Below are positions 1-36,063 of a stretch of 36,063 nt of DNA, piece by piece. The translations under genes were made by a program, and so were the position numbers. Under the pieces are notes generated by a model. That model was not told the DNA's origin. It did no database searches and saw only the letters and a list, made by a program, of their open reading frames with translations. This stretch comes from a virus: positions 1 through 36,063 of IMG/VR virus record IMGVR_UViG_3300045738_000970, one strand, 5' to 3'. How positions within the stretch are numbered: position 1 is the first letter of the stretch; each line of letters starts with the position of its first letter.

Positions 1-840
1 TCTAAAATGATAATTAATACAAGTAAAACGACTTATATAGAAAATTTCACTTTCCAAGACAAGATTACTTATAGTCCGTCAGAAATTATTCATATTAAAG
101 AGAACTCGTTCTATTCTATATACCGAGGAGTTCCTAGATTAAGTCCTTCATTGCGTACAATGAACTTAATGACAAGCATGAGAAAGTTTCAAGACAACTT
201 TTTCAAAAATGGAGCAGTACCGGGACTTGTATTAAAAAGTCCTAACACTTTATCAGAAAAGATTAAAGAGAGGATGCTACAGTCTTGGAGCACCCGTTAC
301 CGCCCTGATGCAGGAGGTCGAAGACCTTTAATCCTGGATGGTGGACTAGAAGTAGACTCGATTACAAATGTAAACTTTAAAGAATTAGATTTTCAAAGTT
401 CTATAACAGAAAATGAGAAGATCATTCTTAAATCTCTAGGAGTACCACCAATACTTCTAGATTCAGGAAATAATGCAAATATACGACCTAATATGAGGTT
501 GTACTACTTAGAAACTATACTACCTATAGTAAGAAAGATAAACTTTGCATATGAAAGATTTTTCGGATTTAAACTAGAAGAAGATGTAACGAACATTCCA
601 GCGTTACAGCCAGAATTGAGAGATCAATCACAATACTACTCTTCTCTAGTAAATGGTGGAGTTATTACACCGAACGAGGCAAGAGAGGCAATAGGCTTTG
701 AGCCTATTGAAGGTAATGATGATCTACGTATTCCAGCTAATATAGCAGGAAGCGCAGCAAATCCAGATGAAGGCGGTGCACCTGCACAAAATGAGGAAGA
801 AGAAGTAGAACCCTCCTTACCGCCACTAGAGGTAGAATAA
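1..840 (+). CDS. HK97-type portal protein, C-terminal part (5' truncated by window)
   Basis: The portal is the dodecameric ring at the capsid vertex through which DNA is packaged and to which the tail joins. The frame is open to the left edge, so the true start lies outside the window; the ATG at 7 is only the first visible methionine. The visible ~277 residues match the C-terminal half of HK97-family portals: the stem/wing region around YRGVPRLSPS, the clip/crown region around LGVPPILLD and the helical end around ITPNEAREAIGFEPIEG, a motif very typical of this family. The last ~25 residues are acidic and proline-rich. The stop codon abuts the next ATG at 841, indicating one operon. Position directly before a small gene and the protease/capsid gene fits a standard head module. 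The large terminase would be expected just upstream, outside the window. Confidence 0.9.
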   Translation, partial: SKMIINTSKTTYIENFTFQDKITYSPSEIIHIKENSFYSIYRGVPRLSPSLRTMNLMTSMRKFQDNFFKNGAVPGLVLKSPNTLSEKIKERMLQSWSTRYRPDAGGRRPLILDGGLEVDSITNVNFKELDFQSSITENEKIILKSLGVPPILLDSGNNANIRPNMRLYYLETILPIVRKINFAYERFFGFKLEEDVTNIPALQPELRDQSQYYSSLVNGGVITPNEAREAIGFEPIEGNDDLRIPANIAGSAANPDEGGAPAQNEEEEVEPSLPPLEVE

Positions 841-1170
841 ATGTCAACTAGTATGCAAAAGAGGAAAATGTTAAAAACTTTGTCTGAGTATTATATTAAG
901 AAGGGTAAAGTATATGACTCTTCCGTAGAATACAGTAGGCAAGATGATACTCCTTATTCAATTAAAGAGATAAAGAAAATCATGGGTGGTTGGAGTATGC
1001 TATTTAAGTATATAAATACTGATTATCCAAATCTTGAAAAAGATATTGAAAAGGGAAAATCGAAGGATAAGGGAAACTTGAAGAAAGCTAAAAAAGTTCC
1101 TCCACCTCCTAAGCCCGTTCGCACTGCAGGTTTCAGCATCACTACGGGACGGAATGAGACAAATACATGA
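841..1170 (+). CDS. small lysine-rich protein between portal and protease/capsid
   Basis: This 109-residue basic protein has no firm assignment. It starts immediately after the portal stop and its stop overlaps the next start by four bases (ATGA), so it is translationally coupled to both neighbours. Residues ~10-65 look helical, and the segment TPYSIKEIKKIMGGWSMLF loosely recalls the short helical DNA-binding repeat that accompanies some homing endonucleases (a proline/serine turn, a helix, then F/GGW-like). That resemblance is inference only, and no nuclease domain is present. The C-terminal third is lysine- and proline-rich and probably flexible. A role in head assembly or portal-DNA contact is possible from position alone. 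Confidence 0.6.
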   Translation: MSTSMQKRKMLKTLSEYYIKKGKVYDSSVEYSRQDDTPYSIKEIKKIMGGWSMLFKYINTDYPNLEKDIEKGKSKDKGNLKKAKKVPPPPKPVRTAGFSITTGRNETNT

Positions 1171-3185
1171 ATAAAATTTTCAATCTAACTTCCACTTTTA
1201 AAACTCATACTGAGAAGGATGGAAGTGCTAGTATACGTGGTATGGCAAGTACTTCAGATTTTGATAGAGCTGGAGACAGTATTTCGCCAGATGCGTGGAC
1301 TAAAAGTGGTGGTTTAAATAATTTTAAAAAGAATCCTATTATTCTTTTTAATCATAACTACGACCGACCAATCGGTCGTGCTACAGGTCTCGAGGTAACA
1401 GATAAAGGTCTGAAACTAGAGGCAAGGATTAGTAAGTCGGCTCCTAACGGAGTATGTGACTTAGTTAAGGATGGGGTTCTTGGAGCATTTTCTGTTGGTT
1501 TCCGAGTCAAGGACGCTGATTATATCGAGGAAACTGACGGACTTATGATAAAGGACGCTGAATTGTTTGAGGTCTCGGTTGTTTCCGTACCCTGCAATCA
1601 GGCAGCTACTTTTTCTTTAGCGAAATCGTTTGATTCTATAGAAGAGTATAATGATTTCAAGAAAACTTTCACAAATCGTGTAGATCTAGCCGGTCAGTCT
1701 CTGGCTAAAGAAGATGTGAGAACATCTAGCATAGCTAGTAATGCACCGGTAAGGGCGGAGAAATCCGTGCAAGAGGAGATCGTAATGTCGGAAGATAAAA
1801 CTCCCGAAGTCGACTTGGAAGCTTTTGCTAAGCAAGTGGCAGAACAAACTGCTGCTACCTTTGCAATGAAGCAAGCCGAGCAAAAAGCTGTGGAAAAAGC
1901 TGAAGCCGAAAAGGTAGAAGCTGCGGCCGCAGAGAAAACCAAGCAAGAAGAGGAAGTTAAAACTGCTATTAGAGTAGGAGTTGAGACGGGTGCTGAAAGG
2001 CTTGTAAAAGATGTAGAAGCTAAACTCGCACAAAAAGATGTTGAGATTGCAGAAGTTCTCAAACAGTATAAAACGGATCTTGAGGATAAGAAGGAAGAAA
2101 TTTCTCGCCTTCAAGACTCTAAGCGAGTTTTTGCAAATCGTGGCGACGGTGATATTTCTAAGTGGGGCAAAGAATTTATGTATGCTTCAATTCTTGGAAG
2201 AATTACTGGTAAAGGTTGGGATACTGACTATGCCCGAGATATTATGCAAAAAGCGGGCGTTACCTATGACGCCTCAACTGGTATTGGCCTGGATGCAAGC
2301 GTATCTTCTACTTTCGAGAATGAAGTACGACTTGAGCAAAAGGTCGCTAATCTCTTTAGAGAGATGGCGGTTAATTCAGGTGCTACAGTACTGCCAATCA
2401 TTCCAGATACTGAAGATGCAAATTGGAATGCTACCGGCCTAGAAACTACTGCTAATCTCTTGGAAGAGAAAGGTGCAACCGACAACAACTTTCACGTTGG
2501 TCGCGTAACACTTAATGCTTATCGCTTGATTTCTGGTACATTCATTGCAAACGATACTGACGAGCAAATCGTTGTTAACGTTCTTCCTTGGATTTTATCA
2601 GCTCTTGCACGGGCTCATGCTCGAGCAATTGATGGTTCAATCATGAATGGTACATCTAATCAAGCGGGTCTTGCTGGTGGAGCAGGCACTGATGGTGCAG
2701 GTTCTTTCTTTGCAGCAGATTCAGCTGATGTTACTGATATCGCGAATGATGGTTCAGGTGCACTAACTGGTGCAAACTTACTGTCCATCCGAGCTGAAAT
2801 GGGTAAATATGGAGTTAATCCTGCAGACGTAGCATATGTTGTTAACGTTGAAGAGTATTTTAACCTGATTGCAGATGCGGCGTTCTCAGACATCTCAGAA
2901 GTTGGTAGTGATGTTGCCATGAAGATAGTTGGTCAGGTAGGATCTATTTATGGATCTCCTGTCGTAGCAAGTGATCAATTCTCACGAGCTACTACTAAAA
3001 CAGCAGCCGTTGCGGTTAATGTACATAACTACTTAATGCCTAGATTGAAGGCTGTGAGTATTGAAACTGACTACGAAGTAGCAGGTCAGCGTACTGCGCT
3101 AGTTGCAGCTCAATCCAGAGGATTTGAAGAGCTAGTAGCAGGGTCTGGTGCAGATCAGCCATCTGTTAGAATTGAATACGCCTAA
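1167..3185 (+). CDS. fused HK97-type prohead protease - scaffold - major capsid protein
   Basis: One 672-residue chain combines three functions usually split over two genes. Residues ~20-155 are a U35-type prohead protease: H63 in the FNHNYDRPIG motif and S109 in GAFSVGF are the expected catalytic His and Ser, with an acidic partner likely in DAELFEVSVV (E132/E135). Residues ~210-318 are a long Ala/Glu/Lys coiled coil equivalent to the HK97 delta scaffold. Residues ~322-672 form the HK97-fold capsid subunit, starting near ANRGDGDISKWGKEFMY and ending in AAQSRGFEELVAG...RIEYA. The protease would cut itself and the scaffold away during maturation, probably between residues ~315 and 330. The gene overlaps its upstream neighbour by ATGA and is followed by a hairpin. 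An internal ribosome-binding site before M207 suggests a second, shorter product. Confidence 0.93.
   Translation: MNKIFNLTSTFKTHTEKDGSASIRGMASTSDFDRAGDSISPDAWTKSGGLNNFKKNPIILFNHNYDRPIGRATGLEVTDKGLKLEARISKSAPNGVCDLVKDGVLGAFSVGFRVKDADYIEETDGLMIKDAELFEVSVVSVPCNQAATFSLAKSFDSIEEYNDFKKTFTNRVDLAGQSLAKEDVRTSSIASNAPVRAEKSVQEEIVMSEDKTPEVDLEAFAKQVAEQTAATFAMKQAEQKAVEKAEAEKVEAAAAEKTKQEEEVKTAIRVGVETGAERLVKDVEAKLAQKDVEIAEVLKQYKTDLEDKKEEISRLQDSKRVFANRGDGDISKWGKEFMYASILGRITGKGWDTDYARDIMQKAGVTYDASTGIGLDASVSSTFENEVRLEQKVANLFREMAVNSGATVLPIIPDTEDANWNATGLETTANLLEEKGATDNNFHVGRVTLNAYRLISGTFIANDTDEQIVVNVLPWILSALARAHARAIDGSIMNGTSNQAGLAGGAGTDGAGSFFAADSADVTDIANDGSGALTGANLLSIRAEMGKYGVNPADVAYVVNVEEYFNLIADAAFSDISEVGSDVAMKIVGQVGSIYGSPVVASDQFSRATTKTAAVAVNVHNYLMPRLKAVSIETDYEVAGQRTALVAAQSRGFEELVAGSGADQPSVRIEYA
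1771..1787 (+). promoter_or_regulatory. internal ribosome-binding site and in-frame ATG (M207) within the protease-capsid gene
   Basis: AAGAGGAG at 1771-1778 lies six bases before an ATG at 1785, in frame with the fusion gene (codon 207). It falls exactly at the boundary between protease and scaffold. Initiation here would give a 466-residue scaffold-capsid protein, which has the layout of an ordinary HK97-type capsid precursor. The Shine-Dalgarno match is better than the one before the gene's own start at 1167. Use of this start is inference. Confidence 0.55.
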
Positions 3186-3213
3186 TTAGGTGCGTTTAAT
3201 ATTATTAACTTGT

Positions 3214-3244
3214 GGGGAGAGTTTTGGCTCTCCCCCAGGTTTTT
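3214..3244 (+). terminator. Rho-independent terminator/attenuator after the capsid gene
   Basis: A perfect 8-bp stem, GGGGAGAG with CTCTCCCC, closes a six-base TTTTGG loop at 3214-3235. It is followed after four bases by five Ts at 3240-3244. It sits 28 bases after the capsid stop and before the connector gene. It would raise capsid mRNA relative to downstream genes by partial termination or 3'-end protection. The gap to the T-run makes full termination uncertain. Confidence 0.7.
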
Positions 3245-3256
3245 ACTAATTGACTT

Positions 3257-3850
3257 ATGGCTGACTTAATCACAAGGGACGAGTACAAATCCTTAAAAAA
3301 CCTTTCTCAGAGTGTAAAAGAGGATGGTAGGATTGATGCGCTTATTGATTCTGTGAGTCTATTAGTAAAAACCTATTGCGGTAATAGTATTGTAGACTAT
3401 TATTCATCTAATAAGACAGAAACTTTTAATATTAATTGGAATACTCATATAGTACAATTAACTGAAAGCCCTGTCAATACGATTGTAACTGTACAAGAAC
3501 GAGAAGGATACTCTAGTTCTTACACTACTCTTACAACAGGTGATAATGAATATTATTTAGATAGTGATACAGATAGTGTAATTCGTACTACCGGCGGGTG
3601 GGATTATGCTAACTGGCCAAGAGGACCGGGTGCAGTTAAGATTATTTACACAGCGGGGTGGGTAACTAGCCCCAAAGATTTGCAACTAGCGGTTGCTGAT
3701 CTTATTACTTATTATTTAAAAGACGAGTACAAAGAAAGACGAAGTATGCAAGGTGCAAGTATTTCAAATAGAGGAACTTCATCAATGCGAGATAATGTGG
3801 ATTTTCCCGATCACATAAAGCGGGTCTTAGACCTCTATAAGAATTTCTAA
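3257..3850 (+). CDS. head-tail connector, gp6-like adaptor
   Basis: This 197-residue protein fits the phage gp6-like head-tail connector family (HK97 gp6 / SPP1 gp15 type), which forms a ring below the portal. Typical traits are the N-terminal helical opening LITRDEYKSLKNL, an early helix ending in VKTYCGNSIVDYYS, the central beta part with VQLTESPVNTIVTV, the signature GGWDYANWPRGPGAVKIIYTAG and a C-terminal amphipathic helical region (LQLAVADLITYYLKDEY). Family members are often shorter (about 100-200 residues). No clear Shine-Dalgarno precedes the ATG, so the start rests on the domain boundary. The last base of its stop is the first base of the next ATG (TAATG). Confidence 0.8.
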   Translation: MADLITRDEYKSLKNLSQSVKEDGRIDALIDSVSLLVKTYCGNSIVDYYSSNKTETFNINWNTHIVQLTESPVNTIVTVQEREGYSSSYTTLTTGDNEYYLDSDTDSVIRTTGGWDYANWPRGPGAVKIIYTAGWVTSPKDLQLAVADLITYYLKDEYKERRSMQGASISNRGTSSMRDNVDFPDHIKRVLDLYKNF

Positions 3851-5478
3851 TGGCACGAGCAAGTTTAGAAACATTATTAAATGACATCTTAAAAAAGATT
3901 GGGCAGAAGACGACTGTTAGCGGAGTAGAAAAAACGGGCGCAGAGATATATAGACTTTTAAACTCTAATATAGAAACGCACACTATGACTATAGATGCAA
4001 AGCAGATAATTGCGCAAGTAACAGATGAAATGTACCATAGAGAGGGCTTAGGAAAACATAGCAGGGGCCGAGGAGCTACAACTCAGAAAACGGCAACCGG
4101 TGGAGGGCAATCTGTACTTGGATCAGGAACAAGAAAAGCAGATGCTAAAAAAGAACTAGATAAAGTAATTAAGGACCAAGTTCCAGGATTGTGCAGATAC
4201 TTTTATGATAAGGTAAAGGCTCTTGTAAAGAAAACAACAGGGACGTATAAGGCTACACTCATAGATGGTACTAATCCCAAAAATTTCTCATTTTCAATAG
4301 CGCAACGTACGAAAGACAAGCCTGGTGACGTTTTCAAGTATATTAAGGGTTCAATAAAGCAAGAGGCTCAAAAAGATTTGATAACGGCATTAAATAAGTG
4401 GGCTGAAGATTATAGTCAAAGAGATACTAGTAAAGAAATGTCAAGAAAAACGGATAAAAAATATTTAGGTAGAGAAGCTACTGACGCAGAAACAGCTGCT
4501 GGAATATCTTATGTAGGTAACGAGAAGATTATACAGGTTCGAAAGGGGTTTGGGCCCGGAGACACTATAGCAGACTTAGGGCATATGGAAGGCTCCAGCG
4601 TATCAGAGAAGCGACAGCAAGAAATGGCAGGAGAGGTAGAAGAATTTGAAGGTAAGCAAGGAGAGCTTATTAATTTAGATGAAGCAAATAGAAAAAAGAC
4701 ACAAGAGTTTCTTGCGGCTTTTAAAGGGGGTATAACGTGGACAGTTGGAAAATATGAGGACATAGGTAAGCTGGAAGACACCACTAAGATAGAATTTGAA
4801 GCACCCTACCTTAATAGTAACGTTGCCCAAAAAGGTGAGGACATAGGTTTAGAAAGATATCTACTTAAAATGGTAGACAAATTAAAGGATTCAGACGAGT
4901 GGGCCAATTTTGAAGGTTCAGATTCCATGTTTCAGAAAATAGACAAAACAGTAAAAAACGCATTAGTTAAAGAAATAAAAAGAAGCAGAAACATTAAAAG
5001 AAGAAATCTAGAGCATAGAAAAATTAAAAGAAGTAAGGGTAAGGCAACTAGAAAAATAAATGCGAAAGTAGCAATAGGTTCAATTGTAGCTATTAAGACT
5101 AAAGATAAAACTAAGACAAGAGCGTCTTTTAGAAAAAGAGCTAGTAAAGGTAAAAGTGTAAGAAAGCAGGCCACAGCGGCAGCCATGCCTTTAGAGTTAA
5201 TAGGACTAATAAACAAAGAATTACCAGATACAGTAAGAGCTAATATGGGGGAGCCTGCCTTAACTAATGTAACAGGAAGATTTGCAGATTCTACTAGAGC
5301 GACAGATATGCACATGACTCCACAAGGGTTTCCTTCTATTGGATATACTTATCAGAGAAACCCCTATGGAACATTTGAACAAGACCATGATTACGACCCA
5401 AGAAGGTTAATAGATAGATCTATGCGAGAAATAGCAGCACAATATGCAATTGGAAGATTCTATACTAGAAGAGTATAA
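3850..5478 (+). CDS. neck-region virion protein with strongly basic segment (unassigned)
   Basis: The 542-residue product occupies the slot where siphophages encode the head-completion/stopper and neck (gp10-like) proteins, between the gp6-like connector and the tail terminator, but is several times larger than either. The N-terminal ~120 residues contain helices and a Gly/Lys/Arg-rich linker (around GKHSRGRGATTQK). Residues ~120-340 are mixed and unrecognised. Residues ~362-440 are exceptionally rich in Lys and Arg. The last ~95 residues (NVTGRFADSTRAT, TPQGFPSIGYTYQRNPYGTF, DPRRLIDRSMREIAAQ) form a separate, ordered-looking domain that resembles virion proteins annotated near necks of other phages, from memory only. 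A fusion of neck functions, or a DNA-contacting neck protein, is inferred from position and charge. Confidence 0.6.
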   Translation: MARASLETLLNDILKKIGQKTTVSGVEKTGAEIYRLLNSNIETHTMTIDAKQIIAQVTDEMYHREGLGKHSRGRGATTQKTATGGGQSVLGSGTRKADAKKELDKVIKDQVPGLCRYFYDKVKALVKKTTGTYKATLIDGTNPKNFSFSIAQRTKDKPGDVFKYIKGSIKQEAQKDLITALNKWAEDYSQRDTSKEMSRKTDKKYLGREATDAETAAGISYVGNEKIIQVRKGFGPGDTIADLGHMEGSSVSEKRQQEMAGEVEEFEGKQGELINLDEANRKKTQEFLAAFKGGITWTVGKYEDIGKLEDTTKIEFEAPYLNSNVAQKGEDIGLERYLLKMVDKLKDSDEWANFEGSDSMFQKIDKTVKNALVKEIKRSRNIKRRNLEHRKIKRSKGKATRKINAKVAIGSIVAIKTKDKTKTRASFRKRASKGKSVRKQATAAAMPLELIGLINKELPDTVRANMGEPALTNVTGRFADSTRATDMHMTPQGFPSIGYTYQRNPYGTFEQDHDYDPRRLIDRSMREIAAQYAIGRFYTRRV

Positions 5479-5480
5479 TA

Positions 5481-5933
5481 ATGGCAACTAGACAATATAC
5501 CACTCGTAGACAAGGAATCGTGGATGCTCTAGTAACTAAACTAAAGCAAATTGATGGTTCCGGAGCGTACCATATAGATTTATCAGAACAAGTAGAACCA
5601 AAATTAAAATTTTGGGATGAAGTTGATGAGTTTCCCGCAATACATTTAAATGCAGGAAGAGAAACTAGAGAATACTTACCCGGCGGAATAAAGAATAGAT
5701 TTTTAACTATTACTTTACGATGCTATGTAAATCAAGAAGATGCGGTAGATGCATTAGACGCTTTATTAGAAGATGTGGAAACTGTACTTGAAGATAATTC
5801 AAGTACAACATATACTGATAAATTAGGGGTTACGCAATCTATCCAACAAATCACAATATTCAGCATTGAGACTGATGAAGGTGTACTAGAACCACTAGGA
5901 GTAGGAGAAATTACTATAGAGGTTCGATACTAG
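5481..5933 (+). CDS. tail terminator / tail completion protein (gpU-like)
   Basis: This 150-residue protein starts two bases after the previous stop. It has the layout of tail terminators, the ring that caps the tail tube and joins it to the head: an N-terminal helix with RRQGIVDALVTKLKQIDG, a strand-rich core with EFPAIHLNAGRE and NRFLTITLRCYV, a helix VDALDALLEDVETVL and a final beta hairpin ending in GEITIEVRY. Size and position immediately before the major tail protein fit lambda gpU and related families. The exact family cannot be fixed by eye. Confidence 0.65.
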   Translation: MATRQYTTRRQGIVDALVTKLKQIDGSGAYHIDLSEQVEPKLKFWDEVDEFPAIHLNAGRETREYLPGGIKNRFLTITLRCYVNQEDAVDALDALLEDVETVLEDNSSTTYTDKLGVTQSIQQITIFSIETDEGVLEPLGVGEITIEVRY

Positions 5934-5938
5934 AAAAT

Positions 5939-5974
5939 CCTGACAAGAACAAAAGTTCTAGTTTCAGGCTTTTC
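5939..5974 (+). terminator. hairpin with short T-run before the major tail protein gene
   Basis: AGAAC (5946-5950) pairs with GTTCT (5955-5959) around an AAAA loop, and CCTGA (5939-5943) can pair with TCAGG (5964-5968) outside it with small internal mismatches. CTTTTC follows. It may be a weak attenuator or a 5' stabiliser for the abundant tail-tube mRNA. A good ribosome-binding site (GAAGGAGA, 5983-5990) lies just downstream. Termination strength is doubtful. Confidence 0.4.
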
Positions 5975-5995
5975 AAGAGTTAGAAGGAGACAAAA

Positions 5996-7345
5996 ATGGC
6001 TCAACAATTATATTTTAGCCGCGACTCGCAAATGTTTTTAGAGATAGGATCCCAAGTTTGGAAGATCCCTGTCCTTGAAGGCTTTAGCTTTTCTCAGGCT
6101 ACGAATACATCGGAAATAACCTTGGCTGAAATGGAAAGTACTGGAGGAGTAAGTCGGCGAGGACGAAGAGCTTTTAATGACTCTCTTGCCCCTGTAGACT
6201 TTTCTTTTAGTACTTACATTCGCCCATTTACATCCGCAGGAACGGGTGCGGGTAAAGCAGATAGTGCTGCAAAAGTACATGCAGTAGAAGAAGCATTATG
6301 GGCACTGTTTTCAGGGCCCGCTGCTTATACTGGTTATGCTTTTACTGATCAAGTAGAACCAGGCTCTGATGTTTCTGATCTTTCATTTGATCAATCAAAT
6401 ATAGCAACACTTGGTCCAACAGCGGGTGCAAACTTATACTTTGAATTAGGTGATGCTAATAAACTTTGTTATAAACTATCAAAAATTGCAATAAGTGAAG
6501 CGTCTATTGATTTTGATATTGATGGAGTTGCACAAATTAATTGGACTGGATTTGCAGATACTATTACTGATATTTCTAAAACTGTAGTAGTAAATGGAGC
6601 TATGTCAGCTACAGCTAGTCTTGTAGTAGATGGTACTTCACTGGTTGCTGCAGATGATGAGCGTAGAATCCATGGCACTGGTATGACAGCAGATGTTACT
6701 ATTGACTCTTTTACCTCAGCTACAGCAGCTACACTATCATCAGCTCAAACTATAGCTGATAATACTATATTAACTTTATTAGGCCCAGAAGCAACTATTT
6801 ATGAAGGTATTGATCAAACAAATAACTTTATTCGTAATCGGTTAACAAAAGTGTTTATTACGGTTAATGATGACCCTGCAAATGCACTAGAGGCTACGTA
6901 TACTCTGACTTTAACAGGCGGTAATATAACTTTAAGTAATAATATTACTTATTTAACACCAGAGGAATTAGGAACTGTAAATATACCAATTGGTCACGTA
7001 ACAGGTGCTCGTGCTTTTGGAGGCACTATGACTTGTTATTTGACAGAGACAACCGATGATACTACTTCTAGTAGGGACTTTTTTGAAGATCTTACTTCAA
7101 GTGATCAGAGAAGTGAAGTAAGTAATGATTTTAAATTAACTTTCTTGATTGGAGGGGGCACCGCTATTACAGATGCTGGTCTTGCAGATCCAGGATTACA
7201 TGTTGATTTTGCGCACTGTCACGTAGCTATTCCTACTCACTCTATTGAGGATATAATTACTTTGGAAACAACGTTTATGGCCCTACCAAGTACGATTGCT
7301 GGAGCAGACGAAGTAACAATGAAGTATAAAGGCCCAGTAGCATAA
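5996..7345 (+). CDS. major tail (tube) protein
   Basis: The 449-residue product is the likely tail-tube subunit that polymerises as hexameric rings around the tape measure. Evidence is its strong ribosome-binding site, its position between the tail terminator and the tail chaperones, its own hairpins on both sides, and its N-terminus (a beta-rich stretch with EIGSQVWKIPVLEGFSFSQ and SEITLAEMES, typical of tube proteins). Around residues 199-265 there is an extra beta-rich module (TASLVVDGTSL to TILTLLG) like those inserted in tube proteins of other phages. A further beta-sandwich half follows up to the end (HSIEDIITLETTFMALPS). It is larger than lambda gpV (about 246 residues), which the insertion and C-terminal part explain. 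Confidence 0.82.
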   Translation: MAQQLYFSRDSQMFLEIGSQVWKIPVLEGFSFSQATNTSEITLAEMESTGGVSRRGRRAFNDSLAPVDFSFSTYIRPFTSAGTGAGKADSAAKVHAVEEALWALFSGPAAYTGYAFTDQVEPGSDVSDLSFDQSNIATLGPTAGANLYFELGDANKLCYKLSKIAISEASIDFDIDGVAQINWTGFADTITDISKTVVVNGAMSATASLVVDGTSLVAADDERRIHGTGMTADVTIDSFTSATAATLSSAQTIADNTILTLLGPEATIYEGIDQTNNFIRNRLTKVFITVNDDPANALEATYTLTLTGGNITLSNNITYLTPEELGTVNIPIGHVTGARAFGGTMTCYLTETTDDTTSSRDFFEDLTSSDQRSEVSNDFKLTFLIGGGTAITDAGLADPGLHVDFAHCHVAIPTHSIEDIITLETTFMALPSTIAGADEVTMKYKGPVA

Positions 7346-7357
7346 TAAAAATATTTC

Positions 7358-7386
7358 TTGACATTTTCGTCAAATTGAAATATAAT
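7358..7386 (+). promoter_or_regulatory. consensus sigma-70 promoter before the tail chaperone genes
   Basis: TTGACA (7358-7363) and TATAAT (7381-7386) are both perfect consensus hexamers with a 17-base spacer, and an A/T-rich stretch lies just upstream. Transcription would start near 7393. It would drive the chaperone, tape-measure and tail-tip genes using host RNA polymerase. Confidence 0.88.
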
Positions 7387-7400
7387 GTATTAATAATCTT

Positions 7401-7429
7401 GCAGGGGGTAAAACCCCTGCGACCTTTTT
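7401..7429 (+). terminator. terminator-like hairpin just after the promoter
   Basis: A perfect 7-bp stem, GCAGGGG (7401-7407) with CCCCTGC (7414-7420), has a GTAAAA loop and is followed after four bases by TTTTT (7425-7429). It lies after the major tail protein gene, so it can end that transcript. It also begins only about eight bases after the predicted start of the new transcript at 7393. Confidence 0.72.
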
Positions 7430-7449
7430 AACTAAAATAGGAAGTACCG

Positions 7450-7896
7450 ATGGCAGAATCAACAGTTATGAAATCAAAGGCTGATCCGGTTTCATTAGCG
7501 AGTCTTATGACTCCAAGCAAAACAGTAGTAATAGATTTTCCTGGGCGTGATGGATTTGAAGTATCCATATGTTATTTAGCTCGGGAAGAGTTGTTAAAAT
7601 TAAGAAAAAGATGTTTATCTACAAAGTTTAATCGAAAGACTCATCAACCTGAAGAGACTTTAGATGAAGATAAATTTTTAGTAGAGTATACTAAAGCAGT
7701 AGTTAAAGATTGGTCAGGGCTAAAGTTTTCATACTTAGAAGAGTTTCTTTTGGTGGATATTTCAGACTATGACCCTAATGATACGTTGCCCTGTACTCAT
7801 GATAATGCAATGTTACTTATGAAAAATTCTAATGAGTTTGATACATGGGTAACAGATGTTGTGGGCGACCTAGAAAATTTTACTGGGAACAAGTAG
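7450..7896 (+). CDS. tail assembly chaperone, short form (lambda gpG-like)
   Basis: This 148-residue protein is the upstream frame of a frameshift pair in the standard place between the major tail protein and the tape measure. Such chaperones coat the tape measure during tail-tube assembly and are absent from the finished virion. The start has a good ribosome-binding site (TAGGAAG, five bases before the ATG). Typical content: an N-terminal beta part (TVVIDFPGRDGFEVSICYLAR), a helical core around ELLKLRKRC and a WSGL motif in the second half. Most ribosomes should end at the stop at 7894-7896. A fraction should slip at 7875-7881 to make the longer form. Confidence 0.82.
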   Translation: MAESTVMKSKADPVSLASLMTPSKTVVIDFPGRDGFEVSICYLAREELLKLRKRCLSTKFNRKTHQPEETLDEDKFLVEYTKAVVKDWSGLKFSYLEEFLLVDISDYDPNDTLPCTHDNAMLLMKNSNEFDTWVTDVVGDLENFTGNK

Positions 7897-8315
7897 AGCA
7901 AATTCAGGGTCTATTTGTTCGATATATAAATCAACGTAATGCTACTATCGACATAGAAAAGTATTATAGGATTTGTGAACAGTTAGGAGAAGAGCCTGAT
8001 CCAGAAAAGATGCCGCTATCTCACTCGGAGTTTCCGATCGAGGTTCAAGTGGCATTTTTTGTGTTTGACCTTTTATCAGATGTTTGGGAAGGGATGTCAG
8101 GCACCTATATGGGTAAAGATTGGGGACATTGTTCTCAATTATTTGACTTATGGGAAGTAGATGATCAAAAAACAGTTATGTACTTCATGAAAATGTACGA
8201 AAGACAACTAGTTAATTATAGAGCAGATAGAGCAGACGAAAAAAGATCAGCAGATAAACGTAAAGCGAAAGCTAGCGGTGGAGGTAAAAACTACACCCAT
8301 AACATACAAGGATAA
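7845..8315 (+). CDS. tail assembly chaperone frameshift extension (lambda T-like part of gpGT)
   Basis: This is the open frame, -1 relative to the upstream chaperone, that ribosomes enter after slipping at 7875-7881; translation in this frame starts at codon 7881. The fused product would have 144 residues from the upstream frame plus 144 from this one, 288 in all. The first ATG of the frame (7845) has no ribosome-binding site and its first residues make a poor N-terminus, so separate initiation is unlikely. The part encoded here is helical (FVRYINQRN, EVQVAFFVFDLLSDVWEGM) and ends in a basic, charged stretch (RADRADEKRSADKRKAKAS), as in other T extensions that contact the tape measure or tube subunits. 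Its stop overlaps the tape-measure start (TAATG). Confidence 0.82.
   Translation: MGNRCCGRPRKFYWEQVEQIQGLFVRYINQRNATIDIEKYYRICEQLGEEPDPEKMPLSHSEFPIEVQVAFFVFDLLSDVWEGMSGTYMGKDWGHCSQLFDLWEVDDQKTVMYFMKMYERQLVNYRADRADEKRSADKRKAKASGGGKNYTHNIQG
7875..7920 (+). other. programmed -1 frameshift site (A AAT TTT) with downstream stem
   Basis: The heptamer A AAT TTT (7875-7881) fits the X XXY YYZ slippery rule in the frame of the upstream gene (codons 143-144, Asn-Phe). A -1 slip enters the overlapping frame at the TAC codon 7881, 13 bases before the upstream stop codon. GAACAA (7887-7892) can pair with TTGTTC (7915-7920), five bases after the heptamer, as a possible stimulatory stem. The downstream frame has no ribosome-binding site of its own. 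Confidence 0.85.
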
Positions 8316-11300
8316 TGGCTAAAAAAAGTAAAAGTTCAGTTGATGTAGACGTTAACGTTAAAGGTAAAGGCGTTAAGAAAACTCAGCTGGAAATGAAAAA
8401 GCTGGGCCAGCAAACTGATAAAACATCAAAAAGTACGGGCACACTTAATAGAAACTGGAAAGGTGCTAGTAAACAGTCTTCTGGTGCATCTAAAAACTTT
8501 TCAAAATTATCTCAAGGCATGGGTGGAATCGTAGGAGCCTATGCCATGTTAGCCGCTAATATCTTCGCGATCGGCGCAGCCTTTAGATTTTTACAAAGTG
8601 CAGGAGACCTTCAAAAACTAAAAGAAGGTCAAGTACTTTATGCTTCCGCTACAGGTGTTGCACTTAAATCCCTTACTAATGATATTATAGCAGCTACTGA
8701 TGCTCAAATTACTTTTACAAATGCTGCCCAATCTGCAGCTATTGGTAAAGCTGCTGGAATGTCTAATGACCAATTAATCGCCTTAGGTAAGGGTGCAAAA
8801 GACGTTTCTATCATACTAGGTAGGGATGTTACAGATGCCTTCAATCGTCTCGTCCGAGGCGTAACAAAAGCCGAACCAGAACTATTGGACGAATTAGGTA
8901 TTATACTTCGTTTAGCTGATGCGTCTGAAAAATATGGTGCTTCGATTGGCAAAACCGCCGATCAGTTAACACAATATGAAAAATCTCAAGCGGTTACTTT
9001 AGAAGTATTAGATCAATTAGAAAGTAAATACGGGCGTATAATGGCAGTTATGGCACCTTCAGGTAATCCATTTACTAAATTAGGAAAAGCCTTTGACGAC
9101 ATTGTTAATCAGGTAAAAGTTTTTGCCTCTTTTGTTGTTGGTCCTATAGCTGATACTTTAACTAGGATGCCGTACCTTATAGTTGGTTTATTAATCGCTA
9201 TGGCTAATCAACTTGTAAAAACAGGTTTAGCTTCTTGGGCAACAAATGCAAAAGTAAAAGCAAAAGAGTTAGCTATGGGCTATCAAGAAGCTCAGGCTCG
9301 GTTAGAAGATTTACAAAGGACACAAGCTAAAAGGGCCGCAGCTCTAAAAGATGTGAATGTTCGAGGCAAAGGATTAAAAGCGCCAGTAACTAAAGGTAAG
9401 ATTGCAGAGCCTGCATTTGCCCAAGTAGCCGCAGGTCAAGGTGACAAGTTAAACGCAATACAAATCAAATCCATGAGGGGTGTACTAGATCGTAATAAAA
9501 CAATGCTCGCGAGCTTGAGACAACAGTGGTATCAATTGTTAACCGATGTAGAGATGAAGAATAAATCTACTACTATGAGTATTAAATATATGTGGAATGC
9601 GACGGGCGCTTACTTAAAAATGGGCTGGGCAGGACTAGTATCAGCTTGGAATGGTACAATGGCCATGATTAAAGGAGCAGCAGCAGCTACGGGTGCTTTT
9701 ATAGCTAAAGCATTGGGTATGATCGCAATGGTTTCTATGTTAGTAACACTAGGGATATCAGCTTATCAATGGTTTAAAAATGCTGGTAAAGCTAAAAGTG
9801 CTACAGAAGATTTAGTAGATGAAATGGCTATTGCTAGCGAAAAAGTGAAAGGATTAAATGAAGAATTTGAAAAATTTAATCTAGTACAAAAAATTATAGT
9901 GGAAGATGGGCAAGGATTTCTTCAATTTTTTGAGGCTATGGGTAATAGAATAGGGCAGCTTAGTATATCTATGTCAAAAGCTATGTTTGAAGGAGTTGCA
10001 GAAGGTTTCAAAGAGGGGCTAGGCAAAACGGACAAAGACATTGAAGAAATAATGAATAGTATGGCAAAAAGAGCTTCTGCTTGGACTCCATGGTTAGATA
10101 TGGGTGGCGAAGATTTTGCTTCTTTAGATATACATCGGGATACTCTTTTAGATACCATTGCACACATGGAAACTGGTGCGAATACATTTAAGGACGGTTA
10201 CGTAATGATTATAGCCGGCACAAAGGAGTGGGAAGCCGAGCTAGCGAAAACGAAGGAGACACTAGCGAATGTTAATGCAGAAATGAAGCGGTCAGAATTA
10301 GCAGCAAAAGCTTATCGTGGCAATCTTATTGCATATATGGAAGGAGGTTTTGGAGGTGAAGACTACACAGAATTTGGTAAATATCTTCAGAATCAATTAG
10401 ATGCTACAAAGATTGCTAGTGCAGCATTTGGGAACGCTAAAAATCCAGTCATGACTTATTTAAATGTATTAAGGGAATTGACAGCATTGACTCCGGAAAT
10501 GGTTGGAACCCCAATTTGGGACGAACTCATAGATAAATTAATGGCAGCTCAATCTGCGTCAGTAGGATTTAGTACCGCTATTGCTAATGCTGGAAGAATG
10601 GCTAAAGATAACATTCAAGAAACTAATAAACTTTTAATGGATCTTCAAAAAAGAAGCACCCAAGGTAAACTAGCTGATACTTTACGTCTAGAAGTGGGAC
10701 AAAGAGATATAGCCGCAGAGGAAGGAATTGGTGGTGCACCTTCAGGAATGCAGGGACCAGAATTAGCAAGTTGGGTAAAAAGAGGTCAGGAGATTGAAAG
10801 ACATATTATACTATTTGATCATTTAGATCAAATGAAAGATGACGCTAAAAAACGAACTTTAGAGACGACATTACTTGAGAAAAAATCATTAATAGGAATT
10901 ACTAAACTTTTAGGTAAAAGAATTAAGATGCAAATGAGTCAGCTTAAAAATGCAAATAAGATAGCTGATGTAGACGATCAAATATTAGCTATACAACTGA
11001 AAATAGCTGATACAGGCAAGGCAGAAAAACAACAAATAAGAATGCTTGAAAACGCTCTCTTGCAAAAAGATATTTTAGTAGAACAAAATCTAGAGCTTGA
11101 AAGAAAATTAAATTACCATATGCAAATAAACGATGCAGCTAAACAAGAATTTGAATCGGGGTTACAGAAAACTTTTGCAGCTTTTATGAAAGGAGAAGAA
11201 AGCAGTTTTAAAGATGCTATGCGAGCTATGTTTGAAAGTATATGGGACGCTGTAGCAAACACAATTTCAAAACAACTTACTGAAATGGTAATGGGTGCAT

Positions 11301-12829
11301 TTGGCTTTAAGACATCGGCTCAAAAAATGAAAGAAGCAATAGAGGAAGCAGCTATAACACATGCTAGACTGGTAAAAGAAGCTATAGAAATGGGAACAGG
11401 TGCAAAAGATAGACAGGAAGCAAAAGTAACGGCAAAAGTAGACGAGATTTCTCACGTACGAGATGCCGAATACGCGGTGTCACAATACGACCCTGAAGGC
11501 GAATATGCGGCAGAAGCTGAAGCACTGGCGGTGATTAAAGCCTTGGAAGCAGAAGCTCAACAAGAAAAGGTGGCTTTCATTGAAGCAGAAGCTGCCCGAC
11601 ATAGAGCTAATGAAAAAGTACGAATAGATGCTTTAATAGAAGAAGGTGAGCACCTGAAAAGAGTACGAGAATTACGTAAGCAGGCCGGCCTGGGTCCCTC
11701 CAGGGGGATGCCGAATGCAATCCAGCGAGTGCCCTACACTCCGCCTGATCTAAGCAGCTTGGATCCTGAGCTCCGTAGCAAAATTGAGGAATTTACCTCG
11801 CTATCTCGCTTTAGCGACAGAACTAACCCAGTTCCAGTAGTGATGAGCAATCCTGATGTCGGCGTTTTACGCACCGTCCGGGCCAGTGAGATAAATGAAT
11901 CCAGAAATTATCCTGGTGATGTGGACCGAAGTACTCTAATTGGCACTGTGATGCCGGCTTGGTTACAACCAGGTGAGATGGATCCAAGGGAGGTGGGAGA
12001 TATACCTCTGGAAAAGGCATTTTATGAGGCAGGATTAAAGAAAGATTCAATTTATGTTCATGACACTCATGTGGTATCTGCATTATATGAATTATTAGGT
12101 GATGGTGGAGCCCTTACAAAAGCTCTTCCAAGGGAAACTGGCAATTACATACAGGAAGTGGAAGAAGATAAACCTTCTTGGGGAGATACATTATTTGGAG
12201 TAGATCGAGAAAAGATTAACCCCCTCATGTCAGGGAAAAAAGCGCCGGGATCAGTAGATGCTTTTGGTAATCCAATCGGGGCTCCAGTAAAGGGAGGTAT
12301 GTTTGCTGGGATAATTGATCCTTTCAAAAAGCTTTTCACAGACGACTCTCCATGGATGACTAAGCTAGGTGACTTTTTCGGAGGAGAGGGTAGCTTTCTT
12401 TCAGGTCTAGGAGGGATATTTGGCGGATTAGGTGATATGCTTGGAGGACTCTTGGGAGGTGGCACAGGGGGTGGTCTGGGAGGCATTCTTGCCACGTTGT
12501 TTACGGGTGCTGATGGTGGTATTGCGATTGGAGGATTTCGTAAGTTTGCTCGAGGAGGGATAGCTACTAGTCCAACACTTGGTCTAATAGGAGAAGGTAG
12601 ATACAATGAAGCTGTTGTGCCTCTACCAAACGGTAAAGCTATTCCTGTAGATATGAGAAGTAACGCACAAAATAATAATATAACTGTAAATGTTTCATCT
12701 GATGGTCAAACTACAACATCGGGTGCTGATAATGAAGGGCTTGGACAAGCTATTGCTAAAGCCGTTCAAGAAGAATTACAAAACCAGAAACGAGCTGGTG
12801 GAATTCTCAATAGATACGGGACAGCATAA
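8315..12829 (+). CDS. tail tape measure protein
   Basis: At 1504 residues this is the longest gene, directly after the chaperones, as expected for the protein that sets tail length and leaves the tube on DNA ejection. The N-terminus is basic and Ser/Lys-rich. Hydrophobic stretches lie at ~69-93 (GIVGAYAMLAANIFAIGAAF), ~285-302 and ~436-487. Long charged helices fill ~490-1130. A glycine-rich region (~1354-1392) precedes the family-typical C-terminal motif FARGGIATSPTLGLIGEGR and AVVPLPNG. By the usual scaling of about 0.15 nm per residue the tail would be roughly 225 nm long; this is an inference. Bases ~11680-12010 look richer in G+C than the rest of the gene and encode a proline-rich, non-helical segment. 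Confidence 0.93.
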   Translation: MAKKSKSSVDVDVNVKGKGVKKTQLEMKKLGQQTDKTSKSTGTLNRNWKGASKQSSGASKNFSKLSQGMGGIVGAYAMLAANIFAIGAAFRFLQSAGDLQKLKEGQVLYASATGVALKSLTNDIIAATDAQITFTNAAQSAAIGKAAGMSNDQLIALGKGAKDVSIILGRDVTDAFNRLVRGVTKAEPELLDELGIILRLADASEKYGASIGKTADQLTQYEKSQAVTLEVLDQLESKYGRIMAVMAPSGNPFTKLGKAFDDIVNQVKVFASFVVGPIADTLTRMPYLIVGLLIAMANQLVKTGLASWATNAKVKAKELAMGYQEAQARLEDLQRTQAKRAAALKDVNVRGKGLKAPVTKGKIAEPAFAQVAAGQGDKLNAIQIKSMRGVLDRNKTMLASLRQQWYQLLTDVEMKNKSTTMSIKYMWNATGAYLKMGWAGLVSAWNGTMAMIKGAAAATGAFIAKALGMIAMVSMLVTLGISAYQWFKNAGKAKSATEDLVDEMAIASEKVKGLNEEFEKFNLVQKIIVEDGQGFLQFFEAMGNRIGQLSISMSKAMFEGVAEGFKEGLGKTDKDIEEIMNSMAKRASAWTPWLDMGGEDFASLDIHRDTLLDTIAHMETGANTFKDGYVMIIAGTKEWEAELAKTKETLANVNAEMKRSELAAKAYRGNLIAYMEGGFGGEDYTEFGKYLQNQLDATKIASAAFGNAKNPVMTYLNVLRELTALTPEMVGTPIWDELIDKLMAAQSASVGFSTAIANAGRMAKDNIQETNKLLMDLQKRSTQGKLADTLRLEVGQRDIAAEEGIGGAPSGMQGPELASWVKRGQEIERHIILFDHLDQMKDDAKKRTLETTLLEKKSLIGITKLLGKRIKMQMSQLKNANKIADVDDQILAIQLKIADTGKAEKQQIRMLENALLQKDILVEQNLELERKLNYHMQINDAAKQEFESGLQKTFAAFMKGEESSFKDAMRAMFESIWDAVANTISKQLTEMVMGAFGFKTSAQKMKEAIEEAAITHARLVKEAIEMGTGAKDRQEAKVTAKVDEISHVRDAEYAVSQYDPEGEYAAEAEALAVIKALEAEAQQEKVAFIEAEAARHRANEKVRIDALIEEGEHLKRVRELRKQAGLGPSRGMPNAIQRVPYTPPDLSSLDPELRSKIEEFTSLSRFSDRTNPVPVVMSNPDVGVLRTVRASEINESRNYPGDVDRSTLIGTVMPAWLQPGEMDPREVGDIPLEKAFYEAGLKKDSIYVHDTHVVSALYELLGDGGALTKALPRETGNYIQEVEEDKPSWGDTLFGVDREKINPLMSGKKAPGSVDAFGNPIGAPVKGGMFAGIIDPFKKLFTDDSPWMTKLGDFFGGEGSFLSGLGGIFGGLGDMLGGLLGGGTGGGLGGILATLFTGADGGIAIGGFRKFARGGIATSPTLGLIGEGRYNEAVVPLPNGKAIPVDMRSNAQNNNITVNVSSDGQTTTSGADNEGLGQAIAKAVQEELQNQKRAGGILNRYGTA

Positions 12830-13215
12830 TGGCTATAGGATTCACAACTTCAGCAGCGTTTGGTGCTAAAGCTATTCGTCCAGATAAATCTTTAAAAAGA
12901 TCATCTAAGCCGAACATTCATTTAGCTACTTTTGGAGACGGGTATGAGCAAAGGCTTGCAGATGGAATTAATTCTGTAAAAGAAACATTTAGCGTGGCTT
13001 TTCAAACTAGAACAAAAGCAGATATAGATGATATTGTAGGATATTTAGATTCTTTAAACGGAGTTACAGCATTTGATTTTACCATTCCGGATAGTAATGT
13101 TGCAGACCCTTATGAAACTACAGTTAAAGTAGTATGTGATACTTTTGATATTAGCTATGATTACGGAGATTTTTATAGCGCCACCGCAACATTTAGAAGG
13201 GTTTATGAAGCATGA
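12829..13215 (+). CDS. minor tail protein, lambda gpM-like
   Basis: This 128-residue protein fits the phage minor tail family of lambda gpM, part of the tail-tip complex that nucleates tube assembly. The diagnostic motif is FGDGYEQRLADGIN at residues ~36-49, followed by SVKETFSVAFQTRT and a strand-rich end (DISYDYGDFYSATATFRRVY). It starts on the last base of the tape-measure stop (TAATG) and overlaps the L-like gene by ATGA, the same order as in lambda (H, M, L). Confidence 0.87.
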   Translation: MAIGFTTSAAFGAKAIRPDKSLKRSSKPNIHLATFGDGYEQRLADGINSVKETFSVAFQTRTKADIDDIVGYLDSLNGVTAFDFTIPDSNVADPYETTVKVVCDTFDISYDYGDFYSATATFRRVYEA

Positions 13216-14330
13216 CAACATTAATAGATGCAGTACAGAAACAAGATCCAGGCAGCGGCCTGATAGAACTTTTTGAGTTAATACTTGATAATAGCACTAC
13301 TTTATATTTTCATTCGGGGGTTGAGGCAGATTTAAGCTCTGTCCAATTCAGAGACAAAACTAGTCCTTATACCACGAGAACTTATACTGCTATTCCTATA
13401 GAAATGAAAGGAATAGAAAGAAAGACAGACGGAGCTTCTGCTCGCCCTACCTTAACTGTAGCAAATGTACTAGCAACATTTAGTGATGCTATAGACATGA
13501 CTAATAAAGATCTAATTGGAAAAAGATTAATTAGACGAACAACTTTACAAAGATATTTAGTAGGTGAAGCTGATGATGCGTCTCCTCCTATTGAATTTCC
13601 AACAGAAAAATTCATAATTGATAGAATTGCAAGTGAGAATAAAGTAGCTATAATATTTGAACTAGCTGCAGCTTCAGACCTTGAAGGAGTAAAGCTACCT
13701 AATAGAATTGTTGTAGGAAAATACTGTAGTTGGGAGTATCAAGGGACTCTTTCAAATTCAAGAGGAGGATGTATTTGGCCTACTAATAGTAAAATACTTG
13801 TAGCGGGTACTGAATATAAAGCTTATTTCAATATAAAGGATGAACCTATAGTAAGTGCTAGCCTTACTTATAATGCTTATAGTGCTAGTACAGGGTATAA
13901 TAGAAATACTTGGGTAACTCATGCAGGAAATACTTGGAGATCAGATGTAGGGGCCGGTCCTGGTGATTCTTCAGCGAATCATACTGGAAATACGCCTGCT
14001 TATGGGTCCACGTATTGGACAAGAGCATGGCCTTATACGGTATATAGTGCTTCTGCTACATATACTTATGATAAAGACGACCATACTTATGTAGAATATA
14101 ATGATACAATTTGGAAAACTGTAAGAGCAATTACAACTGCAGGACAAACTCCAGTTATTGGGTCTAATTATTGGGTAAGAGGGGATTTGTGTGGAAAAAT
14201 ATTAGGCTCTTGTAAATGTAGATTTCAATTTCAACCAGATTCTGGCAACAATAATCTACCCTCTACTGATAAGAACACAGAAAAAGTTCTCCCTTTTGGC
14301 GGATTTCCAGGGAGCGAAAAGTATCGATGA
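13212..14330 (+). CDS. minor tail protein, lambda gpL-like, with inserted carbohydrate-binding-like repeats
   Basis: Residues 1-210 follow lambda gpL: an N-terminal GLIELFELILDNSTTLYFHS strand region, PIEMKGIERKTDGASARPTL, then GKRLIRRTTLQRYL. Lambda gpL binds an iron-sulphur cluster through four cysteines. Here C172 and C187 (GKYCSWEYQG, SRGGCIWP) and C327, C334 and C336 (DLCGKILGSCKCRF) are the candidates. Between the two groups, residues ~215-324 form two tandem repeats of about 50 residues with the pattern SAS-Y ... (N)TW/IW ... TPxxGSxYWxR, resembling family 5/12 chitin- or glycan-binding modules. Lambda gpL is shorter (about 232 residues), and the insertion accounts for most of the difference. 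It overlaps both neighbours by ATGA. The insertion would place sugar-binding patches on the tail tip. Confidence 0.85.
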   Translation: MTTLIDAVQKQDPGSGLIELFELILDNSTTLYFHSGVEADLSSVQFRDKTSPYTTRTYTAIPIEMKGIERKTDGASARPTLTVANVLATFSDAIDMTNKDLIGKRLIRRTTLQRYLVGEADDASPPIEFPTEKFIIDRIASENKVAIIFELAAASDLEGVKLPNRIVVGKYCSWEYQGTLSNSRGGCIWPTNSKILVAGTEYKAYFNIKDEPIVSASLTYNAYSASTGYNRNTWVTHAGNTWRSDVGAGPGDSSANHTGNTPAYGSTYWTRAWPYTVYSASATYTYDKDDHTYVEYNDTIWKTVRAITTAGQTPVIGSNYWVRGDLCGKILGSCKCRFQFQPDSGNNNLPSTDKNTEKVLPFGGFPGSEKYR

Positions 14331-15031
14331 TCAGTGCTACACTTCTTTCTAATATATTTAAGCACTTTGAAGAATGTGCTCCTAAGGAAGGTTGTGGCGT
14401 TTTAGCAGTAAAAAGGGGGAAGTTAAAATGGATTCCTTGTACTAATGTAGCTGCAGGAGATGATGACTTTGCACTAGACCCAGATGAGTATCTTAATATA
14501 TATCATACTCATGATATTGTAGGTATAGTACACAGTCATGTTGAGGCTTCTTGTGAGCCTAGTACATCTGATATAAAATATTGTAATGCTTCTAATATAC
14601 CGTATTATATTTTTAGTTATCCTAGTATGGATTGTTATAAATTGGAGCCAAAAAATTCAGATATTCCTTTAATGGGTAGAGACTATGAATGGGGAATTAC
14701 AGACTGTTTAGAAGCAGTAAGAGATTATTACAGAAAAGAACTGTATATTGATTTAAAAAAGAAAAGAGTATATAAGAAAGACTGGTGGAAATCAGATGAA
14801 AATTATATGACGGATGAGCACATTAAAGAATGGGGCTTTAGTCCTGTAGATAATTTACAAAAGAATGATTTATTAATCTTTGCAATAGAGAGGAATATTC
14901 CCAATCATTGCGGGGTTTATTTAGGTAACGACTTATTTTACCATCATATGGAAAATAGGGTTTCATGTAGGGAAAACATATATCCCTTGTGGAAAAGATT
15001 TTTTAAACAGGCATATAGATATGAAACGTAA
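14327..15031 (+). CDS. tail tip assembly protein, lambda gpK-like (JAMM + NlpC/P60)
   Basis: This 234-residue protein has two enzyme domains. The N-terminal one is a JAMM/MPN metallopeptidase fold: E21 in KEGCGVL, then H69, H71, S79 and D82 in the H-x-H-x7-S-x2-D motif. The C-terminal one is NlpC/P60-like: C127 in GITDCLEAVRDYY and H194 in NHCGVYLGND as the catalytic Cys and His. Together these match lambda gpK, thought to process tail-tip components or cut peptidoglycan cross-links during DNA entry. Key residues of both domains are present, so activity is plausible. It overlaps the L-like gene by ATGA and the next gene by 11 bases. Confidence 0.9.
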   Translation: MISATLLSNIFKHFEECAPKEGCGVLAVKRGKLKWIPCTNVAAGDDDFALDPDEYLNIYHTHDIVGIVHSHVEASCEPSTSDIKYCNASNIPYYIFSYPSMDCYKLEPKNSDIPLMGRDYEWGITDCLEAVRDYYRKELYIDLKKKRVYKKDWWKSDENYMTDEHIKEWGFSPVDNLQKNDLLIFAIERNIPNHCGVYLGNDLFYHHMENRVSCRENIYPLWKRFFKQAYRYET

Positions 15032-16082
15032 AGTATACTTAATAGGGGAAATAGAAAAGAGGTTTGGCTCTGAATTTTCTATGTACGCTGATAATTATGG
15101 GGAAATAATTAGAAATATTGATTGTAATCGCCCTGGCTTTAAAGAATATTTGTTAGATTGTCATAGAGAAGGAATAAACTTTACAATTAATTTTGCAGGT
15201 AAAAACATTGAAGAAAAAGAACTGCTTACTCCTATAAAAGAAGGAGATGTTACTATTACTGCTATACCTGCGGGATCTAAAAGTGAAATAGGTCAAATAA
15301 TTACAGGTGCAATATTAATTTATATAGGCTTCGTAGTAGGCGGGCTAGAAGGAGCGAGATGGGGGCTGACCTACGCACAGATGGGTTCTATGATTACAGC
15401 TGTGGGTATGTCTCTAGCTGTACAAGGCATACAGGCTATGCTTGCACCCGATCCTGCCACTGATGCAGAAGAAGAAGAGGGTTATTTATATACTGGAAGC
15501 GAAGCAATAGTAGTAGAAGGAGATCCAGTTCCCGTATTATATGGAAAATTAAGAGTTCCAGGACAACCAGTATCTGTAGCAATAAATACTGCAGGAAGTT
15601 TGTCCAACTTCTCTGGTTCTGGGTTTGGTTTTACAGGAGAAAGTAGTGGTGGGTCAGCAGGCATAGATGATTGCTTTGACCCAGATACTTTTATACAAAT
15701 GGCAGACGGTTCTGAAAAGAAAATTAAATATATTAAACTTGGTGATAATACTAAAGGTGGAGAAGTTACGGGGGTATTCCAATTTAAAACAAGGGCAGAT
15801 AGTATACATAATTATAAAGGTGTTATAGTTGCAGGAGGCCATTTTGTCAGAGAAAACGATGAGTTTATACTGGTTAAAGACAGTCCATTAGCAATTAAAA
15901 TAGATAAAATACCTATTGTATATTCACTTCGTACAACAGATAGAAGAATATTTATTAATGATATTGAATTTGCTAATTATAATGGGGATGGTATAGTTAA
16001 AAACTTTTTAATTAATGCAGAGTCAGATTTAACAGGTTTTGATAAAGAGGTTCTACGACAAGTAGAATTAAGGCTAATATAA
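15021..16082 (+). CDS. tail assembly protein, lambda gpI-like, with C-terminal Hint domain
   Basis: Residues 1-85 are a ubiquitin-like beta-grasp region and residues ~92-140 hold two hydrophobic helices (IITGAILIYIGFVVGG; ITAVGMSLAVQGIQAML), as in lambda gpI. Residues ~155-190 hold a VEGDPVPVLYGKLRVPG stretch seen in this family. After a Gly/Ser linker (195-215) the chain continues with a Hint-like module: C218 in DDCFDPDTFIQMADGSEKKI, then IKLGD, block-B-like AGGHFVREND with H274, and a C-terminal RIFINDIEFANYNGDG motif. Lambda gpI has no such part. There is no C-terminal His-Asn plus C-extein nucleophile, so protein splicing is not expected. N-terminal cleavage or transfer at C218 is possible and would free the I-like part. 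The stop overlaps the next start (TAATG). Confidence 0.82.
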   Translation: MKRKVYLIGEIEKRFGSEFSMYADNYGEIIRNIDCNRPGFKEYLLDCHREGINFTINFAGKNIEEKELLTPIKEGDVTITAIPAGSKSEIGQIITGAILIYIGFVVGGLEGARWGLTYAQMGSMITAVGMSLAVQGIQAMLAPDPATDAEEEEGYLYTGSEAIVVEGDPVPVLYGKLRVPGQPVSVAINTAGSLSNFSGSGFGFTGESSGGSAGIDDCFDPDTFIQMADGSEKKIKYIKLGDNTKGGEVTGVFQFKTRADSIHNYKGVIVAGGHFVRENDEFILVKDSPLAIKIDKIPIVYSLRTTDRRIFINDIEFANYNGDGIVKNFLINAESDLTGFDKEVLRQVELRLI

Positions 16083-18958
16083 TGGCTAGCATAGAAAAAC
16101 ATGGAGTCAACTTTAAGCTTACTAATGGGTCTTATATACCTTTAACTACTCCTTTAAAAAATCAAGTTATTTCTATGACAGATATAATTTCCGAAGGGCC
16201 TATAGAAGGGCTCCCTTACGGAGCTGCTTCTATATATTTAGACAATGCTCCTGCGGCAACTTTAGAACAAGCTGGAGTGTCTTTATCTAGTACAGGGACA
16301 ATATTTACTCTAACTTCGGGCTCTACTGCTGTATCTATTTCCAACTTACCGCAAGATTTAACGCCTTGGGCAGCGGGAGGAGCGGATGGGGATAAGTATT
16401 TAGTGATTAGAGGTTTAGCCACAAATAGTCTTATTAGTGCTGTAGCTAATGATTCGGATAATCCGCTTTCTTTTACTCTTACTTCTTCATCTGATTTCTT
16501 TTACAATTGGATGCTACATAATTCATCTCTGGGTCCAACTAATCAGCCTTATATAACATTAAAACTTACTTCAGCTCAGTCTGATTTCGATCTTTACGCA
16601 CGAATTAATAGTATAACTAGTACTACCGTAGCAAAATGTACAACCGTTAGTGGGATTAAACCATTTGATTGGGTGGACACTTCGGGTAATACTAATAAGT
16701 ATATTCTTGAAGTACATGCCCCTTTTAAAATTGCTAGTATAAGTGCTGATGCTTTAATTTTAGATTCTTCTACCAATACAGTTTCAGATACTTTTTCTGG
16801 AGATATTTCAGATTCAATATTTAATAGTGACTTTACTAATAATAATGTTATTTCAGATACTAAATCAATAGATGGATTTAGTTATCAATTCAGAAGGGGT
16901 ACACTGGGTCAAACTCCAGTAGATGATGTTTATGAGGGTTCTGGAGCTACTTCTATTACTGCATCTATAAATCAAAATCTTGACTATCCAGATTCCGGCA
17001 GCACTTGGCCACTGGTCGTAGGGGTTGCAAATTTGACGGCATATACAAAAACTTCTAGTCAGATGGCACTTTCTAGTTCAACAGCACGTCAGGTAGATTT
17101 GGTTAAAATGGTCTTTTCTTATCCCGCTGGATTAATATCAAAAGGCGTAGTGCAGTGGTATGATGGACTTGCTGCTTATCTAATTGAAATAGCTATTGAT
17201 AAGGGAGATGGTTTCGGCAGTTTTAATAATATAAATCCTAGTGGAGAATTTACCTATCATGTTGCAGCAACTAGTAGTTCTTTCTTTCTTCAAGAAGATA
17301 TATCTTTAGATGCTTATAAACCTTTTAACGATTTTAAAATTAGAATTACTAGAGCTAGTAGAGATGACCTTGGTCCAAAGCAAGATCGAACTTATGATCA
17401 AAATAATTCTGTTATTTTAAATTCAGTATGGACAAGTACTACTTGTATAATAAGAGAACGGCTTAACCATCCTTATACGGCTCTTGCGCAAGTTAGATGT
17501 AATGCAAAACAATTTAAAAGTATACCTAAAAGAAGTTATGAGTGTAAGGGTAGATTGATACAAATACCCAGTAATTATGTTACTAGGGATCAATCTACTA
17601 ATGGAATTGCTCATTATAGACGAGTTTCTTCTAATGGAGCAATTCATGCAACTGACGATCAGGATTGGGACGGCAGTTTTAGAGACTTACAATATACAGA
17701 TAATCCAGCCTGGGTTTTTTATGATATTGTAACTCATAATAGATATGGTTTAGGTACTTGGATAGAGACTTCTGATATAGATAAATATGCATTATATAGA
17801 ATTGCAAGATATTGTGATGAATTAGTTCCAGATGGAAAAGGAGGCACAGAACCACGATTTTTAGCTAATATTTATCTTGCAAAAGCTACTGAAGCCTATA
17901 AAGTTTTAAAAGATATGGCTACTACTTTTCGAGCCATTTTGTTCTGGTCTGAAGGTAATATCTTGCCAGTAATAGATCAAGCAAGAGATCCAATCTATAA
18001 TTTTACAAAAGGTAATGTTATTGATGGAAAATTTAATTATGAGGGCACAGGTTCAAAACTAAGATCTAATCAAGTTGCAGTTACTTGGAATAATCCTGAC
18101 AATGATTATGTACCAGAAGCCCTTTTAGTAGAAGACAGAGAAAATATAGTTAAAACTGGTAAAATAATTATAGAAGAAGCTGTTGCATTTGGGGCGACAT
18201 CTATAGGACAAGCTACTCGTTATGGGCGTTGGAAATTATGGACTGCTATAAATCAAACTGAAGTAGTATCTTTTAAAACAGCAATAAGTGGAGCTTTTAT
18301 AGGCCCTGGAGATATAATAAATATTCAAGATGCAGACCGTTATGATACAGCTTATAGTGGAAGAATTTCTACTACCGGAACTCTTAGTACAACTGTAGTA
18401 CCTTTAGATAGAACAATTGTATTAAATTCAGGTAGTGTTTATGAACTAAGTGTTCTTATTCAAGAACCCGCCGCTCGTTTAGCTCAAGATACTGCAACTA
18501 TAAGTACAGTAGTATATAATATGGGAGATATTATTCCTGGATCTTATACTGAAGAAACTGCTTCTAATATTCAAGATGATGATGATACTATAGTTCAAAT
18601 TGTTTGGGCGCCTTATACTCATGTACAAAGTAAAACAGTTTCTACAAGTTCTGGTAGTGTAACATCTTTAACAGTATCTGCAGCTTTTTCTTATGCCCCT
18701 GATCGAGAGGCTATTTGGTTATTAAAAGAAACTGTTACGTCTAGTGGATTAGATCGAGAGGGTTCTAAGAAAATGTATAAAATATTAGGAATAACTGAGT
18801 CTAAAAAGAATGAATTTGGAATAACTGCTGTAGAACATTTTAATGAAAAATTTGATGCTGTTGATGAAGACTTTGGGAGACCTTATGTAGATACTCTATT
18901 GGCGCCGGCGGTGTTTGTGCCCTCCCCCACAAATCTGGGAGTGGATATTGGAGACTAA
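16082..18958 (+). CDS. central tail-tip host-attachment protein, lambda gpJ-like
   Basis: The 958-residue product follows the I-like gene, as J does in lambda, and shows the J-type core. The N-terminal part has QVISMTDIISEGPIEGLPYG and IYLDNAPA. Residues ~450-620 have IRERLNHPYTALAQVR, KGRLIQIPSNY, the NPAWVFYDIVTHNRYGLG motif and a helical RIARYCDELVPDG stretch. Residues ~620-760 have FLANIYLAKATEAYKVLKDM and VAVTWNNPDNDY. Residues ~60-270 hold a beta-rich insertion relative to the core. J trimerises at the tip, closes the tube and contacts the receptor. The long fibre extension found at the C-terminus of lambda J is missing here and seems to be carried by the separate next gene. Confidence 0.9.
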   Translation: MASIEKHGVNFKLTNGSYIPLTTPLKNQVISMTDIISEGPIEGLPYGAASIYLDNAPAATLEQAGVSLSSTGTIFTLTSGSTAVSISNLPQDLTPWAAGGADGDKYLVIRGLATNSLISAVANDSDNPLSFTLTSSSDFFYNWMLHNSSLGPTNQPYITLKLTSAQSDFDLYARINSITSTTVAKCTTVSGIKPFDWVDTSGNTNKYILEVHAPFKIASISADALILDSSTNTVSDTFSGDISDSIFNSDFTNNNVISDTKSIDGFSYQFRRGTLGQTPVDDVYEGSGATSITASINQNLDYPDSGSTWPLVVGVANLTAYTKTSSQMALSSSTARQVDLVKMVFSYPAGLISKGVVQWYDGLAAYLIEIAIDKGDGFGSFNNINPSGEFTYHVAATSSSFFLQEDISLDAYKPFNDFKIRITRASRDDLGPKQDRTYDQNNSVILNSVWTSTTCIIRERLNHPYTALAQVRCNAKQFKSIPKRSYECKGRLIQIPSNYVTRDQSTNGIAHYRRVSSNGAIHATDDQDWDGSFRDLQYTDNPAWVFYDIVTHNRYGLGTWIETSDIDKYALYRIARYCDELVPDGKGGTEPRFLANIYLAKATEAYKVLKDMATTFRAILFWSEGNILPVIDQARDPIYNFTKGNVIDGKFNYEGTGSKLRSNQVAVTWNNPDNDYVPEALLVEDRENIVKTGKIIIEEAVAFGATSIGQATRYGRWKLWTAINQTEVVSFKTAISGAFIGPGDIINIQDADRYDTAYSGRISTTGTLSTTVVPLDRTIVLNSGSVYELSVLIQEPAARLAQDTATISTVVYNMGDIIPGSYTEETASNIQDDDDTIVQIVWAPYTHVQSKTVSTSSGSVTSLTVSAAFSYAPDREAIWLLKETVTSSGLDREGSKKMYKILGITESKKNEFGITAVEHFNEKFDAVDEDFGRPYVDTLLAPAVFVPSPTNLGVDIGD

Positions 18959-18960
18959 TT

Positions 18961-21900
18961 ATGCCAAGTAATGAAAATATGCGAAATGTAAGAATTCATT
19001 GGGAACATTCAAAAGATGCGGATGGTACTGTTTATGATCAGTTAGCTGGTTATGAAATACACCATAATCTTCCAAATATTGAGTCTCCATATATATGCGA
19101 TCCAACTATAAATTCTTCTGGAAATATAGCCTTACCTGAAGGTATATATAGTATTGGAATATGTGCGGTTAGTACAGAAGGACATAAGTCAAAAAAAGTT
19201 GTCAAGAATTTTCAAATATCTAATTCTATTCAAAATCACGAAGTTTCAAGAAACTATGGTATACCCTTAGGCGGGGTTATGAGTACAAATAGCTATATAA
19301 CTGCTGCGGGCATATTTAAAACAGAATCTGGAACAGGTTGGTCTTTTGCTAGTGCAGGTACTCCTCAGCAGTATAAAAGTTTCCAAAATGGGCACGCAAA
19401 TAGATACTCCCAAGATTGTAGTGATATAGCTGAAGAAAATTTTAGTATAATGACTGATCTGGAGGCACAATATAAATCTCATTATATAGTTTTTGATGCC
19501 AGTGATAGTAATGATCCTTTAAAACTTATTAAATATGAAGATTTAGTTTATTCTACTACTAATAATTTAAACGTAGGTTACTTTTATGATACAGATGATG
19601 GAAATTCTGGAGAATCCACAGATTTACCTGAACTAACTTTTGTAACTAAAACAGGAACAGCTTCTGTAGTTGCAAGATCAAATAGTGTTATTGGAACTGG
19701 AACGAGTTTTACTACTGAATACGCTATCGACGATATAATATATTTTAGTAGTACAAAAGCAGCAAAAGTTACTTTTATAGATTCAAATGAATCTATAACT
19801 ATTGATAAAGTTTTTGATACTGCTATAACAAATTCAGCTATTAAAGTACAAGGATTTACTCCGGATAAAAACTATGATGCAGCTATTTATGCTGTAAGGA
19901 ATGATGAAGGAACTTTTAAAATACTTCCAATCAATTTAACTATAGATGAGTCTGTATTTAATCGTAGCAGAATTGCTACTTTACAAGCTGCCCCAAATTT
20001 ATTGAATTTTGATAATGCTGAAGTTCTTACTACTTCTTACACTAATATTGTACTTACTGCTACTGGAAATGGATTTATCAGCCCTAAATTTAAAATAACT
20101 GGTACTGGATTTAATAATTCAGAAATTAGTCAAAGTGCTCATGATAGTTTTCAAAATCCTAATACTGGAACTAAACAATTTGTTTATGAATTAGATTTCG
20201 TAGATGCATTTCCTGATCCGGCGGTAGATTTGGATTTTACTGTTACAATAACAGAAGCATCAGATGAGTCTAATACTGATTTACAATCTACTCAGTCAAT
20301 TACTATACCTTTTTTGAAAGTTGGAGCTACAACTTATACTTGGACTAAATATGGAACTAACGCTTCTGGAGCGGGTTTAACTGATACTTATACAGAAGGT
20401 ACTACAACATATATAGGAATGGCTTTTAATAAAACAGCCGCTACAGAAAGTACTACAGCAGGAGATTATATTTGGAGTAGACTTGAAGGCGAAGATGGAG
20501 CTACATACTATACTTGGATTAAATATGGAACTAGTGCTGCTGGAGCAGGTCTAACTAATACTTACTCAGCAGGTACTACAACATATGTAGGGTATGCTTA
20601 CGGCAAAACAACGGCTACTGAAAGTACTATTGCGGGAGATTATACTTGGAGTAGACTTGAGGGAGTAAATGCTGATAACAAATTTACTTGGGTTAAATAT
20701 GGAACTAACGCTTCTGGAGCGGGTTTAACTGATACTTACTCAGCAGGTACTACAACATATATAGGTATGGCTTTTAATAAAACAACGGCTACTGAAAGTA
20801 CTACTGCTGGAGATTATACTTGGACTAAAATAGAAGGTGAGGATGGAGTTACAACTTATACTTGGGTTAAATATGGAACTAATGCTTCTGGAGCGGGTTT
20901 AACTGATACTTATACAGCAGGTACTACAACATATATAGGAATGGCTTTTAATAAAACAACGGCTACTGAAAGTATTACTGCTGGAGATTATACTTGGACT
21001 AAAATAGAAGGTGAGGATGGAGACCCTGGAGATCCAGGAGCTGTAGGTAAAAAAACTGCAACTGGATATTTATACTATAATACTCAACAAGGAAGCCCGC
21101 CTTCTCCGGCTCCTAGTGACTCAGGTGTAACTTATACTTTTTCTACCGGTGTTATGGCAGGGGGCGTTATAGGTACAGGTACTACTAATTGGAGCTTAAT
21201 AGCTCCTACAGCTTCAGGCGGAACTGCAGGTTCAAAAATGTACTATGTATATTGGAATGCTGAAGAAACTACAACCGCCGGTGGAACTGCAAGTCCAGAT
21301 TTTGGTTCAACTGTTTATACTGCAACAAATTTTACAGGCTTGGTTAGATTTGATGGAACTAATAAAATAGAGGATGGTCTTGGTACGGGTAATGCGCTTT
21401 CTTTTGGTAGTAGCGGCACAACCGAAATTGATGGGGCTAAGATTACAACTGGTACAGTACTTGCTGCTCATATAAGTATTACCGGTAAATCTAATTCAGA
21501 TTTAGATAATGATGAAGGATTTACAGATGATACTGTAGCTGATCAAAAGACTACTGCATCTGAAGTAAATTTAGCAAATAAAGCGGCGGGTAAGGTCGGA
21601 GGTTGGACAATTACTAGTTCAGCCATACAAGGAGGACAAGGTGTATATATAGGTGGAGCTAAAACTACATATGCCTCAACCACGGCGGGGTGGTGGATAG
21701 GACAAGCATCTGGTAGTGATGTGGCTAAGCTCAATATCGGAGATGCTAGTAATTATTTGAAATGGACCGGTACTGGTCTAGATATAAAAGGAGATATTAC
21801 TTTAAATAATGCGTCTACTACTAATCTTTCAACTTTTAATAATGATGCAGTTTGGACTAATGATGCTGTAGCTAATACTAAGACTACTTTATCTGCAGCG

Positions 21901-22953
21901 AATGCGGCTGTAAACGCCAATGTAACTAATATTTCTGGGGGCGTAATTCAAACTGGATATCTTAGTGCCGCTAGAATACAAGCAGGTACAATAACTGGCG
22001 AAAAGTTCGAAACAGATAATAATACAATAGGATCTACATCTAATAAATTTGCATTTAATGGGACTACAGAATATGGAGTAACTGGTTATAAGACAGTAAT
22101 AGGAGCAACAGCAGTTGGCAGTAGTACGGCTGCAGCTCTTTTCTTTAGCAGTGGGGGTACTTTTGCTTTGGGGGCTCAAACTAGTACTTCCGGTCAATCT
22201 ACAGCGCTATTTTTCAACAGTGCTTTAATCGGGGCGGAAACATATAAAAATAGGGCGGACTTAGCCAATGATTTGTATGGTAGTGTCTTCCAAGATGACA
22301 GTGGAAAGTATGCTAAATTGGCTACACCAACTGAAGCTGGCTGGTTTCAAGATGCGGCATCTACACCTAATTATGTAAAAATAGCAACCGGAGCTTATGC
22401 ACTTTATTATGTTGGTGCAATTGGACCTTTTACAGGAAGCCACGATGCTTTGTTGTCAGATTCAGAAACCTGTGAAGTAGGAGATATACTTGTAGATCAG
22501 GGAGTTGCGTATGCTAAATCTGTTTCTGATGTAATTACAAATGTTACTCGTTCTACTTCGTCCAGTCAAAAATCTGTAATAGGTATATTTGTTCAAGAAA
22601 CTCCTAACCATGTTCCCGCGCCTTTAGCAAAAGAAATAGTTACAATTGTGGGTACGGGACCCGCTGCAACTACAACTTCAACTCATATAATTGATCCCGC
22701 TCATGATTCAATAGTAGCAAACAAAACTATTATAGTAATGAATTCAGTGGGAGAAGGCCAGGTTAATGTTTGTGGTGAGAACGGAGATATAGAAATCGGA
22801 GATTTAATAGTTTCTTCTTCTACTATAGGTAAGGGTATGAAACAAGATGATGATATTGTTAGATCGTGTACTGTTGGAAAAGCTAGAGAAGTGGTAACAT
22901 TTGCTTCTGCAAGTAGCACAGCGCAAATCGCTTGTATATACATGTGTGGATAA
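18961..22953 (+). CDS. large tail fibre protein with four 58-residue repeats
   Basis: This 1330-residue protein starts two bases after the J-like gene with a good ribosome-binding site (GGAG, 8 bases upstream). Residues ~1-90 are fibronectin-like (VRIHWEHSKDADGTVYD, GIYSIGICAVSTEGHKSK). Around residues 225-300 there is a beta module of the type TASVVARSNSVIGTGTSF. Residues 458-689 are four tandem repeats. A short collagen-like GDPGDPGA stretch follows, suggesting a trimer. Residues ~850-1010 are beta-helix or coiled-coil fibre shaft. The last ~170 residues (AIGPFTGSHDALL to IGDLIVSSSTIGKGMKQDDD) form a compact C-terminal domain seen in other phage fibres, probably for trimerisation or folding. 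It likely continues the J-like tip as the central fibre. Confidence 0.85.
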   Translation: MPSNENMRNVRIHWEHSKDADGTVYDQLAGYEIHHNLPNIESPYICDPTINSSGNIALPEGIYSIGICAVSTEGHKSKKVVKNFQISNSIQNHEVSRNYGIPLGGVMSTNSYITAAGIFKTESGTGWSFASAGTPQQYKSFQNGHANRYSQDCSDIAEENFSIMTDLEAQYKSHYIVFDASDSNDPLKLIKYEDLVYSTTNNLNVGYFYDTDDGNSGESTDLPELTFVTKTGTASVVARSNSVIGTGTSFTTEYAIDDIIYFSSTKAAKVTFIDSNESITIDKVFDTAITNSAIKVQGFTPDKNYDAAIYAVRNDEGTFKILPINLTIDESVFNRSRIATLQAAPNLLNFDNAEVLTTSYTNIVLTATGNGFISPKFKITGTGFNNSEISQSAHDSFQNPNTGTKQFVYELDFVDAFPDPAVDLDFTVTITEASDESNTDLQSTQSITIPFLKVGATTYTWTKYGTNASGAGLTDTYTEGTTTYIGMAFNKTAATESTTAGDYIWSRLEGEDGATYYTWIKYGTSAAGAGLTNTYSAGTTTYVGYAYGKTTATESTIAGDYTWSRLEGVNADNKFTWVKYGTNASGAGLTDTYSAGTTTYIGMAFNKTTATESTTAGDYTWTKIEGEDGVTTYTWVKYGTNASGAGLTDTYTAGTTTYIGMAFNKTTATESITAGDYTWTKIEGEDGDPGDPGAVGKKTATGYLYYNTQQGSPPSPAPSDSGVTYTFSTGVMAGGVIGTGTTNWSLIAPTASGGTAGSKMYYVYWNAEETTTAGGTASPDFGSTVYTATNFTGLVRFDGTNKIEDGLGTGNALSFGSSGTTEIDGAKITTGTVLAAHISITGKSNSDLDNDEGFTDDTVADQKTTASEVNLANKAAGKVGGWTITSSAIQGGQGVYIGGAKTTYASTTAGWWIGQASGSDVAKLNIGDASNYLKWTGTGLDIKGDITLNNASTTNLSTFNNDAVWTNDAVANTKTTLSAANAAVNANVTNISGGVIQTGYLSAARIQAGTITGEKFETDNNTIGSTSNKFAFNGTTEYGVTGYKTVIGATAVGSSTAAALFFSSGGTFALGAQTSTSGQSTALFFNSALIGAETYKNRADLANDLYGSVFQDDSGKYAKLATPTEAGWFQDAASTPNYVKIATGAYALYYVGAIGPFTGSHDALLSDSETCEVGDILVDQGVAYAKSVSDVITNVTRSTSSSQKSVIGIFVQETPNHVPAPLAKEIVTIVGTGPAATTTSTHIIDPAHDSIVANKTIIVMNSVGEGQVNVCGENGDIEIGDLIVSSSTIGKGMKQDDDIVRSCTVGKAREVVTFASASSTAQIACIYMCG
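20332..21027 (+). repeat. four in-phase 174-bp (58-residue) tandem repeats in fibre gene
   Basis: The YTW(T/V/I)KYGT motif recurs at residues 459, 517, 575 and 633, an exact 58-residue spacing. Each unit also holds GAGLTxTY, GTTTYIG, (K)TTATES, AGDYTW and a closing (K/R)xEGxDG. Units 3 and 4 are almost identical at DNA level; unit 2 is most divergent. Exact periodicity without indels points to tandem duplication under structural constraint. Confidence 0.95.
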
Positions 22954-23049
22954 CACTATAGAAAAATAATTTTTTGGTTTAGAATCACAACTCTACAACT
23001 GATATACTGAAGATAGCTTATGCTAGCTAACCTAGGTAGTCCACCTATT

Positions 23050-23089
23050 AAAAAAAATTCTTGACTTAAAATGTCAGGTTTGTTATAAT
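23050..23089 (+). promoter_or_regulatory. sigma-70 promoter for the fibre locus, with upstream A-tract
   Basis: TTGACT (23061-23066, five of six consensus) and TATAAT (23084-23089, perfect) are 17 bases apart. Eight As at 23050-23057 form an UP-element-like tract. Transcription would start near 23096, giving a leader of only about a dozen bases before the ATG at 23109, with GGAG (23098-23101) as ribosome-binding site. The rest of the 22954-23060 gap holds no convincing terminator. Confidence 0.85.
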
Positions 23090-23108
23090 TACAGCATGGA
23101 GAATTTCA

Positions 23109-23447
23109 ATGACTGCGGCAAATCATAACCTAACAATAGATCAGGGGTCAGACTTTGCTATTGATTTAGTTATAAGCGATGCAGGTGTTGTAAAGAATCT
23201 TACTGGTTACTCAGCTAGAGCGCAGATGAGAGCTACTAAAAGTGCTACCGCTGTAGCCGCTACTTTTGCTTGTACTGTTACTGATGCTACTGGGGGTACA
23301 GTAAAAATGGAACTTCCTAATGCTACTTCTTCTGCTATATCTCCAGGCAAATATTATTACGATTTAGAACTATATACTAGTAATGATGTGATAGTCGCTA
23401 GATTAATGCAGGGGTCTGTTATTTTAACCCCAGAGGTAACTAGGTAA
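23109..23447 (+). CDS. small Ig-like virion protein at head of fibre operon
   Basis: This 112-residue protein is almost all predicted beta strand: LTIDQGSDFAIDLVISD, NLTGYSARAQMRATK, GGTVKMELPNATSS and GKYYYDLELYTSNDVIVARL, ending in a G-S-V-I-L-x-PEVTR motif. This pattern is shared by small structural modules in many phages, often at the N-terminus of upper-baseplate or fibre-connecting proteins (BppU-like), where it mounts fibres on the tail. It is the first gene after a consensus promoter and its stop overlaps the next start (TAATG). The connector role is inferred. Confidence 0.7.
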   Translation: MTAANHNLTIDQGSDFAIDLVISDAGVVKNLTGYSARAQMRATKSATAVAATFACTVTDATGGTVKMELPNATSSAISPGKYYYDLELYTSNDVIVARLMQGSVILTPEVTR

Positions 23448-23818
23448 TGACAATATCAATATCAATAACAGAAGATACAACAAGTGTAGTGGCTTCTGGT
23501 ACTGCTACTACTTTGGAGGTTTTTAACACCTCTATACCTATAATTAGCACAGAAGCTGCAGGAGTATCTAGTACAGCATATGGTTCCATAACTGCAACAA
23601 CTGTACAAGGAGCCTTAGAACAACTAGCAGATCAGAATTTTAGACAAGCTGCCGTACCTACAGGAGTTACTGTGGGTGAAGGTGACATATGGTATGATAC
23701 AGATGACGATGAACTTAAAATTTACAGAGAAACATCAACTGGAGTTTTTCAGTGGGCACCAATAATGCTTGGAACCCCACCCGGAGATTCAGACATAGTT
23801 GATGCAGGAGCTTTTTAG
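23447..23818 (+). CDS. small fibre-associated protein, unassigned
   Basis: A 123-residue acidic, Thr/Ser/Val-rich protein. The middle has TTVQGALEQLADQ, a short helix common in phage fibres. The C-terminal half has GEGDIWYDTDDDELKIYRET and FQWAPIML, a beta motif that fibre proteins use as a small capping or display module. It overlaps the previous gene by one base and is followed by an Mtd-N-type fibre gene 18 bases later. No specific function is recognised. Confidence 0.6.
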   Translation: MTISISITEDTTSVVASGTATTLEVFNTSIPIISTEAAGVSSTAYGSITATTVQGALEQLADQNFRQAAVPTGVTVGEGDIWYDTDDDELKIYRETSTGVFQWAPIMLGTPPGDSDIVDAGAF

Positions 23819-23835
23819 CTTAATAGAGTAATCCT

Positions 23836-25197
23836 ATGGCACAAATAGTAAAAATTAAACGAAGTAATACCACGGCCGTACCGTCTACCCTTTCCAAAGG
23901 AGAGATGGCATATTCTTCTAGCAGCGATAAATTATTTGTTGGAAATCCAGGAGATTCCGCTGTAGATGTAATTGGTGGTAAGCTGTTTATGGATATGCTT
24001 GACCATACTGCAGGTACTACGACAGCTTCCAGTGCTCTAATAGTAGATGCTAGTAGTAAGCTAAATATATTAAATGTTGATAATATAACTTTTAATGGCA
24101 ATACTATTAGTTCTAGTGATACTAATGGTGATCTTACTATTGCTCCACATGGCTCTGGAGACCTTGTACTTGATGGGGTAAAATGGCCACAAGCAGATGG
24201 TACTAATACATATATACTTACAACTAATGGCTCTGGACAAGCCTCTTGGTCGGCGCCTGCATCGAGTTCATTTACATTATCAGCCGATACGGGAACAAAT
24301 GATGTATTTAATACCGGGGAAACATTAACATTTACCGGTGGAGATAATATTGATACTGTTGTTGCTGATAATGCTATAACATTTAATGGTAAAACAGACG
24401 CTGAAATAAGAGGTTTAGTAAGTGGAACAGACGCAGGAGGTGATGGGTCTTTTGCTTATAATAACTCTACGGGCGTATTTACGTATACCGGCCCAAGTGC
24501 AGCAGAAGTCCGGGCGCATATTACATCGGGTACTGGTGTAGCTATTGGTAGTGGGCAAATTAGTATTGGCCAGGCCGTAGCAACTTCTAGTAATGTAACT
24601 TTTAATAATGTTACTGTAGATGGGACCTTGGTTTCAGATGACATTACTACTACGACTCTTACTACTTCTGGACACTTAATTGTTACTGGAGATTTCACAG
24701 TAAATGGTACAACTACTACTATTAATACTACAAATACTACTGTTGAAGATCCACTATTTGCTTTAGCGTCTGGTAATAATGCAGCAGATACTGTAGATAT
24801 TGGTTTTTACGGATTACATGATACTACTGGCTCACAAGATGCATACTCTGGATTATTTAGAGATGCGACTGACACGAAATGGAAATTATTTAAAGATAAT
24901 CAAGCGGCTCCTACTACAACTGTAAATACAGGCGGAACAGGATACGCGATAGGAACTATTGTTGCTCACTTAGAAGATAGTGCAGTAGCGATTACAGGTG
25001 GAACTGTAACAGGAATCACAGATTTAACCGTAGCAGATGGTGGAACAGGACGTAGTACCTTAACATCAAATGGTATTTTATACGGTCAAGGAACTGGCGG
25101 CATTGCCGCTACAGCAGCAGGAGCAGACGGGTATATACTCGTATCTAACTCCGGTGTCCCCGAATGGACAAGTACAGTCGATGGGGGCACATTCTAA
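23836..25197 (+). CDS. tail fibre protein with Mtd-N-like N-terminus
   Basis: The first ~40 residues (QIVKIKRSNTTAVPSTLSKG, then EMAYSSSSDKLFVG) match the N-terminal domain first described in the Bordetella phage major tropism determinant, which anchors many fibres. The shaft holds GNTISSSDTNGDLTIAPHGS, DTGTNDVFNTGETLTFTGGD, a DAGGDGSF...YTGPS segment (residues 199-221), and NNVTVDGTLVSDDITTTTLT. Near the end ADGGTGRSTLTSNGILYGQG and DGYILVSNSGVPEW form a repeat unit common in fibres of marine T4-like phages. Length is 453 residues. No ribosome-binding site is strong here, so coupling to the upstream gene is likely. It would form a trimeric fibre. Confidence 0.8.
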   Translation: MAQIVKIKRSNTTAVPSTLSKGEMAYSSSSDKLFVGNPGDSAVDVIGGKLFMDMLDHTAGTTTASSALIVDASSKLNILNVDNITFNGNTISSSDTNGDLTIAPHGSGDLVLDGVKWPQADGTNTYILTTNGSGQASWSAPASSSFTLSADTGTNDVFNTGETLTFTGGDNIDTVVADNAITFNGKTDAEIRGLVSGTDAGGDGSFAYNNSTGVFTYTGPSAAEVRAHITSGTGVAIGSGQISIGQAVATSSNVTFNNVTVDGTLVSDDITTTTLTTSGHLIVTGDFTVNGTTTTINTTNTTVEDPLFALASGNNAADTVDIGFYGLHDTTGSQDAYSGLFRDATDTKWKLFKDNQAAPTTTVNTGGTGYAIGTIVAHLEDSAVAITGGTVTGITDLTVADGGTGRSTLTSNGILYGQGTGGIAATAAGADGYILVSNSGVPEWTSTVDGGTF

Positions 25198-25235
25198 CAT
25201 ACTCTAGCGTGTATACGCGAAGTTAGGAGGGCCAT

Positions 25236-25715
25236 ATGGCACAAATTATTAAGCTCCGACGGTCTAGTACTGAGGGAGCTGAACCTACTACTGCTCAACT
25301 TGCCCTAGGTGAAGTTGCAATTAACACCTATGACGGTAAGATGTTCATCAAGAAAAATGATGGCTCTGATTCAATTGTAGAAATTGGAACAGCAGGTGGT
25401 GGTAATAGTGTATATGTAAAAACTACTGTTACTGCAACAGCAAATCAAACAACCGTCGGGGGTCTTACTTATACAGTAGGACTTGTAGACGTATATCTAA
25501 ACGGAGTTAAATTACTTATACCAACAGATGTAACTGCTGCTAATGGAACAAGTATAGTCTTGGCCTCTGGAGCTGCTGTCGGTGATCTCATACAGGTAGT
25601 TGCTTTTATTGCGGGGGATTCTGTTTCAACACACATTATTAAAGCAGATGGTGGAAGTGCTACAACAATTTACACAGCAGCACAAACAATAAACGGAGGA
25701 GATGCCAATGGCTGA
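25236..25715 (+). CDS. fibre protein with Mtd-N-like domain and VYLNG module (cassette gene A1)
   Basis: The 159-residue product has two parts. Residues 1-52 are Mtd-N-like (QIIKLRRSSTEGAEPTTAQL then ALGEVAINTYDGKMFI). Residues ~58-159 are a beta module with TATANQTTVGGLTYTVGLV, DVYLNGVKLL, GTSIVLASGAAVGDLIQVVAF, common in fibre-associated phage proteins. The start is set by a strong AGGAGG (25225-25230) five bases upstream. The 38-base gap before it holds only a short GCGT/ACGC hairpin. The second half is clearly paralogous to the gene at 27274-27636. Its stop overlaps the next start by eight bases. Confidence 0.78.
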   Translation: MAQIIKLRRSSTEGAEPTTAQLALGEVAINTYDGKMFIKKNDGSDSIVEIGTAGGGNSVYVKTTVTATANQTTVGGLTYTVGLVDVYLNGVKLLIPTDVTAANGTSIVLASGAAVGDLIQVVAFIAGDSVSTHIIKADGGSATTIYTAAQTINGGDANG

Positions 25716-27009
25716 TGTTATACAACTTAGACGGGATACTGCATCCAATTGGACTAGTGCTAATCCCACTTTAGCCAGTGGAGAATTAGGCCTTGAAACT
25801 GATACTGGAAAACTTAAATTAGGTACAGGAGCCTTGGCTTGGAATTCTGCTAGCTACTATACATTGGCAACAACAGGGTATGCGCCTTTAGCTAGTCCTA
25901 CATTTACAGGAACGGTAACTGGGCCAACAATCAATGCTAGTACGGCATTACAGATTGGAGGTGCTGCAGTTACATCAACGGCGCCTGAGTTAAACATATT
26001 AGATGGAGTTACAAGTACTACAGCAGAATTAAACATACTAGATGGTGTAACCTCCACAGCTGCGGAACTAAATAAACTAGATGGGGTCACAGCTACTACA
26101 GCAGAATTAAACATACTAGATGGTGTAACCTCCACAGCTGCGGAACTAAATAAACTAGATGGGGTCACAGCTACTACAGCCGAATTAAATTATGTAGATG
26201 GAGTTACGTCAGCTATTCAAACTCAGATAGATACTAAAGGTACAGTATCTAATTTGTCAGATTTAAGCATAACATCTACTGCGGCTGAATTAAATAAATT
26301 AGATGGTTTAGCTAGAGGTTCTATTATTTATGGAAACGCTTCGGCAGCAACCACAGCTCTTACCAAAGGAACAGCTGATCAAGTTCTTACTAGTGATGGT
26401 ACAGATATAGCTTGGGCAGACGCCGGTGGTGGCGGTGGGAGTGGTTGGACATACTTATCCACTATTACTGCTAATGCAAACCAAATTGATTATACCGGTA
26501 TTTCATCAACTTATGATGACTATATGGTTATATTCAATGATATTCAAGGCTCATACACTGGGCACGACTTCTACTGTTATTTCAAAATGGGTTCCGTATG
26601 GCATGCAGAAGGAACAGGCACTAACAGTACGTCCGAGTGTTATCACTACTTACAACGTGTCATGACGCTTGGATCGGGATCAATCTCGGGTTCGAGCGCC
26701 GGAACAGTCGCTAGTCCTGCCACCCGCATAAAGCCAATCATAGGTGGCTGTATGTCTAATAACACTGGCGAGGGTTTTAGTGGTGTTCTTTATCTACCTA
26801 ATGTAAATGGCTCTGAGCAAAAATCATGTTATAGTCGCTCAACTGGAATTATGCCTTATAATAACAAGTGGTCAGAAACGCACGCTTGTATCAAGTCTAG
26901 AGCAAGTCCTTCCGTAGTTGCAACAAATGCCCTCACTGGTATAAGATTCAAATTATCGAATGGTACTATGACAGGAACTTTTAAATTCTACGGACTAGCA
27001 AAATCATAG
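25708..27009 (+). CDS. tail fibre protein with Mtd-N domain and AELN-LDGV repeats (cassette gene B1)
   Basis: I place the start at ATG 25708 rather than 25702 because GGAGGAG (25695-25701) is then six bases away, as in the paralogue at 27629. The protein of 433 residues begins with a clear Mtd-N domain (VIQLRRDTASNWTSANPTL, SGELGLETDTGKLKLG). Six consecutive 13-residue units of the form (S/T)xxELNxLDGVT(S/A) follow at residues ~89-170, with one more after a linker, building a rigid shaft. From residue ~245 a Gly-rich hinge leads to a C-terminal domain (GWTYLSTITANANQIDYTGI; YDDYMVIFNDIQ; LTGIRFKLSNGTMTGTFKFY) seen at the tips of many fibres and probably receptor- or glycan-binding. Confidence 0.83.
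   Translation: MADVIQLRRDTASNWTSANPTLASGELGLETDTGKLKLGTGALAWNSASYYTLATTGYAPLASPTFTGTVTGPTINASTALQIGGAAVTSTAPELNILDGVTSTTAELNILDGVTSTAAELNKLDGVTATTAELNILDGVTSTAAELNKLDGVTATTAELNYVDGVTSAIQTQIDTKGTVSNLSDLSITSTAAELNKLDGLARGSIIYGNASAATTALTKGTADQVLTSDGTDIAWADAGGGGGSGWTYLSTITANANQIDYTGISSTYDDYMVIFNDIQGSYTGHDFYCYFKMGSVWHAEGTGTNSTSECYHYLQRVMTLGSGSISGSSAGTVASPATRIKPIIGGCMSNNTGEGFSGVLYLPNVNGSEQKSCYSRSTGIMPYNNKWSETHACIKSRASPSVVATNALTGIRFKLSNGTMTGTFKFYGLAKS
26023..26178 (+). repeat. two identical 78-bp tandem repeats in fibre gene
   Basis: Bases 26023-26100 and 26101-26178 are identical over all 78 bases. Each encodes two 13-residue shaft units (one with AELNILDGVTS, one with AELNKLDGVTA). A further diverged half unit follows at 26179. 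Perfect identity amid diverged copies points to a recent duplication or gene conversion in the shaft. Confidence 0.95.
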
Positions 27010-27018
27010 GAGTAAATT

Positions 27019-27270
27019 ATGACTAGATATTATCAAACAGAAGAGGGAAGGTTTCCTTATACAGCTGAAGAAGAGGCGGCTGCCGATGTGACAGAAGCTG
27101 AAGCAAACGCTATGGTAGCAGAACGACTTAGACTTAAATATAAAGAAGATAGGAAAGCAGAATACGACAACTTAAATCAATTCGAGATGCAATTCGATGA
27201 TGAGAGGGATGGTACGACAACTTGGGTTGATGCTATTAACGCAATTAAAGCGAGACACCCGAAGGAATAA
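27019..27270 (+). CDS. small acidic protein in fibre locus, possible fibre chaperone
   Basis: An 83-residue acidic, helical protein with RBS GGAG six bases before the start. Two parts are visible: an N-terminal YYQTEEGRFPYTAEEEAAAD stretch followed by a charged helix (AMVAERLRLKYKEDRKAEYD), and a C-terminal QFEMQFDDERDGTTTW with DAINAIKARHPKE. The latter recalls short proteins that sit beside fibre genes and assist fibre assembly, where a W-hydrophobic-AI-K-xHP ending is common. This is resemblance from memory. It lies between two copies of the A-B fibre cassette. Confidence 0.6.
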   Translation: MTRYYQTEEGRFPYTAEEEAAADVTEAEANAMVAERLRLKYKEDRKAEYDNLNQFEMQFDDERDGTTTWVDAINAIKARHPKE

Positions 27271-27273
27271 ACT

Positions 27274-27636
27274 ATGACTAGAGCAAGAGACTTAGCAAAT
27301 TTAATAGTTCATGAGCATGAGGCTGGTCTTACTTATGTAAAAACTACGGGTACTGCATCAGCCGGTCAAACAACTGTTACAGGACTTACTTATACAGCAG
27401 GACTTGTAGATGTATATTTGAATGGGATTAAATTAATTGTAGGAACAGATGTAACTGCAACTAATGGTACTAGCATAACATTGGCCACAGGAGCTGCTGC
27501 TGGAGATCTTATACAAGTAATTGCTTTTGCTGGAACAAGTGAATTAGCAGTACAAATTTTTACTTTAGACGGTGGAGCAGCGGGCTCAACTTATACAAGC
27601 GTACAAACAACAGATGGAGGAGCAGCCGGTGGCTAA
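27274..27636 (+). CDS. fibre-associated protein with VYLNG module (cassette gene A2)
   Basis: This 120-residue protein opens with TRARDLANL, an N-terminal tag also found on the gene at 33130 (SRARDLAD). The rest (YVKTTGTASAGQTTVTGLTY, VDVYLNGIKLIVG, GTSITLATGAAAGDLIQVIAF) is paralogous to the second half of the gene at 25236, at both protein and DNA level. Relative to that gene, the Mtd-N-like head is replaced by the RARDLA tag. AAGGA lies eight bases before the start. Its end encodes the GGAGGAG ribosome-binding site of the next gene and overlaps it by eight bases. Confidence 0.72.
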   Translation: MTRARDLANLIVHEHEAGLTYVKTTGTASAGQTTVTGLTYTAGLVDVYLNGIKLIVGTDVTATNGTSITLATGAAAGDLIQVIAFAGTSELAVQIFTLDGGAAGSTYTSVQTTDGGAAGG

Positions 27637-28237
27637 TATTATACAAATCAGACGAGATACAGCAGCTAATTGGACTAGTGTTAATCCTACAATGGCCACT
27701 GGAGAAATTGGTTTTGAAACTGATACTAAAAAACTTAAAGTAGGAGACGGTTCCACAGCTTGGACATCTGTTGGTTATTATACATTAGGAGCAGCAGGAT
27801 ATGTTCAGTTAGATTCTGCCCCAACATTTACGGGAACGGTTACTGCACCTACTGTTAATGCTAGTACAGCTCTTCAAATTGGAGGAGTAGCAGTAGCTCC
27901 TACAGTAACAGAACTTAATTATGTAGATGGAGTTACTTCTGCTATTCAAACACAATTAAATTCTAAACAAGCGCATCCCACTTTAAAAGGTGTAAACTAT
28001 ACTATGTCAAGTGGAGAATTTATTATTGCAACTGCGGGGTCTATAACTTTAACACTACCTGCTTCTCCAAGTGCGGGAGATAACGTAACAGTTAAAGATG
28101 GTACAGGAGCAGCAGCTTTTACAGTGGCCCGTAACAGTTCAAAGATTGCGAGTAGCGCAACAGATTTAACTTTTGATAAAAACTGGGCTGAAATTACAAT
28201 GACATATATTAATTCGACAATAGGATGGAGCGTATAA
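27629..28237 (+). CDS. short tail fibre protein with Mtd-N domain (cassette gene B2)
   Basis: The start is taken as GTG 27629: GGAGGAG (27616-27622) lies six bases upstream, and both spacing and the eight-base overlap with the preceding gene match the paralogous cassette exactly; an earlier in-frame ATG at 27572 lies wholly inside the preceding gene. The 202-residue product begins ANIIQIRRDTAANWTSVNPT with GEIGFETDTKKLKVGDGSTA, a textbook Mtd-N domain. One ELNYVDGVTSAIQTQ shaft unit follows. The C-terminal ~85 residues (GEFIIATAGSITLTLPASPS, GDNVTVKDGTGAAAF, NSTIGWSV) form a small beta domain frequent at fibre ends. It lacks the long shaft and tip of its paralogue. Confidence 0.78.
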   Translation: MANIIQIRRDTAANWTSVNPTMATGEIGFETDTKKLKVGDGSTAWTSVGYYTLGAAGYVQLDSAPTFTGTVTAPTVNASTALQIGGVAVAPTVTELNYVDGVTSAIQTQLNSKQAHPTLKGVNYTMSSGEFIIATAGSITLTLPASPSAGDNVTVKDGTGAAAFTVARNSSKIASSATDLTFDKNWAEITMTYINSTIGWSV

Positions 28238-29818
28238 GTGACCAGTCTTTCCGAACTGAGTCCTCCAGGAGGGGGTCAGAACAAGACAGAATTTACGGCT
28301 AGCGGAGCAATTGCTGCCGGTAAGCCTGTTATTCTGAATAGTACGGGAACGGTTACTGAGATTTCTGGAAGTTCGACTGCACTTGATTCCAGTTATGGAG
28401 ATGTTAGTATAATTCAAGAAGCAACTCATGGAGTTGAATATAGTATTTCATGTGACCCGTTTAATACAGGAAGATTTATAGTAGGGTATACGTATTCGCC
28501 GCAGAGTGCTGAAAAGCCCATGTGTCGAGTAGGCACTACTTCAGGAGATACAATTACTTGGGGAACAGCGGTAGTGCTAAATAGTGGTAGTGCTGGGGGT
28601 AATTATCCTATTGCTCAATTTGACCCCACTTATGAAAATAGAGTTCTAATGTCTTTCTATGGCGGGTCCAGCATGGGATACAGCGGCTTCACAGCTTTAA
28701 CTTTAGGATCTTCGGGAGGAACAACAGTTACTGTTCATGCTAGTGGTGCTGCTCAATATTATGCTTCTACTGGGGGGAAAATGACTAATGCTGAAATGGC
28801 TTTTGATCATACTAAAGTAGGGTATTTTCTCGCTCAATATCACGATTCAGCAAATAACGGTTATTATAGAGGGGGATCCATCGCGACAGATGGTACTATA
28901 TCACTAGGTGCCCAAATTGCCACGTATGCTAGGTGGGATAAACTTGGTACTGCAACTCGATCTAATAAATCTGGAAAAATTATTCTAGCGGGTGCAAGAG
29001 CAAATGCCGCTCCCTACGCCTCTGTGGCTATTGCTACTGTAAACAGTGATAGGTCTGTAACCATTGGTAGCTTTAATACTTTTTATTCCGCTAATAATGG
29101 TGATGGTGTAATCGGTGCAGATTGGGATCCAAATGATGATACTAAAATTGTAGTAGGTGCAGTATACACGGGGTCTGCCTATCCTTCTAAAGTTCTTGTA
29201 GGCACAGTATCTGGGACAACCATTACTTGGGGTACTCCCACCACAATTTTTGATGAAGATTGGGCCTCTGGGGGAGGCCATATACGGTTTAACCCAAATC
29301 CTACAACGGCTGGAGAATTTGCAGTAGTTTTTACCGAGTCAGGGCTTAGTCCCAATCTGCAATTGCGTGTATCTAGGTGTTCCTATACAGGTACGACTAT
29401 AACAAAACACGCAAATTATAATATCACAACAGAATATATGCGCGTCTCGCAATCTGCAGAATTTGATATATCAAGTGGGGTTATTTATATGGCGACTGCA
29501 TATGATAACGCCGCTGCTCCAACTAATCCTAATTATGGGCGTGTATGGATGTTTAAGATGGCAAATAAGCCAACTAATTTAACCGCTACTAATTTAATGG
29601 GAGTAGCAACAGACGCAATTGCTGATGGAGAAGTTGGATTGATTAATACTTGGGGAGGCGTAAATAATACTCAATCTGGCATGACTATTGGTTCAGATTA
29701 TTATGCTCAACATACTGGAGCTATAACTACAACTGATTCAGATAATTCAACATTACAACAATTATTAGGTGGAGCGATTTCAGCAACTAAACTTAATATT
29801 AAGGATTATACAGGATGA
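28238..29818 (+). CDS. receptor-binding fibre protein, predicted seven-bladed beta-propeller, paralogue 1
   Basis: The GTG start directly follows the previous stop, with GGAG (28227-28230) seven bases upstream; no nearby ATG is better. The 526-residue protein has a conserved N-terminal clamp (residues ~20-42, TASGAIAAGKPVILNSTGTV). Then about seven divergent repeats of ~55 residues follow, each with a D/x-phi-x-phi-phi strand, an alanine/valine-rich strand and a (V/T)SGxTIxWGT-like turn. This count suggests a seven-bladed propeller. The C-terminal ~75 residues (TATNLMGVATDAIADGEVGL, MTIGSDYYAQHTGAI) match a domain shared by many marine phage fibres. Repeats are the most diverged of the three paralogues. 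Glycan or receptor binding is inferred. Confidence 0.75.
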   Translation: MTSLSELSPPGGGQNKTEFTASGAIAAGKPVILNSTGTVTEISGSSTALDSSYGDVSIIQEATHGVEYSISCDPFNTGRFIVGYTYSPQSAEKPMCRVGTTSGDTITWGTAVVLNSGSAGGNYPIAQFDPTYENRVLMSFYGGSSMGYSGFTALTLGSSGGTTVTVHASGAAQYYASTGGKMTNAEMAFDHTKVGYFLAQYHDSANNGYYRGGSIATDGTISLGAQIATYARWDKLGTATRSNKSGKIILAGARANAAPYASVAIATVNSDRSVTIGSFNTFYSANNGDGVIGADWDPNDDTKIVVGAVYTGSAYPSKVLVGTVSGTTITWGTPTTIFDEDWASGGGHIRFNPNPTTAGEFAVVFTESGLSPNLQLRVSRCSYTGTTITKHANYNITTEYMRVSQSAEFDISSGVIYMATAYDNAAAPTNPNYGRVWMFKMANKPTNLTATNLMGVATDAIADGEVGLINTWGGVNNTQSGMTIGSDYYAQHTGAITTTDSDNSTLQQLLGGAISATKLNIKDYTG

Positions 29819-31323
29819 GTACTTTAACAGGTAATACATTGCTTCCCGGCAAGACAGCAGAACTCACAGCTAGTGGAGCTGTAGCTGCGGGTAAACCTGT
29901 TATTCTTAATAGCGCTGGAACAGTAACTCAAGTTGGTGAAACTGTTTATAGTGAAGATTTAGGTGATCCTGAAAATGTAGCTTCGACTGCATACGAGGCT
30001 TACCATGGTCCTTTTATTACTTATGATAGTACCAATGATAAAGTTGTAGCGGTATGGTGGAGAAGTTCTGATAAATACGGCTTTGCAGCAGTTGGAACAG
30101 TTTCTGGAGATAGTATATCATGGGGGACTCCCGCAGCTTTTTTAAGTACTGCAGGAGATGAAGTTTTATGTGCTGCACATGATGGTACTAATAATAAGAT
30201 TGTAATTTCATATAGTCAAGGTGGGGGCAGTGGTGCAAACTATGGTTGGTGTGTTGTTGGTACAGTTTCTGGAACTTCTATTTCTTTCGGTACAGGGGTA
30301 GTTTCCTCCTCAGTGTGGACCCCTAGAACTTATGTTAGTTGGGACCCTGGTGCAGGAAAGATGGTAGTAATGAACAAACAATATCCCAACGGAGGAAAAG
30401 TGGCAGTGGGCACTGTTTCTGGAACTTCAATTAGTTATGGTACTTTTGTCCAATTTACGTCAAGTAATAATAATGATAATTTAAGTTCATATTATGACTC
30501 CAATGTAGGAAAAACTGTCCTGGTATGGAATGAGAATACAGGACATGCAAGAGTAGCTTCTGTTTCTGGAACAGCTATTACTTTGGGAACAGACAATTCA
30601 TTTTATAGCGCTAGTGTGTTTGCACTTTACACCACGTATGATACAACAGCTAAAAAAGGTATAGTAACTTGGACTGATCAAGCTTCTCCTAAATATGGAA
30701 AAGCAGCTGTAATATCGGTGTCTGGCACCACTGTTACTGTTGGAACTCCAACTACTTATTCAAGTGTGTCAACAGGAACGGGGGAAAAGGGACATAGTTG
30801 CCATTATGCTGGAGATGGTGCAAATAAAACAGTTATTGCTTATTCTCTTGACGCTGGTTCAACTAGTTCTAATTTACCACATTATGTACTCGCTACATTA
30901 AGCGGAACAACTCTGAGTTACACCTCACCCGCAAGGCTTTATACAGACAATGCTGGCGGGTATAAAATACTGGGTTGTAATACTAAAAATGGTGTGGTGG
31001 TTCTTATACATGTACCTGCAGCTACTGTAGGAGATTTAATAGACAATTACATGTACACAATCGTTTATCAAGTAGCGGCTAGTATAACAAATCTTACCAC
31101 AGCAAATTTCCTCGGAATAGCGGATGAAGCTATTGCTGATACAGCTGTGGGAAGTATATCAATTAAAGGAGGTCTTGCAACTGCGGGATTAAGTAGTTTA
31201 ACTCCAGGTACTGATTACTACACCCAAGGAGACTCTACTATAAATACAACTAGTACTAGTCCTGCTGTTAAACTGGGTAAAGCTCTATCTGCTACAGCTC
31301 TTAGTCTGGAGTATCGATCATGA
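29815..31323 (+). CDS. receptor-binding fibre protein, predicted seven-bladed beta-propeller, paralogue 2
   Basis: This gene overlaps paralogue 1 by ATGA. The 502-residue product repeats its plan: N-terminal TASGAVAAGKPVILNSAGTV at ~18-40, seven internal repeats, and a C-terminal FLGIADEAIADTAVGSI with LTPGTDYYTQGDSTI and VKLGKALSATALSL. Repeats are easy to see here: a YD-x-x-x-x-K-x-V-V strand, then a strand ending (V/I)GTVSGTSIS(Y/F/W)GT at most blades. A single chain closing a propeller of seven blades is the simplest reading, and the ends would handle attachment and trimerisation. Confidence 0.77.
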   Translation: MSTLTGNTLLPGKTAELTASGAVAAGKPVILNSAGTVTQVGETVYSEDLGDPENVASTAYEAYHGPFITYDSTNDKVVAVWWRSSDKYGFAAVGTVSGDSISWGTPAAFLSTAGDEVLCAAHDGTNNKIVISYSQGGGSGANYGWCVVGTVSGTSISFGTGVVSSSVWTPRTYVSWDPGAGKMVVMNKQYPNGGKVAVGTVSGTSISYGTFVQFTSSNNNDNLSSYYDSNVGKTVLVWNENTGHARVASVSGTAITLGTDNSFYSASVFALYTTYDTTAKKGIVTWTDQASPKYGKAAVISVSGTTVTVGTPTTYSSVSTGTGEKGHSCHYAGDGANKTVIAYSLDAGSTSSNLPHYVLATLSGTTLSYTSPARLYTDNAGGYKILGCNTKNGVVVLIHVPAATVGDLIDNYMYTIVYQVAASITNLTTANFLGIADEAIADTAVGSISIKGGLATAGLSSLTPGTDYYTQGDSTINTTSTSPAVKLGKALSATALSLEYRS

Positions 31324-32825
31324 GTAGTTTAGCAACTTTAGTCAAAACAGGTGCAGTTGCAAAGAGTTTAACGGCTACTGCTAGCGCAGCTATTACTGCG
31401 GGTAAACCTGTTATATTAGAAAGTAATGGAACAGTTACTCAGGTGGTGCGAACGACTGCTGAAATACCTTTTTCTGCAGGAACTCCAGTTGAGTGGAACG
31501 GCGATCCTGGCGTTGGTGGGGTAGCTGTGGCTTATGACTCGTCTAATAACAAAGTTGTTGTTTCTTACAGCGATTACTATGCCACCCCAACTTTTGCGGG
31601 GTTATGTATTGTAGCGACCGTGAGTGGCACAACAACGTCATGGGGAACTGCTGTTGTATTTAGCTCTGGAGCGATAGGACATATGACATCAATAGCTTTT
31701 GATTCTACCAATAATAAAATGGTTATTGCGTATAGGGATGAGGCTGATTCAAATAAAGGAAAGGCGATTGTAGGAACTGTTTCAGGAACCTCTATTTCGT
31801 ATGGGACTGCTGTAGAGTTTGAATCAGGAGCGACAACAGATATTAATTGTGCGTTTGGCAATGGCCAAGTGCTTATTTGTTATAATGATGATGGTGATAC
31901 AGATACAATGAAGGTGATTGTAGGGACGGTGAGTGGAACCGCTATATCGTTTGGTACTCAAGTCTCCTCTGGATGGACTTATTCTTATAACCCCACGGTT
32001 TGTTATGATTCTACCGCTGATAAATTCTTTGTTGCGTTCAGAGATAATCTTGCCAGTAATTACGGTTCATCGGTAGTTATTACTGTCACTGGAACAACAC
32101 CCGCTTTTGGGTCGGCTGTTACCTTTATCAGCGCAAGTATTCACACTGGGGGCGAGCCTAGACTTGGGGTCACTTATGATCCTGTTGCCGATAAATCAGT
32201 CCTTGCTTATTACAACGTCCCTCTCAATAAGGGGTATGCCGTTGTTGTTACCATAACAGGTACAACCCCTTCCTATGGGACAGCAGTTATTTTTAATAAC
32301 AACGGTGATACAGAGAGTATTACTAGCGGCTATGACCCAGACACAGAAAAACACGTTATTATTTACAACGACCAAGATGTCACTAATGATCCGGGTACGG
32401 CTATAGAAGGGACAGTAAGTGGCACTTCTATCTCTTTTGAAACAGCTATTATTTACCAACCCGGCCCCGGTGCTGCCCCGAATCCAAACGGTATGGCTTA
32501 TGATACCTCGAACAACAAATTTGTAGCGGTGTATGCGGTGAATACAGGTAAGGGTAACGCTACTGTTATAACAACGGGTGTGGCAGAAGTTACTAACCTT
32601 ACCGCCGCTAAATTTCTTGGCATCGCAGAAGAAGCCATTGCCTCTTCTGGATCTGGTAGTATTATAGTTCAAGGTGGAACAGCAACTAACTTAACAGGTC
32701 TTACTATAGGCTCAAATTATTATGCACAAGGTGATGGAACCTTTGCTACTACAGCAGGAACGCCCTCTGTAAAAATAGGGAAAGCAATATCAACAACTTC
32801 ATTAATATTAACAGGAGATTCATAA
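31320..32825 (+). CDS. receptor-binding fibre protein, predicted seven-bladed beta-propeller, paralogue 3
   Basis: Again joined by an ATGA overlap, this 501-residue protein has N-terminal TASAAITAGKPVILESNGTV at ~20-42, seven clear repeats (YDSSNNKVVVSYSD, FDSTNNKMVIAYRD, then YDSTADKFFVAFRD and similar, each followed by VSGTxxSxGTAV), and the C-terminal FLGIAEEAIASSGSGSI with LTIGSNYYAQGDGTF and VKIGKAISTTSLIL. The central part uses G/C-ending codons more often than paralogues 1 and 2, by eye, whereas both ends look like the rest of the locus. That pattern suits exchange of the binding domain between conserved ends. Confidence 0.77.
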   Translation: MSSLATLVKTGAVAKSLTATASAAITAGKPVILESNGTVTQVVRTTAEIPFSAGTPVEWNGDPGVGGVAVAYDSSNNKVVVSYSDYYATPTFAGLCIVATVSGTTTSWGTAVVFSSGAIGHMTSIAFDSTNNKMVIAYRDEADSNKGKAIVGTVSGTSISYGTAVEFESGATTDINCAFGNGQVLICYNDDGDTDTMKVIVGTVSGTAISFGTQVSSGWTYSYNPTVCYDSTADKFFVAFRDNLASNYGSSVVITVTGTTPAFGSAVTFISASIHTGGEPRLGVTYDPVADKSVLAYYNVPLNKGYAVVVTITGTTPSYGTAVIFNNNGDTESITSGYDPDTEKHVIIYNDQDVTNDPGTAIEGTVSGTSISFETAIIYQPGPGAAPNPNGMAYDTSNNKFVAVYAVNTGKGNATVITTGVAEVTNLTAAKFLGIAEEAIASSGSGSIIVQGGTATNLTGLTIGSNYYAQGDGTFATTAGTPSVKIGKAISTTSLILTGDS

Positions 32826-33127
32826 TGAAAACATTAACATTTAACGACACAGGACGCTCACCTTACATTTTTAGAAATGATAAAAGTGTAGTAGTAGCAG
32901 CGGATAAAATCACAGTAGGTGATGAACCTAGCCCCGATTTTTATATCGGAGATATGAACTCTAGTAATGCAACTTTGCATCTAGAGGTCACTCCTCCAGA
33001 AGATTGGGAGGGCAATCGCTACACTTTTGACGGTTCAGATTGGGCTGCAATTGCAGGTTGGGTTGACCCTAAAGTGGCACGAATTGCCGAGTTACAAGCG
33101 CAAATTGACGCGCTTAATGCTGAGTAG
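32825..33127 (+). CDS. small conserved-looking protein after the propeller fibres
   Basis: This 100-residue protein overlaps the previous stop (TAATG) and has AGGAG seven bases upstream. It starts KTLTFNDTGRSPYIFRNDKS, continues FYIGDMNSSNATLHLEVTPP and WEGNRYTFDGSDWAAIAGW, and ends in a short coiled coil (VARIAELQAQIDALNAE). From memory, similar small proteins with an IGD-x-NSSN motif and a YTFDG-x-x-W motif sit in fibre loci of many marine phages. The terminal coiled coil would allow trimer contact with fibre tips or act as an assembly aid. Function unknown. Confidence 0.65.
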   Translation: MKTLTFNDTGRSPYIFRNDKSVVVAADKITVGDEPSPDFYIGDMNSSNATLHLEVTPPEDWEGNRYTFDGSDWAAIAGWVDPKVARIAELQAQIDALNAE

Positions 33128-33129
33128 TC

Positions 33130-33660
33130 ATGAGTAGAGCAAGAGACTTAGCAGACGCTGGTGGAATAATAAATTTTCTGGATAATATTGAGTCTGACGT
33201 TCAATTAGCCTTAGATTCTTCAGTTTCTACTTATAAAGTAACAGATACTTTTGATGCTCCAGTATATTGGAAGGGAGTAGATATTATACCAAATAATACA
33301 ACAGTAGCAGGAGTTTGGGAATGGTTTGGAACTGCAGAAGTCTGGGTTTCTGAACTTGCTACTATTGCTAGTAATGAAGAATATATGATTGCGACTGAAT
33401 CTAAGAGTAATCATGTATTTTTTGAAACAGGATATGTTGGAGATGCTGCTACAGTTACTATAACTGATACAATGCAAGGACTGGGTGATACTCCAGCCTC
33501 AGCAGCAGAGGCGGCATCGGCAGCAATATCGTTACGCAAGACAGATTTTAGTGCGACAGACGCAGGTGGAGAAGGTTCTTTTTCATATAATAATTCAACA
33601 GGTGCCTATACTTATACAGGGCCTAGTTTAGGAAAATTAATATTTTTAGGGGGAATGTAA
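33130..33660 (+). CDS. fibre-associated protein with RARDLAD tag and YTGPS motif
   Basis: A 176-residue protein starting SRARDLADAGGIINFLDN, the same tag style as the gene at 27274. The middle is beta-rich with many aromatic residues (VYWKGVDIIPNNTTVAGVWE). An Ala-rich helix (ASAAEAASAAISLRK) follows. Residues 144-166 hold the 23-residue DAGGEGSF...YTGPS segment shared with the fibre gene at 23836. The product ends shortly after in GKLIFLGGM, so the shared motif is close to the C-terminus here but central in the other. A structural role in fibres is likely; details are not recognised. Confidence 0.65.
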   Translation: MSRARDLADAGGIINFLDNIESDVQLALDSSVSTYKVTDTFDAPVYWKGVDIIPNNTTVAGVWEWFGTAEVWVSELATIASNEEYMIATESKSNHVFFETGYVGDAATVTITDTMQGLGDTPASAAEAASAAISLRKTDFSATDAGGEGSFSYNNSTGAYTYTGPSLGKLIFLGGM

Positions 33661-33661
33661 A

Positions 33662-35515
33662 ATGGCAACTGGAAGATTGGCATCAGGCAGTATAGCTGCA
33701 GGAGCTGCGACTCAATTATATAGGAACTCTACTGGTAATGCACAAGTAATTACTTTGTTAGCTAGTAGTCAAGTTTCGGGGTCGGCGCCTAAATTAAATG
33801 TAAAGATAACTAGTGAGAATTTTACTGTACCCACTTCTGTTACTACTGTTACTGCGGGCACTAATCATACTTTGACAGCAGACTATTATGCTGATGGAAC
33901 TCTAGCGACTGGTCAAGCCCCCCTAGATATACAAAGCAATGCTGGATCGGGTAGTCTACTACATCTTAGTATAGGACAGAAACAAACATCAGAAATTATG
34001 GGACAAGCTTGGAGTCCTGGGCATTATTGGTGCTCTCAGTCAAGTAGGGATCTAAGGGATCAGCCATGGAGCGCAATATCTTTTGATAGGCAACCTATGG
34101 GCCTTGGAGGGCCGGGTGGAGGAGTTTATTACGGAACTAGTGATTCGAATTATCAAGTTAGGATGCGGCAAGTTCAGTATGATCCTTATTATTTTGAAAA
34201 TCCTAATGCTTATAATCAAAATAAAGCTAGAGGAGTTGTTTTGAGAAATGATGCGGGTACTTGGTGTCATATTGAAGATATTTCAAAAATGCCTTTCTCA
34301 GATTTAAAGAAGTGGTATGGTTGTTACCAGAGTGGTGGTAGTGATTATTATACTGCCAGCGCTCCCGCTACTGACGCTAGTACTTATGGAACCGTAACAT
34401 CGTTCACCCCTGGATATTATAATAGGATTAATTTTTATGATGTATGGACAGGACTTCAATTTGGAGTGCACAGCCAAGGTTATAATACTATGAAATGGTG
34501 GGATGAAAATAGTCCTAGTGGTACGGGTGCTTATATTGAAGGTGATAGATCTTCTAATAGCGGTCTATGGGTATGGAGTAACAATAATTGGAATGGAAGT
34601 GATCCCAGAAGTTATGATACTCATGGGCATGGAAGTGTTTATGGTACTTACGGAGATTGTGATCATGGATTATTTGTAGGTCATGCTGGCGAGTACAATA
34701 CCCGTTTTGGCTTTAAATTTATGAAAAAGTTTTTTGCTGCTGACACTATGGACAATAAGGATACCAGGGCTCATAGATCAATTAGCGTGACTACCTATTG
34801 CGGTAGTACTTATTATCATATTATGCATTATCTAGGGTCGGCCTCTTACCAAAAACTACAATGGGTAAAATATAATCCTAATACTGATAAATATTACGTG
34901 TGTTTCTGGGATAATAGTGGCTCATACAGCGCCAATCCCCTTCCAACAATGGGGACTAGTTATGCTGCTGAGTCAGGAATTTTTGAGATACATGTTAACG
35001 AATTATATGGATATGAAGCAACGAATGGCAATACTTATAATGAAAGTTTTGCTACTGGTATAACAGCGGGAATGATGACCAAAGTAGCAAGTGTTCCAGA
35101 TACAGTATCAGGACTAATGAGCAAACCTATGCGTCTAGCAGCTTCGTTATGGACAGCGCATTGTCAAAACGGAAAACAATATTTTTCAAATGATTTAGTT
35201 ACTTGGGCAGAAAAAAGCAGCACCTATATACCAGATGCATATCAAATGGTAAATGCTAGTAAATTAGGAACAAGAGGTACCACTGAGACTGATTATTATG
35301 TGGCAGCAAGTTCAAAAAGTGTGGTATATTCTTTTTCTACCACAGTTACTGCAGACGTATACGATCAGGCAGCTGTAGCAGGAATAATAGCAAAAGGAGC
35401 AGTGACTCCTTATGAACAAAAAGCGATAATTTTATCGGATGGGGATGCAATCTATGTAGAGAATGAAGATGCTACAAATGCTATCTCAGTTACAGCAATG
35501 GGGGTAGATGTATAA
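33662..35515 (+). CDS. large fibre/virion protein, unassigned, Tyr/Trp/Gly-rich
   Basis: The 617-residue product starts one base after the previous stop. The N-terminal ~100 residues (GSIAAGAATQLYRNSTGNAQ, LNVKITSENFTVPTSV) are a beta module similar in style to the ends of the following gene and probably attach the protein to the tail. Residues ~115-460 are very rich in Tyr, Trp, Gly, Asn and His (for example DTHGHGSVYGTYGDCDHGLF and MKWWDENSPSGTGAY), with a repeated WVKYN/YYVCFWDNSG-like theme recalling a propeller or jelly-roll surface. The last ~60 residues end in DGDAIYVENEDATNAISVTA. No enzyme motif is recognised. A second host-binding protein is the simplest guess. Confidence 0.65.
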   Translation: MATGRLASGSIAAGAATQLYRNSTGNAQVITLLASSQVSGSAPKLNVKITSENFTVPTSVTTVTAGTNHTLTADYYADGTLATGQAPLDIQSNAGSGSLLHLSIGQKQTSEIMGQAWSPGHYWCSQSSRDLRDQPWSAISFDRQPMGLGGPGGGVYYGTSDSNYQVRMRQVQYDPYYFENPNAYNQNKARGVVLRNDAGTWCHIEDISKMPFSDLKKWYGCYQSGGSDYYTASAPATDASTYGTVTSFTPGYYNRINFYDVWTGLQFGVHSQGYNTMKWWDENSPSGTGAYIEGDRSSNSGLWVWSNNNWNGSDPRSYDTHGHGSVYGTYGDCDHGLFVGHAGEYNTRFGFKFMKKFFAADTMDNKDTRAHRSISVTTYCGSTYYHIMHYLGSASYQKLQWVKYNPNTDKYYVCFWDNSGSYSANPLPTMGTSYAAESGIFEIHVNELYGYEATNGNTYNESFATGITAGMMTKVASVPDTVSGLMSKPMRLAASLWTAHCQNGKQYFSNDLVTWAEKSSTYIPDAYQMVNASKLGTRGTTETDYYVAASSKSVVYSFSTTVTADVYDQAAVAGIIAKGAVTPYEQKAIILSDGDAIYVENEDATNAISVTAMGVDV

Positions 35516-35904
35516 TGGCTTATGATACAGTAGCACAGGCGGGGGTGGTAACAACAACTTCTCCAAACGAAGTAGCAATTTGGATAAATATGTCCAGTGA
35601 TTCTATTGAATATACTGTTCCGGCGGGTAAAATATTTAAGGGGTGGATACTGTCTTATACTACTGGTGGCAATAGTGATTATACCTATACTCCTTCAGCA
35701 GCTTCTATTGCTTTACACTCAACAATGGGAAATAATGGGGCTTTATTTAACGGGGCTTTTTATCATACTAGTACCGGATTTGAAAATAAATATCCTATGA
35801 TGATGAACGCAGGAGATAAAATTAAACGAAGAAGTAGTCACGCCTGGACTTTAATGGGATTAGAAACAACAGTAAACACCGTATCTTGGGATACAAGCAG
35901 CTAA
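35515..35904 (+). CDS. small beta-rich fibre-locus protein
   Basis: This 129-residue protein overlaps the previous gene by one base (TAATG). It is strand-rich (VVTTTSPNEVAIWINMSSDS, EYTVPAGKIFKGWILSY) with a closing YPMMMNAGDKIKRRSSHAWT stretch. The VPAGK and NAGD-type turns resemble small jelly-roll-like capping domains near the ends of fibres, as does the end of the preceding gene. It may be a fibre accessory or tip. No family can be named with confidence. Confidence 0.58.
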   Translation: MAYDTVAQAGVVTTTSPNEVAIWINMSSDSIEYTVPAGKIFKGWILSYTTGGNSDYTYTPSAASIALHSTMGNNGALFNGAFYHTSTGFENKYPMMMNAGDKIKRRSSHAWTLMGLETTVNTVSWDTSS

Positions 35905-35914
35905 GGAGCTAAAA

Positions 35915-36063
35915 ATGGCAAAAATAATAGTAGAAGATATACAAGGGGGAAGTGGCGGAGTAGCTCTGACTATACCTACTGCTGCAGCTACGGTGAACAA
36001 CCAGGCTGTTGTAGGAAGTACAGCAGGCGTTCTTTCTCACTCTCCAATCGCGTTACCGGCGGC
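35915..36063 (+). CDS. start of a further fibre-locus gene (3' cut by window)
   Basis: Only 49 full codons are visible. AAGGAG (35903-35908) lies six bases before the ATG, so the start is firm. The N-terminus begins AKIIVEDIQGGSGGVALTIP and continues into an Ala/Val/Thr-rich stretch, VVGSTAGVLSHSPIALPA, resembling the beginning of fibre proteins. The frame is open to the window end. Confidence 0.7.
   Translation, partial: MAKIIVEDIQGGSGGVALTIPTAAATVNNQAVVGSTAGVLSHSPIALPA

Follow-up and report, generated by a model that had tools for sequence, protein, structure and literature searches.

Organization of the locus

The window, i.e. the whole stretch of 36,063 bases analysed here, carries lambda-like portal, protease/capsid, tape measure, M and L genes in addition to those of Table 1. 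Between a K-like and a J-like gene we found an ORF of 353 aa (15021-16082, with a TAA stop at 16080-16082), of which residues 3-191 match the tail assembly protein family PHROG_32 (E 2.9e-36). By tblastn this part matches the gpI of many isolated phages; the Pfam model Lambda_tail_I gives E 0.007 with the ORF, under its cut-off. Both marks of a gpI-family gene, the sequence itself and the K-like and J-like flanking genes, are present in the window. In lambda, gpI consists of helices, a plug and strands, the latter running between the hub domains of gpJ, and the tube is blocked until receptor binding (PMC11101478, PMC10721106). The window protein belongs to the same family and occupies the same place between K and J, but residue 223 is the last one of the lambda protein (PMC10721106), whereas here the gpI part is followed by a linker, a predicted Hint domain and a conserved tail, the last two being called hereafter the cassette.

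Table 1. Features of the gpI-type gene and of its neighbours in the window
Feature	Position	Strand	Evidence
gpK-like gene (JAB and NlpC/P60), upstream neighbour	14327..15031	+	Pfam, E 3e-12 and 8e-12
gpI-family (tail assembly protein I) part, residues 1-191	15021..15593	+	PHROG_32, Pfam, tblastn
Gly/Ser-rich linker, residues 192-217, GIDD last before Cys218	15594..15671	+	sequence
Predicted Hint core, residues 218-321	15672..15983	+	AF2 model, structure alignment, Pfam/NCBIfam matches of the family
Cys218, putative Cys1 nucleophile (block A)	15672..15674	+	invariant, 64/64
His274, block B His	15840..15842	+	invariant, 64/64
Asn319, place of the intein terminal Asn	15975..15977	+	structure alignment; Asp in 59/64 relatives
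Conserved C-terminal tail, residues 322-353, predicted helix-loop-helix	15984..16079	+	AF2, conservation
gpJ-like central tail fibre gene, start overlapping the cassette stop	16082..18958	+	PHROG_31, E 2.7e-121

Two other ORFs of the window deserve mention. The first (1167-3185, 672 aa) has matches in two families, one of head maturation proteases and one of major head proteins, and is probably a protease-capsid fusion. The second (18961-22953, 1330 aa) contains several near-identical internal repeats (YTW.KYGT.A.GAGLT.TY..GTTTY) and has no Pfam match at E 0.01.

Evidence for a Hint fold

An earlier note on this DNA, made from the sequence, had proposed that a Hint domain is appended to the I-like tail protein. 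The elements on which it relied, MADGSEKKIKYIKLGD, H274 and INDIEFANYNG, are all present behind the Gly/Ser-rich linker, and its positions for codon 218 (Cys) and for the end of the ORF are correct. Taken alone, the window sequence gives weak Hint matches (E 0.002-0.1, under the Pfam cut-offs), so that the claim rests on the family. All 19 members of our first alignment match Pfam models of the Hint clan (best E 1.1e-5) as well as an NCBIfam intein-containing model, and 14 of the 19 match TIGR01445 intein_Nterm. A first AlphaFold2 run, on 19 near-identical cassettes, reached a pLDDT of 49.5 and was discarded; with a 64-member alignment comprising two subfamilies, the prediction rose to a pLDDT of 88.7 and a pTM of 0.82.

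Foldseek retrieved BIL2, Vint, the gp41-1 intein and hedgehog as top matches of this model, which aligns at Z 10.8-13.8 with solved structures of intein, BIL and hedgehog Hint domains. With VIA-align, Z is 13.8 for the MchDnaB-1 intein (rmsd 1.9 A over 99 residues) and 12.9 for hedgehog 1at0, and the structure alignments to inteins take in model residues 1-102/105. Profile comparison of the cassette with the canonical intein-like domain of one relative (L021) gave a probability of 95.8%, while hmmsearch of PDB sequences with the cassette profile returned block A matches only (best E 0.014). The C-terminal domain of the ORF, as modelled, is of the Hint superfamily fold. The proposal of a Hint domain on an I-like protein, which the note had made dependent on structure prediction, is thus upheld by the AF2 model, the structure matches, the family profiles and PHROG_32.

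Active-site residues

C218 and H274 are kept in each of the 64 relatives, even where identity goes down to 35%, and so are T305, R309, E316 and F317, whereas many positions near Cys1 and the block B His vary. Other residues of the active site depart from known Hint domains. In the TxxH of block B, the Thr position (271) is Ala in the window and Ala or Ser across the family and, by sequence register, the block F His appears to be replaced by the invariant Arg309. Given that the block B Thr is important in hedgehog (PMC9163320), the activity of the cassette may be altered by these two changes. They would also suit a structural or binding domain that retains the Hint fold but is no longer reactive, exposed for example at the tail tip, as would the flexible linker always found in front. 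A kept, non-cleaving domain should indeed show the same conservation of the fold, though hardly that of Cys and His: the invariance of this pair amid variable neighbours makes such a domain unlikely in our opinion.

Residue 319 is the last one aligned with the terminal Asn of several inteins, so that the C-terminal end of the domain is altered, not simply absent. The window and its closest gpI relatives have Asn at this position, against Asp in 59 of the 64. The surrounding residues, A318-N319-Y320 in the window and A/G-D-Y/F in most relatives, include neither a penultimate His nor a Cys, Ser or Thr after 319; the cassette lacks the C-terminal His-Asn of inteins and A-type BILs and the Cys/Ser/Thr that follows it in inteins. 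The earlier note had seen no splicing junction at the C-terminus, which agrees with our reading, and we reject intein-type splicing, for which the needed C-terminal residues are missing. Since Cys1 and the His are kept while the splicing end is lacking, an N-S acyl shift would be possible in theory, and no splicing is expected. As to C-side cleavage, inteins ending in Asp, Gln or Glu have been described (PMC4031507), which makes it unlikely rather than impossible.

The conserved tail

According to the earlier note the unit ended at FANYNG. This did not hold: a conserved tail of 32 residues comes after, with predicted helices at residues 108-115 and 123-132 of the AF2 model. In subfamily 1 the tail is almost as conserved as the core (mean column entropy of 0.59 versus 0.45 bits); that of subfamily 2 has a different sequence, e.g. 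GDFETGSDEDWEPHFEMVRQKLNKEL. The unit is Hint plus tail, and it is C-terminal in every complete gene that we read.

In hedgehog, the region following Hint was proposed to be a helix-loop-helix that brings in the sterol (PMC9163320). The tail of the cassette resembles this sterol region in layout only. Such a layout, together with the existence of two subfamilies with different tails, would be consistent with a hedgehog-like conjugation, in which the thioester would be passed to a specific amine or hydroxyl (of a lipid, a glycan or a virion protein) held by the tail, the partner being finally anchored covalently by its C-terminus. Layout alone, however, is no proof of ligand binding. No acceptor gene was found, nor, in about the first 720 residues of gpJ, any carrier-specific insertion that could serve as docking partner, and hydrolysis explains the same data in fewer steps; we thus regard conjugation as quite unlikely. 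In its extended version, phages would have their own equivalent of hedgehog processing: Hint and recognition tail, exchanged as one module, would attach structural proteins, including gpI as the plug of the tail tube, through their C-terminus to a lipid, a glycan or a virion protein, each of the two tail types serving its own acceptor. This we find very doubtful.

Distribution of the cassette among phage structural loci

In three scans of IMG/VR contigs we could confirm 27, 140 and 198 relatives, the sets overlapping and near-copies being counted. All are on metagenomic contigs, and their locus contexts were assigned by tblastn. Besides the gpI-type carriers (the window, L001-L004 and L033), cassettes of 70-81% identity are found on unrelated proteins of other phages. 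These non-gpI carriers are encoded beside a hub-type structural gene (phrog_3287), beside an SU10-type adaptor, between terL and portal or adjoining portal. Of 10 N-terminal partners outside gpI, a single one has a PHROG match, namely that of L099, a direct fusion to the hub-type protein. Linkers precede the cassette in the relatives too. Subfamily 2, 35-44% identical to the window cassette and with a tail of its own, is found at loci of the same kinds, and one of its members (L181) is a separate gpI fusion in the same M-L-K-I-J order, for which we found no other close relative. On a tree of 64 cassettes, analysed by a quick method, the five context groups require 23 label changes, or 14 when unknown contexts are left out, and for the gpI label two changes are forced by the starred branches. 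Time and again the cassette has passed from one phage structural locus to another, unrelated one, and its presence on such different carriers speaks for a real and probably catalytic unit.

A survey of Hint domains at the same locus in other phages, as the earlier note had advised, found them at few places. Among 63 gpI-bearing loci, a Hint domain is present, besides the window and L181, only in L210, L003 and L212 (the contigs of L001, L003 and L033 again, or relatives of these); the nearest Hint-less gpI (57-62% identical) have short and variable C-terminal tails. Because its partners are unrelated and most gpI homologues are devoid of it, the cassette must have a job that is not particular to gpI, and the release or activation of the I-like protein in tip assembly, suggested by the note, is too specific. 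In the Pelagibacter phages HTVC023P and HTVC027P, the homologous hub-type gene is present and the cassette absent at that locus, where HTVC027P has a 283-aa protein without Hint and HTVC023P a 54-aa ORF. In isolated-phage records we obtained, at the sensitivity of tblastn, either block A matches that were short and weak (E no better than 0.05) or no match, and no relative was confirmed in the scan of bacterial and archaeal genome contigs.

Selection acts on the cassette. Among gpI carriers dN/dS of the Hint part is 0.14-0.33, similar to that of gpI itself, and between the window and subfamily 1 podovirus-type carriers about 0.05-0.14, with dS near saturation: the cassette is kept by purifying selection.

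The patchy presence just described, the many context changes on the tree and the invariably 3'-terminal position, where the stop commonly overlaps or sits close to the next start, might all be expected of a mobile or selfish cassette, which would recombine into the 3' ends of structural genes and, by removing itself, leave the host protein unharmed. Yet it has no homing endonuclease within, its sites are a few recurrent structural loci instead of random ones, and the purifying selection on it is strong, so that a selfish element seems rather improbable to us.

Several observations were made along with this survey. Two genes of the window (25702-27009 and 27572-28237) encode an Mtd_N (major tropism determinant N-terminal) domain. 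Relatives of the latter occur in many Hint-carrying podovirus-type contigs, which implies that these phages have tail-fibre modules in common too; in the DNA compared, Mtd_N-domain tail-fibre genes were the only ones common to the window and these carriers. In L021 (3512-4000) and L037 (carrier residue 196 onward), the same protein has, just ahead of the cassette, another intein-like domain of canonical type (CFIAGTKITMADG ... VVHNKG), with a His-Asn end followed by Lys, like A-type BIL. Two contigs, 3300030107_000322 (L167, L179) and 3300027791_000101 (L132/L152, L186), bear each two Hint-bearing genes a few kb apart, with differing N-terminal parts. In L015 and L058 an in-frame stop stands directly before the cassette (around 3998 and 5998); we do not retain a free-standing Hint there, since neighbouring genes are broken too and a sequencing error is likely.

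A proposed autoprocessing role

We propose that the cassette is a C-terminal autoprocessing module that would detach its N-terminal partner via a thioester on C218, a reading that in our judgement could stand or fall about equally. Cys218 would attack the Asp217-Cys218 bond by an N-S acyl shift, and the resulting thioester, given the lack of a His-Asn end and of a +1 nucleophile, would be resolved by water or by an outside nucleophile, detaching gpI (1-217) from the Hint and tail fragment. Asp before Cys favours N-side cleavage in engineered inteins; among the relatives of the cassette the residue preceding Cys1 is not conserved. The place, the time or the nucleophile of the reaction is probably determined by the tail. 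The N-terminal partner would have no part to play in this chemistry, in keeping with the exchange of partners. In the case of gpI, the plug protein would be trimmed during or after tip assembly: a folded C-terminal domain, unless removed, would have to sit on the outside of the hub.

Annotated Hint domains are already known from phage proteins. In the open-access literature on Hint and intein-like domains of phage structural proteins, we found no description of this arrangement or of its function. That a compact conserved module, in two subfamilies, recurs at the same few structural loci of unrelated phages suggests a useful effect on the proteins of the virion or of virion loci. To our knowledge, ligation of a partner by such linkage chemistry is known in no phage tail; if the cassette did ligate a partner, it would represent a new linkage chemistry for the phage tail, and a source of compact N-cleaving Hint modules.

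Comparison with known Hint systems

The cassette shares with inteins the fold and block A, but it has neither the penultimate His nor the +1 Cys/Ser/Thr and is not inserted inside a conserved extein, hence the expected lack of splicing. The best viral fold matches are Vint/Hint proteins of giant viruses and uncultured Caudovirales (25-34% identity for the top four), and the Vint structure 8r2c aligns to model residues 1-126, reaching into the tail. These proteins have other N-terminal partners, however, and none was recognised as a gpI fusion; the VWA-Vwaint-Vint architecture of Vint (PMC2362128) differs from that of the window protein, whose N-terminal part is gpI and has no VWA match in Pfam. 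With the Hog domain of hedgehog the cassette has in common a Hint fold followed, at the protein C-terminus, by a conserved tail of helix-loop-helix appearance; on the other hand the tails are not likened by sequence similarity, and the block B Thr is missing in the cassette.

B-type BIL domains, devoid of the C-terminal motif, cleave on their N side (PMC7765530). The cassette is like them by its Hint fold, its Cys1 and block B His, the lack of a His-Asn end, the N-side cleavage expected from these features, and its patchy presence in variable proteins (PMC7765530). It differs by its own conserved tail, by Asp or Asn319 at the position of the terminal Asn, by its carriers encoded at phage structural loci and by its block B Thr and block F His positions, the likeness being judged by motifs. 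By analogy, an N-cleaving Hint domain of the B-type BIL kind appears the most economical reading of the cassette.
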